A stretch of DNA of 64,000 nucleotides, from the NCBI GenBank assembly GCA_016936455.1, contig JAFGXV010000003.1, positions 62,001-126,000 on the forward strand, read 5' to 3'. The position numbers and the translations under genes were made by a program. The notes below the pieces were generated by a model that was not told the DNA's origin, searched no databases, and was given only the letters and a program-made list of their open reading frames with translations. This stretch comes from Desulfuromonadaceae bacterium. GTDB taxonomy: Bacteria > Desulfobacterota > Desulfuromonadia > Desulfuromonadales > Desulfuromonadaceae. Position 1 is the stretch's first letter; every line of letters begins with the position of its first letter. This document shows, piece by piece, positions 1 to 64,000 of the stretch.

Positions 1-2124
1 GCTTTCATCGAGCAGCAGCTCGGGCACATCGCGATCCAGCTCCAGTTGCAGCTCAACCCCGGCCTTGCGACAGTTCTGCTCAAACAGGCGTACTGCGCGC
101 CGCAGAGCCTCGGCCAGCGAACTCGGCACCTTATGCGACTCCGGAACACGGGCAAAATTGAGCAGATCGTTGACCAGACCCTCAAGACGCTCCAGCTCGT
201 CCAGCGCCCGACGGATCAGAAGTTGATCCGTCGGCTGATTCAACAGGCGATCATGCAGATCATCCAGCAGCAGACTAATGCCCGTCAAGGGATTGCGGAT
301 TTCATGCGCCATACCGGCGGACAGCCGTCCCAGAGAGGCCAGCCGCTCCATACGCGCCATGCGCACCCGCATCTGGGCGCGCTCCGTCAGATCCTCCACG
401 CTCAGCATCAGGCTTTTTTTCTGCACCCCGAACGGCAACAGAGCCAAGCGCAGCGTCATGATGCGCCCCTCGCGCGGGCATTCAAAATACTGGCTCCAGC
501 CCGCCTCTTTCCCCTCCTGCAGCACCCGAATTACCGCAGCGGCCATCTCGGGGCAACAGGCCAGGGCCTGGCTCAGCGGCATGGGCAGCTCCTGGCTCGG
601 GGCAACCAGCAGAATCGTCCGCGCCGGGCCCATCATGGCCGTCACCTGGCCCTGCTCATCCAGGGTCAGGATACCGGTCTCGATATGCTCAACCACCGTC
701 TGGGTAAAATTTCGCTCGCGCAGAATCTGCTGACGCGAACGACGCAATTCCAGCAGGCTGGTGGACTGGCGTGCCCGTCGCACCTGCAGCTGGTGGACCA
801 TGGTATTGAAGGCTTCCGTCAACATGGCCACCTCGTCCTGCCCGGACGGCGTCGGCAGAAAGCGAGCCGCTCCGGAATGGGACAGATGACGGGTTCCCTC
901 GATCAGCTGGCTTAACGGTCGGGTAATCCCGGTAGAGATTCGCTGCGCTACAATGACAATCAGAATCAGGCTGAAAACGATCACGGAACCGCTCTGCTGC
1001 CAGTGGCGGCGAAAACGCTGGCGGATATCCGAGGAAGTTGCCAGCGCCGCCCGGTGAAAACTGGCCTTTTGCGCCCCCAGCGTCACGCCGCCCCACGGCA
1101 GAGAAAGACCGTCGATATGAATCGGCGCATAGGCCATCAGCTTTTCGGCCCCCCCGACATTGGTCACATCCGCGATCCCCGCCCTTCCGGCGAGGACTTC
1201 ACGTGCCACATGGGGATAGTTTTTATGAATCAGATCGGCCACCAGCAGATTGTAGGCCTTTCTGCCATCGTCCTCGCCACCGGTGTAAGCCGGGACCAGG
1301 CGCCCCTGTGCATCGAGCCCACGAATATCCCAGTGCTTGGGGTGAGTGAGAATCCAGCCATCCGGATCAAAAATAAACGCATAGTTGGCTTCAGCATAAC
1401 TGGCTTCCAGCACCCGCGGTGGCTCGCCGGAACTGATGTGACGGGTAAACTCCATCAAATGACAATGATCGAGGGCGAGCATCACGAGTCCGGCGAAAGC
1501 CCCTTCCTCGTTGCTCAGCGGACAGCAGAAACGAATCAACCCCTCATAACGCTGACCGGCCAATTGCTGCTCACGACTGACATGCCACCCGAACAGGGGT
1601 GAAATATAGACGTCATCCGGGCCCACCAGGCGCGATTGCTGAAAATAGTTTTCACAGCGATAGGTCGTAAACTGTGGCTGCGAGACATCGCGCAACGATG
1701 CCGGTTCACCATTGAGTAAGCGCAGCTGTTCCACCCCCTGGGAATCAATCAGGGCGATTTCAACATAAAGAGGCACGTTGAACCGCGCCCCCTGCGGATC
1801 ATCACTCCGATGCGGATCCACCGTCCAGATCTCGCGCTGATGCGTCTGATAAAACTGGCGATAATGGGCTTCATCCGCCGGCAGATAAGCCAGGGTCCGC
1901 ACATCGTTCACCACACTGCCAAGAAAGCTTCCCACCTGATCAGCCGTCGACTCGGCACGCAGCAGCAGTGCTTTGGACGCTTGAGTATCCAGCGCCAGAG
2001 TGGTTTCACGCCGCACCAGTTCCTCGACGCTCTCCAGGCTGTTGTTGGACGACAGGACCAGCAGGAACAGCGGACAGAACGACAGCAGCAAAAACGCCAT
2101 CAGCAATTTTCGATGAAGATTCAT
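1..2124 (-). CDS. Sensor histidine kinase (3' end cut by window)
   Basis: Membrane sensor kinase, incomplete because the reading frame leaves the window at base 1. Translating the minus strand from ATG 2124 gives 708 residues. There is an N-terminal membrane segment (about residues 5-22), a large extracytoplasmic Cache-like sensing region of about 350 residues, a second membrane segment near 375-395, a HAMP linker, a PAS-like segment, and a HisKA dimerisation domain with H-box GMAHEIRNPLTGI near residue 605. The sequence ends at the start of the ATPase domain. AGGG lies 9 bases before ATG 2124, which favours it over the in-frame ATG at 2133. The family autophosphorylates on the H-box His and passes phosphate to a response regulator, which would lie outside the window. 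The ligand is unknown. Confidence 0.9.
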   Translation of the reverse strand, partial: MNLHRKLLMAFLLLSFCPLFLLVLSSNNSLESVEELVRRETTLALDTQASKALLLRAESTADQVGSFLGSVVNDVRTLAYLPADEAHYRQFYQTHQREIWTVDPHRSDDPQGARFNVPLYVEIALIDSQGVEQLRLLNGEPASLRDVSQPQFTTYRCENYFQQSRLVGPDDVYISPLFGWHVSREQQLAGQRYEGLIRFCCPLSNEEGAFAGLVMLALDHCHLMEFTRHISSGEPPRVLEASYAEANYAFIFDPDGWILTHPKHWDIRGLDAQGRLVPAYTGGEDDGRKAYNLLVADLIHKNYPHVAREVLAGRAGIADVTNVGGAEKLMAYAPIHIDGLSLPWGGVTLGAQKASFHRAALATSSDIRQRFRRHWQQSGSVIVFSLILIVIVAQRISTGITRPLSQLIEGTRHLSHSGAARFLPTPSGQDEVAMLTEAFNTMVHQLQVRRARQSTSLLELRRSRQQILRERNFTQTVVEHIETGILTLDEQGQVTAMMGPARTILLVAPSQELPMPLSQALACCPEMAAAVIRVLQEGKEAGWSQYFECPREGRIMTLRLALLPFGVQKKSLMLSVEDLTERAQMRVRMARMERLASLGRLSAGMAHEIRNPLTGISLLLDDLHDRLLNQPTDQLLIRRALDELERLEGLVNDLLNFARVPESHKVPSSLAEALRRAVRLFEQNCRKAGVELQLELDRDVPELLLDES

Positions 2125-2259
2125 CCGGATCATCCCTGCACCATAGCAGATCAGACTGTGCAAACGCAGCTCGAAAAACCTCCCAGAACACGGCAAAAGC
2201 CAAGCAACGCCGCCTTGACAGCCCCTGTCGAAAAGTCATCAGCAAATCTTTATTTCTAG

Positions 2260-2287
2260 ATGACAAATCTACGCTGTCTGTTATGAT
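2260..2287 (+). promoter_or_regulatory. Candidate sigma70 promoter for RNase E/G
   Basis: ATGACA (2260-2265), a 16-base spacer and TATGAT (2282-2287), with TG just upstream of the -10. It is the best promoter-like match upstream of the ribonuclease and implies a leader of roughly 370 bases. Pattern match only. Confidence 0.45.
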
Positions 2288-2432
2288 ACGAGTATTTTTA
2301 AGAATTTAACGGAGAAGCGCCAATTGATCTAGGATTGTCAGCTCCCGGAAAAGATAGCGGCAACAGTGGCTGATCCAGCCCGCTGAAATGCCGCAGAGAA
2401 AAAGCGCCGTTTCATCCGGCGACCCCGTTTTT

Positions 2433-2446
2433 GTAACAGCTGTTAC
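2433..2446. repeat. Perfect 14-bp palindrome in rne leader
   Basis: GTAACAGCTGTTAC is a perfect palindrome within the leader. It could be an operator or a short RNA stem. No regulator can be assigned. Confidence 0.6.
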
Positions 2447-2663
2447 GCCGTCAGTGGCTCCCGCAATGAACTCTCGCGGCACCGCACCTGAGGCAACCCG
2501 TATTGAAAGGCCAGACCACGGTGTCGACACCCGTGAGCCAGGCCGGCATCTTCCCAGACGGCACAAACGGGAAGCCGCCTTAAATTAATCTGAAGACCGC
2601 TCGCTCAAACGACCGGTTTTCCAGGAGGGCAAAAGCCGTTTTGCGCCTCAAAAAAGGTTTTGC

Positions 2664-5183
2664 ATGAGTAAGAAAATGCTGATCAATGCCACCCTCCCTG
2701 AGGAGGATCGGGTGGCCATTGTCGAGGACGGACAGTTAACCGAACTCGATATCGAAGTCCTTGGCTGCGAACAGACCAAGGGCAATATCTACAAAGGCGA
2801 AGTCATCCGCGTCGAACCCGGGCTGCAGGCTGCCTTTATCGAGTACGGTGCTCAGCGTCCGGGCTTTCTGCAGATCGGCGACATCCATCCATCACTGTGG
2901 CCTGCGGCGACAGAAGAGGAGATGGAAGATCATCCCGACGAAACAGAAGAGGAAACTCTGCCCTCTGACGAAGAGCTGGAAACGACCAGCGACGAAAAAA
3001 CAGAAGAAAAAAAGCAGGCACGCCCCCGTCGCCGCCGTCCTCCCATTACCGAGATTCTTAAACGCGGCCAGAAGCTGCTGGTTCAGGTGGTCAAGGAAGA
3101 GCGCGGCAATAAGGGAGCCGCTCTGACAACAGAGCTGTCACTGGCTGGTCGCTACATGGTCCTGATGGCGGACAGCTCCTCACGTGGCATCTCGCGCAAG
3201 ATTGAGCACGAGCCAACCCGGCGGAACATCAAAAAAGCCCTCGAGCAGCTCAAGCTGCCGGACAACATGGGCTACATCATTCGCACCGCCGCCATCGACC
3301 AGCCCCCCGAGGAACTCAAGCGCGACTTCGACTATCTGCTCGGAATCTACAACAGCGTCCTCGAACACGCCAAGACGGCAAAAGCCCCGGCTCTGATCTA
3401 TCAGGAATCCAGTCTGGTTTTGCGCTGTATCCGCGACTATTTCACACCCGATATTGACGAAGTTCTCATTGACGACCGCGATGTTTACCAGCAGGCCCGC
3501 GACTTCTTCATGGCGGTCATGCCGGATTACGTCAATCTGGTCAAGCTGCATCAGGAGCGACGACCGATTTTTTCCCGCTACCAGATTGAAGAGCAGATTG
3601 CCCAGCTCTCGAGCAATACCGTCAATCTGCCCTCCGGCGGCTCGATCGTGCTGGATCAGACCGAAGCCCTGGTAGCCATCGACGTCAACTCCGGCAAGAT
3701 GTCCGGCGAACAGGACGTCGAAGCGACTGCGTTCCGCGTCAACCACGAAGCGGCAGTGGAAATTGCCCGCCAATTGCGGCTGCGTGACATGGGCGGGCTG
3801 GTCGTCATCGATTTCATTGACATGCGCCAGCGTAAAAACGCCCGTGAAGTCGAAAAAGCCCTGAAGCAGGCCCTGAAAAGTGACAAGGCGCGCGTCACCA
3901 TCGGCCACGTCAGCAGCCAGTTCGGCCTGCTCGAAATGAGCCGTCAACGCATCAAGCCCAACCTCGATGCGGCATCAAGTCGTCCCTGCCCGCACTGTCA
4001 GGGAACGGGGCGAATCCGCAGCGAAGAAGCACGGGCGCTGTCGCTACTGCGCCGCATCCAGGCCGGGACCGCCAAAGGCCAGATTGAACAGGTCGTCGGT
4101 ACAGTTGCCGTCGACGTCGCGACCTACCTGCTGAACAACAAACGCCGCGAACTCCACGACATTGAACAGCGCTACCAGCTGCGAATCCTTATACGTCCCG
4201 ACATCAACTATTTGCCAGACCAGAGTGAAATCGAGTTTATCCGCGCCACCAAAGAGACCCGTGAAGAGCAGAACGGCCGCAAGGCGCTGGTCGATGTCAA
4301 CCTGGTTGAACGCGCCAAGGCCCTGCCGGCACCCGCCGCAGAAGAAGTCGTCGTCGTGGCTGAACTCCCCCCAGAAAAAACAGATCCGGCCACAGAAGCC
4401 GTCGAGGGGACAAGCGAGAACCCACCGACAAAATCACGCTCCCGCCGTTCACGCCGCTCCCGGCGCAAGTCATCAGCAGGGCTGTCCCTGCCTGCTCCGG
4501 AAGCCGCTGACAACCAGAATGAAACCAGTGCGGGCGAGAGTGGAATCTCCCCGCCACCCGTAACACCCGTAACAGCCGGAACGGCGCCGGAGTCCCCGCA
4601 GCAGACCACGTCGTCTCAAGCCTTGAAATCTGAAGCCTCGGCGGAGATTGACAACGAGGTCGCCAAGGATACGCCCGAGAAATTGACAGCGCGGCGTCCC
4701 CCCCGCCGCCGTAAACCGGCAGCAAAAAAAGCTGCCACCGCGACCAAAACTGAGGACGCTGTGCAAACCGCTGAGGAAGCCGTAACGGCGCCATTAACGA
4801 CCAGCACGCCAGCGACACCACCTTCCGGCGAGCCGAGTGAAAACGGGGAGGCTAAACGACCCCGGCGCCGCACACGGCGAACGGCCAAGACAAAAACCGA
4901 GGCCGACAGCACCAGCGAGGGGCCCGCCACGACGGGCGAAACGCCGGGGGAAGCGGAAGAGGAAAAACCGAAGCGCCGCACCACCCGCCGGACCCGCACC
5001 AAAACGGAAGAAAGCTCCGAAGATATCGAAAAGGCACCCCGACGCCGCACCCGCTCGACGGCCGCCGCGGCAAACGATGAGGTGGCTTCGGTCACGGAGG
5101 AGCCCGGCACAGCGGAAAAAACGAAACGACGGGCACCCCGCCGCCCAAGCCGGCTGAAGCCCGCCGACAAGGCAGAAGAATAA
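2664..5183 (+). CDS. rne: Rne/Rng family ribonuclease (RNase E/G)
   Basis: Single-strand-specific endoribonuclease acting in mRNA turnover and rRNA/tRNA processing, 839 residues. The start (MSKKMLINATLPEE) matches the family. The S1 domain is interrupted at about residues 84-131 by a Glu/Asp-rich stretch followed by a basic patch. The catalytic DNase I-like region has DVNSGK (about 339) and VVIDFIDM (about 380), which carry the two metal-binding aspartates. A zinc-link motif CPHCQGTG lies near 442. The last ~300 residues are low complexity, with at least four Arg-rich blocks such as RRRTRRT separated by acidic/Thr-rich linkers. Such tails usually bind RNA or scaffold degradosome partners; partners here are unknown. 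Spacing to any clear Shine-Dalgarno is weak (AAAAAAGG about 6 bases upstream). Confidence 0.95.
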   Translation: MSKKMLINATLPEEDRVAIVEDGQLTELDIEVLGCEQTKGNIYKGEVIRVEPGLQAAFIEYGAQRPGFLQIGDIHPSLWPAATEEEMEDHPDETEEETLPSDEELETTSDEKTEEKKQARPRRRRPPITEILKRGQKLLVQVVKEERGNKGAALTTELSLAGRYMVLMADSSSRGISRKIEHEPTRRNIKKALEQLKLPDNMGYIIRTAAIDQPPEELKRDFDYLLGIYNSVLEHAKTAKAPALIYQESSLVLRCIRDYFTPDIDEVLIDDRDVYQQARDFFMAVMPDYVNLVKLHQERRPIFSRYQIEEQIAQLSSNTVNLPSGGSIVLDQTEALVAIDVNSGKMSGEQDVEATAFRVNHEAAVEIARQLRLRDMGGLVVIDFIDMRQRKNAREVEKALKQALKSDKARVTIGHVSSQFGLLEMSRQRIKPNLDAASSRPCPHCQGTGRIRSEEARALSLLRRIQAGTAKGQIEQVVGTVAVDVATYLLNNKRRELHDIEQRYQLRILIRPDINYLPDQSEIEFIRATKETREEQNGRKALVDVNLVERAKALPAPAAEEVVVVAELPPEKTDPATEAVEGTSENPPTKSRSRRSRRSRRKSSAGLSLPAPEAADNQNETSAGESGISPPPVTPVTAGTAPESPQQTTSSQALKSEASAEIDNEVAKDTPEKLTARRPPRRRKPAAKKAATATKTEDAVQTAEEAVTAPLTTSTPATPPSGEPSENGEAKRPRRRTRRTAKTKTEADSTSEGPATTGETPGEAEEEKPKRRTTRRTRTKTEESSEDIEKAPRRRTRSTAAAANDEVASVTEEPGTAEKTKRRAPRRPSRLKPADKAEE

Positions 5184-5227
5184 CCGGAAATCCTGAGGCC
5201 AGCCCCATCTGGTCACGCACCAATAAA

Positions 5228-5266
5228 AAACAGCCGTCCTCCTCTGTCAGAGAAGGACGGCTGTTT
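5228..5266. terminator. Bidirectional terminator between rne and 5304 gene
   Basis: AAACAGCCGTCCT (5228-5240) pairs perfectly with AGGACGGCTGTTT (5254-5266). The T run on the minus strand (from the A tract at 5225-5230) is stronger than on the plus strand. Placed between convergent genes, so it can serve both. Confidence 0.8.
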
Positions 5267-5303
5267 CATGTTGACGCTTTAGATGGCTTGAAGCGAAATT
5301 CGA

Positions 5304-5537
5304 TCAATCGCGCTTTTTCCCCGGCCGCATCTGGCGTGACAAAATAGCCAGCGGCAGCAAACGGCGATGACGCTCCAGCAGCAGATCCAGATCCGGCCCG
5401 TCATTGATAATCAGATCATCCTCGGAAAACTCGGTTTTCGCCACGTAGCCATCGCGAACACGGCGATAGATCGTAATCCGATAATCTTTATCACAAAACA
5501 CAAACTGACTTTCGTGGACGAGTTCTTCTGTTTCCAT
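5304..5537 (-). CDS. Small hypothetical protein
   Basis: 77 residues, starting METEELVHESQFVFCDKDY, with no signal peptide or membrane segment. The N-terminal half looks like a small beta-rich domain and the C-terminus is basic. A ribosome site (GGAAGAG) sits 7-8 bases before ATG 5537. It follows the polyprenyl synthase on the same strand after a 206-base gap and ends at a strong terminator. I do not recognise a function. An overlapping frame (5411-5704) was considered and rejected. Confidence 0.65.
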   Translation of the reverse strand: METEELVHESQFVFCDKDYRITIYRRVRDGYVAKTEFSEDDLIINDGPDLDLLLERHRRLLPLAILSRQMRPGKKRD

Positions 5538-5743
5538 GGCATTCTCTTCCGATCAGGGGCCCGAAATCGCAGATGAAGACAAACGCTTTGCAGATACTGT
5601 TCCAACTTGACCACCCGTCGAATGTGGCTTAAATCAGCCCGATAAAACAGCAATGCCCCTTTCAACTCATTAAAGTCCCGAGTCAAAAGAGGCATTTCAC
5701 GCACCCATTCGGTGAAAATACGAAACGTAAAAAGAACCCGTCG

Positions 5744-6712
5744 TTACTTATTCCGGCTGACCACGTAGTCAGCAACAATCTCGAGGGCCTGACGCACCTC
5801 ACACTCTTCAAACAGCTGCAGATGCTGTTTCGCCTGTTCTACCAGCTCCTGAGCACGACGACGCGTATAACCGATTCCGTCATAACGGTTGATCAGCGCA
5901 ATGACCTTCTGCAGGTCCTCATCGCTCAAAGTGTCTTCCTCGACAATATCGCTGACCATTTCTCGCTCTTGCGCACTGCAGTGGCGCAGGGCCTCGATCA
6001 GCGGCATGGTCATCTTGCCCTCTTCCAGATCGTGCCCGCAGGCCTTGCCGAATTCTTCCTGATCCGCCACATAATCAAGGGCATCATCCATAAACTGAAA
6101 AGCGATCCCGAGATCCATGCCAAAATCATGCAAGGCCTGCTCTTTCTCGGCCGACAGGCCGCCGAGAATGCCTCCACAGCGACAGGCGGCAGCAATCAGC
6201 ACAGCGGTCTTTTCACGCACCACCTGCATGTAGCGTTCTTCGCTCAGATCCAGATCGCAGGTATTGATCAACTGCTGGACCTCCCCTTCTGCCATCATGG
6301 TTGTGGCATCGGACAACGCCTGGAGAATGGGCAGACTTCCCGCTCGCACCATAATGGAAAAGGACTTGGCAAACAGAAAATCGCCAACCAGCACCGACGC
6401 CTCATTGCCCCACACCCGGTTGGCAGAGACAGCTCCGCGGCGCAATTCCGCTCCGTCGACAACATCATCGTGCAGCAGGGTGGCCGTATGGATAAATTCA
6501 ACCACACTGGCGACCCCCACGTGCTGCTGGCCGGCATAGCCGGCCAAACGGGCAGACAGAACCACCAGCATCGGACGCATGCGCTTGCCACCACTGGCCA
6601 GCACATATTCGCCGACCTTGCGAATCAACAGGACATCGGAATCCAGATCTTTTTTGAACTGCTGCTCAACGTCGGACATCTCCGACGCCACCATCTTCAG
6701 TACACGATCCAT
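5744..6712 (-). CDS. ispB: Polyprenyl diphosphate synthase (octaprenyl type)
   Basis: Trans-prenyltransferase that condenses isopentenyl diphosphate units onto an allylic starter to make the quinone side chain; 322 residues, normal for the family. The first Asp-rich motif DDVVD lies near residue 82 and the second, FQFMDDALDY, near 206. GGKRMRPML near 38-46 is the usual diphosphate-binding region. Chain length cannot be read from sequence by eye, but the family fits the menaquinone tail synthesis expected in this group. Transcribed toward the small gene at 5304. The ribosome site at ATG 6712 is weak; ATG at residue 7 is a possible alternative. Confidence 0.92.
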   Translation of the reverse strand: MDRVLKMVASEMSDVEQQFKKDLDSDVLLIRKVGEYVLASGGKRMRPMLVVLSARLAGYAGQQHVGVASVVEFIHTATLLHDDVVDGAELRRGAVSANRVWGNEASVLVGDFLFAKSFSIMVRAGSLPILQALSDATTMMAEGEVQQLINTCDLDLSEERYMQVVREKTAVLIAAACRCGGILGGLSAEKEQALHDFGMDLGIAFQFMDDALDYVADQEEFGKACGHDLEEGKMTMPLIEALRHCSAQEREMVSDIVEEDTLSDEDLQKVIALINRYDGIGYTRRRAQELVEQAKQHLQLFEECEVRQALEIVADYVVSRNK

Positions 6713-6762
6713 GCTACGCTCACATCAGGGGAATAATCGTTATCACGTCTAAGTCAGTGCGG

Positions 6763-6791
6763 AGTATAGATCATCTCTGACAGCTTGACAC
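6763..6791 (-). promoter_or_regulatory. Candidate promoter for polyprenyl synthase
   Basis: On the minus strand GTGTCA (6791-6786), a 17-base spacer and TATACT (6768-6763), about 50 bases upstream of the start at 6712. Good -10, moderate -35. Confidence 0.45.
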
Positions 6792-6820
6792 GCGAAAAGA
6801 GGTACATTTCTCAATCAGAC

Positions 6821-7735
6821 CTACGGGCTGTTTGTGCTTTTACCGGGGACAAAAGCAGAGCGGGGATCATCCCAGTGGTACCCCTCTTCGACCCAGAGCG
6901 ACTCCACCTTGTCAAGATCAACGGCCAGCCGGGGTGCTCCCTCGGCAATAGCCGCGGCCTCAAGAATTTCATCATCATCAATCAGCAGGTTGCCATCCAG
7001 ATCGGCCCAGTGAACGCGGGCAATGACCAGCTGGTCGGCACCGAGAAAACCCACACGCTCGCGATCCGTTGTCGCATGAGCCACCACCTCACCACCAAAA
7101 GCCTGCAACTGGCCCAGCGGGGCCGTCGCAGACACGGCGACAAGATAGCTGATCCACTGCGGTTGGCCATTCAGAGACAGCATCCAGCGCACCAGCCCCG
7201 TCTTCTGATCATAGCTGTCGGCAACAGGTTCCGCTCCGACCAACTGCCAACCCGGCGGCAGAACCTCACGCACCACAATGCGCTGCGACGTCCCGTCGAT
7301 GCGCAAGCGTACCGGGAAAACAGCCCCTGGAGCAACATAACTGGGCAGCAGGCGCTGTGCCTGAAGGGAGGAAGGCGGAACCAGCAGATACCAGACAGCG
7401 ACCAGCGCGAGCAGCACAGCCAGAATCACCCACACCATCCACCAGCGGAAGAAAGACCCGCAGGCAGCCGATGGGGCCTCTTCGCCCTCTCCCGACGAGC
7501 GGATCAGCGCTTCAAGAGGGACCTCCAGTGCTTCGGCCAGTCGCTCGGCATTCTGCCTTTTAATGGTCGGATAGCGGTTATTCTCCCAGCGCGAGATTGT
7601 ATCGGTTGTAACGCCGACAACCTTGGCCACATAGAGCTGGGTCAGATTCTGCTCTTCACGCAACCGCCGGGCGACATCACCATCCACCATAACAGTCCCG
7701 TCACCACGGGCCATAAACACTTCACGATCGGCCAT
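6821..7735 (-). CDS. Membrane-anchored XRE-type HTH protein with EF-hand loop
   Basis: 304 residues. An XRE/Cro helix-turn-helix lies at about residues 18-78 (RRLREEQNLTQLYVAKVVG, then TDTISRWENNRYP). A single membrane segment follows at about 92-118, then a ~185-residue beta-rich segment that should lie outside the cytoplasm. Near residues 245-256 is a canonical EF-hand/dockerin-style loop, DLDGNLLIDDDE, with metal ligands at positions 1, 3, 5, 9 and 12. Only one such loop is clear, whereas dockerins carry two. GGAGAAGG upstream of ATG 7735 supports the start. A membrane-bound one-component regulator coupling an outside cue, perhaps calcium, to DNA binding is an inference. Targets unknown. 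Confidence 0.85.
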   Translation of the reverse strand: MADREVFMARGDGTVMVDGDVARRLREEQNLTQLYVAKVVGVTTDTISRWENNRYPTIKRQNAERLAEALEVPLEALIRSSGEGEEAPSAACGSFFRWWMVWVILAVLLALVAVWYLLVPPSSLQAQRLLPSYVAPGAVFPVRLRIDGTSQRIVVREVLPPGWQLVGAEPVADSYDQKTGLVRWMLSLNGQPQWISYLVAVSATAPLGQLQAFGGEVVAHATTDRERVGFLGADQLVIARVHWADLDGNLLIDDDEILEAAAIAEGAPRLAVDLDKVESLWVEEGYHWDDPRSAFVPGKSTNSP

Positions 7736-8018
7736 CGACCTTCTCCGGCACGCTGTGCGTTAACGAGCTCAGAAATTTCTTTTGCGCCCTGAAGCTAGCA
7801 GATCGCTGAACAAAAGGCAAGATCGCCCCGCCGCCCGCCTGTAGCCGCGGAGCGCTAACCTGTTGACACGACAGAAAAACAGGCCGACATCGGGTGACAC
7901 ATCGATGGATGTCGAATGCAGGGTAGCCATTTGTCCGCTACAACAGCAGATAACGGCACAGGGCCATACCCCTTCCGCCATATCTGGTTTCTCACCATTC
8001 AAACACAGAGGAGGTCGC

Positions 8019-8315
8019 ATGAAAAAATCCACCACACACCGAACCGTTCTTGCACTGCTGATGATCGTTGCCACGGCAACACTGTCCCTGGCCGCAGACC
8101 AGTATCAGTATCAGGGCAAAGGAACCGTACACTTCGACCACAAAGCTCACGGAGAAAAACTCACCTGCACGGCCTGCCATCAGGGAGAACCTGCCAGAAT
8201 CGCCATCGAAAACAAAGACCAGGGACACGGACTCTGTCTGGCCTGCCATAAAGCAGAAAGCGCAAAAGGCCAAACAGGTCTTCCGGTAAAATGCAACGAG
8301 TGCCACATCAAGTAG
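8019..8315 (+). CDS. Triheme cytochrome c7 (PpcA-like)
   Basis: Periplasmic multiheme electron carrier, 98 residues. A signal peptide (about residues 1-26, ending SLAA) precedes a ~72-residue mature protein with three heme-binding motifs: CTACH, CLACH and CNECH. HFDHKAH and GHG supply extra histidines for bis-His ligation. The layout matches the PpcA family of Geobacter/Desulfuromonas, which shuttle electrons from inner membrane quinol oxidation toward outer-membrane or sulfur acceptors. AGGAGG directly upstream fixes ATG 8019 rather than the longer open frame from 7863. The small secreted protein at 8355 follows on the same strand. Confidence 0.95.
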   Translation: MKKSTTHRTVLALLMIVATATLSLAADQYQYQGKGTVHFDHKAHGEKLTCTACHQGEPARIAIENKDQGHGLCLACHKAESAKGQTGLPVKCNECHIK

Positions 8316-8354
8316 CCGGGATCTGCGGCGCAACCACCCGTCAAGGAGGCCATT

Positions 8355-8573
8355 ATGAAAATCTGCCTCTTGCTGTGGACACTGACCCTGCTTTCATCAC
8401 CGGGATGGTGCAAGGAAACGGAAGGAATTGTCACCGGGGAGCGCCCGGACCGGATCGTGGTCAGGATCACATCACCCTCGTCCCGATTCCACAAAGGAGA
8501 CAGAATACTGATCGTCTCACAGGAGGAAACGGGCTCACCCAGCCCTTCAGCTGAGCAACGGGGCCGCCATTGA
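8355..8573 (+). CDS. Small secreted protein of unknown function
   Basis: 72 residues with a clear signal peptide (MKICLLLWTLTLLSSPGWC, cleavage near 19-20). The ~53-residue mature part reads like a short SH3-like beta barrel (GIVTGERPDRIVVRI, then FHKGDRILIV) followed by a polar tail. A strong AAGGAGG site lies 6 bases before ATG 8355. It starts 39 bases after the cytochrome c7 gene and shares its downstream terminator, so the two are probably co-transcribed. I do not recognise the family. Confidence 0.75.
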   Translation: MKICLLLWTLTLLSSPGWCKETEGIVTGERPDRIVVRITSPSSRFHKGDRILIVSQEETGSPSPSAEQRGRH

Positions 8574-8585
8574 TCGCACCGGAAC

Positions 8586-8620
8586 AGCAAACCCTGCTTG
8601 ATCTCAAAGCAGGGTTTGCT
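8586..8620 (+). terminator. Intrinsic terminator after cytochrome operon
   Basis: 14-bp perfect stem AGCAAACCCTGCTT (8586-8599) with AAGCAGGGTTTGCT (8607-8620), 7-base loop, followed by a short ATTT. Strong stem but weak T run. Confidence 0.7.
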
Positions 8621-8652
8621 ATTTCGAGCAGAGTGCGTTATTGCATTGGTTC

Positions 8653-9258
8653 ATGGAAACCTGGCTGACCGACACCCTCTCACACCTTGCCAGCGGGCCG
8701 TCCTACTATCTGGCTATCCTGCTGGTTGCGCTGACTGAAGGCATCCCCGTCCTCGGGCTGTTTGTCCCCGGGAGCGTCCTCTGTATCAGCGTTGGCGCGC
8801 TGGCTTTTTCCGGCCACGGCAATCTTCCCCTTATCTGCCTCGCTGCGGCATGCGGGGCCATGATCGGCGACCAGATCAGCTACCTGCTCGGCACCCGAAA
8901 CGGGCAACAGGTAGCCCGCAGGCTGGCCCACAGCCGCTACCACCGCTCGCTGCGCCGGGCCGAACTGTTCTTTGCCGCTCATGGTGGCAAAAGTCTGTTT
9001 ATCGCCCGTTTTCTTGGTCCGCTGCGCGGGTTCGTGCCGTTCATCGCCGGCAGCCTGCACATGCATCCCCGCCGGTTTCTGTTCTATTCGGTGACCAGCG
9101 GCCTGCTCTGGGGGCTCCTTTATCCACTGACCGGCTATTGGGGCGGCGCCGGATGGCACTGGTTTCAGCTCACCACCCGGCACCTGTTTATCCTGACTGG
9201 ACTGGCCCTGCTGGGTGGACTGGTTTTCTGGTACAGACTGAACAGAAAACGAAGCTGA
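8653..9258 (+). CDS. DedA family membrane protein
   Basis: Inner membrane protein of the DedA/SNARE-associated family, 201 residues from ATG 8653. A TTG at 8641 in frame would add four residues, and neither start has a strong ribosome site. Family marks are visible: the acidic N-terminal motif TEGIPVLGLFVPGS, and the Arg/Gly motif ARFLGPLRGFVPFIAG on the re-entrant region, with four to five hydrophobic segments and a basic C-terminus. Members act in undecaprenyl phosphate or phospholipid translocation and need proton motive force. Convergent with the antiporter at 9279, 20 bases apart. Confidence 0.9.
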   Translation: METWLTDTLSHLASGPSYYLAILLVALTEGIPVLGLFVPGSVLCISVGALAFSGHGNLPLICLAAACGAMIGDQISYLLGTRNGQQVARRLAHSRYHRSLRRAELFFAAHGGKSLFIARFLGPLRGFVPFIAGSLHMHPRRFLFYSVTSGLLWGLLYPLTGYWGGAGWHWFQLTTRHLFILTGLALLGGLVFWYRLNRKRS

Positions 9259-9278
9259 CCCGACCAGTGGCACCGGGT

Positions 9279-11120
9279 TCAGTTTGCTTTCGATCGCGCC
9301 AGAGGACAGAAATCCGGGGGCACCAGGCTCACCACCTGCCAGCCGGCCAGAGGACGGATCTCACGATCCGGGCTGAACAGGCGAAGGTTGCGCTTGCGAT
9401 CAATGGCGAACAGGGCAATGACTTCGCCCACCTGCTGTGCTTGCCAACGTTCAAACGTAAAGGTTTCAGTTAATTTGGTGGTATGAACTTCGTACCCCTG
9501 CTCGAGGCGCCCCTTCATCAATCCGTACGTCACCTCCGGCCCGAACAGTACATGCCCGCGCCGCCGATCGACCATCTGATGCTTGGCCGCCACCTGCTGC
9601 CCCGGCCGGGTCTGCAGAATAAACATATTGTCAACGCCAAGATCAATGCGGTAGTGCATGGCGGCACTGATATTCAGTTCTTCCCGCGCAGACAGGGCCA
9701 GCATGCGCCCGATTCCGACCATGTCCAGATGGCGATCCGCGTGTTCCGAAATCGGATTGCCGAAGTACGTCGGCAGACTCTCCATCCGCGCCTTCGACAC
9801 ATGATCCCAACTGGAATCGGCCAGCATCACACGAAAACCGTTATCGACCAGTGCCCGGCCGATCGCACGGGCCACGGGATTGGCACCAATCAGCAGACAC
9901 CCGCGCGGCTCCGGCTCCGCAACACCCAGCCACAGGGCAATCGGCCGCGCGGTAGCACTCTGGAGCAGAACCGTACCGATAATCACCAGAAAAGTCAGCG
10001 GCACCAGCAAGTCTGCCCCGGCATAGCCCTGCTGCTGTAGCTGCATGGCGAACAGGGCTGAGACCGCCGCGGCGACAATACCGCGCGGGGCAATCCACGC
10101 CAGCAGATGGCGCTCCGGCCAACGCAGGGTCGAACCAGCCGTCGAGACCATGATATTGAGCGGCCGGGCCAGAAACTGAATGGCCAGAAACACCCACACC
10201 GCCGACCACCCAAGCTGCTTGAAATCATTAAAGTCAAGCCGCGAGGCCAGCACAATAAACAGCAGTGAAATCAGTAAAATACTAAGACTTTCCTTGAAGT
10301 CGAGAATTTCTTCCATGTCGACACCGGGCATGTTGGCCAACCAGAGCCCCAGCACCGTCACCGTCACCAGCCCCGATTCCGGCTGCAACAGGTTCGACAG
10401 GGCAAAACTGCCAAACACCAGCCCCAGAGTGGTCACGTTGTGCAGATACTCCGGCAGCCAGTGCTGACGCAGCACCCGGCCAAACGCATAGCCTCCGACG
10501 GCACCCAGAGAGAAACCGACCAGGATAATCCGGGCAAAGGTCAGCAGAGTATGCCCCAGCGCGTCCTGCCCTCCTCCGGCAACAACAAATTCGTAAACCA
10601 GAACCGCCAGCGAAGCACCGATCGGATCGATGACAATGCCTTCCCAGCGCAGGATGCTGGAAACGGACTGTGTCGGTCGCACGGTACGCAGCATAGGGGC
10701 AATGACCGTCGGTCCCGTCACCACCGAAATAGCCCCGAACAGGAAGCACAGCTCCCAGCTCAGATGCAGCGCCAGTCGCGTTGCCACAGTGGTCACGCCC
10801 CAGGTCACCAGCATGCCAAAGGAAACCATATTGCGGACCACCCGCTGCATCCCCCCGATCTCGCGATAACGCAGCGTCAGACTGCCTTCAAACAGGATCA
10901 CGGCAACGGAAAGTGAAACAAAAGGGAACAGCAACGGCCCCAGCAGCGTATCCGGAGAAACCAGCTTCAGCACCGGCCCCGCCAGAATACCCGTCAGCAG
11001 CAGAAAAATAATCGCCGGCAGTTTGACCCGCCAGGCCAGCCACTGGCACAGGCTGCTGACAACAAAGATGGCGGCAAACAGAGCCACCAGCTGATCGATC
11101 GTCAAGGTTTGTGGATTCAC
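9279..11120 (-). CDS. CPA2-type cation:proton antiporter with TrkA-N domain
   Basis: Sodium or potassium/proton antiporter of 613 residues. About a dozen hydrophobic segments fill residues 8-400. A Rossmann-type RCK/TrkA-N domain follows at about 410-520 (GCLLIGANPVARAIGRAL), then a ~90-residue C-terminal part. I chose GTG 11120 because GGAG lies 5 bases upstream; the open frame extends 16 codons further but has no ribosome site. Members exchange cations for protons, gated by nucleotides or ions through the RCK domain. Which cation is moved cannot be read here. Divergent from the EAL protein. Confidence 0.9.
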   Translation of the reverse strand: MNPQTLTIDQLVALFAAIFVVSSLCQWLAWRVKLPAIIFLLLTGILAGPVLKLVSPDTLLGPLLFPFVSLSVAVILFEGSLTLRYREIGGMQRVVRNMVSFGMLVTWGVTTVATRLALHLSWELCFLFGAISVVTGPTVIAPMLRTVRPTQSVSSILRWEGIVIDPIGASLAVLVYEFVVAGGGQDALGHTLLTFARIILVGFSLGAVGGYAFGRVLRQHWLPEYLHNVTTLGLVFGSFALSNLLQPESGLVTVTVLGLWLANMPGVDMEEILDFKESLSILLISLLFIVLASRLDFNDFKQLGWSAVWVFLAIQFLARPLNIMVSTAGSTLRWPERHLLAWIAPRGIVAAAVSALFAMQLQQQGYAGADLLVPLTFLVIIGTVLLQSATARPIALWLGVAEPEPRGCLLIGANPVARAIGRALVDNGFRVMLADSSWDHVSKARMESLPTYFGNPISEHADRHLDMVGIGRMLALSAREELNISAAMHYRIDLGVDNMFILQTRPGQQVAAKHQMVDRRRGHVLFGPEVTYGLMKGRLEQGYEVHTTKLTETFTFERWQAQQVGEVIALFAIDRKRNLRLFSPDREIRPLAGWQVVSLVPPDFCPLARSKAN

Positions 11121-11237
11121 ACCCGCTCCTTCCCCGAAAAAAAGACAATGCCCAGATCGCAGGGCCATGTCATCTTAATCTCAAAGGTTTGCTTTATAGG
11201 CAAGAAAATTTGGTTTATAGTGGAATCCTCTTCTCTT

Positions 11238-14200
11238 ATGGAGATATACAGGGCAGTGATACCAACACCAGGCCATTGGATCTTCGGATTAATCCCCGCA
11301 ATTCTGCTTCTGGTTGCGCTGCGCGTAGCCAGTCGCCGCAGAGGCTCTCTGCGCAGCGTTCTGTCGCGCTGGAATCTGCTGTTCATCCTGGGTGCAGCAT
11401 CCCTGCTCTCCTTTTATTCCCTTGCCAGCTACCAGAACCAGTTTCAACAGCGCACCCGGCAAATCGAGCAGGAATTTCTCGAGCAGGCCAAAGGCCAGAT
11501 CCGCCAGCGGGCAGAATTTCTCCAACGCTGGATTCAGGATGAAAAAACCAGCGCTGAAGAGCAGCTGAAAGTGCGCCTGAAACAGGTGGTCGATCAGGCG
11601 ATTCTCAACGCGCAACACCTCGTCGACCTGTACCACGACCAGCTTGACCAGTCCGCCCTGACCCGACTGGTAATCGAAGCCCTGCGCCCGATGCGCTTCA
11701 GTCACGGCCGTGGCTATCTGTTCGCCACCCGCCGCGACGGCACCGAGCTGCTATTCGCCGACCATCCCGAGTTCGAAGGTCACGATATGCTCGACATGAA
11801 GGACCAGGACGGCATTTACTACGTGCGAGAGATGATCCGTCTCTGCCAGACGGCGGGCGAGGGCTACTGCACCTACCGGATCAGCCAACCGGGATCGACC
11901 CGCTGGGATCACCGCAAGATCGCCTATGTGCGTTACTTTGCTCCGCTCGACTGCCTGATCGGAACCGGAGAGTACCCGGAAAGCTTCGAATCACAGCTGC
12001 AGCAGGAAATCATCGAAAAACTTGACCACCTTGCGCTGGATGCACCGTTGAGTCTTTTCGGCGCCGACTACAATGGCATTTCCCTCTTCGGACCGGTCAA
12101 GGGTCAGAATGTCCTCAACATTCAGGATCACGATGGCCTGTTTGTTGTCAAGGAGCTGATTCGCGCAGCCCAACGCGGCGGCGATTTCGTCAGCTACCGG
12201 ATGCCCGGCGCCCTGGGACAGGGCAACTACCGGAAGATCAGCTACTGCCTATCGATCGCGGGCTGGAACTGGTACGTTGGTGCCGGCATCAACCTTGAGT
12301 ACGTAGAACGCAACGCCGCCCGTTCGGCGCTCGAACTGCAGGAGGTCCTGCGCCGGCAACTGTGGCAGAATGGCCTGCTCATTCTGGCGCTGGTCCTCCT
12401 GCTGTGGCTCATCAGTCGCCATCTGTCCCTGGCAATCCGCAGTAACGTCGATCAGCTTAACAGCGCTCTGACGCAGGCGGTGAACTGCAATCAGGCCATT
12501 AAGCTGGAGGCGCCGGCGTTTGATGAATTTGCCGAAATCGCTCAGGCGGCCAACCAGATGCTGAGCCAATGCCGAACGGCTGAGACCCACCTGCGTGAAA
12601 CCCAGCAACGGTTCCGCATCGCACTGGAAAATGCCCCGCTGCTGGTGGTACTCTTCAACCACCAAGGGCAGATCCTGATTTCAAACAGCATGTGGCAAAC
12701 CACCCTTCAGGAACTGGCTGGCCCCCTGCCACGCAACTTCCCCCTCGACCTGCTGGACGAAAACTCACAACGACAGTTTAAAGCTGCCGTTGAAAGCATC
12801 GTCCACGACCACACATCTCAGTGCCGGTTTGACATGACCTTCTGCGCCGAGGGGATGCCGTTGCGCGACTTCGACGTGTCGCTGGCCCCCATTACACTGC
12901 CCCAGACACCGGGGCCGACCCTATTGTTTATGGCGAAAGAAATCACCCAGCGCCTGCAAGCGGAAAAACGGCTGCAATGGCTGGCCCACTACGACGCTCT
13001 CACCGGGCTGGCCAATCGCTACAACGCATCGGAACAGCTGGAAAATATCCTCGGACAACCCGGCCGGGGAACACGATGGCTGTTCATGATCGACATCAAC
13101 CGCTTCAAACGGATCAACGAACTGTATGGCCATAAACGAGGAGACCAATTGCTGGAAACCATTGCCCGGCGCATGCAGACCGTCAGTCCGCTGCCCCTGC
13201 TTACAGCACGACTGAGCGGCAACGAGTTCATTCTGGTCATTGAGTTCACCAACGATCAGACACCGGGCGATTTTGCACCGCAACTCTATGAGCACCTGTT
13301 TCAGACCATCTGCCTGGAGGGCACCTGCCTGAGTGTCGAAGCACGCATCGGCGCAGTGCGCTGCGAAAACGACAGCGTCTCCAAGCTGCTGCATAAAGTT
13401 GACCTGGCATTGCGGACCGTCAAGAAGAACAACCCCACCGACAAATTTCTGCTCTACGACGAGATTCTGGATCAACAATATCAGGAAGAGGAGCGCCTGG
13501 AAAAAGCACTGGGAGAGGCCCTGCACAGCCCGGAACAGTTTGAACTGCACTTTCAACCGATCTGGAACCTGACTGAGCGGAAACTGAAAGGCTTTGAGGC
13601 GTTGGTGCGCTGGCAACACCCGGACATGGGAAGCATTGCGCCCTCCTGCTTCATTCCCCTGGCCGAGCGCCGCGCCCTCATTGTTCCGTTAGGACGGATC
13701 ATATTTGAACGCGCTTGCCAGACATTGGCACACTGGCTCGAGCAATATCCCGCCGTAGGAAGCATGGGCTTGCGTCTTTCCGTCAATATGGCACCGCAGC
13801 AGTTTGTGACAGAAGACTTTATCGACGAGTTGTCCGCCAGCCTCAGCCGATGGCGCATCCCCCCGAGTACACTTTGTATTGAAATCACAGAAACCAGCCT
13901 GATGGAGGATCCGCAGCTGGCAATTGAACGAATTCAGAAACTGAAACGGCTGGGTATCACCATCTCGATTGACGATTTCGGAACCGGCTATTCTTCCCTG
14001 GCCTATCTTCAGCAGTTCGACGTCGATACGATCAAACTCGATCGCTCAATGATCCGCAATATCACCGAACAACGCAGCGCGGAAAAAATTTCCGATGCAG
14101 TCATCCGGTTGGCGCATGACCTCGACCTGGAAACGGTCGCCGAAGGGGTTGAGGAACTCGAACAGCTTCAGTTGTTGAAACAGCTGAACTGTGACGCGAT

Positions 14201-14291
14201 TCAGGGCTACCTGAGTGGAAAACCCTGTAGCCGTCACGATGCCGAAGAATGGCTGCGCAACCCGGCATTTCCCTTTTCACGCATCGACTGA
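11238..14291 (+). CDS. Cache-PAS-GGDEF-EAL signalling protein
   Basis: Cyclic di-GMP enzyme, about 1017 residues. A membrane segment near the N-terminus is followed by two tandem Cache modules (about 150-230 and 270-360), a second membrane segment (about 375-395), a HAMP-like linker, a PAS domain (about 455-570), GGDEF (about 580-750) and EAL (about 765-1005). The GGDEF signature is degenerate (SGNEF at about 660), so cyclase activity is unlikely. The EAL domain keeps FEALVRW, NMAPQQF, EITETSLM, DDFGTGYSS and IKLDRSM, so it is probably an active phosphodiesterase. Start is uncertain: ATG 11238 has poor ribosome-site spacing and GTG 11256 is an alternative. The longer frame from 11109 overlaps the divergent antiporter. 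Confidence 0.92.
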   Translation: MEIYRAVIPTPGHWIFGLIPAILLLVALRVASRRRGSLRSVLSRWNLLFILGAASLLSFYSLASYQNQFQQRTRQIEQEFLEQAKGQIRQRAEFLQRWIQDEKTSAEEQLKVRLKQVVDQAILNAQHLVDLYHDQLDQSALTRLVIEALRPMRFSHGRGYLFATRRDGTELLFADHPEFEGHDMLDMKDQDGIYYVREMIRLCQTAGEGYCTYRISQPGSTRWDHRKIAYVRYFAPLDCLIGTGEYPESFESQLQQEIIEKLDHLALDAPLSLFGADYNGISLFGPVKGQNVLNIQDHDGLFVVKELIRAAQRGGDFVSYRMPGALGQGNYRKISYCLSIAGWNWYVGAGINLEYVERNAARSALELQEVLRRQLWQNGLLILALVLLLWLISRHLSLAIRSNVDQLNSALTQAVNCNQAIKLEAPAFDEFAEIAQAANQMLSQCRTAETHLRETQQRFRIALENAPLLVVLFNHQGQILISNSMWQTTLQELAGPLPRNFPLDLLDENSQRQFKAAVESIVHDHTSQCRFDMTFCAEGMPLRDFDVSLAPITLPQTPGPTLLFMAKEITQRLQAEKRLQWLAHYDALTGLANRYNASEQLENILGQPGRGTRWLFMIDINRFKRINELYGHKRGDQLLETIARRMQTVSPLPLLTARLSGNEFILVIEFTNDQTPGDFAPQLYEHLFQTICLEGTCLSVEARIGAVRCENDSVSKLLHKVDLALRTVKKNNPTDKFLLYDEILDQQYQEEERLEKALGEALHSPEQFELHFQPIWNLTERKLKGFEALVRWQHPDMGSIAPSCFIPLAERRALIVPLGRIIFERACQTLAHWLEQYPAVGSMGLRLSVNMAPQQFVTEDFIDELSASLSRWRIPPSTLCIEITETSLMEDPQLAIERIQKLKRLGITISIDDFGTGYSSLAYLQQFDVDTIKLDRSMIRNITEQRSAEKISDAVIRLAHDLDLETVAEGVEELEQLQLLKQLNCDAIQGYLSGKPCSRHDAEEWLRNPAFPFSRID

Positions 14292-14361
14292 TCGCCCCGA
14301 ACCACCACCCCACCGACGATGAGGCTCCTGCTTTGCCACCATCCAGCCATCGGTGCAGGGG

Positions 14362-15192
14362 CTAGAGGAAGATTTGCGTGCACTTCTCTTCGCGGCTGGC
14401 CGCAGCAAAGCCTCTAATCCGCGCCTCAACGGCATCGGCATCGTAGGGATATGCCTTCTGGGGACAAATGCGGGTGCATTGGTGACAACGGATGCAGTTT
14501 TCCTCGACATGGGGATAATCATCCCGCCACACCAGCGCCCCGACCGGGCAGGAAAGCAAACACCCCCCGCAGCGGATACAGCGCTGGTGGTCAGGCTGAT
14601 GAGGACTCTGAAGCGCAATCGCCTTGGCCAGGCTTTTCTGCCAGGACTGCTGCTCCTGATCTCCCGGCAGGTAATGCAACGTCTGCTCGGCCAGTGGCAC
14701 AACGTCAGCCTGTTTCAGTTTTTCCAGCGTTCCCGCAACCAACTGGTCAATCAGCAGAAGATCCTCTTCATTCGGATGTCCCGCCGCCAACGGCTCGGCG
14801 CTGCGCCACAGGGACGAATGCTGTCCTAACACCTTGGCTGCGGCAACCGTCCGCCACCTGCGCGACTGAAGCTCCTGCGTCATTTCCGGCAGGGCGACAC
14901 CACTGCACACCGCCCCCCAGGTTACGTAGGGCACGGCGTAAAAGCTTTCGCCCTCAGGCAGGCCACGGATGAAACGCTGAACCTGGGGCAGAGCGTGGTC
15001 AACGTAAACCGGAGACCCCAACCACAGACAGCACGACTCCCCCTGTGCATAAAACTGCTTGTTGCGGCAGGCCAGATCAAGCACAAACGGATCGATGCCC
15101 TGCTGCTGCAACGCCCTGACAATTCGCTCGGCGACCCGACGCGTTGTTCCAGCTGGAGACAGATAGGCAACACAATGAACCCCTGTAAACAT
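14362..15192 (-). CDS. EFR1-like flavodoxin/ferredoxin fusion protein
   Basis: 276 residues. The N-terminal ~160 residues form a flavodoxin-like fold (VAYLSPAGTTRRVAERIV gives the phosphate-binding loop). The C-terminal part has two 4Fe-4S motifs, CIRCGGCLLSCPVGA and CIRCHQCTRICPQKA. This arrangement is the EFR1 family of soluble electron-transfer proteins, for which partners are generally not known. AAAGGGAAGAG upstream supports ATG 15192 over the frame extension to 15237. It is convergent with the EAL gene (70 bases). Confidence 0.9.
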   Translation of the reverse strand: MFTGVHCVAYLSPAGTTRRVAERIVRALQQQGIDPFVLDLACRNKQFYAQGESCCLWLGSPVYVDHALPQVQRFIRGLPEGESFYAVPYVTWGAVCSGVALPEMTQELQSRRWRTVAAAKVLGQHSSLWRSAEPLAAGHPNEEDLLLIDQLVAGTLEKLKQADVVPLAEQTLHYLPGDQEQQSWQKSLAKAIALQSPHQPDHQRCIRCGGCLLSCPVGALVWRDDYPHVEENCIRCHQCTRICPQKAYPYDADAVEARIRGFAAASREEKCTQIFL

Positions 15193-15385
15193 CTCTTCCC
15201 TTTCTTCAGAAAACGGACAGACTCTGTGGCACATCAACAGACCAGTCCTGGCAATACATGATTTTTTTAGAATACGCGTTCGTTCAGGGGTGTCAAGCAG
15301 ACTGCAACACCAGCCTTACCCGCCGATAACAACATGAGATCAAGAAAGGTTGGTGAGAAGGCGGGAAAAGCATACAACTGGAAAG

Positions 15386-16642
15386 CTAATCGGCAACAGT
15401 CTTCACTACGGCAAACACACTCGCCGCCGCCACCAGCGCCAGGCCAGCAGACAGAAGCAAACCCTGGGCAGGAGACAATCGCTGATCAAGAAAAGTAAAC
15501 AGCTGCCCCGACAGCAAAATGCCACCAAAAGCACAAAAATTGGCCGCGGCAATCACCTTGCCACGCTGAGGGGCTGGCGGGCGCACCTGAATAAAACTCG
15601 ACTGGGGGATCAGAAACAGCCCGCCGCAGGCCCCGGAAATGGCCAGAGCGGAGGAAAGAACAGGAAGCTGCCAAAGACCCGCAACAGCGGGCGACAGCCC
15701 CGCCACGACAAGTCCCAGGGTCAACCCGAGGAGGGCCGGCGCCAGAACCGGCGTCCAGCACCTGATGCTTGTCAGGCGGGCCGCCAGGAACGCACCGGCA
15801 CAGATTCCGGCCACCAGGCAAACCCCCAGCAGGCTGGTGCGACTGGAACTGTACCCCAACTGCTGAATTCCCAGGACATTGATCTGCAGAACCACCAGCG
15901 AAGCCAGAAAATAAAAAAAGCCCGCTCCGGCGATGGCCAGGGCCAGTAGCCGATCACTGCGCAGATGCCACAGATCCGCCATGGACTGGACCGGGCCACG
16001 CCAGGGGAAAGGGGCATGACTTTTCTGAGCGGGAAAACGATGGATGCCCAGACTCGCCAGCAGACCCATTATTGAAGCAAACAACGCACAAACGGCAACC
16101 AGCTGGCGCCCACTCACGGCCAGTGGACCGCCTCCGCTATCCAAAACCACCCCGGCCAGGGCGATTCCGATCAGAATGGCCAGGGTGGTTATCAACTTCA
16201 GACGAGCATTGACGAGAGTGATGGCCTGGGGTGGATAAAGCTCAGGAAGTGCCGCGTTCAGAGCCGGGCCAAACAGGCTCGACTGGAGAGACAGCAGAAA
16301 AACCATGGCCAGAATTAGATTCCAGCGCAGCTCGACCAGCCCGACCGCACCCAGCAGAACCGCCAACAGCTCCAGCACCTTGACTGCAACGATCACCGAT
16401 TTTTTGCTGTAGCGATCTGCCAGCCAGCCCCCGAGGGCAGAAAAAAGCAGAAACGGTAGAGCAAACAGCATGGTGGCCCGTCCCTGAATCCCCGCCATCC
16501 CAAGCGTCACCGCCACCAGCAACGCTGCCTGTTTGTAAAAATTGTCGTTAAAGGCCCCCCAAAAGTAGCTGGCGGCCATACACAAAAAAACACGACCAGC
16601 GTTAAAGCTTTGATGGTTGCCAACAGAAGGAAATAGCGACAT
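15386..16642 (-). CDS. MFS transporter (LplT-like)
   Basis: 418 residues with about twelve hydrophobic segments. The loop between segments 2 and 3 carries the MFS signature as GGWLADRYSKKSV (about residues 75-87). The opening SYFWGAFNDNFYKQAAL resembles the lysophospholipid transporter LplT and related acyltransferase-linked permeases. No acyltransferase gene or fused domain is present, so the substrate is open. Stands alone between the EFR1-like gene and the parvulin. Confidence 0.85.
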   Translation of the reverse strand: MSLFPSVGNHQSFNAGRVFLCMAASYFWGAFNDNFYKQAALLVAVTLGMAGIQGRATMLFALPFLLFSALGGWLADRYSKKSVIVAVKVLELLAVLLGAVGLVELRWNLILAMVFLLSLQSSLFGPALNAALPELYPPQAITLVNARLKLITTLAILIGIALAGVVLDSGGGPLAVSGRQLVAVCALFASIMGLLASLGIHRFPAQKSHAPFPWRGPVQSMADLWHLRSDRLLALAIAGAGFFYFLASLVVLQINVLGIQQLGYSSSRTSLLGVCLVAGICAGAFLAARLTSIRCWTPVLAPALLGLTLGLVVAGLSPAVAGLWQLPVLSSALAISGACGGLFLIPQSSFIQVRPPAPQRGKVIAAANFCAFGGILLSGQLFTFLDQRLSPAQGLLLSAGLALVAAASVFAVVKTVAD

Positions 16643-16729
16643 CGCTTCCTTTTCTTAAGCTTCTGACCAACAACGCCAGAACAGCCCCAGAGTTGAAATA
16701 AAGGAAATGAGATCTCTCGCCATAAAGAA

Positions 16730-17011
16730 TCAGGATCGCTCTGTCACTTCAATGAGATGATACCCAAACTGGGTTTTTACCGGCCCAAGGACCACCCCGA
16801 CGTTACCGCTAAACACCACTTCATCGAATTCCTTGACCATCTGTCCGGGATAAAACACCCCCAGATCGCCCCCCTTGCGCCCAGAGGGGCACTGGGAATG
16901 TTTTTTGGCGCATTTGGCGAAATCGATCTTCCCCTCTTCAATCCGGCTTTTCAGCTCGCGGCATTGTTCTTCACTCGCCACCAGGATGTGACGAGCCCTT
17001 GCACTGGCCAT
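16730..17011 (-). CDS. ppiC: Parvulin-type peptidyl-prolyl isomerase
   Basis: 93-residue stand-alone parvulin that catalyses cis/trans isomerisation of peptidyl-proline bonds. Motifs: ARHILVASEEQC at the start, SGRKGGDLG in the middle and QFGYHLIEV at the end, as in PpiC. No signal peptide, so it should be cytoplasmic. GGAGAGG upstream of ATG 17011. It begins 23 bases after the CsgG-like lipoprotein gene and may be the last gene of that operon. Confidence 0.93.
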   Translation of the reverse strand: MASARARHILVASEEQCRELKSRIEEGKIDFAKCAKKHSQCPSGRKGGDLGVFYPGQMVKEFDEVVFSGNVGVVLGPVKTQFGYHLIEVTERS

Positions 17012-17034
17012 GAATCCTCTCCTTTATCCTTGAC

Positions 17035-17790
17035 TTACTTCTTACGATCGATGTCGCTGACACATTCCTGAACCAGACGTTGAACAAGGCTGTCCAGCGT
17101 TACCATCTTGCTCTCGCTTCCGGAAACACCCAGGAAAGAGGTTCCCTGCTTGCCCACTTCCATCTTCTGCTCGTAGTAACCGGTGCTGACCTGCTCCGTG
17201 GTTGACGCATCGACCACCTTGTAACGCATGCCCACAATCCAGATTCCGGCACTATCACCCATATGAGTGGATGAAACAGCGACGTTACCGACATAACCGG
17301 TCTTACCACCAACCAGAGCACCGAAAATCTTCCCGGCAGCATTGCCGTCAAACCCCGACGAAGCTTCGGCAACCTTTTCTGCTTTCAACACGTCAAAGGT
17401 GACAAACCAGCGTGTCGACTTGAACTTGCCGCGCTTGAATTTCTGCAATGCGGTGGGGTCGCCCATGCTGACGGCCAGTTTGATTTCGTTGAGCATGGGA
17501 CCGATATCCGTACGCTCCAGGACGCCAAAATTGGCATTGCCCAACTCCAGTTCGCCGAAGTCGGCAATATTATTATCGCTAATTTTCTCCCGGAAGGTGG
17601 CATTGTTGCTCTTGATTTGGCCGGGCAAAACAATCAATGCCGGTCCGCGTTTGCAGCTATTGGCGTATTGGATCGGTTGATACATGGCCTCATCCGCCAC
17701 CTGGTTGGCCTTTTGCGAAGACTGCATAACCGGGACACACGCCCCTAAAAAAAGGACCAGCAATAGAGAACCCCATTGACGTAAATTCAT
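17035..17790 (-). CDS. CsgG-like lipoprotein
   Basis: 251 residues. The signal peptide ends in a lipobox (LFLGAC, Cys about residue 18), so the mature protein should be a lipoprotein. FGVLERTDIGPMLNEI (about 93-108) matches the region of CsgG-family proteins where a conserved Arg precedes a short helix. The rest alternates beta strands with Gly-rich loops and a VVDASTTEQVSTG segment like the CsgG 'Vda.TGe' motif. CsgG itself forms an outer membrane pore for curli subunits, but this relative lacks other curli partners nearby. Downstream of two signal-peptide genes with 27-base spacing. Exact role unknown. Confidence 0.75.
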   Translation of the reverse strand: MNLRQWGSLLLVLFLGACVPVMQSSQKANQVADEAMYQPIQYANSCKRGPALIVLPGQIKSNNATFREKISDNNIADFGELELGNANFGVLERTDIGPMLNEIKLAVSMGDPTALQKFKRGKFKSTRWFVTFDVLKAEKVAEASSGFDGNAAGKIFGALVGGKTGYVGNVAVSSTHMGDSAGIWIVGMRYKVVDASTTEQVSTGYYEQKMEVGKQGTSFLGVSGSESKMVTLDSLVQRLVQECVSDIDRKK

Positions 17791-17817
17791 TCTTTCTTCT
17801 CCTCTCTTGTCACACCA

Positions 17818-19161
17818 TTAAAAATCACGAACCTGACTTGTTGCCGATGTTGTCTCCTTCCGTACCGTGCTGTCCGCCAGCAGGTTTAAATCACGGAGTT
17901 TTTCACGGGTAGAATCATCTTTGATCAACGCCTGTAAACGCTCGGGAGTTGCCGCATACAACGAGGCGGGCAACTGTTTTTCAAATAAGGCTTCCGGCGC
18001 GACATCCTGCGCGGGTGGGGTGAAGCTCAAGACGACGCTATCCCCTTTCGCCGACACCAGAGAAAACAGTTCCGCGTCCATTTTCCGGTTTAATGGAACA
18101 ACGAGGGAGGTGTTGACCGCCGACATGAAATTCTGCCGGCCACCGCTGAAATCAATTTCAAACAGGCTCTCCCCCTTGGCGTTAAACTCGCGCAGGTCCA
18201 CATTCAGAACATGCCGCAGACCGATGAGTTCTTTTTTCAACAGGGTCGCCGTATCGTAATCCGGCAAACCCGTCACCAGCAGACGGAAAATCTTCGAAGG
18301 CTCCAACAAATAATCGGCAAAAAAGTCCTGACTGAATTCTTCACCGATCAAGCGCCCGATATCGCCCAGGGCCGCATCTTCATCGTTCCAGCTTTTTCCT
18401 TGGGGAATCTGATTATTGAAATAGATCTCTTCTTTTGAACGCAAATCCAAACACTTGACCGACCAACTGGTGAGAACATGCTTGACAATCGTCAGCCCCG
18501 ATGCTTTCAGGTGCACAGACAGCGGCTTAAAACGCGCTTCACCCAAAATGGCAAAATCCGCGCTGTCCGTTCCCTGTTGCCCCTGGGACCAGACGCGGTA
18601 ACCGAATGCCTTGAAATGCTCCTTGAGTACATTTTCAGCGATAAATGAACGCTCGGCCTGGGTGGACGAGGCACGGTCCGCATCCCGCACCTTGACGTTC
18701 ACTTCGATTCGCGGATTGCCATGTTCACGGATCAGAGCCACCCGCGAGGTGCGGCTCAAATCATTGAGGGAAGAGCGGATATCGGAGAGATAGACCTCGG
18801 CCTTGAGCAGCAGGTGCATAAAGCCGTCTTCACCGCGAAAAGGGGAACTCTCTTTGATGACGCGCTTGATCAGGCCCTTGGAATGGGTCAACACCCGGTC
18901 CTGGACCAGAGCGTAGTTTTCCACCAGCGTCGCGCTGTCCACCAGAACCCCCACAGCTTTTTCTACCACCTGCCGACGCGCATCTTCGCGCAAATCATCG
19001 ATGAGCAGCCCACGGTCGCGCTGGTAGATTTCCGCGTCGGGATCAGCGAGGCCTTCGGCGGAAACCACCAGAGTCCGTGCCGGTTCGGCGACCGCCAGCC
19101 CTCCAAGCAGGATAGAAAAACCCATAAAAAAAACGGCCCACCAGCACCTTAAAGCGGTCAT
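17818..19161 (-). CDS. Secreted protein with FlgT-N-like domain
   Basis: 447 residues with a signal peptide (about 1-25, ending GLAVAEP). Residues 30-130 follow the FlgT N-terminal/LPP20 pattern: VSAEGLAD, DDLREDARRQVVEKAVGVLVDS, then a conserved SKGLIKRVIKESS. That domain occurs in outer membrane proteins of the Vibrio flagellar H ring and in other envelope proteins. The remainder is alpha/beta without a family I can name. ATG 19161 has AAGGATAGGG upstream and starts only 4 bases after the preceding stop. No flagellar genes lie in the window, so a flagellar role is not implied. Confidence 0.7.
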   Translation of the reverse strand: MTALRCWWAVFFMGFSILLGGLAVAEPARTLVVSAEGLADPDAEIYQRDRGLLIDDLREDARRQVVEKAVGVLVDSATLVENYALVQDRVLTHSKGLIKRVIKESSPFRGEDGFMHLLLKAEVYLSDIRSSLNDLSRTSRVALIREHGNPRIEVNVKVRDADRASSTQAERSFIAENVLKEHFKAFGYRVWSQGQQGTDSADFAILGEARFKPLSVHLKASGLTIVKHVLTSWSVKCLDLRSKEEIYFNNQIPQGKSWNDEDAALGDIGRLIGEEFSQDFFADYLLEPSKIFRLLVTGLPDYDTATLLKKELIGLRHVLNVDLREFNAKGESLFEIDFSGGRQNFMSAVNTSLVVPLNRKMDAELFSLVSAKGDSVVLSFTPPAQDVAPEALFEKQLPASLYAATPERLQALIKDDSTREKLRDLNLLADSTVRKETTSATSQVRDF

Positions 19162-19165
19162 CGCC

Positions 19166-19855
19166 CTATCCTTCCTGCCGGCAAAAAGCATGATACAGCT
19201 CAATGATCGCCTGTTCGCCTTGCACCTCGACAAGTTTTAACAGCGCCTCCTCGACGCGACTGTCAGAAAAAGCGGTTTCAGCCACCCGCACATGAGACAG
19301 GGTCCGGCCCGTATCATCCAACAGGGTCAGGACCAAAGTGACACTTACTTCGTCTATCCCCACCACGGGATTAAGTTGCCGTTGGGTGATCACCTGGCCT
19401 TTGAGCATGAACCGGGCCCGCAGGCGCTGCGCCGCACTCGCTGCAGCATCCATGTCATTGGCGAGAAACGCCTGGGCTTCGGCATCGGCAATGCGGCCTT
19501 CAATCTCCTTCTGAGTCAGGGTTTTCAGACCCAACTGACTCAGCTTGCTGTTGATCACACTGGCCACGGCGCCGTTTTCACGCCCGGATCTGAGAAAAAA
19601 GGTGCCATTGTGATCCTCATACAGAACAAACGCAATCGTCTGATTTTTCAAGCGTGCGGAGCAAGGCGCTGAGCGTAAATCTGCCAGACGTTGTCGGCGC
19701 GCCTCCACAACGTCCTGTTCTTCGCGCTGCTGGCGCTGCTCATAGTCGGAAAACGAGAAAGCCTGGACCGCAGCAGGCGTAAAAACGCACAACAACAGCA
19801 TCAGTAAAACTGTCGTTAGGCCCCCTATTTTTTTTAAACCTGCTCTCTTCAGCAT
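19166..19855 (-). CDS. Secreted FlgO/CsgG-like envelope protein
   Basis: 229 residues from ATG 19855, chosen because it opens a good signal peptide (MLKRAGLKKIGGLTTVLLML, cleavage after VQA). The open frame reaches 19909; GGAG lies rather far (14 bases) from ATG 19855. A polar helix rich in Gln/Arg/Glu (about 35-55) precedes an alpha/beta domain in which LKTLTQKEIEGRI and RARFMLKGQVITQ resemble the CsgG/FlgO nucleotide-free Rossmann-like fold. First of three tightly spaced envelope genes. Function unknown. Confidence 0.65.
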   Translation of the reverse strand: MLKRAGLKKIGGLTTVLLMLLLCVFTPAAVQAFSFSDYEQRQQREEQDVVEARRQRLADLRSAPCSARLKNQTIAFVLYEDHNGTFFLRSGRENGAVASVINSKLSQLGLKTLTQKEIEGRIADAEAQAFLANDMDAAASAAQRLRARFMLKGQVITQRQLNPVVGIDEVSVTLVLTLLDDTGRTLSHVRVAETAFSDSRVEEALLKLVEVQGEQAIIELYHAFCRQEG

Positions 19856-19912
19856 ATGAAAAAAACAGTCTCCTTTCTTGTTGCACGAGCCTCTCTTGCT
19901 TCGCCCCATACC

Positions 19913-20917
19913 TTAGTCGTTATCACCATTCAGCAGGTTGCCAAGACCACCGAGCAAAGAACCTTCCCCCTTGCTGCCACCCCGCTGCGGGGCAGCCTGC
20001 AGCATCCGACCGGCCAGGCGAGAAAATGGCAACGACTGCAGCCAGATCTTTCCCGGCCCCTGCAGACGGGCAAAAAAGAGACCTTCCCCACCAAACAGAG
20101 CGGTCTTGATACTGCCGGCCTGCTGGATATCGAACTGCACCTGCGGCTCGTAAGCGACAATACAGCCCGTATCCACATGCAGTTCCTCGCCGGCTCGCAA
20201 CTCGCGCTCAATGATGGTGCCCCCAGCATGGAGAAACGCCATGCCATCGCCTTCGAGCTTCTGCATAATAAAGCCTTCACCACCGAACAGACCGGTGAGA
20301 ATTTTTTTCTGCAGATGGATCCCCACGGAAACACCGCGTGCAGCGCACAAAAACGCATCTTTTTGGCAGATCAGAGTGCCGCCCTGGTGAGCCAGTGACA
20401 CAGGAATGATATTGCCCGGATACGGCGCGCCAAAGGCCACGCGGGCCTTGCCCTGACCGTGGTGGGTAAAGACCGTCATAAACAGGCTCTCTCCCGTCAC
20501 CAGCCGCTTGCCAGCACCGAGGAGCTTGCCCATGAGTCCACCGCTCTCCTGACGCGAGCCATCACCGAACACCGACTCCATGGCAATCGAACTTTCCTTA
20601 TACATCATGGCCCCGGCTTCTGCGATGGCGCTCTCTCCCGGGTCCAGTTCGATTTCGACAAACTGCATCTCCGTTCCATAGATGGTAAAATCAATTTCAT
20701 CACACTGGAGACGGCCGCCTCCTGGAGCTGGACTTGGTGGCGGTGCCAATACAGCGGAGGGCGGTGCCAGCTCGGCGATCTGGCCAACAGGCAACCAGTC
20801 AGGAAAGCCTTCGCGCCAGGCAAAACCACCGCTGTTCTGGCGCACCTGCTCCTGTGCCTCAGCCAGGCTGAAAGGACCTTGCTGTTGGCCGTTATAACTG
20901 AGAAACCACTGTGACAT
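19913..20917 (-). CDS. AIM24/TIGR00266 family protein with GYF-like domain
   Basis: 334 residues. Residues 1-55 form a GYF_2-type domain ([19 protein letters not shown], then [11 protein letters not shown]). From about 85 to 310 is an AIM24/TIGR00266 beta-helix with repeating [24 protein letters not shown] and [11 protein letters not shown] segments. A short Gly-rich tail follows. No signal peptide. AIM24 is a mitochondrial organisation factor in yeast; the bacterial family has no firm role. AAAGGAACAATT before ATG 20917 fixes the start. It lies between hrpB (74 bases) and the envelope genes (57 bases) on the same strand. Confidence 0.88.
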
Positions 20918-20991
20918 AATTGTTCCTTTCCCCTGAAAAACAGTGCGAGTCTGGAGCTTATGTTGCGTAAAAAGAGGCAGAATGCTACAGG

Positions 20992-23514
20992 TTAGCAAAA
21001 TTTCTTGCGATCACAAGCCTTTTGGCTGTCCGCCTTTTTTTTCACCCCCCGTTGGGCCGGAGCCTGTAACGGGTCATCCGGCCACGGATGTTTGGGATAG
21101 CGACCTTTCAATTCCTTTTTGACATCAGTGTAAGTCGTCGCCCAGAAGTTGGCCAGGTCGACAGTCGTCTGCATGGGACGCTGGGCCGGCGACAGCAGAT
21201 GTAACAGGACCGGCACCCGACCGCCGCCAATCCGCGGAGTATCCATCAAGCCAAACAGTTCCTGCAATTTCACCGCCAGAACGGGTTGCTGAGAATTGCT
21301 GTAATCCACAGCGATCCGGGAGCCACTGGGCACCGTCAATCGCTCCGGCGCCAACACATCCAGCTGTTGCCGCTGTGCCCGGCTCAGCAGACTGGACAGG
21401 GCGTCCACCAGATCCAGCCTTAACACCTGATCCAGACGGCTCAAACCCGTGAGCCACGGCCCCAGCCAGTCGTCCAGGCGATCCAGCAGTGCCGCATCAT
21501 CCACCGCAGGCCATGGTTCCACCAGCTGATACTGCTGGACAAAGCGCATCCGCTGCAGCAGACAGGCTGCCGGTTTGGACCAGTTCAATCGCTCCAGGCC
21601 ATTCAGGCGAACCTGTTCCAGCAAAATCGACAGCGCCTGCTCCGCATCCAGCGCACGTGAGCGCGAGGAAAGAATTAACGCCCCCCAGCGCCGCACATCA
21701 CGCGTCACCACCCGCTGACTGGCGTCTTCCCACAGGGTTTCCCTCTGCCACTCGATGGAATGTGGCCACAGGCTGTCCAACCACCGCTCATTCAGCGCTG
21801 ATGCCCTATGAATAAACGCCTCACCGGACACGGAAAACTCGACATCCACCGCCACCAGCCAATGGTGCTGACGCACCCGGCAACGCGGTGACAACCGCGC
21901 CCCGCGACCATTGCTGAGCAGAAACTGATCCCGGCTGCTTTCCCGTTGCCGGGCCACCCGATCCGGATAAGCCGCAATCAACAGGCGGCCAATCGCAACA
22001 GCCTCCCGACTGGGAACGGTGGTGGCCGCGCAACCCAGTCGTTGGCACAGCTGACGATAGCTCTGGTCCGCCAGTGGTGAAACCGGAGGGGATGATTTCC
22101 TGCGATGAGGCTGCCAGTGATCGAGTTGGTCAAACAGATCGCTATCGCTCACCGTATCCCCCTGCCCGGAGCCGAACCACTGTGGCGATTCCAGCATCAC
22201 AGCCAGCTGACAGGCCAGGGACCGCTCTGCCTCATTCTGCGCTGACACCAGCATCCGAGCCAGGCGGGGATGCACCGGCAGGCGGATCATGGTTCGTCCA
22301 ACCGACGTCAGGCGACGCTGCCCATCAATGGCTCCCAGCTGATGCAGCAGACTGAACGCGGCATTCAGATGGGCAACCGGCGGCGCATCCACCCAGGGCA
22401 GGGCGTCCGCCTCGTTCACGCCCCAGGCAGTCAATTCCAGGGCCAGAGCCGTCAGATCACTGCGCAGAATCTCCGGCGGCACATAATCGACCATGGCGGT
22501 CTCGGTCTGATGTGACCACAGCCGGTAACAGACCCCGGGCGCCGTGCGTCCGGCCCGGCCGCTACGCTGACGGGCGCTGGCTTGAGAGATTCGCCGCGTC
22601 ACCAGGCGATTCATGCCGGTCCGCGGCTCAAAAGTCATCAGCCGCTGTAGACCACTGTCGATCACTACCCGGACTCCGTCAATAGTCAGGCTGGTTTCGG
22701 CAATATTTGTGGCCAGCACCACCTTGCGCTGCGGCATCGGCTGAATGGCCTGCTGTTGCTGCTCAATGGGCATGGTTCCATACAAAGGAAAGACCAGGGC
22801 ATGAGCACCCAGCTGCCCGGCCAGAATCTTGTGACAGCGCTGGATCTCGCGCACCCCCGGCAGAAAAACGAGCACGTCACCAGTCTGTTCCGCGACCGCC
22901 CGCTGCACCGCCCGGCACACCTGCATCTCCAGTCGATCACCATCATCGCCGAGATGAATCACCTCCACCGGATAGCTGCGTCCGGCACTGGCCACCACCG
23001 GGCAGCCTCCGAAATAGTCCGACAACGCCGCGCCATCGAGCGTCGCCGACATCACCAGCACTTTCAGATCATCACGCAGAGCCGCCCGCACATCACCGAC
23101 CAGGGCCAGGCCGAGATCGGCCTGCAGCGCCCGCTCGTGAAATTCATCAAAAATGACCAGCCCCACTCCGTCAAGACTCGGATCATGCTGCAACCGTCGG
23201 GTCAACACCCCTTCGGTCACGACTTCAATCCGGGTCTGCTTGCTCACCACCTGCTGATGGCGAATGGTATAGCCGACTGTCGTTCCCAGCTCTTCTCCCA
23301 ACTGGCGGCTCATGTAGCCTGCCGCATGCACCGCCGCCAGCCGGCGCGGCTCCAGCATGATAATACGCCGGTCGCTCAGCCACTCAGCCGCCAGCAAAGC
23401 CAGTGGCACACGGGTTGTCTTGCCTGCACCCGGCTCAGCCTGGAGAATCACCGTGTCGTGGTCAGACAGCGCAGACAGCAACCGGGAGAGAATATGATCA
23501 ATAGGATATGTCAT
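20992..23514 (-). CDS. hrpB: ATP-dependent helicase HrpB
   Basis: DEAH-box helicase, 840 residues. GAGKTT (about 29-34) is Walker A, DEFHER near 124 is the DEAH variant, SAT follows, and QRSGRAGR near 320 is motif VI. The long C-terminal region, including HrpB_C, is typical for the family. HrpB is a putative RNA helicase whose bacterial role is not settled. ATG 23514 lacks a clear ribosome site; the frame extends to 23568. Its 3' end runs 74 bases before the AIM24-family gene. Confidence 0.92.
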
Positions 23515-23627
23515 GTCAGAACAGATCAAAAGCAACGGGGGATAAACACAGTCAGGCCTGCTGATCATACCCGATTTTGTCGTTCAGTCGGGAGAAATCG
23601 CACTCCAGAACCGCTCGCGGCAGCGGA

Positions 23628-24551
23628 TCAGGAATCGTTCCCTGGCCGCTGATCCGGCAACGTTGAATCACGCTCCTGTTCCAGCAAGTTCAGAAAAGCA
23701 CGCAGCAACACTGTCTGCGTTTCCGTTTTCTTCATCAGGACACTCAGCAGGCGCCCGAGTTCAAGAGGCGTGGCAATCTCAACCAACCAGCCGCTCGCCA
23801 CCTCCCGCTCCACAGCCATCCGCGACAGGCAGGCGACCCCGAGACCTGCTTCCGTCGCTTTTTTAATAGCCTCGGTATGTCCCAGCTCCAGTGCGATCTG
23901 ACAGGACAGCCCCTTTCGGTTCATAGCTGCCTCGAAAATCTCCCGCGTTCCGGACCCGGCCTCGCGCATGATCCACGAGGCCTCTTCCAGCATCCGCGGA
24001 GTGGCAGAGCCCAGTTCCGCCCAGGGATGATCAGGTCCGGCAATAACGACAAGACGGTCGCGCCGCCAGGGGACCGCCTGCATCGTCCTGCTATGGGGAA
24101 TGCCCTCTGTCAGCCCGACATCGAGCTCGCCACTGTCGACCCCTTCCTCGATCTGCCGGGCATTAGCCACATGGAGCAGAACCTTGGCCTGAGGATAGCG
24201 CTGGGAGAAGTCCCCAATGAGCGCAGGCAACAGGTAATTGCCGATAGTGGTGCTGGCGCCAACCAGCAGGGTGCCGCAGGGGCTCTCGGCTGAATCATCC
24301 AAAAACTGCTCTATCCGTCGCACCTGCCCCAGCACCTCTCGAATACGGGGCAGCACCTGCCGACCCCGGTCATTCAAAAACAGCCGCTTTCCCTGACGGG
24401 TAAACAGGGGCCCACCCGCCAGGCGTTCCAGCTCGGCAACAGCCATACTGACCGCCGACTGGGTCAGCATCAGCTCCCCGCTGGCTTGCGTGACATTACC
24501 GCAACGGGCAACTTTTTCAAAAATCTGCAGTTGTCGCAACGTGATGGCCAT
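23628..24551 (-). CDS. LysR-family transcriptional regulator
   Basis: 307 residues, with an N-terminal winged HTH (LRQLQIFEKVARCGNVTQAS, then LMLTQSAVSMAVAELE) and a C-terminal periplasmic-binding-protein-like effector domain. It is closest in feel to CysB/YeiE-type regulators, which often stand beside yeiH. GGAA lies 5 bases upstream of ATG 24551. Divergent from the YeiH-family gene at 24660 across 108 bases that include a TTTATCA/TGATAAA inverted repeat. It probably regulates that gene and itself. Confidence 0.92.
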   Translation of the reverse strand: MAITLRQLQIFEKVARCGNVTQASGELMLTQSAVSMAVAELERLAGGPLFTRQGKRLFLNDRGRQVLPRIREVLGQVRRIEQFLDDSAESPCGTLLVGASTTIGNYLLPALIGDFSQRYPQAKVLLHVANARQIEEGVDSGELDVGLTEGIPHSRTMQAVPWRRDRLVVIAGPDHPWAELGSATPRMLEEASWIMREAGSGTREIFEAAMNRKGLSCQIALELGHTEAIKKATEAGLGVACLSRMAVEREVASGWLVEIATPLELGRLLSVLMKKTETQTVLLRAFLNLLEQERDSTLPDQRPGNDS

Positions 24552-24561
24552 GCGTTTTCCA

Positions 24562-24585
24562 TTTATCAAAAATATTGATGATAAA
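24562..24585. promoter_or_regulatory. Inverted repeat, likely LysR operator
   Basis: TTTATCA (24562-24568) and TGATAAA (24579-24585) form 7-bp arms. Nested ATCAA (24565-24569) and TTGAT (24575-24579) give a second dyad with a 5-base centre. It lies 11 bases upstream of the lysR start, suited to autoregulation and divergent control. Confidence 0.55.
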
Positions 24586-24659
24586 AACGATTATTTTAAA
24601 TTTTTATTTATAACAAAAGCGCAGCATACTCCAGAAAAAACGTCCTTGAGGAGGATCGC

Positions 24660-25592
24660 ATGACACCCTTCACCCTTCGTCGAATTGGTTTTTCCCTGTG
24701 CATGGCTTTGTGTGCAGCGCCATGCACGGGAACAGCAACCGCCCTGGTTCTGGGAATCGGTTTCAGCTTTGTGTTCGGAAATCCCTGGCCACAACAGTCG
24801 GCACGATGGAGCAAAATCATCCTTCAGCTTTCGGTGGTCGGCCTGGGATTTGGCATTGGCCTGAGCGAGGTGATACACACCGGAAAGGACTCCGTCTGGT
24901 ACAGCCTGATCGGAATCCTCTGCACTCTGGTCATGGGGGGCCTGCTGGGCAAGTTATTCAAAAATGAACCGAACACCTCGGCTCTAATTGCCTTCGGCAC
25001 CGCCATCTGCGGGGGCAGCGCCATTGCTGCCATGGCCCCGGTCATCAAAGCCAGAAACCACGAAACCGCCGTCGCCCTGGCCACGGTTTTTACCCTGAAC
25101 GCCGTGGCCCTACTGCTGTTTCCCTGGATCGGCCATCTGCTGCACCTCGACCAGAATCTGTTCGGAACCTGGGCCGGCCTCGCCATCCATGATACCAGCA
25201 GCGTTGTCGGCGCCGCTTCGGCTTACGGGGCGCAGGCCTTGGCCATCGGCACCACGGTTAAACTGACGCGGGCCATCTGGATTGCTCCGGTTGTTTTCAT
25301 CACCGCCCTGCGCACCCATTCGCAACAAAAAGCGCGGATCCCCCTGTTCATCATCGGCTTTATGGTTGCGGCCGCCGTAAGAAGTGCGCTGCCTGACTAT
25401 GCGAACCTGTGGAACGGGCTGTCTGCCGTGGCCCGTCAAGCGCTCGCGGTCACGCTGTTTCTGGTTGGAGCCGGTCTGAGCCGCGAGGTCCTCCGGGAAG
25501 TCGGCGTGCGCCCCCTGCTGCAAGGCATCACCCTGTGGCTGCTCGTCAGCGGATTCACCCTTTTCGCTCTCCTGAACTATGGCATGGCGTAA
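24660..25592 (+). CDS. YeiH family putative sulfate exporter
   Basis: 310 residues with about ten hydrophobic segments, matching the YeiH/UPF0324 family (AFGTAICGGSAIAA, then IHDTSSVVGAASAYG). It is called a putative sulfate exporter in databases, but biochemical proof is thin. GAGGAGG lies 7 bases before ATG 24660. Divergent from the LysR regulator, a common arrangement for this family. Sulfur-compound export fits a sulfur-metabolising host, which is an inference. Confidence 0.88.
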   Translation: MTPFTLRRIGFSLCMALCAAPCTGTATALVLGIGFSFVFGNPWPQQSARWSKIILQLSVVGLGFGIGLSEVIHTGKDSVWYSLIGILCTLVMGGLLGKLFKNEPNTSALIAFGTAICGGSAIAAMAPVIKARNHETAVALATVFTLNAVALLLFPWIGHLLHLDQNLFGTWAGLAIHDTSSVVGAASAYGAQALAIGTTVKLTRAIWIAPVVFITALRTHSQQKARIPLFIIGFMVAAAVRSALPDYANLWNGLSAVARQALAVTLFLVGAGLSREVLREVGVRPLLQGITLWLLVSGFTLFALLNYGMA

Positions 25593-25634
25593 AAAAGGAA
25601 CATCGAACATGCAGAAACGCACCCCGGCCGTGAC

Positions 25635-25662
25635 TTGTGTCCGAAGCCGGCGAAGCTATACT
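25635..25662 (+). promoter_or_regulatory. Candidate promoter for trkA-trkA-trkH
   Basis: TTGTGT (25635-25640), a 16-base spacer and TATACT (25657-25662), 35 bases before the first TrkA start. Good -10, fair -35. Confidence 0.55.
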
Positions 25663-25696
25663 TGAAGAATAACACGACAGACTGAGGAGAAAAAAC

Positions 25697-26170
25697 ATGA
25701 ACCCTGAACAGGACGGCCCGGCCTCCCTGCTCGATGCGGTGCGGCTGAATGATCCGGTGGCCCCCGTCGTCATCGTCGGCTGTGGACGCCTCGGGGCCAT
25801 GCTGGCCAGCCGGCTGAGCCGGGGAGAACGACGCGTGGTAGTGGTTGATCGCAACCAAGCGGCCTTTGCCCAGCTCGATGCCGACTTCAGCGGCTTCCGC
25901 GTGACCGGCGACGCCACAGAACTTGAGGTGCTGCGGGAGGCGGGGCTGGAACAGGCGGCCTACCTGCTGGTGACAACCGAAAAGGACACCCTGAATCTCA
26001 TGGTGGCCCAGGTCGGCCGCACGGTGTTTTCGGTGCCCCAGGTCATGGCGCGGGTGTACGATCCCCAGCGTGAGAGTCTCTACCGGGCTTTCGACATTGA
26101 AACCATCAGTCCCACCAGCTTGACGGCCCTGGCCTTCCTGCAACGCACCCCTGCCCCCGGAGGCTACTGA
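25697..26170 (+). CDS. trkA: TrkA-N (RCK) protein, single domain
   Basis: 157 residues: a ~25-residue polar lead, then an RCK_N Rossmann domain with VIVGCGRLGAMLASRL (nucleotide-binding loop) and VVVVDRN (acidic end of strand 2). The TrkA_C lobe found in many Trk subunits is absent. It is a cytosolic gating subunit for the TrkH channel encoded two genes downstream. GAGGAG lies 8 bases upstream. Its stop overlaps the next start by one base (26170), so the genes are translationally coupled. Confidence 0.92.
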   Translation: MNPEQDGPASLLDAVRLNDPVAPVVIVGCGRLGAMLASRLSRGERRVVVVDRNQAAFAQLDADFSGFRVTGDATELEVLREAGLEQAAYLLVTTEKDTLNLMVAQVGRTVFSVPQVMARVYDPQRESLYRAFDIETISPTSLTALAFLQRTPAPGGY

Positions 26171-26841
26171 TGCGGGTCATTCTCGCCGGCGAAGGCCGCA
26201 TTATCTATCACCTCGCCCGTCAGTTCCGGCAAAAACATGGGATGCGGCTGGTCATTGTCACCCCCAACGAAGACGAAGCCCGCACCCTGAGCCGACGATT
26301 GGGGGTTCAGGTCATCCTCAACGATGCTACGGTACCAGCCATCCTTGAAGAAGCGGGTGCCCTGCGCGCCGATGCCGTACTGGCCCTCACCCCTCATGAT
26401 GAAGACAACCTGGCCATCTGTCAGATCGCCCGCCAGCTGTATCAGGTGCCCCGCGTTATTGCTCTGGTCAACGACCCGGACAATGAAGAAATATTCCATC
26501 GCCTTGGCGTCACCGTGGCCATCTCGGCAACACGCATCCTGTCAATCCTTCTTGAGGAAGAAGCGGGGTTTGAAGCCATCGGTCAGATGATCGCCCTGGC
26601 CAAGGGCCGGGTCGCCGTTTCGGAAGTGGTGCTGCGCCATGAAGCTCCGGCGGTTGGCCGACGCGTCGACAGCCTTGAGCTACCGGAAGACGCCCTGATT
26701 GGCGGCATCATCCGCTCAGACAACGTGCTGATCCCCAAAGGTCCGACCCAGCTGCAGGGAGAAGACCGTATCATTCTGATCGCCACCGAGGACTGCCTGC
26801 ATCAGGCTATCAGCCTGCTGGCAGGGACAGCCGCCGAATGA
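26170..26841 (+). CDS. trkA: TrkA protein with N and C domains
   Basis: 223 residues: RCK_N (VILAGEGRIIYHLARQF, residues 2-18) and a C-terminal TrkA_C lobe (about 140-215; VSEVVLRHEAPAVGR, DRIILIATE). It is the second RCK subunit of the same system; together with the single-domain partner it could form a hetero-assembly under TrkH. It overlaps the trkH start by 4 bases (26838-26841). Confidence 0.93.
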   Translation: MRVILAGEGRIIYHLARQFRQKHGMRLVIVTPNEDEARTLSRRLGVQVILNDATVPAILEEAGALRADAVLALTPHDEDNLAICQIARQLYQVPRVIALVNDPDNEEIFHRLGVTVAISATRILSILLEEEAGFEAIGQMIALAKGRVAVSEVVLRHEAPAVGRRVDSLELPEDALIGGIIRSDNVLIPKGPTQLQGEDRIILIATEDCLHQAISLLAGTAAE

Positions 26842-28343
26842 GCGACGATCGCTACCGTGAGCATCTCAGACGCCGCTACCGGGTGATCGGCCGGGCCCTG
26901 GGCTTTCTCTTTCTGCTCAACGCCCTGTTGATGCTGCTGCCTTTGATCCTGCTGATCTGGACCCCGCAGGAATGGTGGCTCGCTCCCGCCTTTGTGCTGG
27001 CGGCCGGGATCCTCGCCCTGGCCGGCTGGCTGCTGCGACGCACGGAGCGGGAACAGGAACGGCTCCCCCTCTCCCTGGCCGAAGGCAGCGTGGTCGTCGT
27101 TCTCGCCTGGTTGAGTGCAATCAGCGTCGGCGCCCTGCCTTTTTGCTGGGCGGGGCTCAGTGTCAGCCAGGCTTTTTTTGAAACCACCAGCGGATGGACG
27201 ACTACCGGACTTTCCGTTGTCGATGTCACGAGCTGCCCGGCCCTGCTGCTGTTCTACCGCAGCCTGCTCCAGCTGGCAGGGGGAGCCGGACTGGCCATCC
27301 TGCTGGTCAGCCTGCTGGCGATCCGCGGCAGCGCTGGACTGAACGCGGCGGAAGGGCACAATGAACAACTGGTGCCGCAGGTACGCCATTCCGCCCGTCT
27401 GGTCATCAGGCTCTATGGCGGCTATGTTGTGGTCGGCCTGCTCGGACTGAAACTGGCCGGCATGAGCTGGTTCGATGCCGTCAACCACGCCTTCTGCGCC
27501 CTGTCGACCGGAGGGTTTTCCACCCACGCCGCACCCCTCGCCCAGTGGGCCTCTCCGGCCGCGCAAACCATCCTCATCCTGCTCATGCTGCTGGGCATGA
27601 CCAACTTTCTGACGGCCTACACCCTGCTTTGCGGTCGCTGGCACGCGGTGTGGCGCAACGGTGAACTCCGTCTGGCCGTGGTTCTACTGGGGATGGCCCT
27701 GTTCGCCCTCTGCTGGCACGAGATGCCTCGTTGGCAGATAAATGACAGCCTCGAACAGTTTCGCATCAGCCTGTTCCAGATCGTCTCGGCCCTGTCGACC
27801 ACCGGCTTCGTCATCACGGATATCGAAGCGGGCGACAACTTCTGCTGGCTGTTACTGATCCTGTTGATGCTTGTCGGCGGCGGTAACGGTTCCACCGCTG
27901 GCGGCATCAAACAGCAGCGATTGCTGGTACTGCTCAAAAGCGTGAAGCAACTGCTATGGCAGTTTTCCCATCCGCCCCATGAGGTCCATGAAGAAATCCT
28001 GTGGACCGGAGACCAGAAACGACCCCTCACCCTTGTGGAAGTCAGCCGGGCCGGCAGTTATGTGCTGCTGTATCTGGCGACCTGGCTCGCTGGCAGCCTG
28101 GTCCTGACCGCCTATGGTCATGACATGGCCCGCAGCCTGTTTGAATTTGCCAGCACCCTGGGCACCGTTGGCCTCTCTCTGGGGCTAACGAACCCCGATG
28201 TCCCCCCGGGCCAACTGTGGCTACAGTCGGCGGGCATGCTGCTCGGACGTCTCGAATTTCTCGTGCTGTTCTGGGGGCTGACACGCCTGGCAAAGGAAAT
28301 TTTGCCCCTGCTGACGCCACGAAACAACAGGCCACGGCCCTGA
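26838..28343 (+). CDS. trkH: TrkH family potassium uptake channel
   Basis: 501-residue membrane channel for K+ (or Na+-coupled K+) uptake. Four pore-loop filters are visible: TTSGWTTTGLS (about 115), STGGFSTH (about 223), STTGFVITD (about 322) and STLGTVGLSLG (about 438). The conserved Gly of each filter is present. It assembles with the two TrkA proteins encoded upstream. The 3' end converges on the glycosyltransferase gene with a 22-base gap. Confidence 0.94.
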   Translation: MSDDRYREHLRRRYRVIGRALGFLFLLNALLMLLPLILLIWTPQEWWLAPAFVLAAGILALAGWLLRRTEREQERLPLSLAEGSVVVVLAWLSAISVGALPFCWAGLSVSQAFFETTSGWTTTGLSVVDVTSCPALLLFYRSLLQLAGGAGLAILLVSLLAIRGSAGLNAAEGHNEQLVPQVRHSARLVIRLYGGYVVVGLLGLKLAGMSWFDAVNHAFCALSTGGFSTHAAPLAQWASPAAQTILILLMLLGMTNFLTAYTLLCGRWHAVWRNGELRLAVVLLGMALFALCWHEMPRWQINDSLEQFRISLFQIVSALSTTGFVITDIEAGDNFCWLLLILLMLVGGGNGSTAGGIKQQRLLVLLKSVKQLLWQFSHPPHEVHEEILWTGDQKRPLTLVEVSRAGSYVLLYLATWLAGSLVLTAYGHDMARSLFEFASTLGTVGLSLGLTNPDVPPGQLWLQSAGMLLGRLEFLVLFWGLTRLAKEILPLLTPRNNRPRP

Positions 28344-28365
28344 GCCACCGGACATTCTGCGACCA

Positions 28366-29499
28366 TCAGCGTCTGGTCGCCACCTGCTCGAGCAGACAAT
28401 CATAGTCGTTCACCAGTTGTCCCCAGTCATAACGCGCGACCTGGGCTCTGAGCTGTGGATTGGCGGATTCACGCGGGCACTGGCCAAGCCGGGTCAACGT
28501 CTCAAGAAGCTGATCAAAATCCTGATAAAAACAGTCCGGCCAGACAGCCGGGTCCAGATGCTCGGGGTAGGCCAAACGATTCGGCAGCAAGGGCCGGCAA
28601 CCACAGTAGATGGCTTCAACCACGCTGATACCGAAGAAATCGTGCATCGAGGTCACCGGCAGCAGGTCGGCACGCCACAGCCAAGTCGCATAATCGCTGA
28701 AGGACTCAACATAACCCCAATGAACGATCTGCGCTTTCAGCCGCTCGCGAGCCTGCGCGAAGATGGCAGGCCGCCGCTGATAGGATTCGCCGAGAACCGC
28801 CAATTCAAAGGGCACACCGCGCTCCTGTAGCGCAAACAGAGCCCGGAAGAAGGTCTCGGGATCCTTGTCATATTCCCAACGATGATTCCACAGCAACAGT
28901 GGCGGGCGATCAGCCCGACGCCAGCGATCCTGACCGAACTCGACTGGACGCAGGCTGTCGAAGCGCGCCAGATCAAGGCCAACGGGCAACGTCCGGCTTT
29001 TAGCGGCAATGGTCTGGACATTGTCGCTTTGTTGATGATCCGGAAATGACTGTAAAAAAGATGGTAGCCGCTGCAGAAAATCGTGGCGATGGAAAGAGGA
29101 ATTGAACAGCACGGCATCCGCCGCCAGCGCTGAGGCATAATTGATGAAAGCGTAATGGGCATCGCGCTGCAAGCCGGGATCGGCATCCTGCGGAGACCAG
29201 GGATAGCTGAGCTGATTTTCATGGCAATAGAGCACGGCAGGGATGTTCGCCGTCTTCGCACGCGTCAACGCCAGAAAAGTGGTCAGATCAAGCATGTCTG
29301 AAGCCAGCAGCAGGTCGGGCTGGCAGTCGATCGCCAGAAAACGTTGCGCCAGAGTCACGGCGCCGCCATGCATGCGCCATTTCCAGTATTTGCCGTCCAA
29401 TCCGAGGATCTCGATATCATGACGGCTGGCGGCTGCGTATTGACGCGCCCAGGCCGCATGGGAGCCGGTCATAAAGGGTTCGAGCAGCACAATTTGCAT
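28366..29499 (-). CDS. QTMAN/DUF3524-like glycosyltransferase
   Basis: 377 residues, GT4-type fold. The N-terminal half matches the DUF3524 domain (VLLEPFMTGSHAAWARQYA, LYCHENQLSYPW, FNSSFHRHDF) and the C-terminal half has WNHRWEYDKDPETFF and FFGISVVEAIYCGCRPLLPN, a nucleotide-sugar-binding signature. Animal GTDC1/QTMAN of this family mannosylates queuosine at the tRNA wobble position. The bacterial substrate is an inference. GAGAGG lies 9 bases before ATG 29499. It sits downstream of acnB but is separated by a strong terminator. No queuosine synthesis gene lies in the window. Confidence 0.85.
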   Translation of the reverse strand: MQIVLLEPFMTGSHAAWARQYAAASRHDIEILGLDGKYWKWRMHGGAVTLAQRFLAIDCQPDLLLASDMLDLTTFLALTRAKTANIPAVLYCHENQLSYPWSPQDADPGLQRDAHYAFINYASALAADAVLFNSSFHRHDFLQRLPSFLQSFPDHQQSDNVQTIAAKSRTLPVGLDLARFDSLRPVEFGQDRWRRADRPPLLLWNHRWEYDKDPETFFRALFALQERGVPFELAVLGESYQRRPAIFAQARERLKAQIVHWGYVESFSDYATWLWRADLLPVTSMHDFFGISVVEAIYCGCRPLLPNRLAYPEHLDPAVWPDCFYQDFDQLLETLTRLGQCPRESANPQLRAQVARYDWGQLVNDYDCLLEQVATRR

Positions 29500-29545
29500 G
29501 AGACACCTCTCTTCATCAACAAAACGCATGAAACTGTAGCACAAA

Positions 29546-29575
29546 AAAAGGCCGCTTCCGAAGAAGCGGCCTTTT
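29546..29575 (-). terminator. Intrinsic terminator of acnB
   Basis: AAAAGGCCGCTTC (29546-29558) pairs perfectly with GAAGCGGCCTTTT (29563-29575) across a 4-base loop. On the minus strand it is followed by a run of Ts. The stem is GC-rich and the tetraloop reads TTCG on the acnB transcript. Confidence 0.9.
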
Positions 29576-29598
29576 GATTTACCCATCCAATCGACAGA

Positions 29599-32157
29599 TT
29601 AGATGTCGCAACGCTTGTAAACGGCGTCAAACTCACCCAGCTCATCGAACTGCAGGTAGTTGTAAACCTCGTCCTTGCAGGGAGAGACTTTCTCTTTGTA
29701 GATGGCCAGGTACTCGGCCGGCGTCGGCAGCTCGCCTTTGAGAGCGGTGACGGCCCCGAGCTCGGCGCTACCCAGGTACACCTGAGCGCCATTGCCGATA
29801 CGGTCATCGAAGTTACGGGTCGAGGTGGAGAACATGTTCACCCCATCCGGTACACGTGCCTGGTTCCCCATGCACAGGGAGCAACCCGGAGTTTCGATAC
29901 GGGCACCGACCTGGTTGAAGATTGCGAAATAGGCTTCGTCCTTCAGTTTGGCCTGATCCATACGGGTCGGCGGGCAGATCCAGATCCGGTCGTTCGGGTT
30001 GAACTTGTTGCCAGCCCAGATTTTGGCTGCGGCACGGAAGTGACCGATGTTGGTCATACAGGAACCGAGGAAGATATCCTGAATCTTGGTGCCCTGGACT
30101 TCGGACAGCAGCTTGACATCATCGGGATCGTTCGGGCAGGCCAGGATCGGCTCGGTAATCTCAGCCAGATCGATCTCGATAACCGCAGCGTACTCTGCAT
30201 TGCTGTCAGCCTTGAGCAGCTTGGGATCTTTCAGCCACTCGTTAACCGCGTCGATACGCTTCTGCAGGGTTGCAGCGTGCTTATAGCCGTCTTTGATCAT
30301 ACTTTCCATCAAAGAGACATTGGAGCGCAGATATTTGCAAACAGACTCTTCAGAGAGTTGGATGCAACCCGCCGCAGCAGAACGCTCGGCAGCGGCGTCA
30401 GTCAGCTCAAAAGCTTGCTCAACGGACAGGTTGGGCAGACCTTCCATCTCCAGGATGCGGCCGTTGAAGATGTTGACTTTGTTCTTTTTGGGAACCGTCA
30501 GCAGGCCCTGCTTGATGGCGTAGTAAGGGATCGCGTTGACGGCGTCACGCAGGGTGATGCCTTCGTTGAATTCACCTTTGAAGCGCACCAGAACCGACTC
30601 AGGCATGTCCAGAGCCATGAAGCCCAGCGCAGCGGCGAACGCGATCAGACCGGAGCCGGCCGGGAAGCTGATGCCGATGGGGAAACGGGTGTGAGAGTCA
30701 CCACCGGTACCCACGGTGTCCGGCAGCAGCAGACGGTTCAGCCAGCTGTGGATAACACCGTCGCCGGGGTTCAGGGCAACACCTTCACGCTCGGAAATGA
30801 ATGCGGGCAGGGTGTTATGCATCTTAACGTCAGCCGGCTTGGGATAAGCGGCGGTGTGACAGAAAGACTGCATGACCATGGGAGCCTGGAACTTCAGGCA
30901 GGCCAGTTCCTTGATCTCGTCAGCGGTCATCGGGCCAGTGGTGTCCTGGGAGCCAACAGTCGTCATCTTCGGCTCACAAGCGGTGCCGGGCAGGATACCG
31001 GCTACGCCACACGCTTTACCAACCATCTTCTGGGCCAGAGAATAGCCTTGACCGGCTTTGGCAACGGGGTTGTTCGGCTGGATAAACATGGTCGGAGCAG
31101 GCAGACCCAGAGCTTCACACGCACGCTCGGTCAGTTTGCGGCCGATGATCAGCGGTGTACGGCCGCCAGCGCGGAACTCGTCACGCACGGTGCTCGGAGC
31201 GATCTCAAAGGAAGCCAGCTCTTTACCCGCAGCATCGGTCACCTTGCCGGCAGCGGTGTTGATGGTGATGACATCGCCGTGGTTGATATTGGAAACGTCC
31301 ATGCGCAGGGGCAGAGCGCCGGAGTCCTGGGCGGTGTTGAAGAAGATCGGCGCGATAACGCCGCCGATGATCACGCCGGCACGACGCTTGTTGGGCACGG
31401 CGGGGATGTCTTCGCCGATGTGCCACAGTACCGAGTTACAGGCCGATTTACGGGAAGAACCGGTCCCAACAACGTCACCAACGAAAGCGACCTGGCTGCC
31501 TTCGGCACGCCATTTGGCGATTTCTTCGTTGCCGCCGGGGAAGCGGGTTTTACCCATGGCCAGGGAGTGCAGAGGGATGTCCGGGCGGCTCCAGGCGTCG
31601 CCAGCCGGGGAGAAGTCGTCGGTGTTGATCTCACCGTCAACCTTGAACACCTTGACGGTGATGGTCTCGGCCAACTCAGGCTTGCTGGTGAACCACTCGG
31701 CCGCAGCCCAGGATTTGACGACCTTGTCTGCCGCGGCGTTGCCGGCTTTGCGCAGGGCGTCAACATCGGTGAAAGCGTCATAGATCAGAACCATGCCGGA
31801 CAGGGCGCAAGCAGCTTCGTCGGCCAGATCAGCAATCTGCAGCGCATCGACCAGAGGCTTGATATTGTAGCCACCCATCATGGTGCCGAGGATACGAACC
31901 GCGTCAACTTTGCTCACCAGCGGAGAGGAAATCTCACCCTTGACGATCTTATCCAGAAAAGCAGCCTTTACTTCCGCTGCGGGGTCAACACCCGGGGAGA
32001 TACGCTCCTTGAGCAGGTTGAGCAGGAACGCTTCCTTGCCCGCGGGGGGATTGACCAGCAGCTCGCACAGGCCCTTGGCTTGCTCGGGGTTGAGAGGCAG
32101 CGCAGGAATGCCCTGAGCGTTTCTCTCTGCTTCGTGTTGCAGGTACGCTTCGATCAT
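29599..32157 (-). CDS. acnB: Aconitate hydratase B
   Basis: Bifunctional aconitase/2-methylisocitrate dehydratase, 852 residues, interconverting citrate and isocitrate in the TCA cycle. The start (MIEAYLQHEAERNAQGIPALPLN) is the AcnB HEAT-like domain, followed by the swivel domain typical of AcnB. The 4Fe-4S ligands appear as SCMTNIGHF and GCSLCMGNQ near the C-terminus. AAGGAGG lies 8 bases upstream. A good promoter lies at 32270-32297 and a strong terminator follows the gene, so it is monocistronic. In this group the oxidative TCA cycle drives acetate oxidation. Confidence 0.97.
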   Translation of the reverse strand: MIEAYLQHEAERNAQGIPALPLNPEQAKGLCELLVNPPAGKEAFLLNLLKERISPGVDPAAEVKAAFLDKIVKGEISSPLVSKVDAVRILGTMMGGYNIKPLVDALQIADLADEAACALSGMVLIYDAFTDVDALRKAGNAAADKVVKSWAAAEWFTSKPELAETITVKVFKVDGEINTDDFSPAGDAWSRPDIPLHSLAMGKTRFPGGNEEIAKWRAEGSQVAFVGDVVGTGSSRKSACNSVLWHIGEDIPAVPNKRRAGVIIGGVIAPIFFNTAQDSGALPLRMDVSNINHGDVITINTAAGKVTDAAGKELASFEIAPSTVRDEFRAGGRTPLIIGRKLTERACEALGLPAPTMFIQPNNPVAKAGQGYSLAQKMVGKACGVAGILPGTACEPKMTTVGSQDTTGPMTADEIKELACLKFQAPMVMQSFCHTAAYPKPADVKMHNTLPAFISEREGVALNPGDGVIHSWLNRLLLPDTVGTGGDSHTRFPIGISFPAGSGLIAFAAALGFMALDMPESVLVRFKGEFNEGITLRDAVNAIPYYAIKQGLLTVPKKNKVNIFNGRILEMEGLPNLSVEQAFELTDAAAERSAAAGCIQLSEESVCKYLRSNVSLMESMIKDGYKHAATLQKRIDAVNEWLKDPKLLKADSNAEYAAVIEIDLAEITEPILACPNDPDDVKLLSEVQGTKIQDIFLGSCMTNIGHFRAAAKIWAGNKFNPNDRIWICPPTRMDQAKLKDEAYFAIFNQVGARIETPGCSLCMGNQARVPDGVNMFSTSTRNFDDRIGNGAQVYLGSAELGAVTALKGELPTPAEYLAIYKEKVSPCKDEVYNYLQFDELGEFDAVYKRCDI

Positions 32158-32269
32158 TTTTCTGATCCTCCTTATAAGGTTACGTTTTGAGCGCTTCGAC
32201 TTTTTCCCAAGCAGACCACGCTCTTCATTGAACTCAATAACACAAAACTACAAAAACGAATCTGTACAC

Positions 32270-32297
32270 TGTATACGATTTTCAGAAAAAAAGTCAA
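32270..32297 (-). promoter_or_regulatory. acnB promoter with overlapping dyad
   Basis: On the minus strand TTGACT (32297-32292), 16-base spacer, TATACA (32275-32270). The -10 is embedded in an imperfect inverted repeat (AATCGTATACA facing TGTACAGATT) that could be a repressor site. Confidence 0.65.
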
Positions 32298-32369
32298 CCT
32301 GGAAGTCAAGCTCGAAAACGGTTCAAAACCTGCGGCAACTCGGGCCAGCGCAAACCGTGCGGCATGACC

Positions 32370-34280
32370 CTACAGCGCCTCCTCCCGCTTCTGTTCCAGC
32401 TCTTCCCAGCGTTCAAAACAGGCCAGCAGCTGTTCTTCCAGCTCGGCAAAACGGCATCCCGCCTGAGCCAGCTGCTCGGCCGTGGCCTGGTGTGACTGGG
32501 ACAGCAGAGTTTCCTGGCGCTGTTTTTCCTGCTCAAGCTCGTCGATCTGCCTTTCAAGTTCTTCGAGCTCGCGCTTTTCCTTGAAACTCAAGCCCTTCTT
32601 ACGCGGGCGCTCCACCTTGTCCGGGGTTTTTTCCGCCGACTTTTTTTCATCTCTGCCAATCTCACGGGTCGCCTGTTCTCCAGCCGCCTGCTGCAGCAGC
32701 ATGTCGCTGTAGTTGCCCGCATAGCGTGTCGCCTGCCCCCGGCCATCAAAGGCCAGAATCGCCGTCGCGACCCGATCGAGCAGATAGCGGTCATGGGTCA
32801 CCACCAGCACGCAGCCGCCGAAGTCGATCAGGGCCTGCTCCAGCACCTGCAGCGTCGGGATATCCAGATCATTCGTCGGCTCATCGAGAATCAGCAGATT
32901 GGCGCCCTGCATCATCAGTTTGGCCAGCAGCAGGCGCGCCCGTTCGCCGCCGGAAAGCGTCGCCACCAGTTTGCGCTGTTCAAGGGGGGAAAAAAGAAAA
33001 TCTTCCAGATAGCCGATCTTGTAGCGTTTCTGACCGGCGACCGTCACCCACTCCCCCTCGCCCAGCACTTCGGCGACCTGCAGATCGGGATCCAGCCCGC
33101 TGCGCTGCTGATCGATATACCCAATAGTGGTTTTGCGCCCCAGTGTCACGGTCCCACCCACCAGGGGGACTTCGCCGAGAACGGTTTTGAGCAGGGTGGA
33201 TTTGCCGCTGCCATTGGGGCCGAGAATCCCGAGGCGCTCGCCGGGACGCAAAATCAGGGAGAGATCGTCAACCAGCGGGCGATCACCGGCCTGCAACCGG
33301 ACATGGTCGAGTTCCAGGATCGTCCCGCCCAGTCGCTGTTCGGCGCTGAAGGCCATCGCCAGTTCACCACGCTGCGGGGCCTGTTTCTGCTCGCGCAGTT
33401 CGTCCACCCGACCGATACGGGCTTTCTGTTTGGTGGTGCGAGCCTTGGCGCCGCGCTTCAGCCAGGCTTCCTCGCGCCGCAGAATATTCAGCAGCCGGCT
33501 CTGTTGCTGCTGCTGTTGTTCAAGCAGCTGGCTCTTCTGTTCCAGATAATCCGTGTAGCAGCCACGAAACAGGGTCAGCAGCCCCTGGTCGAGCTCGAAC
33601 ATGCGCGTGACCACCCGATCCAGAAAATAGCGATCATGGGTCACCAACAGCACAGCCCCAGGATAATTGATCAGTTCCTGCTCCAGCCACAGGATAGTCT
33701 GGGCATCGAGATGGTTGGTCGGCTCATCGAGCAGCAACAGGTCCGGCTGCTCCAGCAGCACCCGCGCCAGGGCCACCCGCTTGAGCTGTCCCCCGGACAG
33801 CTGCCCCACCGTCTGTTCCAGATCGCCGATCCCCAGCCGGTCACACAGCTGGGCAATGCGGTGCTCGACCTGCCAGGCGCCATGCACATCAAACCACTGC
33901 TGCAGCTGCTGCTGCTCGGCCAACAGCTCCGCCACGGCCTCCGTCGGCGCCATCTCCAAGGCTTTTCCCACCGCCCGGTAACGCTGATGCCGCTCATACA
34001 CCTCGGCCAGCCCCTGCTCCAGTACCGCCCGCACCGTCAGCTCCGTTTCAAATTCCGGCTGCTGGGACAGATAAACCACCCGTGACTGGCGTTTGTAATG
34101 GAGCTGGCCGCTGTCGGCATCTTCCAGCCCGGTCACAATCCGCAGCAGGGTCGATTTCCCACAGCCGTTGCGGCCGATCAGGCCGACCTTGTCGCGCTCA
34201 TCCAGCGCGAAGGTGACCTGCGACAGCAACGCCCGCTCGCCATAGTGCTTTTCAACCCCTGCAAGATCGACAATATTCAC
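32370..34280 (-). CDS. uup: ABC-F family ATPase (Uup-like)
   Basis: 636 residues: two ABC ATPase domains without membrane segments. Walker A motifs are GRNGCGKST and GPNGSGKST; signatures LSGGQLKR and LSGGERAR; Walker B ends DEPTNHLD and DEPTNDLD. A Gln/Lys-rich linker joins them and a C-terminal coiled coil (about 560-630) matches the Uup DNA/ribosome-binding arm. ABC-F proteins act on the ribosome, and Uup also influences transposon excision. GTG 34280 is chosen for the AGGAG 9 bases upstream; the frame extends to 34343. It is followed by acnB 212 bases on. Confidence 0.93.
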   Translation of the reverse strand: MNIVDLAGVEKHYGERALLSQVTFALDERDKVGLIGRNGCGKSTLLRIVTGLEDADSGQLHYKRQSRVVYLSQQPEFETELTVRAVLEQGLAEVYERHQRYRAVGKALEMAPTEAVAELLAEQQQLQQWFDVHGAWQVEHRIAQLCDRLGIGDLEQTVGQLSGGQLKRVALARVLLEQPDLLLLDEPTNHLDAQTILWLEQELINYPGAVLLVTHDRYFLDRVVTRMFELDQGLLTLFRGCYTDYLEQKSQLLEQQQQQQSRLLNILRREEAWLKRGAKARTTKQKARIGRVDELREQKQAPQRGELAMAFSAEQRLGGTILELDHVRLQAGDRPLVDDLSLILRPGERLGILGPNGSGKSTLLKTVLGEVPLVGGTVTLGRKTTIGYIDQQRSGLDPDLQVAEVLGEGEWVTVAGQKRYKIGYLEDFLFSPLEQRKLVATLSGGERARLLLAKLMMQGANLLILDEPTNDLDIPTLQVLEQALIDFGGCVLVVTHDRYLLDRVATAILAFDGRGQATRYAGNYSDMLLQQAAGEQATREIGRDEKKSAEKTPDKVERPRKKGLSFKEKRELEELERQIDELEQEKQRQETLLSQSHQATAEQLAQAGCRFAELEEQLLACFERWEELEQKREEAL

Positions 34281-34394
34281 GCGACGTGGCTCCTCTTCTC
34301 CCCGGCCTGTGCCGAAGCGGTCATGATACAATCGGCGCACCATAGCAAGTTTTTCGGGGCCGGAACAGAAAAAGGTCCATCGATCATTTAACGA

Positions 34395-34423
34395 TTGACC
34401 TGCCCCGGGTATCTGATTAGCAT
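34395..34423 (+). promoter_or_regulatory. Candidate promoter of kinase/propeller operon
   Basis: TTGACC (34395-34400), 17-base spacer, TAGCAT (34418-34423), about 40 bases before the hybrid kinase start. Moderate match in the divergent uup/kinase gap. Confidence 0.45.
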
Positions 34424-34464
34424 CTCCTTAGATCTCCATTTTTTCTCCACGACAGTGAGTTTTC

Positions 34465-36903
34465 ATGCCCCACCGCGCCAAGGCAACGATCGGTCAGAAA
34501 ATTACCCGCATCGTCATGCTGACATCGAGCATCGTCCTGCTGATGTCACTGGCGGCATCGGTTTATCTGCAGGCAACCACCTTTGCCCAGAGCACCACCG
34601 ACAAGATGACAACCCTGGCCCAGGTCATCAGTGCCAACATCCGCCAGAACCTGATTTCCCGCCAATCCTGGCAGGTAAACCAAATTCTGGAAACGCTGGT
34701 GCAGGAGCCTTCCATTGAGGTGGCTACGGTCCTAGACCACGCCCACACCCCCTTTGCCCATTATCTCAACCGCAACCAGACCAGTTTTGCCGAAGAAATG
34801 AAAAAAAAGGCCTTCGATCCGCAGAGGGTGCGCGAAGCCGCCCAAACAGGCCTGGCGATTCAGGATCACTCTGCTAAATTTCTGACGGTGTATGTCCCCA
34901 TCCACGCCGAGGGGCGCTACCTCGGCTGCATCTACCTGCAGTCCAACCAGAATAAATTACTGCAAAACCTGCTGTGGTTCGCCGTGGTTGCGCTGACCAT
35001 TCTTTTTTTCACCCTGCTGGTGGCCTTTGGCCTCGGCAGCCATCTACAACGTCAGATCACCCGGCCATTGAGTCAGCTGGTCCGGCGGATGCAGATCATC
35101 AGCGACGACCAGGTCTGCAGCCTTGACACGCCGGAACCGCAAAGCAACATTTACGAAATCAACGACCTGCTCGGCAGCTTCAATGCCATGCTCCATCAAA
35201 TCAAAAAGCATGAAAGCGCACTGCAGAACTACAGCAGCAATCTTGAACAGCAGGTTAAACAGCGCACCAAAGATCTTCTCGACACCAACTCCGCCCTGCA
35301 AGACACCATTCAGCAGCTGGACCTGGCAAAACAGCAGGCAGATGATGCCAATGCGGCCAAATCCCGCTTTCTGGCGAACATGAGCCATGAGATCCGTACC
35401 CCCATGATCGGCGTACTCGGCATGACGGAACTGCTGGCGCAACAGGAGCTGTCCTCCAATCAGAGGGAGCTGGTTCACACGATTCACAGCTCCGGAGAGT
35501 CCTTGCTTTCACTGCTGAACGATCTGCTCGACATCTCGAAAATCGAAGTCGGCAAGCTGGAGCTGGAATGCGAGCCCTTCTCTCCGGGCCAGGTCATCGA
35601 CCAGGCCTGTGAACTGCTGGCGGAAAACGCCTACAACAAGGGACTTGACTTCACCGTCGTGCTTCAGCCCGACGTGCCACAGGAGCTGGCAGGCGACGCG
35701 GTCCGCCTGCGCCAGATTGTTCTCAATCTACTCTCCAACGCTGTCAAATTCACCCACCAGGGCAGCATTACCGTTGAGCTTTCGGTCATCGCAGCCAGTG
35801 AAACGATGTGCCAATTACAGCTGACCGTTGCCGACACTGGCATCGGGCTCACCGACACAGCGAAAAAAACAATTTTTGAGGCCTTCACTCAGGCGGACAA
35901 CTCCACCACCCGCCAATATGGCGGCACCGGTCTGGGGCTGACGATCGTCCGCCAGCTGGCTGAGCTGATGAAAGGGCATGTCCGCATCAAGGACAACCAC
36001 CCCAGCGGCAGCCTGTTTATCGTCGAGATCGAGCTGACACGCACCTCCCGGCGCAGCACCATCCAAGACAGCTGGCATCTCCCGGCTCGTCCGCAAACCG
36101 TTTTTCTGGCGACGGGCAACCCCCAATTAAAACGGGTTATCGCGTTTCAACTACAGCCCACGGAGGGCGACATTGTCATACTTGAAAATATGGAGCAGGC
36201 CCGTCAGCGCCTCGGGACCCTGACAGAAACCCAGCAACAAAATACCCTGCTCTGCGTTGACAGTGCCCTGCCCGGTGGCGGGCTGACACTGCTCCAAGAA
36301 CTGGCCAGACTGGCCGAAACGCAGAAAATAGGCGCGATCCTTTTCATCGCCCCGCACAATCAGGCCCTGACCCGCGAGCAGATGAACGCGCTGAAGGTTA
36401 CAGCGACACTCGCCAAGCCCATCAAGGTCGACAGCCTGATCAACAGTCTGCAGCACGCGGTCCAGGCTGAGGCCAAAGAGCTCCGTTCCCCGGCCGTAAC
36501 CGCATCGCCCGACGGCGCGCTCACCATTCTTCTGGCCGAAGACAACCCGACCAACCAGCGGCTGGTCCAACTGATTCTGCAGCCCCTTGGCCACCGACTG
36601 GTCAGCGTCAACAATGGTCAGGAAGCGTTACAAGCATGCAGCAGAGAAAACTTCGACCTGGTGCTGATGGACTGCCAGATGCCGGTTATGGATGGCTACG
36701 AAGCCACCCGGGAGTTGCGCGCCCGCCACGTCACCACTCCCATCATCGCCCTCACCGCCCATGCCTCGGAGCAGGACATCGAGCTGTGCTTTCAAGCCGG
36801 AATGGACGACTATCTGAGCAAACCCTACAAGCAGATGCAGCTACGACAGAAAATCGAGCGTTACCACAGGCCAACCCGCCCCGTTCCGGCCGGGGATGAA
36901 TAA
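34465..36903 (+). CDS. Hybrid sensor histidine kinase with two receiver domains
   Basis: 812 residues. A membrane segment (about 15-38), a short extracytoplasmic region (40-165), a second segment (170-195), HAMP, a coiled coil, HisKA with H-box NMSHEIRTPMIG (about 307-318), HATPase (NAVKFT, DTGIGL, GGTGLGL), a degenerate receiver-like segment (about 540-665) and a receiver with acceptor Asp in LMDCQMPVMDG (about 735). This is a BarA-like architecture without an obvious HPt domain. It needs an external phosphotransfer protein and output regulator, not found nearby. The stop is directly followed by the next start, so the propeller protein is coupled. Confidence 0.94.
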   Translation: MPHRAKATIGQKITRIVMLTSSIVLLMSLAASVYLQATTFAQSTTDKMTTLAQVISANIRQNLISRQSWQVNQILETLVQEPSIEVATVLDHAHTPFAHYLNRNQTSFAEEMKKKAFDPQRVREAAQTGLAIQDHSAKFLTVYVPIHAEGRYLGCIYLQSNQNKLLQNLLWFAVVALTILFFTLLVAFGLGSHLQRQITRPLSQLVRRMQIISDDQVCSLDTPEPQSNIYEINDLLGSFNAMLHQIKKHESALQNYSSNLEQQVKQRTKDLLDTNSALQDTIQQLDLAKQQADDANAAKSRFLANMSHEIRTPMIGVLGMTELLAQQELSSNQRELVHTIHSSGESLLSLLNDLLDISKIEVGKLELECEPFSPGQVIDQACELLAENAYNKGLDFTVVLQPDVPQELAGDAVRLRQIVLNLLSNAVKFTHQGSITVELSVIAASETMCQLQLTVADTGIGLTDTAKKTIFEAFTQADNSTTRQYGGTGLGLTIVRQLAELMKGHVRIKDNHPSGSLFIVEIELTRTSRRSTIQDSWHLPARPQTVFLATGNPQLKRVIAFQLQPTEGDIVILENMEQARQRLGTLTETQQQNTLLCVDSALPGGGLTLLQELARLAETQKIGAILFIAPHNQALTREQMNALKVTATLAKPIKVDSLINSLQHAVQAEAKELRSPAVTASPDGALTILLAEDNPTNQRLVQLILQPLGHRLVSVNNGQEALQACSRENFDLVLMDCQMPVMDGYEATRELRARHVTTPIIALTAHASEQDIELCFQAGMDDYLSKPYKQMQLRQKIERYHRPTRPVPAGDE

Positions 36904-39117
36904 ATGAGCGTCCCCAGAGCAGGCGCCAGAAAATTTCTTTTCCTCCTGACAGGCTATTTCATCCTGCTGGGCGGCCTGATTTGGGGCATTTGTCGCCTGA
37001 ATGACGCGCCCCGACCCCGGATCGACAGCATCCGCGTCGACAACACCACCCATCAGCTTCAGATTTCGGGCAGCGCGCTCAACTTACAATCCACGGCATC
37101 ACTGGTGTTGAAAAATCGCGACAACGAGGCAACAATTTTCACCACGGAATTCTGGCCATCGGTCAACGACATCCAGTGCCAGGACAATCTGGCCTGGCTG
37201 CTCTGTAACCAGACAGGTCTGGTTGCCCTGAATCTCAGCAACCCATCCGACCCACAGTTCGAAGGAATTCTTCACCTGTCCCAGAAACTGTGGAAGCTCA
37301 CGTTGCGTAACGACAGGGCCTATATCGCCTGCGGTCGGGACGGCCTGCTCATCTGCGACATCAGCGATCCAAAACAAATCCGCATCGTCACCCAAAAACA
37401 ATTCAGCTCGCCGATTATGGCCATAGAAACCGCCGGAGAGCTCATCCTGCTGTCTGCATTTCAAAAAGGCGTCTATCTCTACGATCCAGCCACCGACACG
37501 ATTGTCAAAGAAATTCCGTTCGCAGGCCGCCAAACAGTCATCAAGAAGAAAGGGACTCTTATTGCCTGCGTAGGAAAAGCCGGCGCAGCATCCAGCAGCG
37601 AGATCGCGCTGATCGATATCGGTGACCCGCAGCGCCCCCGGCTTCTCTCCAGAACCCCACTCAATGAAATCATCACGGACATTCTGATCGACCGCCACCT
37701 GCTTTTCGCTGCCTGCCCTCAGGGGGCACTCGCAATCTGGGACATTTCCGATCCCGCGCATCCCGCAGAGCGGCATCTCTCTACGCCGCTTGTCAATGTC
37801 AGCAACCTGACCAACAATCCGCAGGGAGTTTTAGCGCTGACAGAGAACGGCGACCTCTACCTGCTGAACACAGACTCCGCCTCACGCCCCCCCGCGCTGA
37901 ACGGAATCAAACAGTTTGGCACCCTGCGCGGCGGCAGGGCATTGGCCTCCCATGACCACTTTGCGCTTGTCAGCACCATCAAGGCGATCAGCATAATCGA
38001 CCTGTCCAGAACCGAGCATATTGATAAAACTCGGATTTTCCCCTATGGCACCAGCCACTACGTTTGCAGCTGGCATGAAACAAGGAACTACGCCATCGCC
38101 CGGGAAAAACTTGCGTTCAAGCTATTCGCCAAGAGAGGAGAAAAGCTGGTCTTTATTGAAGAGACAGCGCTCCCCGCCATCACGGCAGGATTGGCCCTGA
38201 GTGATGACGATCTGTACGTCTTGACGTACAGATCGTCATCAAAACAGAACATCCTGCACTGTTTCAAGATCAATGAAAAAGGTCACGTCACAAAAATCGG
38301 CGAACACGACATTACCGACCTGAAAGCAGACCCGACAAAACACGGTCTTCTTATCCACGACCAACGCCTTTACATCAATTCTTCACGCGATGTCAGGGTC
38401 TTTTCTCTTGAAACACCCGCCGCCCCCCGGGAGCTGCCGGATGAAAAGATTCCCACCATGGCAAGGCGCACACACATCTGCGACGACAGGGCCTACCTGG
38501 CCGCTGGCAAAGAGGGCATCCGTATCTACCAGCTCACACGCGGCAGCGCACCGCAACTGTTAAGCCACGTTCCTTTTGCATCGCATTTTTTCAATGGAGC
38601 ACAGGCCCTGGATGTTGCCTGCAATGACGGCATTCTTTATGTTGCCTGCGGTGTCCGTGGCGTTCTCAGCCTTGATGTCCACGATCCCGCACAACCAAAG
38701 ATTCTTGATTCGTTCGAAATTGATGAGTCGATCAATGAATTATCCATCACGGAAAACCGTCTGTTCTGCCGGGCTAACTCACAAAGTATCTACGAGGTCG
38801 ACATCAGCAATCCGGCGCGACTGCATAAGGTTCTGCGACTGGGGATAATGGAAGATTTTCTCCTGCTGGGGGAGGAACTCTACTGTCTCAAGCGTGACGG
38901 CATTCACCAGCTACCGGCGCCACTGAAGCTACCGAGAACCTCCTCGGCCAACAGCCGGCAGTTGGCATTTGAACTTCCGGAAAACGCTCGACCCGGAAGC
39001 TACGAGCTGTTCATCAACAGACTGGAGAAAAAGTGCGGTTACGTTGGAGACCTGACCTGTACGGCAGGAAAAGAATGGACGTTTGTTGTCCCGGCAAAAA
39101 CCATGGCAGAACAGTAA
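36904..39117 (+). CDS. Membrane-anchored LVIVD-type beta-propeller protein
   Basis: 737 residues. One N-terminal membrane segment (about 10-30) anchors a large periplasmic part made of repeated strands of the LVIVD type, for example LLICDISDPKQIRIV, LAIWDISDPAHPAE, LSLDVHDPAQPKIL and IYEVDISNPARLHKV, spaced some 40-45 residues as in propeller blades. A ~70-residue C-terminal domain follows. ATG 36904 begins immediately after the kinase stop, so both are made together. I infer a ligand-binding or protein-binding partner for the kinase. The gene contains a perfect inverted repeat at 38202-38241. Composition is slightly less GC-rich than its neighbours. Confidence 0.88.
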   Translation: MSVPRAGARKFLFLLTGYFILLGGLIWGICRLNDAPRPRIDSIRVDNTTHQLQISGSALNLQSTASLVLKNRDNEATIFTTEFWPSVNDIQCQDNLAWLLCNQTGLVALNLSNPSDPQFEGILHLSQKLWKLTLRNDRAYIACGRDGLLICDISDPKQIRIVTQKQFSSPIMAIETAGELILLSAFQKGVYLYDPATDTIVKEIPFAGRQTVIKKKGTLIACVGKAGAASSSEIALIDIGDPQRPRLLSRTPLNEIITDILIDRHLLFAACPQGALAIWDISDPAHPAERHLSTPLVNVSNLTNNPQGVLALTENGDLYLLNTDSASRPPALNGIKQFGTLRGGRALASHDHFALVSTIKAISIIDLSRTEHIDKTRIFPYGTSHYVCSWHETRNYAIAREKLAFKLFAKRGEKLVFIEETALPAITAGLALSDDDLYVLTYRSSSKQNILHCFKINEKGHVTKIGEHDITDLKADPTKHGLLIHDQRLYINSSRDVRVFSLETPAAPRELPDEKIPTMARRTHICDDRAYLAAGKEGIRIYQLTRGSAPQLLSHVPFASHFFNGAQALDVACNDGILYVACGVRGVLSLDVHDPAQPKILDSFEIDESINELSITENRLFCRANSQSIYEVDISNPARLHKVLRLGIMEDFLLLGEELYCLKRDGIHQLPAPLKLPRTSSANSRQLAFELPENARPGSYELFINRLEKKCGYVGDLTCTAGKEWTFVVPAKTMAEQ
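38202..38241. repeat. 19-bp perfect inverted repeat inside coding sequence
   Basis: TGATGACGATCTGTACGTC (38202-38220) and its exact reverse complement (38223-38241) with only TT between them. It lies in frame within the propeller gene, encoding the segment SDDDLYVLTYRSSSK. Possible cruciform or strong mRNA hairpin. Confidence 0.95.
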
Positions 39118-39135
39118 CAGCAAGCTGGCCTGCGC

Positions 39136-41553
39136 TTAAAACGTATAGCGTGCCTCCAGCCACAACCGGCGACCCAGCTGATAGTCGCCCAGCTCTTCAT
39201 CCGGATTGTAGATATAGACTTTTTTATTGAAGACGTTGAGCACATCCGCGGTGAGGGTGAGGGCCTGTCCGGCAACGGTTTTCGCTGTCCAGCTCAGGCT
39301 CCAGTCGAACACCGTCGCGCTGGGATAGGAAACGTCATCGTAGATGTCAACCCGCTCGCCATCGGGCAGGTCGTAATTTTCCCCCGTATCGACAATCGCA
39401 CGATAGCCACTGCGATAGCGGGTGGTATTGGTAAAGGTGAACCCATACGGCAATTCGACGCGATAGATCAGGTTGGCACTCCACTCGCGGTTATAATCCG
39501 ATCGAGGCAGGTTGATGCGGGCGGTCGTATGTTCATGGAACCAGACCAGTTCATCGAGATCTTCCAGATCAAGCAGATCGTTATAGCCCTCGTTGCTCGA
39601 CTCGCTGTCCTGCCAGGTGGCATTGACGAGTAGATATTGCCTGGTCCATTGCCGCTCCCACGACAGGGTCACTTCCTGGTGTCGGCTCTCCCCGTTGTTG
39701 TTCCATTCCGAATAAATGTAGCCGGCCTCATCCCGGGCCAGCACCTGCTTGGCCAGCAGATCCTCGCCATCGCGATCAATGTAGCTGAGGGTCAGGCGCC
39801 CTTCAAACAGATCCTGCTCCAGACTGACGCTCCACTCATCGACATAGGGCGTATCCAGATCGGAAACACGGGCAACAGCAAAGGAGGTGCGCGGCGACAG
39901 CACCCAGTCGTTCAGGGTTCCATCGCCATTGATCGAACGCGTCCACAGCTCGGTCAGGGCCTTGTCCTCATCCAGCGCATAGGTCAGAAAGGTTTTGCCG
40001 TAATAGCGGTTCCGTCCGGCACTGATCAGGGTTGAACCATCCCCAAACAGGTCATAGGACAGGCTGAAACGACCCGCATAATCGGTGTTTTTCATGAAAT
40101 CATTGTAGCTGACATGCAGACCGGGACGGAACGACAGCCGCCACCAGGACAGGGTATCCTCAAGATAGGCATCGACAAAGCTGATTTCAGCCTCCACGTC
40201 ATCGTCGGGATAGAGCGTCATCCGGTAGGCGTATTGGTCTGCGGGAAGACAGAAAATATCCCCGGGATCGCTGGTCACGATGGCGCTGGTTTTCCAACCT
40301 GTATTAGTCGCCCGCCCACGCTCGTAATCCGCCGTCGACCGCTCAAGGGTGAGACCACTGATCCAGGCCTGCTTGACGCCACCAAAAGTAAAAGGAGTCC
40401 AGTCAACATGCAGGGCAGAGGTCAGGCTTTTCTGCTGCGTTTCGATATCGCCGTACCAACCGGCAAGACTGTACCTCTCTCCCTCTCCCCCCCAATCCGC
40501 CAATAGAGTGTTCAGATAGTTGAAGAAATTATCAGGTGCCTGCCGGTTATTTTCGCTGGTGCGATACCCCAGCGACCAATCGAGGCTGGCCAGAGAAAAT
40601 TCCTGTTTGAGCGAAGCCAGAAAAGAGGTCCCCCCCCCTTCAACGGTAAAGTCACTGTCCTTGACATTGCTTTTGAAATAACGGGCCTCATACGGTGTCG
40701 CGAGAAAGGAAAGACGCAGCTCGGTGCTTTCCGTAGGCTGATAGAAATACTTGGCAAAAAAGTTTTCTTCCAGACGGCGCTGCACGTGTTCCTGCTCGAA
40801 CTGAGTCAGGGGAAGTTTGGAATAGTTTTTCGAATAGGCCGCAAGGATGGCCATATTGTCCGTCAGCGGCACACTGACCTGGGCATGTCCATAGTATTTG
40901 CGAAACTCCGGCTGCATCGCAGCATCCTCCGAATCCTCGAAGGCCTCCCGGTTGTCACGGGCGATTTTAAAACTCGTCCACTCGGAGCGGGTACTGCGGC
41001 CGGAAATTTCGCCCGAAAAAGTCTTGTCAGGATCCCGTGTCGTGATATCGACAACACCGCCGGTAAAACCGCTGTAGCGCGCCGAGATATTGCTGCGGTA
41101 GATCCGGATGGCATCGATCAGGTCCGTATCCAGAAACAGCTCCTGAGAATGCCCGGGAACATCTGTGATGCTCGTTGGATTATCTGCAGCGGGATTCAGC
41201 AGGCTGTTGTTGCCCAATCCGTCGATCATGAAATTGTTATCGTAAATGCGCCCGCCAGAAATCGAGATCTCCGGCGGCAGGATCTCCCCGCCCGTAAGAG
41301 AGGAATCGTCGGTCTCGTTGAACTGAATCCCGGGCAACACCTTCAACAGATCCGTCACCGCACCGTCGGTTTGGGGCAGAAAATCGATTTGCTGGCGCGA
41401 CAAGGATGAGGCTCCAGAGGTCTGCATGGACCGGGTATCGACCACCCGGATCTCATCGAGTTCACGCTCCTCCGCAAGCTGTTCCTCCTCAGCGGCCCAA
41501 AGCCCCGCCGGGAACAGCAGCACCAAAATCAAAGAAATAACAGCGCGCTTCAT
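39136..41553 (-). CDS. TonB-dependent outer membrane receptor
   Basis: 805 residues. Signal peptide (MKRAVISLILVLLFPAGLWA), a plug domain (about 40-150: FLPQTDGAVTDLLKVLPGIQ, then ISISGGRIYDNNFMIDGLG) and a 22-strand barrel ending RRLWLEARYTF with the expected terminal aromatic. The short TonB-box-like region is DEIRVVD. The substrate is unknown; no transport partners or riboswitch sit next to it. GGAGGCGGG upstream supports ATG 41553 over 41586. Convergent with the propeller gene (18 bases). Confidence 0.92.
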   Translation of the reverse strand: MKRAVISLILVLLFPAGLWAAEEEQLAEERELDEIRVVDTRSMQTSGASSLSRQQIDFLPQTDGAVTDLLKVLPGIQFNETDDSSLTGGEILPPEISISGGRIYDNNFMIDGLGNNSLLNPAADNPTSITDVPGHSQELFLDTDLIDAIRIYRSNISARYSGFTGGVVDITTRDPDKTFSGEISGRSTRSEWTSFKIARDNREAFEDSEDAAMQPEFRKYYGHAQVSVPLTDNMAILAAYSKNYSKLPLTQFEQEHVQRRLEENFFAKYFYQPTESTELRLSFLATPYEARYFKSNVKDSDFTVEGGGTSFLASLKQEFSLASLDWSLGYRTSENNRQAPDNFFNYLNTLLADWGGEGERYSLAGWYGDIETQQKSLTSALHVDWTPFTFGGVKQAWISGLTLERSTADYERGRATNTGWKTSAIVTSDPGDIFCLPADQYAYRMTLYPDDDVEAEISFVDAYLEDTLSWWRLSFRPGLHVSYNDFMKNTDYAGRFSLSYDLFGDGSTLISAGRNRYYGKTFLTYALDEDKALTELWTRSINGDGTLNDWVLSPRTSFAVARVSDLDTPYVDEWSVSLEQDLFEGRLTLSYIDRDGEDLLAKQVLARDEAGYIYSEWNNNGESRHQEVTLSWERQWTRQYLLVNATWQDSESSNEGYNDLLDLEDLDELVWFHEHTTARINLPRSDYNREWSANLIYRVELPYGFTFTNTTRYRSGYRAIVDTGENYDLPDGERVDIYDDVSYPSATVFDWSLSWTAKTVAGQALTLTADVLNVFNKKVYIYNPDEELGDYQLGRRLWLEARYTF

Positions 41554-41782
41554 CGGCCCGCCTCCACACAACATCGCAAAAAACACTTCAAAGCAATTTC
41601 ACGAAAATGGCATGTTGCCCCCTGCGGCTCAAGAAAAAATTAGCTAATAAAACAAGCCATTAAAGAATACCTTAATAAATCACATGCGATCTCCCTACCG
41701 TTTAAAACTGGCCAGCGGGAAACTTTTCCATTAATATTCAGCGACGTTAAAAAAGGGAACACCCCAGGCAAAAGGAGCCATA

Positions 41783-42445
41783 ATGAAAGATCTTGATGAA
41801 CTGGTGATGGGATTTCGCCGTTTTCAGGAAAACTACTTTACCGATGACACTGGCCTGTTCGAACAGCTCCGGCAGGGGCAGAACCCCAAAACCCTCGCCA
41901 TCTGCTGTAGCGACTCACGCGTTGACCCGTCGCTGCTGACGGACAGCGCCCCCGGCGATCTGTTTGTTATCCGCAATGTGGCCGGGCTGGTCCCACCCTA
42001 CCAGCCGGACTGCCATTATCACGGGGTTTCCGCAGCGCTGGAATATGCCGTCAAGGTACTGGAAGTCGAACATATCCTGCTGATCGGCCACAGCCAGTGC
42101 GGCGGCATCAACGGCCTGATGAATCTGCGCGCCGGGCAGGATGACAATGAGTTCATCAACCGCTGGGTAGAAATTGCCAAACCGGCCAAGCAGGCGGTGC
42201 TGAAGACCTTGGCCGGAAAACCACAGCCGATTCAGGAACGGGCCTGTGAACAGGCTTCGCTGCTGCTGTCACTGGAAAACCTGCTGACGTTTCCCTGGGT
42301 GGTTAAGAAAGTCGAGGCGCGGACCCTGGCGCTGCACGCCTGGTATGTGGATATCCAGTCGGGCGAACTGCAACACTACGTGGCCAAACGCGGGCAGTTT
42401 GAAACACTGGTGAAACATCCGGAGAAAAAAGACAACGAGAGCTGA
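41783..42445 (+). CDS. Beta-carbonic anhydrase
   Basis: 220 residues; interconverts CO2 and bicarbonate with a zinc ion. Zinc ligands and the catalytic dyad appear as CCSDSRVDP (Cys42, Asp44, Arg46) and GHSQCGGI (His and Cys near 102-105). HYHGVSAALEYAV is also typical. No signal peptide. AAAAGGAG lies 8 bases before ATG 41783. It converges on the MFS gene with a 6-base gap, and 229 bases separate it from the TonB receptor. Confidence 0.95.
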   Translation: MKDLDELVMGFRRFQENYFTDDTGLFEQLRQGQNPKTLAICCSDSRVDPSLLTDSAPGDLFVIRNVAGLVPPYQPDCHYHGVSAALEYAVKVLEVEHILLIGHSQCGGINGLMNLRAGQDDNEFINRWVEIAKPAKQAVLKTLAGKPQPIQERACEQASLLLSLENLLTFPWVVKKVEARTLALHAWYVDIQSGELQHYVAKRGQFETLVKHPEKKDNES

Positions 42446-42451
42446 ACAGGG

Positions 42452-43624
42452 TCAGGAAATGGCCGCATGCTCGGCTGGCTCGGGCAGACGGATCCACTGG
42501 ACGGCGACCAGGGAGACCCCACTCATCAGCGCACCGACGACAAAAGGGATCCGGTAATCGACCATCCACAGGGCACCGCCAACAACCGGCATCACCACAG
42601 CAGCCAGATGATTGATGGTAAAAGCCACAGCCATGCTCGGCGCGATATCGCGCGGATCGGCCACCTTCTGAAAGTAGGTCCGGATGGCGATGGCAAAATT
42701 GAAGAAGATATGATCCAGCACATAGAGCCCCATCACCAGAGGCAGGGATCTGCTCCAGGCATAGCCCAGAAATACGCCGATCAGACTGGCGTACTCCAGA
42801 GACAGAACCTTCCGCTCACCAAAACGGACAATCGCCCGCCCGATCAGGGGGCTGACAAAGTAGTTGATCAGGTTATTGACGACAAACAGCCCCGCCACCT
42901 GCGTTACCGAGCAGTGGAACTCCTTGACCAGCAGAAAAACGGAAAAAGCGATAAAGATCTGGCGCCGCGCGCCGGCCATACAGGTCAGGAAATAAAACAG
43001 CGCATAGCGGCGGCGCAACACCATGTGACGGTGCTGGGGAACGACCTGATCGCTGGCCGGGTCCTGCAGCAGGCCCCAGATGCCGAGTCCCAGCACCAGC
43101 AAGCCAATCAGGGCAAAAATCGCCTTGTAGTCCAGAACGAAGCCCAGGCCGAACACCAGTGCGCCGACCACGATATTCACCGCCGACGTCAGGCTTTTCA
43201 GGCGGCCGAACACCAGCGGGGCGTGCGCCGGATCAAAATACTGCAGCGTCAGCGATTGGTTGGTGGTTTCGTAATAGTGAAAGCCGAAGCTGATGACCAG
43301 GGTCGACAGGATGAGGCCGGAATAACTCGGCAGAAAGCCGGTCAGAATACTGCCGACGCCGACGATCAGCACCGACAGGGCCGCCAGCCGATGCTCCCTT
43401 ACGACCAGCAGCATGTAGACCACCAGCAGCGCCAGCAGACCCGGGATTTCGCGCACAGAGCCGATGACACCAACCTGCTGGCCATTCAGGCCCGCCACTT
43501 CCACCGCGAAGTTGTTGAACAGGATCATCCAGCTCTGCAGTCCGCAGGCCGACGCGATGGTCAGAACGACCAGAAAGCGCAGCATGCGTGGCTGGCCAAA
43601 ATCTCCGTCCAGCAGTGCCCTCAT
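42452..43624 (-). CDS. MFS transporter
   Basis: 390 residues with about twelve hydrophobic segments. GGAL/GRAIVRFGERKVL in the middle resembles the cytoplasmic MFS loop. The substrate is unknown. Its ATG overlaps the end of the CaCA exchanger gene by 4 bases (43621-43624), so the two are translationally coupled, which suggests a related ionic or osmotic task. Confidence 0.87.
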   Translation of the reverse strand: MRALLDGDFGQPRMLRFLVVLTIASACGLQSWMILFNNFAVEVAGLNGQQVGVIGSVREIPGLLALLVVYMLLVVREHRLAALSVLIVGVGSILTGFLPSYSGLILSTLVISFGFHYYETTNQSLTLQYFDPAHAPLVFGRLKSLTSAVNIVVGALVFGLGFVLDYKAIFALIGLLVLGLGIWGLLQDPASDQVVPQHRHMVLRRRYALFYFLTCMAGARRQIFIAFSVFLLVKEFHCSVTQVAGLFVVNNLINYFVSPLIGRAIVRFGERKVLSLEYASLIGVFLGYAWSRSLPLVMGLYVLDHIFFNFAIAIRTYFQKVADPRDIAPSMAVAFTINHLAAVVMPVVGGALWMVDYRIPFVVGALMSGVSLVAVQWIRLPEPAEHAAIS

Positions 43625-44565
43625 ACGAGATACAGCACGCTCACGAACAGCAGATAAGCCACCAGCAACAGGCTGCCTTTGACGCGGTCAATTTGATAAC
43701 CATGGCGGCACAGGGGTATCAGGATCAGGCTGAAGCCCAGCACCACGGGCAACTCGAAACGCAGCAGCGACGGTGCGACCTCAATCGGACGAAACAGCCC
43801 GCAGAATCCCAGGACAAACAGGATATTGAAGATATTGCTGCCGATAACATTGCCGATGCTGATCTCCATCTCGCCTTTGCTGGCACTGACCATGGAAGCG
43901 GCCAGCTCGGGAAGGCTGGTTCCCAGCGCGACAATGGTCATACCGATCACCAGTTCCGAAAGACCGATACTGCGGGCGATCAAGACAGCCGAATCCACCA
44001 TCAGCTGGGCACCGATCCCCAAGCCGACAATGCCGCCGGCAATAAACAGCAGATCACGCCCCCTGGAACAGGATGGCGTACCCTTCCCGTCCCCATTCGA
44101 ATCGACATCCAGACCGCTCGTACGCGCGGTGCGGATGCAATAGAAAATAAAGCCCGCCAACAGGGAAAGAAAAATCAGCGATTCGGCCCGGCCCAGCTCG
44201 CCATCGAAGCAGAACAGAAACAGCAGCCCCGTCGTTGCGATCATGAACGGCAGTTCGCGTTTGATCAGCCCGCGCGGCACCAGCAGCGGCGCAACCATGG
44301 CCGAAGCCCCAAGGATCAAACCGATATTGGCAATATTGGAACCGACGATATTGCCGACGGCGATATCCGACGAGCCGCGGATCAGAGCCAGCAGAGAAAC
44401 CAGCAGCTCGGGCATACTGGTGGCAAACGAAACAATGGTCATGCCGACCACGAGTCTCCGCACTCCGTAGGACAGGGCCAGCCGCGAACTGCCCTCCACC
44501 AGATAATCCGCGCCATAATACAGCAGTGCCAGTCCGACAAAAAACAGGACAATCGACCCCAACAT
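43621..44565 (-). CDS. CaCA family calcium/sodium antiporter (YrbG-like)
   Basis: 314 residues with ten hydrophobic segments and two internally repeated alpha motifs, GNIVGSNIANIGLILG (about 70) and GNVIGSNIFNILFVLG (about 235), each preceded by SFATSMPEL or ALGTSLPEL. This inverted two-repeat layout defines the K+-independent Na+/Ca2+ exchanger family. First gene of a two-gene unit with the MFS transporter. Confidence 0.94.
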   Translation of the reverse strand: MLGSIVLFFVGLALLYYGADYLVEGSSRLALSYGVRRLVVGMTIVSFATSMPELLVSLLALIRGSSDIAVGNIVGSNIANIGLILGASAMVAPLLVPRGLIKRELPFMIATTGLLFLFCFDGELGRAESLIFLSLLAGFIFYCIRTARTSGLDVDSNGDGKGTPSCSRGRDLLFIAGGIVGLGIGAQLMVDSAVLIARSIGLSELVIGMTIVALGTSLPELAASMVSASKGEMEISIGNVIGSNIFNILFVLGFCGLFRPIEVAPSLLRFELPVVLGFSLILIPLCRHGYQIDRVKGSLLLVAYLLFVSVLYLV

Positions 44566-44703
44566 CTCGTTAACTCTCCGTTATCTGCCGCCGACCCGTT
44601 TCAAACCCGCTTAAAACAGACACCCATTTCCCGCCAGAAGGAAAACCAGGGGCCGACGATACGTACAACCTGCTGAAAAAGCAAGAGAAATAGTTTTTCG
44701 TTC

Positions 44704-44733
44704 TTGACGTCACTCGGCAGGCCGACGTATATT
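44704..44733 (+). promoter_or_regulatory. Promoter of ArsR-type regulator gene
   Basis: TTGACG (44704-44709), 18-base spacer, TATATT (44728-44733). The following AT-rich stretch (44728-44742) is a plausible ArsR operator, and a TCTGCT/AGCAGA dyad sits at 44757-44769. Confidence 0.6.
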
Positions 44734-44832
44734 TATATATTCAATTTTGAGTTTATTCTGCTGAGCAGATTTTACCCCGTAGAGATAGCCGTTTCGCCTT
44801 TTTATCCGGACACTCCCTAACAGAGGTATTCC

Positions 44833-45138
44833 ATGGAGCCAATTCCATTCGACAAGGACGAGAGCTACGAACGTGAAGCTGAAATTCTGAAAGTTCTCGG
44901 CCATCCCATCCGCTTGAAAATTGTTGCCGGCCTGATTTCTCAGACCTGCAATGTGAAAAAAATCTGGGAATGCCTGCAACTGCCTCAGGCCACGGTATCA
45001 CAACATCTGGCCCTGCTCAAAAACAAGGGGATCATTGAAGGGCGGCGGGAAGGTGTCGAAGTGTACTACCAAGTCACCTCCGACCAGGCACGCCAGATTG
45101 TCACCTCGCTGTTTTCCCTCGGGCCCTGCGAGCACTGA
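44833..45138 (+). CDS. ArsR/SmtB family winged-helix regulator
   Basis: 101 residues: a core ArsR fold with recognition helix QATVSQHLALLKNKG and wing RREGVEVYYQV. Three cysteines stand out: Cys39 and Cys47 around the start of the recognition region (TCNVKKIWEC) and Cys99 at the very end (GPCEH). No CxC metal site of the ArsR type is present. The Cys39/Cys99 spacing recalls SqrR/BigR persulfide sensors, so either metal or redox sensing is possible. It stands alone, convergent with btuD. Confidence 0.9.
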   Translation: MEPIPFDKDESYEREAEILKVLGHPIRLKIVAGLISQTCNVKKIWECLQLPQATVSQHLALLKNKGIIEGRREGVEVYYQVTSDQARQIVTSLFSLGPCEH

Positions 45139-45179
45139 GATCCCCGTACCGGTTCAGAAAATTCAGCTTTCCAGCATCG

Positions 45180-45965
45180 CTACCGGCACTCCAACGGCTG
45201 GGGGAAAATCCTCAACTGCCCGGATGCCGGATGCCGAACGACATCAACCTCTACGCCAAAAGCCTCGCGGAGGACTTCCCGGTTCAGCACCCGATCCGGA
45301 GCATCCAGGGCGATACGGGCGCCATCCGGAGCCAGCAGCAGAATCCGCTGTGAAATTTCGGCTGCGCTGTTCAGATCATGAGAAACCTGAACAATCGTTT
45401 TGCGTTCATCCTGGCACAGTCGCCTGAGCAATGCAGCGATACTGCGCTTGTGCCCCAGATCCAGCTGACTGGTGGCCTCATCCAGCATCAGCACCGGCGC
45501 CTGTTGCGCAAGAGCCCGGGCCAGCAAAACCCGCTGCAGCTCCCCCCCGCTTAATTCACTGCAACAGCGGTCGGCCAGATGGGACGCATCGGTCTGGGCC
45601 AGGGACTCCTCCACAATCTGCCACTCACGGTGAGAAACGCCCGCCAACCCCTTCTGATAGACGTAGCGGCCCATGGCCACCATTTCCCGCACCGGAAAAG
45701 CAAAAGGCTGCGACAGCTGCTGCGGCACCACGGCAACCAGCCGGGCCATATGGTCACGTCCCAGATCGTGCGCGGCCCCACCGGACCAACAGACTTCACC
45801 CTGCTGCGGGCGCAGGCGGCCGCGCAGCAGACGCAGCAAGGTCGACTTGCCGCAGCCGTTGGCCCCCATAATGGTAAGCAGCTCCCCCGGACGGACATCC
45901 AAATCAATCCGCTGCAAAACCCATCGGCGGCCATAGGCAAAGCTCATTTGACGAACAGCAATCAC
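45180..45965 (-). CDS. btuD: Cobalamin ABC transporter ATP-binding protein
   Basis: 261-residue ABC ATPase: Walker A GANGCGKST, Q-loop in VVPQQLSQP, signature LSGGELQRV and Walker B VLMLDEATS. It energises the BtuC permease. Its ATG overlaps the permease stop by 4 bases (45962-45965). Last gene of the riboswitch-controlled operon; family placement is FecCD/BtuD. Confidence 0.93.
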   Translation of the reverse strand: MIAVRQMSFAYGRRWVLQRIDLDVRPGELLTIMGANGCGKSTLLRLLRGRLRPQQGEVCWSGGAAHDLGRDHMARLVAVVPQQLSQPFAFPVREMVAMGRYVYQKGLAGVSHREWQIVEESLAQTDASHLADRCCSELSGGELQRVLLARALAQQAPVLMLDEATSQLDLGHKRSIAALLRRLCQDERKTIVQVSHDLNSAAEISQRILLLAPDGARIALDAPDRVLNREVLREAFGVEVDVVRHPASGQLRIFPQPLECR

Positions 45966-46951
45966 AGCCCCCCCCGATTACGCAGCAGATAGAGAAAAAA
46001 TGGCGCACCGATCAGGGCGGTCACCACGCCGACAGGAATTTCTGCCGGGGAAAAAACGGAGCGCGCCACAGCGTCCGACACAACCAGAAAGGCCGCGCCG
46101 CACAAAGCCGCAGCCGGAATCAGCCGCACATGTGACGGCCCCCACAGCAAACGAACGACATGCGGCACCACCAGTCCGACAAACCCGACCAGTCCGGCCA
46201 GAGAAACGGCCGTCGCCACCAGAAATCCCGCCGCGACAAAAAGTAGCTGCCGGGCCCGGCCGACATCCACCCCCAGATCCGCCGCCACATCCTCCCCTTG
46301 CGTCAGAACATCAAGCAACCGGAAGCGGCTCCAAACCAGCAGAGACGCAATCAGGCTGACCAAGCTCCCCCAGGGCAGCCAGGCGGGTGAAGCACCGGAC
46401 AGGTTCCCGGCGAGCCAGAACACGGCGCTACGCAGGGGATCCGCCGGAATTCGCCACAGCAAAAAAAGCAGCACGGCGGTGGCCAGACTGCCGACCATGA
46501 CGCCGGCCAGAATCAGGGTGTGTGTCGACGCCTGGTGCGCGCGTGCCACCAGGTAGACCAGCCACAGGGCAAACAGGGCGCCGAGAAAACCCGACAAAGG
46601 CAACCACAGCGCCGTCGTCATCCCCAGGCAGATGGCCGTCACCGCGCCGAGGGCCGCGCCACCGGACACACCGAGCAGATAAGGATCAGCCAGGGGATTA
46701 CGCAGAACCGCCTGAAAAACCGCCCCCGAAACCGCCAGCGACGAACCGACCAGCGACGCAAGCAACACCCGGGGCAACCGGATCTGCCACAGCACAGCGC
46801 CCTGCAGGGGATCCGTTTGCGGATCAAGCAGCAGCTGCAGCAACTGAACAGGAGAAAACGACACCGTACCGGTGGCCAAGCCACCATACAGTGCCAGAGT
46901 CAACAGCGTCAGGCACAACCAGAACCAGCTCCTGTGCGTCGACCTATTCAT
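45962..46951 (-). CDS. btuC: Cobalamin ABC transporter permease (FecCD family)
   Basis: 329 residues with about ten hydrophobic segments and the FecCD/BtuC signatures RLPRVLLASLVGSSLAVSGAV (first 20: RLPRVLLASLVGSSLAVSGA), NPLADPYLLGVSGGAALGA and GLVGFVGLVVPHVVRLL. It dimerises to carry corrinoids across the inner membrane. It overlaps btuF by 8 bases and btuD by 4, giving a compact operon. Confidence 0.92.
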   Translation of the reverse strand: MNRSTHRSWFWLCLTLLTLALYGGLATGTVSFSPVQLLQLLLDPQTDPLQGAVLWQIRLPRVLLASLVGSSLAVSGAVFQAVLRNPLADPYLLGVSGGAALGAVTAICLGMTTALWLPLSGFLGALFALWLVYLVARAHQASTHTLILAGVMVGSLATAVLLFLLWRIPADPLRSAVFWLAGNLSGASPAWLPWGSLVSLIASLLVWSRFRLLDVLTQGEDVAADLGVDVGRARQLLFVAAGFLVATAVSLAGLVGFVGLVVPHVVRLLWGPSHVRLIPAAALCGAAFLVVSDAVARSVFSPAEIPVGVVTALIGAPFFLYLLRNRGGL

Positions 46952-47858
46952 CCTCGGCCCTCCAGTCAGAGCCTGCCCGGTCCCGGCACATCAATGCCTC
47001 GCTTAACGCTGCGATACCTTTGAGCAACCGCGGCCCCGGCCGCTGCAGCCAGTCCGCCTCAATGCGCACTACCCGCTGCTGCTTCACCGCCGACAACTGG
47101 GGCCACCCCAGGAAAACCGCCTCCGGATCTGGCGTACCGGGATGCGGTGAGACAATGATCAGAGCAGGATCGGCCTGCAGCACAGCCTCCATATTCCACA
47201 CCGGATACCGCTGCGGCCCTCTCACCACATTCTCACCGCCAGCCCACTGCAGGATTTCACCGATCAGGGTTGCATTCCCCACCACCACCAGTGGCTCCAC
47301 CATCACCGTCAGCAACACGCGGGAACACCCTCTGCCCCCCTTGCCATCAACCAGCATGCGCGCCTTCTCCAGCGCCTCATCCTGATCCCTGGCCAACCGC
47401 TCGCCACGCCCGGCATGGCCCGTCATCTCACCAAGCTGAAGATACATCCGGCGCAGCGACGACAACGAACGCGGGTAGACCACGTAGACCGGGGTCTGAA
47501 GTGCCTCCAGCCTTTCCAGTGCAATCTCACTGGACGTATCAGCCGAAACGATTACCAGATCCGGCTGCAGCAGAGCAATGGCCTCCAGATTGGGCTGATC
47601 ATAGGCGCCAACGGAAACCTTCTCAACCACTTGGGGCGGATAGTTGCAAAAATCCGTGCGCCCAACCAGCTGCGATCCGGCATCCAACGCATAAAGGGTT
47701 TCGGTAACCGCTGGAACGAGGGAAACAATGCGCTGGGGAGGTTGTGGCAATTCCACCTGCCGCCCCAGCGCATCCGTGTACAGAATACAGAACCCCGTGC
47801 CGGGCAGGATCAGCCACCACCCAGTCAGGAGAAAAAAAATGCCTAGGATTCTGCGCAT
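46944..47858 (-). CDS. btuF: Corrinoid-binding periplasmic protein
   Basis: 304 residues with a signal peptide (about 1-24). The fold is the type III binding protein: RIVSLVPAVTETLYALDAG near the start, then PNLEAIALLQPDLVIVS, and GWPQLSAVKQQRVVRI near the end. It delivers B12 to the BtuCD complex. It starts 16 bases after btuB. The ligand assignment rests on the riboswitch and the neighbour BtuB. Confidence 0.92.
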   Translation of the reverse strand: MRRILGIFFLLTGWWLILPGTGFCILYTDALGRQVELPQPPQRIVSLVPAVTETLYALDAGSQLVGRTDFCNYPPQVVEKVSVGAYDQPNLEAIALLQPDLVIVSADTSSEIALERLEALQTPVYVVYPRSLSSLRRMYLQLGEMTGHAGRGERLARDQDEALEKARMLVDGKGGRGCSRVLLTVMVEPLVVVGNATLIGEILQWAGGENVVRGPQRYPVWNMEAVLQADPALIIVSPHPGTPDPEAVFLGWPQLSAVKQQRVVRIEADWLQRPGPRLLKGIAALSEALMCRDRAGSDWRAEDE

Positions 47859-47874
47859 GATCAGCCTTTATGAA

Positions 47875-49836
47875 CTAAAACGTCAATTTCACGCCGGCAT
47901 AGAACGACTGGCCCGGCGTTGCGTAACTCCAGGCTTCCTCGTAATGCTCGTCGAACAGGTTGTCAATCCGGCCATAGAGTCGCGCCCAGTCGTTCAGGTC
48001 GTAATGGACCGCCAGATTAACCAGGAAGTAATCGTCGAGGTCTTCCACCACCTGACCGCTTGCGTCGCGGGCGCTGGTGATAGCCTTGCGTTCATCATAC
48101 CAGAAACCATCGGCATTCAGTGTGACGGCACCGACGACATAACGCAGACCGAGGTGAACCCGGTTGAGGGGGCGGCGCGCAACACGGCTGTCATCGGGCT
48201 CGACCGCATGCGTATAGGTGTAATCAAGGACGACTTCAGCGGAATCCAGTTCCAGACGCGTCGCCACTTCAACGCCCTGGCTGGTGCTTTCGCCATCAAG
48301 CTGGGCATAGCCGCCGGGCCAGGGTGAAGCGGGGATCACTCGCGTACTGTCCCAGTCGATCCGGTCCTCATATTCGGTGTAAAACCAGGTCACCCCGCAC
48401 TGCAGGCGACCGTCGAGCAGTTCCTGATCCACGCCGGCTTCCCAGGAACAGCTTTTTTCCGGATCGAGATCCGTGTCGCCATAAAGGGAGTACAGCTCAA
48501 ACAGCGACGGCGTACGGAATCCCGTCGCGCAGGCCGCACGCAGGGTGGTCCCTGTTGCCGCAAAACGATAGGCGGGTGCCAGACGCCAGCTGGCTTTGCC
48601 GCCAAAACGGTCATGATGATCGTAACGCATGCCCGCAACCACATCGAATCCTGCCAGCCGCCATTGGTCCTGTAGCCACAGGCTGGAGGTTTCTGCATCC
48701 TGTTTCGCGGCGGAACGGCTGTCGGAACTTTCTCGAAAATAGCCAATACCAGCCGTCAGGGTATGAGAGGAGACAATCTGCCAGCTGGTCTGCCAGCTCC
48801 ACTCATCAGTTGTGCCGAGATAATCGTAAAAATCGTTGTCGTCATTATCATAGGCATCACGCTCCTGGCGACTGTATTTGTAATCGAGATCGCTCACGAC
48901 AATCCCATCGGCCAGCACGGAATGCAGATTCAGGCGCCCGAAAAGGCGCTGTGTCTCCAACCTGTTGTCAAGCGATCCCGCCGGATTGGGCTGGTAAGAC
49001 CAGCTGATAAAACTGTAATCAAATCGGTCGCCAGCATAACCGCTGCCCCAGTCATCCAGTTCCATCTGCGCATCAACATAGCGCACCACGGCCGTCAGTG
49101 TGGCCGCCGGGCAGAGCTGGGCCGTCAACTTCGCGCCGATGGTGGTGTTTTCCCAGCCGTCTTCCTCCGAGGTATTGCCGGCATGAGGAATGTCATTGTT
49201 ATCCGCATTGGCCAGCGAGTATCCCCCACTCGTCAGCTGCGATGCCGACAGAGAAAAATCAACGGCAGCGGCGGATCCATCCACCCCGCCATAGACTTTC
49301 CGGGTATTGTAGGTTCCGGCTTCCATCCCGACATGGGTGCGAGTTGCGGCAGCACCGGAACGGGTAATGATATTGATGACACCGGCCGTGGCGTTGCTGC
49401 CATAGAGTACGCTCATTGGCCCCTTCACCACCTCGATACGTTCGACATTGTCCAGGGTGATATTGGAAAAATCAGCTCCACGGTTAATATCCGTCGGATC
49501 GTTTGCCATGACGCCGTCAATCAGCAGCAGCGTATTCTTACTGTCCGCACCACGGATAAAAACCTTGCTTGCCGACCCCATCCCCCCGGTGTTCGAGATC
49601 TCGAGTCCGGGAATGGTTTTCAGCACCTCGCTGACGCTGGTCAGATGACGTGCCTCGATCTGGGCGGCCGTGATGACCGAGACGGACGTTCCGCCAACCT
49701 GATCCAGACTGGTGCTGGTTCGCGTTGCCGTGACAACAACGTCCTCGACCTCCTGCGCAACCGGCATGGCCCCCACCGACTGGGTGGCCAGCAGCAGCGC
49801 CCCCAGAAAAACAGTTCCCACAAACGCTCTTTTCAC
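47875..49836 (-). CDS. btuB: TonB-dependent vitamin B12 receptor
   Basis: 653 residues. Signal peptide (about 1-23), TonB box DVVVTATR, plug domain with VLKTIPGLEISNTGG and VFIRGADSKNTLLLIDG, and a barrel ending SFYAGVKLTF. GTG 49836 is chosen because GGAGG sits 4-5 bases upstream; the longer frame to 49965 runs through the riboswitch expression platform. It is the first gene of btuB-F-C-D. Confidence 0.95.
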   Translation of the reverse strand: MKRAFVGTVFLGALLLATQSVGAMPVAQEVEDVVVTATRTSTSLDQVGGTSVSVITAAQIEARHLTSVSEVLKTIPGLEISNTGGMGSASKVFIRGADSKNTLLLIDGVMANDPTDINRGADFSNITLDNVERIEVVKGPMSVLYGSNATAGVINIITRSGAAATRTHVGMEAGTYNTRKVYGGVDGSAAAVDFSLSASQLTSGGYSLANADNNDIPHAGNTSEEDGWENTTIGAKLTAQLCPAATLTAVVRYVDAQMELDDWGSGYAGDRFDYSFISWSYQPNPAGSLDNRLETQRLFGRLNLHSVLADGIVVSDLDYKYSRQERDAYDNDDNDFYDYLGTTDEWSWQTSWQIVSSHTLTAGIGYFRESSDSRSAAKQDAETSSLWLQDQWRLAGFDVVAGMRYDHHDRFGGKASWRLAPAYRFAATGTTLRAACATGFRTPSLFELYSLYGDTDLDPEKSCSWEAGVDQELLDGRLQCGVTWFYTEYEDRIDWDSTRVIPASPWPGGYAQLDGESTSQGVEVATRLELDSAEVVLDYTYTHAVEPDDSRVARRPLNRVHLGLRYVVGAVTLNADGFWYDERKAITSARDASGQVVEDLDDYFLVNLAVHYDLNDWARLYGRIDNLFDEHYEEAWSYATPGQSFYAGVKLTF

Positions 49837-49867
49837 TTTTGCCTCCGACAGATTGTGCTCGGGGCAT

Positions 49868-49909
49868 AAAAAAACCCCGAACCGATAAAGAAAGAATCGA
49901 TTCGAGGTT
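49868..49909 (-). terminator. Riboswitch expression-platform terminator
   Basis: On the minus-strand RNA, AACCTCGAATCGAT pairs with ATCGGTTCGGGGTT over 14 pairs (two G-U) around a short loop, followed by seven Us. It lies between the riboswitch and btuB, so it is the likely off-state terminator. A separate perfect 10-bp hairpin at 49935-49957 lies between it and the aptamer. Confidence 0.8.
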
Positions 49910-49964
49910 GTCCCGTTGTGACCACAGAATCGCCGTTTCCTTCGCCACGAAGGAAACCAACTCA

Positions 49965-50133
49965 TTCTCAGGCAGGTCTTCTGGCTTCCGGATCATCCGA
50001 TCAATACGCCTTCCCGACGCGTCTGCTTCCCTCGTCAGTGGCCTGTTGTATTGACCGTCCCCGGTTACAGCGGCGGGCCCGCTCCCGATTTGCACGGGAT
50101 TCCCATATTATGCTCACACAGAGCACCTGAAAA
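49965..50133 (-). promoter_or_regulatory. Cobalamin riboswitch aptamer
   Basis: Reading the minus strand, the B12-box element AGCCAGAAGACCTGCC closes the aptamer (49971-49987), with the usual inner landmarks GGGAATCCCGTGCAAATC and GCCGCTGTAACC upstream. TTTTCAGG at the 5' end can pair with CCTGAGAA at the 3' end as P1. Controls btuB-F-C-D by B12 binding. Confidence 0.95.
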
Positions 50134-50141
50134 CAGGGAGC

Positions 50142-50170
50142 ACCTTAAAAAAGCGGCGCCGCTGTGTCAA
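50142..50170 (-). promoter_or_regulatory. btuB operon promoter
   Basis: TTGACA (50170-50165), 17-base spacer with a GCGGCGCCGC palindrome, and TAAGGT (50147-50142). It would start transcription at about 50135, right at the aptamer's 5' end. Confidence 0.7.
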
Positions 50171-50212
50171 GCGAAACTGTCATCCCAGCTCAAACTCTGT
50201 ACGCCAGCAGGA

Positions 50213-51868
50213 TCAGGCCCCGGCCAGCACCCGAATCAGGTGGGGAACCAGCTGCTTCTTGCGCGACAGCACACCTTTGAGCTCGTACAGGCCCTTATCC
50301 AGCTGGGGATAGCCCATGACAAAAACCAAATCATCGCGCGCCGAAACCAGCAGCACGCTGTCTCCAGCAACGATATCGGTCACCAGCAGAGCGGTCATGG
50401 CCAGCTTGCGCTGCTCGCGCAGGCGCGCCAGCTCAAGCGCCAGATCCATCTTGAGTGAAAAAAATTCATGAAAACTCACCACCTCGACCTGCCCTACGCC
50501 AAACTGCGTCGCACCGGACTGAAAGACCTTGAAGTCCGCCGTCACCACCTCAGCAAGGCTGCCGTAAGCACTGATAGCACTGGTGGCCGAGAAGATGCGC
50601 TGGCCGAATTCCTGCGGATCCAGGCCCGATTTTTCTCCCAGCCATACCGCCATCTGCCGGTCGATTTCCGTGGTGGTCGGTGATTTGAGCACCACGGTAT
50701 CCGACAGCAATCCCGCCAGCATCAGCCCGGCAATGGCCGGTTCCGGATCGAGGGACGCCTGCTGGTACAGGGTCGCCACCAGAGTACAGGTGCTGCCAAC
50801 AGGCTGATTGATAAAACGAATCGGCTTTTCGGTCTGCAGACTCCCCAGGCGATGATGATCGATAATCTCGACGATCTCGACCTTCTCCGCCCCGGCCACC
50901 GCCTGGGACAGCTCGTTATGATCGACCAGAATCAGCTTGCGCCGCGGGCGCGTCAACAGGTTGCTTTTGGTCACCACGGAGAGCAGAACGCCATTATCAT
51001 CCAACACCACGGCACCGGGCACCGGACTGTGCATCAGGCTGGCCTGGGCCTGCTCCAGCCGATCCTGCAGCTTCAGACAGAGAAAGTCTTTCTGCGCCAG
51101 CGCGCTCACCGGCGTCGCCAACCGGGTCAGCCAGGTACTGGTTGCAGTGTCGAAGCGGGTGGAAAGGATGGTGACATCATTTTCCCGCCCCAGACGCAAA
51201 ATCTCTTCCGGCACCTCCAGCCCTCCGACCACAACCAGCACCCGCACTCCCTGTTCCACGGCAATGCGCAAGATGTCCAGGCGGTCACCGGCAATCAGCA
51301 CCATGCGCCGCTTGTCCTGCTCGCGAATTTTTTCGACAAAGCTGGGTTCGGACATAGCCGCCACGTAGAGATTCAGCTCTTCGAGTGCCTCCGCCTCCAC
51401 CGCATGCAGAGCTGTCGCCTTCAGACACTGACAGATTGAGGCCGGTGAGGCGTAAACCCGACGCAACTCTTTCTCCTGGCTGGGCACCAGGAAACGCTCC
51501 GAGACCTTCTTCAGAAACAGCATGCCCAGCGGATGCTGCCCCTCATCAACCACGGGCAGAATACGGATATTGTGCAGATGAAACAGCTCCAGCGCCCGCG
51601 CCAGCGGCGCTGTGGCAGGGATGGAAACCGGAGCCTGACGGGAAAGGACATCACGAATGCGCGGAGAGACATCGAGGAGCAATTCCGGCTGAGGAACAGC
51701 CAGTTCATTGAGGATAAACTCGGTCTGGCGGTTGACATTGCCGGCCCGTGCCGGACGGACGCCCTCAAGGCCCTGGCGCTCACGTAACCGGGCATAGGAG
51801 ATGGCGCTACAGATGGAATCCGTGTCCGGATTCATGTGACCAATGACGTAAATTTCTTCCTGAGCCAT
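50213..51868 (-). CDS. Manganese-dependent inorganic pyrophosphatase with CBS/DRTGG insert
   Basis: 551 residues, family II PPase (DHH superfamily) that hydrolyses pyrophosphate using Mn. GHMNPDTDSI (about 9-18) and IDHHRLG (about 340) carry the metal ligands. Between them lie two CBS segments and a DRTGG domain (about 75-300), the form regulated by adenine nucleotides. The C-terminal DHHA2 domain completes the enzyme. ATG 51868 has GGAG 6 bases upstream; the frame extends to 51952. Divergent from the ZntB gene. Confidence 0.92.
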   Translation of the reverse strand: MAQEEIYVIGHMNPDTDSICSAISYARLRERQGLEGVRPARAGNVNRQTEFILNELAVPQPELLLDVSPRIRDVLSRQAPVSIPATAPLARALELFHLHNIRILPVVDEGQHPLGMLFLKKVSERFLVPSQEKELRRVYASPASICQCLKATALHAVEAEALEELNLYVAAMSEPSFVEKIREQDKRRMVLIAGDRLDILRIAVEQGVRVLVVVGGLEVPEEILRLGRENDVTILSTRFDTATSTWLTRLATPVSALAQKDFLCLKLQDRLEQAQASLMHSPVPGAVVLDDNGVLLSVVTKSNLLTRPRRKLILVDHNELSQAVAGAEKVEIVEIIDHHRLGSLQTEKPIRFINQPVGSTCTLVATLYQQASLDPEPAIAGLMLAGLLSDTVVLKSPTTTEIDRQMAVWLGEKSGLDPQEFGQRIFSATSAISAYGSLAEVVTADFKVFQSGATQFGVGQVEVVSFHEFFSLKMDLALELARLREQRKLAMTALLVTDIVAGDSVLLVSARDDLVFVMGYPQLDKGLYELKGVLSRKKQLVPHLIRVLAGA

Positions 51869-52044
51869 GGTGAACTCCTGGGTTAAGTATGCAATCTCAC
51901 AATCGATGCGCTGACAACGGAACGCAACAAGGGAGAAAATGTTCAGCTGCATTCACGCGCCTGATCTGTTATGTTTTCGGCAGCAGAAACCTCTCTCCCC
52001 GATTTGATTGGAGGACGACGCGTTCTCCCTGTACGAGGTATCCC

Positions 52045-53031
52045 GTGGAAACGATCAATACGCCGCCCAGCGGCATTCTGTTTTTTTACCGCCTCGATGG
52101 TCTGGGCGGTGCCGAACGATTGGACGAACAGACGCTCACCCGGCTTGACGCCGGGGCCGCCCCGGTCTGGCTCCACTGCGATTACACCAGTCCCGGCCTG
52201 GCGAACTGGGTTGCCAACTATTTCGGGCTGCCGCCACTGGCCATCCAGGCTCTGTTTGCCGAAGACACCCGGCCGCGCACCATCGTCATCAACGACGGAG
52301 TGCTGGCCACCCTGCGTGGCGTCAACAAGAACCCCGGAGCGGCACCGGAAGAGCTGATCTCCCTACGGATATGGGCAGACAAACGCTGCGTCATCACCGC
52401 GCGGCGCTACCGTTTCCGTTCCACCGAAGAAGTGAAGGAGCAACTACTGCAGGGTACCGGTCCGCGCACCGTTGCCGAGCTGCTGGTTGAGCTCTGCGGC
52501 CGCCTCACCGGCTACCTGAACCAGGGGATCGACGACTTCGAAGAACAGGCCGACCTGCTGGAAGAGCAACCGATGGAGGAGGAAAACCGCGCCCTGCGCG
52601 AAGGGCTGTCGGAGTTGCGCCGCCAGATTGCCCATATCCGCCGCTACGTCTCGCCCCAGCGTGACGCCCTGGCCCAGCTGGCCATGTGCAACCTGCCTTT
52701 TCTCGATGACCAGAGCCGGGCCAAATTCACGGAGATCAACAACCATCTGCAGCGTCACGTCGAAGATCTGGATATCCTCCGCGAGCGCGTCACCATCGTG
52801 CAGGAGGAGCTGCAGGGCCAGCTGGCGGAACAGATGAACATCCGCATGTATGTGCTGAACCTGGTCGCGGCCATTTTCCTGCCGCTGTCGTTTCTCACCG
52901 GCCTGTTCGGTATCAACGTCGGCGGCATCCCCGGCTCCAACAGTCCCGTGGCCTTCTTCCTGTTCTGCGGCACTCTGCTGGTGATCGCCGTCTTACTTAT
53001 CCTGCTGTTTCGCCGCCGCCGCTGGTTTTAG
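52045..53031 (+). CDS. CorA/ZntB family divalent-cation transporter
   Basis: 328 residues. The large N-terminal cytoplasmic domain (about 1-260) ends in a long helix, then two membrane segments. The pore motif between them is GINVGGIPG, which fits ZntB better than the GMN of CorA, so zinc efflux or proton-linked zinc uptake is likely. GTG 52045 with GAGGTATCCC upstream fits better than the open frame from 51889. Its 3' end overlaps the convergent MscS gene by 39 bases. Confidence 0.9.
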   Translation: METINTPPSGILFFYRLDGLGGAERLDEQTLTRLDAGAAPVWLHCDYTSPGLANWVANYFGLPPLAIQALFAEDTRPRTIVINDGVLATLRGVNKNPGAAPEELISLRIWADKRCVITARRYRFRSTEEVKEQLLQGTGPRTVAELLVELCGRLTGYLNQGIDDFEEQADLLEEQPMEEENRALREGLSELRRQIAHIRRYVSPQRDALAQLAMCNLPFLDDQSRAKFTEINNHLQRHVEDLDILRERVTIVQEELQGQLAEQMNIRMYVLNLVAAIFLPLSFLTGLFGINVGGIPGSNSPVAFFLFCGTLLVIAVLLILLFRRRRWF

Positions 53032-55452
53032 CGTCTGGCCACAGGCCAGCTGCCACTGTTCAAGCACCTTTCCGTCGACCGAGCGCACATGCAAATCGTT
53101 CTGCGGGAACGGAATTTCGATCTTCTCCACGGCAAAACGGTTGTAGATGGCAATACTGACCTCGCTGCGGACCTTTAACACATATTCGGGATTGTCCAGC
53201 CACACGCGCAGCTCAAAATCGAGCGAACTGTTGCCAAAACCGGTAAAAATCGCCGAGGGAGCCGGATCCGCCAGCACCAAAGGATGGCGTTGCGCCTCTT
53301 GCTGCAGAATCGACAGCACCTGCTCCATATTCGAACCATAAGCGGTTCCCACGGCGATAACCAGCCGCGCTTCCGAATTGGAATGGGTAAGGTTGGTGAC
53401 CTTCTGCGCGATCAGATCGCCATTGGGCACAATCATCTCGGACTTGTTGTAGGTTTCAACCACGGTCGAACGTAACCCGATCTTCTGAACCACCGCCCAT
53501 TCGCCATCAAGGATGATAACGTCTCCCTTCTTGATCGGTCGCTCAAACAGCAGGATCAGGCCACTGATAAAATTGTTGACCACATTCTGCAATCCAAAAC
53601 CGATCCCGATACTGAGGGCGCCAGCAATCACGGCAAAATTTTCCAGACTCGCCCCGGCGGCGCTGAAACACATCAGCAGGGCGCAGAGAACGATCGTATA
53701 GTGCAGCAGCGTTTTGATCGAATCGCGCGCGCCTTTATCGATATATTTCGGACCGATAATCTCGACATCCAGCAACGAACGAAGCATCCATGACAAGGTG
53801 AAACTGAGATAGAGAATCAGCGCGATACTGAGCAGGGTATGCAGGTTGATATGGATATCGCTCAGCTGAATGCCCCAGGCCCCGACCCGTGTCCAGGTAC
53901 TGGCCAGGCTGTCGCTGCCGCCCCAGATCTGCACCAGATAGAGCAGGCCATAGACCACGATCACGGCCAGTTCGAGCTTTTTGACGCGCTGCCCCAGTTC
54001 GGAGCCAAAGCGGCGAAAAAAATGCCAGGAATGCAGTTTTTTGTGCGCCAGCAGAAAATCCGTCCCTCCCCGTGCCAGCTTCAGGATCATCACGCTCATC
54101 AGCACCAGGAACACGCTCTTGAAGGTCGCATCAATCAGGCGGGAGGACAGAGTGCTGTAGCCGCCAGCCTGGGCAATCAGCGAAATGAGCAGAATCGCCA
54201 TCAGCGCGCGGATGCCAGCCGCCAGCAGCCAGTGATCGCGATGGCACCGGCTCAGAACACAGATGCGCTTGAGCAGCGGCAGTCCGGTCAGGGAAATCAG
54301 CACCAGATAAAGCCGGAACAGCGGCAGCGGCAGGCTGATAACCTGGAAAAACAGCGACAGCAGGTAGCCCCCCGCCAGCAGCCACACCAGCAGACGGTGA
54401 CGGCGCGCCGGCACGATATCGCTCACCAGCAGAGTGGCACTCGATACCGCAATCAGGGCAAGGTAGAACTGCCACAGCATGGTTGGTGCCGTGTACAGGC
54501 CGCTGAGGGTGATCATGGCAACGAACAGGCCACTGGCCAGGGGATGGCGGATCAGAAAACGCCATTCACTGCTATCCTGGGCACGACCACGATAATGACG
54601 GATGGTCGAGAACAGAAACAGCACCACCACCGCCTTGAGCAGCAGAATCCACCAGGCCTCGGCGATCTGGCTGGGGTTATACCAGCTGACGAGTGAAAAA
54701 CCGTTTTTGACCTGAGCCGCCAGATCCTCATTGTACTGCTGGTAATAGCGTGCACTGAACAGGGAGCTGGCCGTTTTTTTAAAGGTGGAAGAACGCAGAT
54801 CCTTGATGGCGACATCGATCTGGCGTAGAACACTCTGATTGCTGTCACCAATCTCTGTCACCTTTTTCTGCAGCGCGATCTTGGTCTCATTGACCTTGAC
54901 CGCCTGTTTGAGCAGATCGTCGCAGGTCTGCAGCACCGTTTTGAACACATCCTTGGGATAGGGCGTTTTCAACTGCCCAAGCTGCGACTCCCACTCTTTC
55001 CAGAATGCGCGCTGTTCCAGCCAGCTGGTACGCAGCTGATCAAGCCCCGCCGACTGCTTGGAAATACTGTTGAACAGGTCGCCAAGGCTGTTTTTCTGCT
55101 CCTGCAGCAGGGTGCGCATCTCCAGCAGACGTTCAAAACTCCAGCCCGACATGGCTCCCAGCTCATCAATGCGCTGTTGAAGGGCCTGTTGACGCTGGCG
55201 GACCTTTTCCAGGCCTTCCTGCCACGGCTTGTCGTTACTGGCATCCTCAATGAGCTGTTGCGCCGAAGCGGCCTGATCACTCACCTGGGTGCCACGCGGC
55301 ACCACTTCGGCAACGCCGGGAAACGTTTTAACCTCCGCAACGGCAGCAACAGGTTGGTCAGCCGCCCGGGACAGAGAAAATCCGGGAGGGAGCAAAACAC
55401 AGAGCAACAGAAAACAGTGCACAACAGAACGGAAGGATTTCAGGAACGACAT
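52993..55452 (-). CDS. MscS-type mechanosensitive channel, large (MscK-like)
   Basis: 819 residues. Signal peptide (about 1-33), a periplasmic coiled-coil region (about 50-270), several hydrophobic segments (about 280-560), then the MscS core: GALSIGIGFGLQNVVNNFISG (20-residue stretch LSIGIGFGLQNVVNNFISGL) as the pore helix and a beta-domain IKKGDVIILDG. It releases solutes upon membrane tension. AAGGTGAG lies 7 bases before ATG 55452. Overlaps the ZntB gene tail by 39 bases. Confidence 0.9.
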   Translation of the reverse strand: MSFLKSFRSVVHCFLLLCVLLPPGFSLSRAADQPVAAVAEVKTFPGVAEVVPRGTQVSDQAASAQQLIEDASNDKPWQEGLEKVRQRQQALQQRIDELGAMSGWSFERLLEMRTLLQEQKNSLGDLFNSISKQSAGLDQLRTSWLEQRAFWKEWESQLGQLKTPYPKDVFKTVLQTCDDLLKQAVKVNETKIALQKKVTEIGDSNQSVLRQIDVAIKDLRSSTFKKTASSLFSARYYQQYNEDLAAQVKNGFSLVSWYNPSQIAEAWWILLLKAVVVLFLFSTIRHYRGRAQDSSEWRFLIRHPLASGLFVAMITLSGLYTAPTMLWQFYLALIAVSSATLLVSDIVPARRHRLLVWLLAGGYLLSLFFQVISLPLPLFRLYLVLISLTGLPLLKRICVLSRCHRDHWLLAAGIRALMAILLISLIAQAGGYSTLSSRLIDATFKSVFLVLMSVMILKLARGGTDFLLAHKKLHSWHFFRRFGSELGQRVKKLELAVIVVYGLLYLVQIWGGSDSLASTWTRVGAWGIQLSDIHINLHTLLSIALILYLSFTLSWMLRSLLDVEIIGPKYIDKGARDSIKTLLHYTIVLCALLMCFSAAGASLENFAVIAGALSIGIGFGLQNVVNNFISGLILLFERPIKKGDVIILDGEWAVVQKIGLRSTVVETYNKSEMIVPNGDLIAQKVTNLTHSNSEARLVIAVGTAYGSNMEQVLSILQQEAQRHPLVLADPAPSAIFTGFGNSSLDFELRVWLDNPEYVLKVRSEVSIAIYNRFAVEKIEIPFPQNDLHVRSVDGKVLEQWQLACGQTLKPAAAAKQQDK

Positions 55453-55600
55453 GTGCTCACCTTGATCAACACCGGAAAAAATAATTGAAAAAACGTCGCC
55501 AGTGTAGCGTGGTTTTTCGCTGGTGAAAAGAACTGTTGGCGATCCGGGCCCACCTGTATACCCTGGTGCAAAAAAAAGGGGGCCCGTGCACAAGCAGAAA

Positions 55601-55625
55601 CGGCGGCACCCGAGGGATACCGCCG
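55601..55625 (-). terminator. Weak terminator-like hairpin after cyd operon
   Basis: CGGCGG (55601-55606) and CCGCCG (55620-55625) form a short stem, followed on the minus strand by TTTCTG. It is 30 bases downstream of the small cyd gene. Weak T run. Confidence 0.35.
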
Positions 55626-55654
55626 CTCCAAAAAGACATCTTGATTTCCGTCAT

Positions 55655-55750
55655 TTAATCGAGCAGGTCGAGCTTCTTCAAAACCAGTTCTGCCGCGACC
55701 AGCGAGCCACCAACGACTGCGAACCAGCCGACTACCAGTAAAAATGTCAT
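55655..55750 (-). CDS. Small CydX-like membrane protein
   Basis: 31 residues (MTFLLVVGWFAVVGGSLVAA plus a short charged tail) with one hydrophobic segment, a Trp at 9 and a Glu at 21, echoing the CydX plan (Trp, small residues, late Glu). Its start follows cydB by 12 bases behind a strong GAGGAG site. E. coli CydX stabilises the bd oxidase. The family is not certain by sequence; position and ribosome site make it real. Confidence 0.72.
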   Translation of the reverse strand: MTFLLVVGWFAVVGGSLVAAELVLKKLDLLD

Positions 55751-55762
55751 CGCGTTTCTCCT

Positions 55763-56899
55763 CTAATATTTTTCGTCCGAACCTTTGACCAGCACGTCGG
55801 CCGCCGTCAGCTTACGGGCGTCGAGCAGACGCCAGACATAAGCCACATAAACCAGCACCACCGGAATCGCCAGCGCGATATAACTCATGGCCGTGAGGGT
55901 ATAGTGGCTGCTGGACGCATTGACAATCGTCAGGCTGCTCTGCAGGTCAATCTTCGACGGATAAAAAGCCGTATTGTTATAACCCGCAATGGCGAATACC
56001 GCCAAAACCACCAGCACGGTACCCAGACCGGCCGGCCAGATGCCCTGACGGCTGCCCTTGAATCGCGCCAGAGCGACTCCCAGCACCACCAGCACCAGGC
56101 CAATGAGCAGAAACCCGAGACCATTGACCGGCATCGCCAGCAGATTGGCCAGATATTTACCCTTCACCAGGGAAACCTGCGCCGTCACGGGATCTACGGC
56201 GTAACCCTTCATGGTTACCAGTCGCAACAGCACATACAACAGAAACGGCAACGCATAGAGCAGGTTTTTGTAGGCGGCCTGGGCCGTTTTTTCCACCAGC
56301 GGGGCATGATCGATATTGTTGTTGAGGTACAGAGCCCCCAGTACCCGCGCCAGAAAAACCAGAAACACACCGAAACTGAGGTTAAACAGGCTGAAGGCGG
56401 CTTCAATCCCGCGACCCGGATTGTGCCAGGTCACACTGTTATAGGCGTCGAGGGTAAAGTTGGAGCCGGTGAAAAAGGTGCCGACAGCGGCACCGATCAA
56501 CAAGACCCCCACAGTGCCGTTAATAAACAGGAACAGCTCGTAGGTCCGCTCCCCAAGAAGGTTATCCTGCTTGCGCCGGTACTCGTAACTGACGGCCTGG
56601 AGGACAAAGGTAAACAGAATCAGCATCCACACCCAGTAGGCCCCGCCGAAGCTGGTGGCATAGAACAGCGGAAACGCGGCAAAAAACGCGCCTCCGAACA
56701 GCACCAGGGTGGTAAAAGTCAGCTCCCATTTCTTGCCCAGGGAGTTGACAATCAATGTCTTTTCGGTCTCATCCTCAGGCATCGTCAGCAACAGGCCCTG
56801 ACCGCCCTGAACAAAGGTGAGAAAAATAAACAGCGCACCGACCACAGAGACCAGCAGCCACCACAGATGTTGCAATTGCGAAAGATCAAGGCTTCCCAT
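55763..56899 (-). CDS. cydB: Cytochrome bd oxidase subunit II
   Basis: 378 residues, close to E. coli CydB length, with about eight hydrophobic segments. It starts SLDLSQLQHLWWLLVSVVGA and contains GTFFTGSNFTLDAYNSV near 140. Second subunit of the quinol oxidase that reduces O2 to water with high affinity. Start lies 4 bases after the cydA stop. Small cydX-like gene follows. Confidence 0.95.
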   Translation of the reverse strand: MGSLDLSQLQHLWWLLVSVVGALFIFLTFVQGGQGLLLTMPEDETEKTLIVNSLGKKWELTFTTLVLFGGAFFAAFPLFYATSFGGAYWVWMLILFTFVLQAVSYEYRRKQDNLLGERTYELFLFINGTVGVLLIGAAVGTFFTGSNFTLDAYNSVTWHNPGRGIEAAFSLFNLSFGVFLVFLARVLGALYLNNNIDHAPLVEKTAQAAYKNLLYALPFLLYVLLRLVTMKGYAVDPVTAQVSLVKGKYLANLLAMPVNGLGFLLIGLVLVVLGVALARFKGSRQGIWPAGLGTVLVVLAVFAIAGYNNTAFYPSKIDLQSSLTIVNASSSHYTLTAMSYIALAIPVVLVYVAYVWRLLDARKLTAADVLVKGSDEKY

Positions 56900-56903
56900 A
56901 ACG

Positions 56904-58439
56904 TTATTCTCCCTCCGGTCCGTTCTGAATCTGACGGGTCATGATGCGGACCTCGGCGATCAGCAGCGTCGTAAAAATGATCAGGAACATGAAAAATGTC
57001 ATCTGTACCGTAGTCGTCGTCAGCTGGGTGCGGGCAACGCCCACCGGCAGCAGGCCCTGAATCGCCCACGGCTGACGACCAACCTCGGCCACGATCCAGC
57101 CCGCCTGTGAGGCCATGTAACCGAAAAAGACAGACAGGACACCGGCACGCAAAAACCACTTCTGCTGCTGCAGGGTTCCCTTGTAGAGGAAGAACAAAAC
57201 CGCGGCGAAGACGAGCGGAAACAGTGTGCCCAGTGCCACCATGACATGGAAGCTGTAGAACACCAGCGGCACCGGCGGTACGATATCTTCCGCCTTGGTC
57301 AGGTAGCCATAGCCGATGTGCTCCTTGACCTGATCGAACTGCTGCAGCGCAAGTTGAGCCGCTTCCGTGTTGCCAGCGTCCTTTGCCTGCTTGTACGCCG
57401 CGAGGAAAGCGATGGCCTGCTTGCCCTGAGCGATTTTCTCGCCGGCACCAACCACGCCGTGCTCGGCATTGCCATACACCAGGTCATTGACGCCAGGAAC
57501 AAAACTGTTGAATTCGCGATTGGCGAGCAGGCTCAGCAAGTAGGGCAATTTGATATCCAACTGGAAGGGATCCATGTTGTCCCCCGGCTTCTTGCCCGGA
57601 TTGACGATCCCCACCGCCACCAGATCGGCATTGACCTCGCCATCCCACAGGCCTTCCATGGCCGCCAGCTTCATAGGCTGCACCTGCGCCGCAGTATAGG
57701 CTGACTCGTCTCCGGTAAAACCGACAAAGGCCGAGGCAATCAGGCCGAAGGTTGCGGCAACAGCCAGACTTTTCTTGGCCATGACGACATGGCGTCCCTT
57801 GAGCAGGTACCAGCTGCACACCGTCACCACAAACAGCGCCGCCAACAGAAACGCGGAACTGGTGGTATGAACGAAATGGCTCACCGCCACCGGCGACAGC
57901 AGCACATCCCAGAAATTTTCCATCTCAAAGCGGGCTTTGTCCGGGTTAAACACCATACCAACCGGGTGCTGCATCCAGCCGTTGGCCACCAGAATCCAAA
58001 GTGCCGACAGGTTCGAGCCAATGGCGACCAGCCAGGTCGACAGCAGGTGAAAGCCCTTCGACACCCGGTTCCAGCCGAAAAACATCACGGCAAAGAACGT
58101 CGTTTCGAGGAAAAAGGCAAAAAGACCTTCAGCGGCCAGCGGCGCACCGAAAATATCGCCCACCATCCAGGAATAGTTCGACCAGTTGGTGCCAAACTCA
58201 AATTCCATAATAATGCCGGTAGCCACACCAATGGCGAAGTTGATGCCGAACAGCTTCATCCAGAACTTGGTGATGGTTTTCCACTGCTCGTTGCCGGTCC
58301 GCACATACAGCGTTTCGAAAAACGCCAGCAGAAACGACAGACCAAGGGTCAGGGGCACAAAAATCCAGTGATACATCGCCGTCAGGGCAAACTGCCCACG
58401 AGCCCAGCTCAGTTGTGAAATATCCAGGTGTTCAAGCAC
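56904..58439 (-). CDS. cydA: Cytochrome bd oxidase subunit I
   Basis: 511 residues. The haem ligand His lies in FALTAMYHWIFVPLTLG (about 19-24), GRQPWAIQGLLP (about 440) is a CydA signature and the Q-loop is the long form (a ~50-residue helical insert, AIAFLAAYKQAKDAG), like E. coli. It oxidises quinol and reduces O2 without pumping protons, protecting an anaerobe from oxygen. Preceded by the DUF4492 gene and overlapped by no other. Confidence 0.96.
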   Translation of the reverse strand: MLEHLDISQLSWARGQFALTAMYHWIFVPLTLGLSFLLAFFETLYVRTGNEQWKTITKFWMKLFGINFAIGVATGIIMEFEFGTNWSNYSWMVGDIFGAPLAAEGLFAFFLETTFFAVMFFGWNRVSKGFHLLSTWLVAIGSNLSALWILVANGWMQHPVGMVFNPDKARFEMENFWDVLLSPVAVSHFVHTTSSAFLLAALFVVTVCSWYLLKGRHVVMAKKSLAVAATFGLIASAFVGFTGDESAYTAAQVQPMKLAAMEGLWDGEVNADLVAVGIVNPGKKPGDNMDPFQLDIKLPYLLSLLANREFNSFVPGVNDLVYGNAEHGVVGAGEKIAQGKQAIAFLAAYKQAKDAGNTEAAQLALQQFDQVKEHIGYGYLTKAEDIVPPVPLVFYSFHVMVALGTLFPLVFAAVLFFLYKGTLQQQKWFLRAGVLSVFFGYMASQAGWIVAEVGRQPWAIQGLLPVGVARTQLTTTTVQMTFFMFLIIFTTLLIAEVRIMTRQIQNGPEGE

Positions 58440-58460
58440 GGCAGAGCCTCCTTTGATCGG

Positions 58461-58679
58461 TTACTTCCCTGAGGGAAGATGCGTAAGTTGATGCAGGACA
58501 TGATCGGCCCGCTGTTGATCGGTCGAGAAATGGCTATTGAGATAATCAGGAAAGAAAAGATTCAGCACAGTCAGAAAAACGAGCAATTTCAGCAGAATAA
58601 TTTTCCACAGCGTCCGCCCCAGTTTCATGGAACGAAAGCCGTCGACATAGAAATCAATCAGGGTGCGTGCTGACAGCAT
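58461..58679 (-). CDS. DUF4492 small membrane protein
   Basis: 72 residues from ATG 58679, with GGAGG 7 bases upstream. LIDFYVDGFRSMKLGRTLW followed by one hydrophobic segment (about 30-50) matches DUF4492, a family usually encoded directly before cydAB in Bacteroidetes and Epsilonproteobacteria. The role is unknown. It precedes cydA by 21 bases and is the first gene of the operon; the frame extends to 58712 without a ribosome site. Confidence 0.88.
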   Translation of the reverse strand: MLSARTLIDFYVDGFRSMKLGRTLWKIILLKLLVFLTVLNLFFPDYLNSHFSTDQQRADHVLHQLTHLPSGK

Positions 58680-58888
58680 AGACAGCCTCCAGACCGTAAC
58701 AGAAGCGGACAATGAAAATTCTGTTTATTGTTATAGGTGTACAACGCAACCGGGAAAATGCAACCCGCAGGAATAGATAACAAAATTTGTCTTATTTTAC
58801 ATCACAAAAACAGCCTGTCAAGAATTATAACCGGTTCAGTTTTATATTTGCCGCCACAGGACGGGGATGGAAGCAGAAGCGAAAAAAA

Positions 58889-60079
58889 TTACTGGACAGC
58901 AAAGCGGGCGACAGCTGTTTCGATCTGCTCCAGACGGATGTTGCCAAAAGCCAGACGCAGATAACCTTCGAGACCAGGTCCGAACACCTCCCCCGGCAGG
59001 CAGATCAGATTGGCCTCGTCAGCCAGCCTGCGCGCGGCCTGGCGTCCCGTCAGCTCCTTCCAGGGATGGCGTACCCAGGCAAAAAAAGCCCCGCTGGCCG
59101 CAAGCTCAAACGACCGCACCGACGCATTGAACAATTGAACAAACTGGTCATGGCGCCGTTGCATCATGGCGGCATTGTCCGCCACCCAGGCATCCAGATG
59201 ATCGCAGCCGTAAGCGACGGCGCGCTGGGTAATCCGAGGCTGGCACACCACCATGCTGTCCTGCACCTTGAGAGCCTGATAGATCAGTGCTTGATCCGCC
59301 ACCAATGCACCGGCACGGAAACCGGTCAGGGCAAAGGTCTTGCCGAAAGAGGCCAGATGAATCAGATGACGAGGCCAGTCGGGTTTGGCAAACAGAGCAT
59401 GAGGCGGCAGCTGCCCGGGTACAAAGGCGTTGTAGGTTTCATCAAGGATCAGAGCAATATCCTGCTCTACCGCCAACTGATACAGCTGTTCGAGCAGCGC
59501 CGGTGGCGTAATAGCACCGGTGGGGTTGCTCGGCGTCACCAGCAGAATCGCCCGCGTGCGCGGCGTAATGGCTGCGGCAATGGCTTCGACATCCGGCAGC
59601 GCGCCCACCGTGTCCACCGCGACATAGCGCGGCACAATACCGAGAGTCTGCAAAGCCATGGGGTGATCGAAATAGGCCGGCACCTGGACGATCACCTCAT
59701 CACCAGCCCGACACACCAGCAGCAGGGCGAGCCAGAACGCCTGGCTGGCACCAATGGTCAGGCAGATCTGCTCCGGGCGCGGGCCAGCGTCCGCGTCATC
59801 GCCGCCCGCTGCATCCAGTCCATAGCGCCGTTTGTACCAGCGGCTGACGCTGTTGCGCACCTCGAGAAGGCCCTCGTCTGGCGAATAGACCGCCAGCGTC
59901 GGGTCGGAAAGCTGGTGTTTCAGGTGTTCGAGCAGCTGCGGGTGAGGAGGATAGTCCGGGATGGCCTGGCACAGGTCGAGAAGTGGCTTGTCCGCCGGGA
60001 ACTGGCGCTGGGCAATCCAGCCTTTGACCTCGCTGATGGGGGGAAAAGTCACCTGCTGCAACTGGGTATTCACTTTCAT
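58889..60079 (-). CDS. PLP-dependent class I/II aminotransferase
   Basis: 396 residues. LASFGKTFALTGFRAGAL places the PLP-binding Lys near 247, with LDETYNAF and SNPTGAITPP as the usual supporting motifs. Transfers an amino group between an amino acid and a 2-oxoacid; the substrate is not evident. It begins 42 bases after the peptidase stop and is likely co-transcribed with it. Confidence 0.92.
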   Translation of the reverse strand: MKVNTQLQQVTFPPISEVKGWIAQRQFPADKPLLDLCQAIPDYPPHPQLLEHLKHQLSDPTLAVYSPDEGLLEVRNSVSRWYKRRYGLDAAGGDDADAGPRPEQICLTIGASQAFWLALLLVCRAGDEVIVQVPAYFDHPMALQTLGIVPRYVAVDTVGALPDVEAIAAAITPRTRAILLVTPSNPTGAITPPALLEQLYQLAVEQDIALILDETYNAFVPGQLPPHALFAKPDWPRHLIHLASFGKTFALTGFRAGALVADQALIYQALKVQDSMVVCQPRITQRAVAYGCDHLDAWVADNAAMMQRRHDQFVQLFNASVRSFELAASGAFFAWVRHPWKELTGRQAARRLADEANLICLPGEVFGPGLEGYLRLAFGNIRLEQIETAVARFAVQ

Positions 60080-60121
60080 GGTCGGCTCCGTCCTGTTCGG
60101 TTCTGGCTCGGATGACAGATT

Positions 60122-61261
60122 TCAGCAGCCACTGCGTACAAACGCCAGCAACAGCCGGCACACCGCGGCCAAGTCCTCCACCCGGATGAATTCCTCGACG
60201 GAATGGACCTTCTGCATGCCGGTAGCCAGATTGGCGGTGACAATCCCATGCTGATTGAACAGATTGGCATCGCTGCCGCCGCCGGAACGGCCAACCTCGA
60301 GAAACTGGCCGATACTGGCTGCCGCCTGACGCAGACGGCACAGCACCTCGGCCTCCGGTGCCACATTCATCAGCGGATAATCGTTCGCCACCTCAATACG
60401 GACCTGCGCCCGGCGCTTGCGACCATGAACCTCGATTTCGCTCTGCTCGGCCGCTTGCTGCAGACAGTCGCACAGATGCTGGGTCTGACGCTGCAACCGC
60501 TCGGCATCGAAACTGCGGGCCTCCCCTTTCAGGGTGACCCGGTTGGGAATGATATTGGTAGCGTGACCACCCTCGATGAGACCGATATTGGCGGTGGTTT
60601 CACCATCGACACGGCCCAGCCGCATCGCGGCAATGGCACGGGCCGCAACCTGAATCGCGGAGATGCCATGTTCCGGATCAAGACCGGCGTGAGCTTCCAG
60701 GCCTTCAATCACCACCGACAAGCGATTGGCGCACGGCGCCTGACGGGCCACGGTACCGACCCCGGAGGTATCGAGTACCAGGCCCTGCTTTGCCCTGAGA
60801 ACTGAATAATCCAGAAACTTGGCGCCAAGCAGGCCGATTTCCTCGCACACGGTCAGCACGATTTCAAGGGGAGGATAATCCAGCTGCTGCTCCTGTAGCG
60901 TTTCGACCACCTCGATAATCTGGGCAACCCCCGACTTGTCGTCTGCGCCGAGGATGGTCTCCCCGGCGCTGCGGAAAACGCCATTTTCCAGGATCGGCCG
61001 CACATTCTGTGCCGGCGACACCGTATCCATGTGGGCCGAAAGCAGCAACGGCTCCTGAGGCGTGCCATGGCCGGCAAAGCGGATAATCAGATTACCGGAT
61101 TCGCTGCCGGTCTGTGCCTGACTGGCATCCACTTCGACCTGCCCTCCCAGAGCCGCGAAGCGCCGCTGAAGGTAGGCACTGATGGCGCCTTCATGGCGCG
61201 AGGGACTGGAGATCGTGCACAGCCGGGCAAATTCCTGACATAACCGATCGACATTAATCAT
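60122..61261 (-). CDS. M20-family peptidase (PepT-like)
   Basis: 379 residues. The metal-binding motifs are LSAHMDTVSP (about 78-87), LGADDKSGVA and VCEEIGLLGAK, as in PepT-like tripeptidases. The C-terminal lid domain sits between them. It probably releases amino acids from small peptides in the cytoplasm. AGGTG lies 6 bases before ATG 61261; a GTG at 61270 is the alternative. Confidence 0.9.
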   Translation of the reverse strand: MINVDRLCQEFARLCTISSPSRHEGAISAYLQRRFAALGGQVEVDASQAQTGSESGNLIIRFAGHGTPQEPLLLSAHMDTVSPAQNVRPILENGVFRSAGETILGADDKSGVAQIIEVVETLQEQQLDYPPLEIVLTVCEEIGLLGAKFLDYSVLRAKQGLVLDTSGVGTVARQAPCANRLSVVIEGLEAHAGLDPEHGISAIQVAARAIAAMRLGRVDGETTANIGLIEGGHATNIIPNRVTLKGEARSFDAERLQRQTQHLCDCLQQAAEQSEIEVHGRKRRAQVRIEVANDYPLMNVAPEAEVLCRLRQAAASIGQFLEVGRSGGGSDANLFNQHGIVTANLATGMQKVHSVEEFIRVEDLAAVCRLLLAFVRSGC

Positions 61262-61401
61262 GATTTTCACCTGAACCGACGAGAAAGAATATCTGCTTCA
61301 ATGAGAGCCAAGACTGGACAGCCAACCTCTTCATTTGTTAGGATCGCATGAACCTTTGGCATTGACCCGCGACCAACCCCTGAAAGCGTTTCTGTCCATC
61401 T

Positions 61402-62748
61402 ATGACGCCTCATCATCATAACCGCTATCGCCCGACACGCAGCACGCACCAGCGACGCCGACAGAATACGCTGCTCTTTCTGGTTCTGGCAAGCATCGGC
61501 TTGGTGGTTTTTTTTGCGACACGGCAGGATTCTGTGCCATCGGCAACACCCAAGGCTGAAATCCCCCGCCCCGCAACCTTTCAGGAACCACCGCCCTCGG
61601 CCATTATTCAGATTCAGCGCGAAACCATCTGTGAAGCCGTTCAGCCTGGGCAGACCATCACCGCCATTCTGGGCAGTTATTTCTCTCCCAGCGAGATTCT
61701 GACCATTGCCCAACAGAGCAAGCCGGTCTTCCCCCTCAGCCAGCTCTGCGCCGGACACCCCTACCGCATTGAGATCGAAAACGAAAACTTCGTCAGTTTC
61801 TATTACGACATCGACAAAGACGATCAACTGCTGATCCGTAAAGAGGGGGACACCTTCCTCATCGAACGGCAGCCCATCCCCTACACCGTTGAGGTCGAAA
61901 CCATCGCTGCCACCATCGATTCCAGCCTGTTCGGCAGCGTGGCCGCCATCGGCGAGTCCTCGGAACTGGCGGCGAGGCTGATGGACATCTTTGCCTGGGA
62001 CATCGATTTCATCCGCGACATCCGCGAAGGCGATTATTTCGTCGCCCTGGTCGAAAAACGCTACCGCGACGGCAACCTGGCGGGATACGGCGACCTGCTG
62101 GCTGCCGAGTTCAGCAATCAGGGTCGCAGTTATTTTGCCATTTACTTCAACGATGGAAGCACGTCGAGTTACTTCGATGAACAGGGCAAGAGTCTGCGTA
62201 AGGCCTTTCTCAAGGCCCCGCTGTCCTATACCCGGATTTCATCAGGCTACACCAAACGCCGCTTCCATCCGGTGCTCAACAAATGGAAACCCCACCTGGC
62301 CATTGACTACGCCGCTCCGACGGGCACTCCGATCAGGGCCGTGGCCGATGGCACCATTACCCAGAAAAGCTACGACAAGAGCAACGGCAACAAGATCCGC
62401 ATCCGCCACCCCAACAGCTACGAGACCACCTACATCCACATGAGCAAATTCGCTAAAGGGATGAAGAAAGGCCGCCACGTCAGCCAGGGGGAGGTGATCG
62501 GCTACGTTGGCATGACCGGCATCGCCACCGGTCCGCATCTGGACTTCCGGGTCTTCAAGAACGGTCAGCCCATTAATCCGCTGAAGATGGAATCCACTCC
62601 GGCGGCCCCGGTCACTTCCGCACGCCAGGCGGAATTTGATCAGCTGATTGGCCGGTTGCAACACGACCTCAGCCTGGGACGGCAAAAACTGCTCAATCAA
62701 ACCGCTCTGAACCCGCCCGCGCCGCAACAGGCCTCGACCACTCTGTGA
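61402..62748 (+). CDS. LytM/M23 metallopeptidase with HxD motif
   Basis: 448 residues. One N-terminal membrane segment (about 22-40), OapA-like/peptidoglycan-binding region (about 70-260) and a C-terminal M23 domain (about 285-395). The first zinc motif is intact as HLAIDYAAP. The second, canonically HxH, reads PHLDFRVF, so the last zinc-ligand His is replaced by Asp. Acts in the periplasm on peptidoglycan cross-links or as a regulator of an amidase. It overlaps acpH by 4 bases. Confidence 0.9.
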   Translation: MTPHHHNRYRPTRSTHQRRRQNTLLFLVLASIGLVVFFATRQDSVPSATPKAEIPRPATFQEPPPSAIIQIQRETICEAVQPGQTITAILGSYFSPSEILTIAQQSKPVFPLSQLCAGHPYRIEIENENFVSFYYDIDKDDQLLIRKEGDTFLIERQPIPYTVEVETIAATIDSSLFGSVAAIGESSELAARLMDIFAWDIDFIRDIREGDYFVALVEKRYRDGNLAGYGDLLAAEFSNQGRSYFAIYFNDGSTSSYFDEQGKSLRKAFLKAPLSYTRISSGYTKRRFHPVLNKWKPHLAIDYAAPTGTPIRAVADGTITQKSYDKSNGNKIRIRHPNSYETTYIHMSKFAKGMKKGRHVSQGEVIGYVGMTGIATGPHLDFRVFKNGQPINPLKMESTPAAPVTSARQAEFDQLIGRLQHDLSLGRQKLLNQTALNPPAPQQASTTL

Positions 62749-63341
62749 ACTATCTGCTGCACCTGCTGTTTTCCGCCAATGAGGCCGATCAGTATGTCGG
62801 CAACCTGATCGGCGATTTTGTCAAGGGGCCCCTGACGGCACGACCGGAGTTTTCTCCCGGCGTTCTCCAGGGCCTGCGTCACCACCGGGACATTGACAGC
62901 CACGCCCAGCAGCATCCGGTTTTCCGTGGCAGCTGCGCTCGCCTCGCCCCGGCGTTCGGTCGCTACCGCGGCATCCTGATCGATCTGTTCTACGACCACT
63001 TTGCCGCCTGCCACTGGTCGCACTTTCACCCTCAACCCCTCGAAACCTTTGCCAGCGATGTGTACGGCCTGCTGCAGCAACGCAGTGACCTGCCGGATGC
63101 TTTTGCCGCCCTGCTGCCGCGCATGATCCACCGCAACTGGCTGGTCAGCTACAAGGAAGTGGCTACGATCGAGCGGGCACTCCAGTCCGTGGGCCAGCGC
63201 CTGCGGCGTGACAATCCGCTGGATCAGGGAATTGGTGAGCTGAAAAAACACTACCGGGAACTGGAGCAGGATAGCTGTCACTTTATCGAAGACACCCTGA
63301 GTTGGTGCGCCAAGGGAAGGCGCGACGAAGGATCACACTGA
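62745..63341 (+). CDS. acpH: Acyl carrier protein phosphodiesterase
   Basis: 198 residues with a GTG start (62745) overlapping the previous stop. Family motifs: MNYLLHLLFSANEADQYVGN, GLRHHRDIDSH and LIDLFYDHFAA, matching AcpH, which removes the phosphopantetheine group from acyl carrier protein. Convergent with the truncated antiporter, overlapping by 9 bases. Confidence 0.93.
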   Translation: MNYLLHLLFSANEADQYVGNLIGDFVKGPLTARPEFSPGVLQGLRHHRDIDSHAQQHPVFRGSCARLAPAFGRYRGILIDLFYDHFAACHWSHFHPQPLETFASDVYGLLQQRSDLPDAFAALLPRMIHRNWLVSYKEVATIERALQSVGQRLRRDNPLDQGIGELKKHYRELEQDSCHFIEDTLSWCAKGRRDEGSH

Positions 63342-64000
63342 AAAACCGCGGGTCCGGTTGATCGCCAGCCGTGTCAGAACGGGACCAATGAGTTCAAACA
63401 CCACCGTCGAGCCGATCACCACCGTCAACAGCGTCGAGCGGTACTGTGGCAACCGGTTGGCCGCCACCAGCGCCATACCGATCGCCACCCCGGCTTGCGG
63501 CAGCAGCGCTACACCAAGCCAGCGGCCGATACGCCGGTCAACCCCGGACAGGCGACTTCCCAGCCAGGCCCCACCGATCTTGCCCACCGCGCGCAACAGC
63601 AGATAGAGTATCCCCATGGCACCAATCCCCTGCAAGGACTCCAGCTCAAGGGTAGCGCCGGCCAGCACAAAGAACAGGACCAGGATCGGGCCTTCCACGT
63701 CTTGGATCGCATGGAATGGATATTCATGATGGCGTGCCCGATGCGCCACCACGCCCCCCATGACCATCGAAGCAATCAGAAACGACACCTCGAACCACAG
63801 CGCCAGTCCGCCGCAGACAAAAACCAGTCCCAGGGCTTCCGTCAGAATCGGCTGTCCCGGCTTGAGACGACCCGTCAGAAACGCTGCCGGCACACCGAGG
63901 GCGACACCCAGCACCACGGCCCCGCCGATCTGCCACAACGCGGCGACCACACTGGCAATCCCCAGCGCCTCACCGACCAGCGAAGAGGAAACGGCAAGTC
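63333..64000 (-). CDS. CPA2-type cation:proton antiporter (5' end cut by window)
   Basis: Minus-strand frame open to the right edge; 221 codons plus stop are visible. It encodes the C-terminal half of a multi-span antiporter: AFLTGRLKPGQPILTEALGL, VSFLIASMVMGGVVAHR, GPILVLFFVLAGATLEL and GRWLGVALLPQAGVAIGMA. In-frame translation upstream of GTG 63950 (LAVSSSLVGEALGIAS) continues the protein, so the ORF beginning at 63950 is not the true start. Ends in a tail without an RCK domain. Confidence 0.88.
   Translation of the reverse strand, partial: LAVSSSLVGEALGIASVVAALWQIGGAVVLGVALGVPAAFLTGRLKPGQPILTEALGLVFVCGGLALWFEVSFLIASMVMGGVVAHRARHHEYPFHAIQDVEGPILVLFFVLAGATLELESLQGIGAMGILYLLLRAVGKIGGAWLGSRLSGVDRRIGRWLGVALLPQAGVAIGMALVAANRLPQYRSTLLTVVIGSTVVFELIGPVLTRLAINRTRGFSV

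Follow-up and report, generated by a model that had tools for sequence, protein, structure and literature searches.

Three genes for exported proteins lie in tandem in a 64,000-nucleotide stretch of a Desulfuromonadaceae contig (the window), and the question they raise is what such a set of FlgT-like, CsgG-like and LpoB-like proteins does outside a flagellar or curli locus. The open reading frames were re-found on the minus strand at 19166..19855 (P0003, 229 aa), 17818..19161 (P0002, 447 aa) and 17035..17790 (P0001, 251 aa), with the gaps of 4 and 27 bases given in an earlier note on this DNA, and a ribosome-binding-like AGGA or GGAG was present ahead of each start codon. Signal peptides were predicted on all three proteins, as the note had said: that of P0001 was of the lipobox type (LGAC, at C18), and those of P0002 and P0003 were Sec-type without a lipobox. 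The two flanking genes it named were also present, both on the minus strand: an AIM24 and GYF_2 protein before the trio (19913..20917; Pfam AIM24, E 8e-75), possibly the first gene of the trio's transcript, and a 93-aa PpiC-type parvulin without a signal peptide after it, the final gene of the run (16730..17011; Pfam Rotamase, E 1e-21). No flagellar or curli family was detected in 18 scanned window neighbours (2.7 to 43.6 kb), in agreement with the note. When all five window proteins were scanned against Pfam and NCBIfam, the trio had no match above a curated cut-off, and single-sequence and profile searches of PDB sequences returned no credible relatives.

The AlphaFold model of P0001 (pLDDT 71) predicts a CsgG fold. 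The best 12 Foldseek matches were all CsgG (E from 5e-8), and Z scores against CsgG structures reached 15.0 over 180 residues, with values of 13-15 for both the pore and the pre-pore forms. Pfam CsgG (PF03783) did not match P0001 itself; with E values up to 0.5 admitted, 22 of 45 relatives matched it weakly (lowest E 0.0014), and hhalign against CsgG gave 88%. Residues 145-178, the counterpart of the first membrane hairpin of CsgG, were glycine-rich and mostly modelled with pLDDT <50. With the fold and the lipobox together, the description of 17035-17790 as a CsgG-like lipoprotein held.

P0002 is predicted to have the three-domain fold of FlgT (AlphaFold model, pLDDT 86). Residues 31-407 of the model were aligned with FlgT 3w1e at a Z score of 9.2 (rmsd 5.5, 231 residues aligned), a match of moderate strength, and the middle domain had a CsgG/TolB_N/PelC-type fold in the predicted structure. 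An hhalign comparison of P0002 with paralogs bearing FlgT_N gave a probability of 97. The FlgT_N family (PF16548) had 0 matches on P0002 at E up to 1, none was listed among 40 relatives, and its match was confined to distant paralogs. The earlier FlgT-N-like reading of 17818-19161 was thus borne out for the fold, but not as a family match above cut-off.

For P0003, the LpoB family (PF13036) was matched at E 0.67, below cut-off, and 29 of 38 relatives gave weak matches at E ≤0.5, the strongest at 8e-4; hhalign against an LpoB set gave a probability of 89. FlgO (PF17680) was absent from the Pfam matches of P0003 (E up to 1) and from the 25 families listed, of 33, for its relatives. A conserved AFSFS motif directly follows the predicted signal peptide, and no lipobox was found in P0003, the simple pattern flagging one of 54 relatives. 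By these family comparisons, P0003 is better read as an LpoB-like protein of the CsgG/TolB_N superfamily, predicted to be soluble in the periplasm, than as specifically FlgO-like, which amends the earlier FlgO/CsgG-like label of 19166-19855, since most relatives match LpoB weakly.

Of 277 genomes in the window's class, an identical set of 5, belonging to two genera, had P0001 relatives and P0002 orthologs, and the distribution is therefore patchy. Relatives of the trio were also found in Desulfobulbales, Desulfovibrionaceae, Hydrogenedentota and many Betaproteobacteria; none was found in the viral contigs searched. A scan of genome contigs with a P0001 profile yielded 178 relatives, 80 of them kept, and a six-frame profile search of kept and fetched relatives covered 85 loci, two duplicates among them; architectures were counted from the six-frame hits, the ORF calls being antisense in some GC-rich loci. 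By type, 27 loci were free, 42 had a kinase domain, 10 held the CsgG-like gene alone and 6 were partial. The gene order of the free type was mostly LpoB-like, FlgT-like, CsgG-like. Because the trio was adjacent in the window's order in about 25 distinct loci and in a related order in about 40, the cluster in the window is not a product of chance. Across the compared flanks, the trio was retained while the surrounding genes changed; the betaproteobacterial loci often lay downstream of rpoN-hpf-ptsN-hprK. The AIM24 and parvulin genes were kept beside the trio in one genome only (G001), that is, within the window's genus, so they were placed outside the conserved unit and rejected as components of the system. 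In the open literature searched, no published account of the trio or of a FlgT/CsgG-linked kinase was found.

Related gene pairs and additional neighbours were also observed. The window genome carried two more FlgT-like/CsgG pairs, on contigs C11 and C54 (L021, L022). The C54 pair and its counterpart in a sister genome (L023) adjoin a protein of 2265-2281 aa, and the sister-genome copy of this protein has ketoacyl synthase, acyltransferase and FabA domains. At three loci (L050, L059, L080), a TPR lipoprotein and an LPP20-type protein followed the trio.

In Betaproteobacteria, 38 fused ORFs joined a kinase to the FlgT-like part, in the order kinase, proline-rich linker, one hydrophobic segment and FlgT-like part. 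The VAIK, HRDxKPxN and DFG motifs were each intact in 37 of the 38, and the hydrophobic segment lay C-terminal to the kinase in 37 of 38. Pkinase was matched in kinase relatives with E down to 8e-55; the best NCBIfam model, PknB_PASTA_kin (1e-98, below its cut-off), covered the kinase and the adjoining region up to profile position 354 of 563, and no PASTA repeat family was reported in two kinase relatives scanned singly (E up to 0.1). Judged by sequence and predicted topology, these proteins are PknB-like Ser/Thr kinases that span the membrane once, with the FlgT-like part as their putative periplasmic end. In the tree, kinase-fused and free FlgT-like domains fell on opposite sides of one branch (SH-aLRT 99). 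A cyclase-FHA gene was located close downstream, within 2.5 kb, in 17 of the 29 kinase loci with room for it; this adjacency may stem from common ancestry, which would count against a signalling link.

Some loci departed from the common layout. On a Myxococcota-labelled contig (L108:1206-3614), the CsgG-like gene came first, followed by the kinase-FlgT-like fusion and then the LpoB-like gene; the kinase was more divergent, and its long branch took a basal position among the kinase-side sequences of the tree. In two Rhodocyclaceae (L066:8381-9889 and L094:2812-4317), a caspase-domain (Peptidase_C14) protein occupied the LpoB-like slot ahead of the CsgG-like gene and also matched the LpoB-like profile. 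At L063:10787-12655, a gene for a CHASE2-adenylate/guanylate cyclase came no more than 20 bases after an orphan CsgG-like gene.

The lipid anchor differed between the two forms. A lipobox was absent from 37 of 45 kinase-linked CsgG-like copies and present in most free-type copies, as scored by a simple pattern that is crude, missing P0001's own lipobox and flagging a few ordinary-looking signal peptides. The second CsgG-like copies in kinase-type genomes, whether tandem (L055, L069, L087) or orphan, carried a lipobox; a cassette together with an orphan copy was present in at least six genomes, for example MAG.136 (L061, L101) and reactor_MAG15 (L051, L083). Such a split of the anchor between copies would fit an inter-membrane relay.

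Among the window-type genomes checked, Ser/Thr kinases were nearly absent: none in G018, G038 and G070, one weak match below cut-off in G000 and two genes in G001. No clear Ser/Thr kinase was found in the window's own organism, the assembly of which is 79% complete. A kinase is thus not the general partner of the trio, the idea that a Ser/Thr kinase works in trans in the window organism was unsupported, and we infer signalling in that organism from its relatives.

The conservation of the trio and the kinase fusion, together with the predicted folds, the predicted topology and the difference in lipid anchors, suggest that the trio is one periplasmic/outer-membrane module sensing or relaying the state of the envelope, a reading to which we assign a probability of about 0.5. 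The physical complex, the signal and the output would then be as follows. The CsgG-like lipoprotein would line the outer membrane on its inner face, the LpoB-like protein would be a soluble partner in the periplasm, and the FlgT-like protein would bind one or both of them. In Betaproteobacteria, the FlgT-like part is joined through one predicted transmembrane helix to the PknB-like Ser/Thr kinase; whether this part is bound or not would control dimerisation of the kinase and phosphorylation, which in part of that clade would be read by the cyclase-FHA protein encoded nearby. The FlgT-like protein of the window's lineage would instead be free in the periplasm. More tentatively, these may be two wirings of an undescribed envelope-sensing system, a free complex and a kinase-fused form with the anchor on a second CsgG-like copy, the FlgT-like domain of the fused form standing, in the same tentative reading, at the place of the PASTA repeats.

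Sensing or relay is favoured over secretion because most Betaproteobacteria combine a CsgG-like protein that has no recognisable lipid anchor with a FlgT-like kinase end. An outer-membrane pore or ring that exports a cargo, with P0001 as a CsgG-like pore and P0002 and P0003 as its collar, seems unlikely: the CsgG fold, close to both pore and pre-pore forms, the lipoprotein nature of P0001 in the window and the ring-building of both FlgT and CsgG agree with it, but no conserved cargo gene adjoined the trio in the compared flanks, the first-hairpin region is poorly modelled and rich in glycine, and a lipobox could not be recognised in most of the kinase-linked homologs, non-lipidated CsgG being the pre-pore according to the title of PDB entry 4uv2. 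The stand-alone outer-membrane assembly proposed in the earlier note survives as a stand-alone cassette, with no flagellar neighbours found in about 80 loci, whereas its pore, ring and cargo are unsupported.

Somewhat less likely again is a flagellar accessory ring coded apart from the flagellar genes, with P0002 as a divergent FlgT decorating the basal body. The FlgT fold extends across all three domains, and flagellar rod proteins were present in 24 of 24 free-type genomes checked, against a background of 74% in both the class and Hydrogenedentota, which keeps this alternative alive, although the counts are not independent, given shared ancestry, and the co-occurrence beyond expectation is suggestive only. 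However, 161 probe ORFs from the flagellar regions of three genomes revealed no flagellar gene in about 80 flanks; of the 14 members listed for the window's family, every one carried the rod family and only two the cassette, two kinase-type genomes had no rod-family matches, and a ring part is ill-suited to kinase fusion. The least probable of the three alternatives is a helper of cell-wall growth, in which LpoB-like P0003 acts on a peptidoglycan synthase and is placed at the outer membrane by P0001 and P0002. The similarity of P0003 to LpoB, the lytic transglycosylase genes MltB and MltA just upstream in 8 free-type loci, and the PknB type of the kinase, PASTA relatives of which read peptidoglycan, are consistent with this role, but P0003 is without the lipid anchor that LpoB has, no gene for a penicillin-binding protein was seen among the neighbourhood clusters, and the MltA/MltB link comes mainly from one clade (Desulfobulbales).

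The FlgT, CsgG and LpoB folds are known from motor, pore and synthase-activator components, respectively, and the trio was not filed under any of them because, for each, at least one defining feature is missing or unsettled. LpoB, the peptidoglycan synthase activator, weakly matches most P0003 relatives, but P0003 is a non-lipoprotein, and action on a penicillin-binding protein is not part of the likeness. If the envelope-sensing module is real, the three folds have a further role in envelope sensing, outside the motor, pore and synthase settings. The betaproteobacterial relatives share with PknB/PASTA Ser/Thr kinases a kinase domain, a single transmembrane segment and an extracytoplasmic sensor; they differ in having a predicted FlgT-like domain where the PASTA repeats would be, and the window's version has no kinase. 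To our knowledge, the input signals of Gram-negative transmembrane Ser/Thr kinases are mostly unknown, and the kinase fusion names a testable input domain for them.

P0001 has its predicted fold in common with CsgG, the curli pore lipoprotein (PDB 4uv2/4uv3), and is likewise a lipoprotein in the window's lineage, but the trio has no curli genes nearby, a glycine-rich, low-confidence stretch stands where the first hairpin would be, and the anchor is not recognisable in most CsgG-like proteins of one clade, the Betaproteobacteria. P0002 has the predicted three-domain fold in common with FlgT of the Vibrio H/T ring (PDB 3w1e, 8z5n), of which the H-ring consists of FlgO, FlgP and FlgT (PMC6375700), and its N-terminal domain is FlgT_N-like by way of paralogs; it differs in lying under Pfam detection, in having no flagellar neighbours and in being kinase-fused in relatives. 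The closest parallels in working are relays to kinases. In TagQR-PpkA-Fha, the threonine phosphorylation pathway of type VI secretion, outer-membrane and periplasmic proteins act on a transmembrane Thr kinase with an FHA reader, and TagR-PpkA-Fha is a precedent for a relay to a transmembrane kinase (PMC6082577), as is QseG-QseE for a lipoprotein-to-kinase relay (PMC6075780). Only the kinase and FHA families are shared with TagQR-PpkA-Fha, and no type VI secretion genes were noticed near the trio. By analogy, the relay proposed for the trio would work like TagQR-PpkA-Fha and QseG-QseE while being a member of neither.
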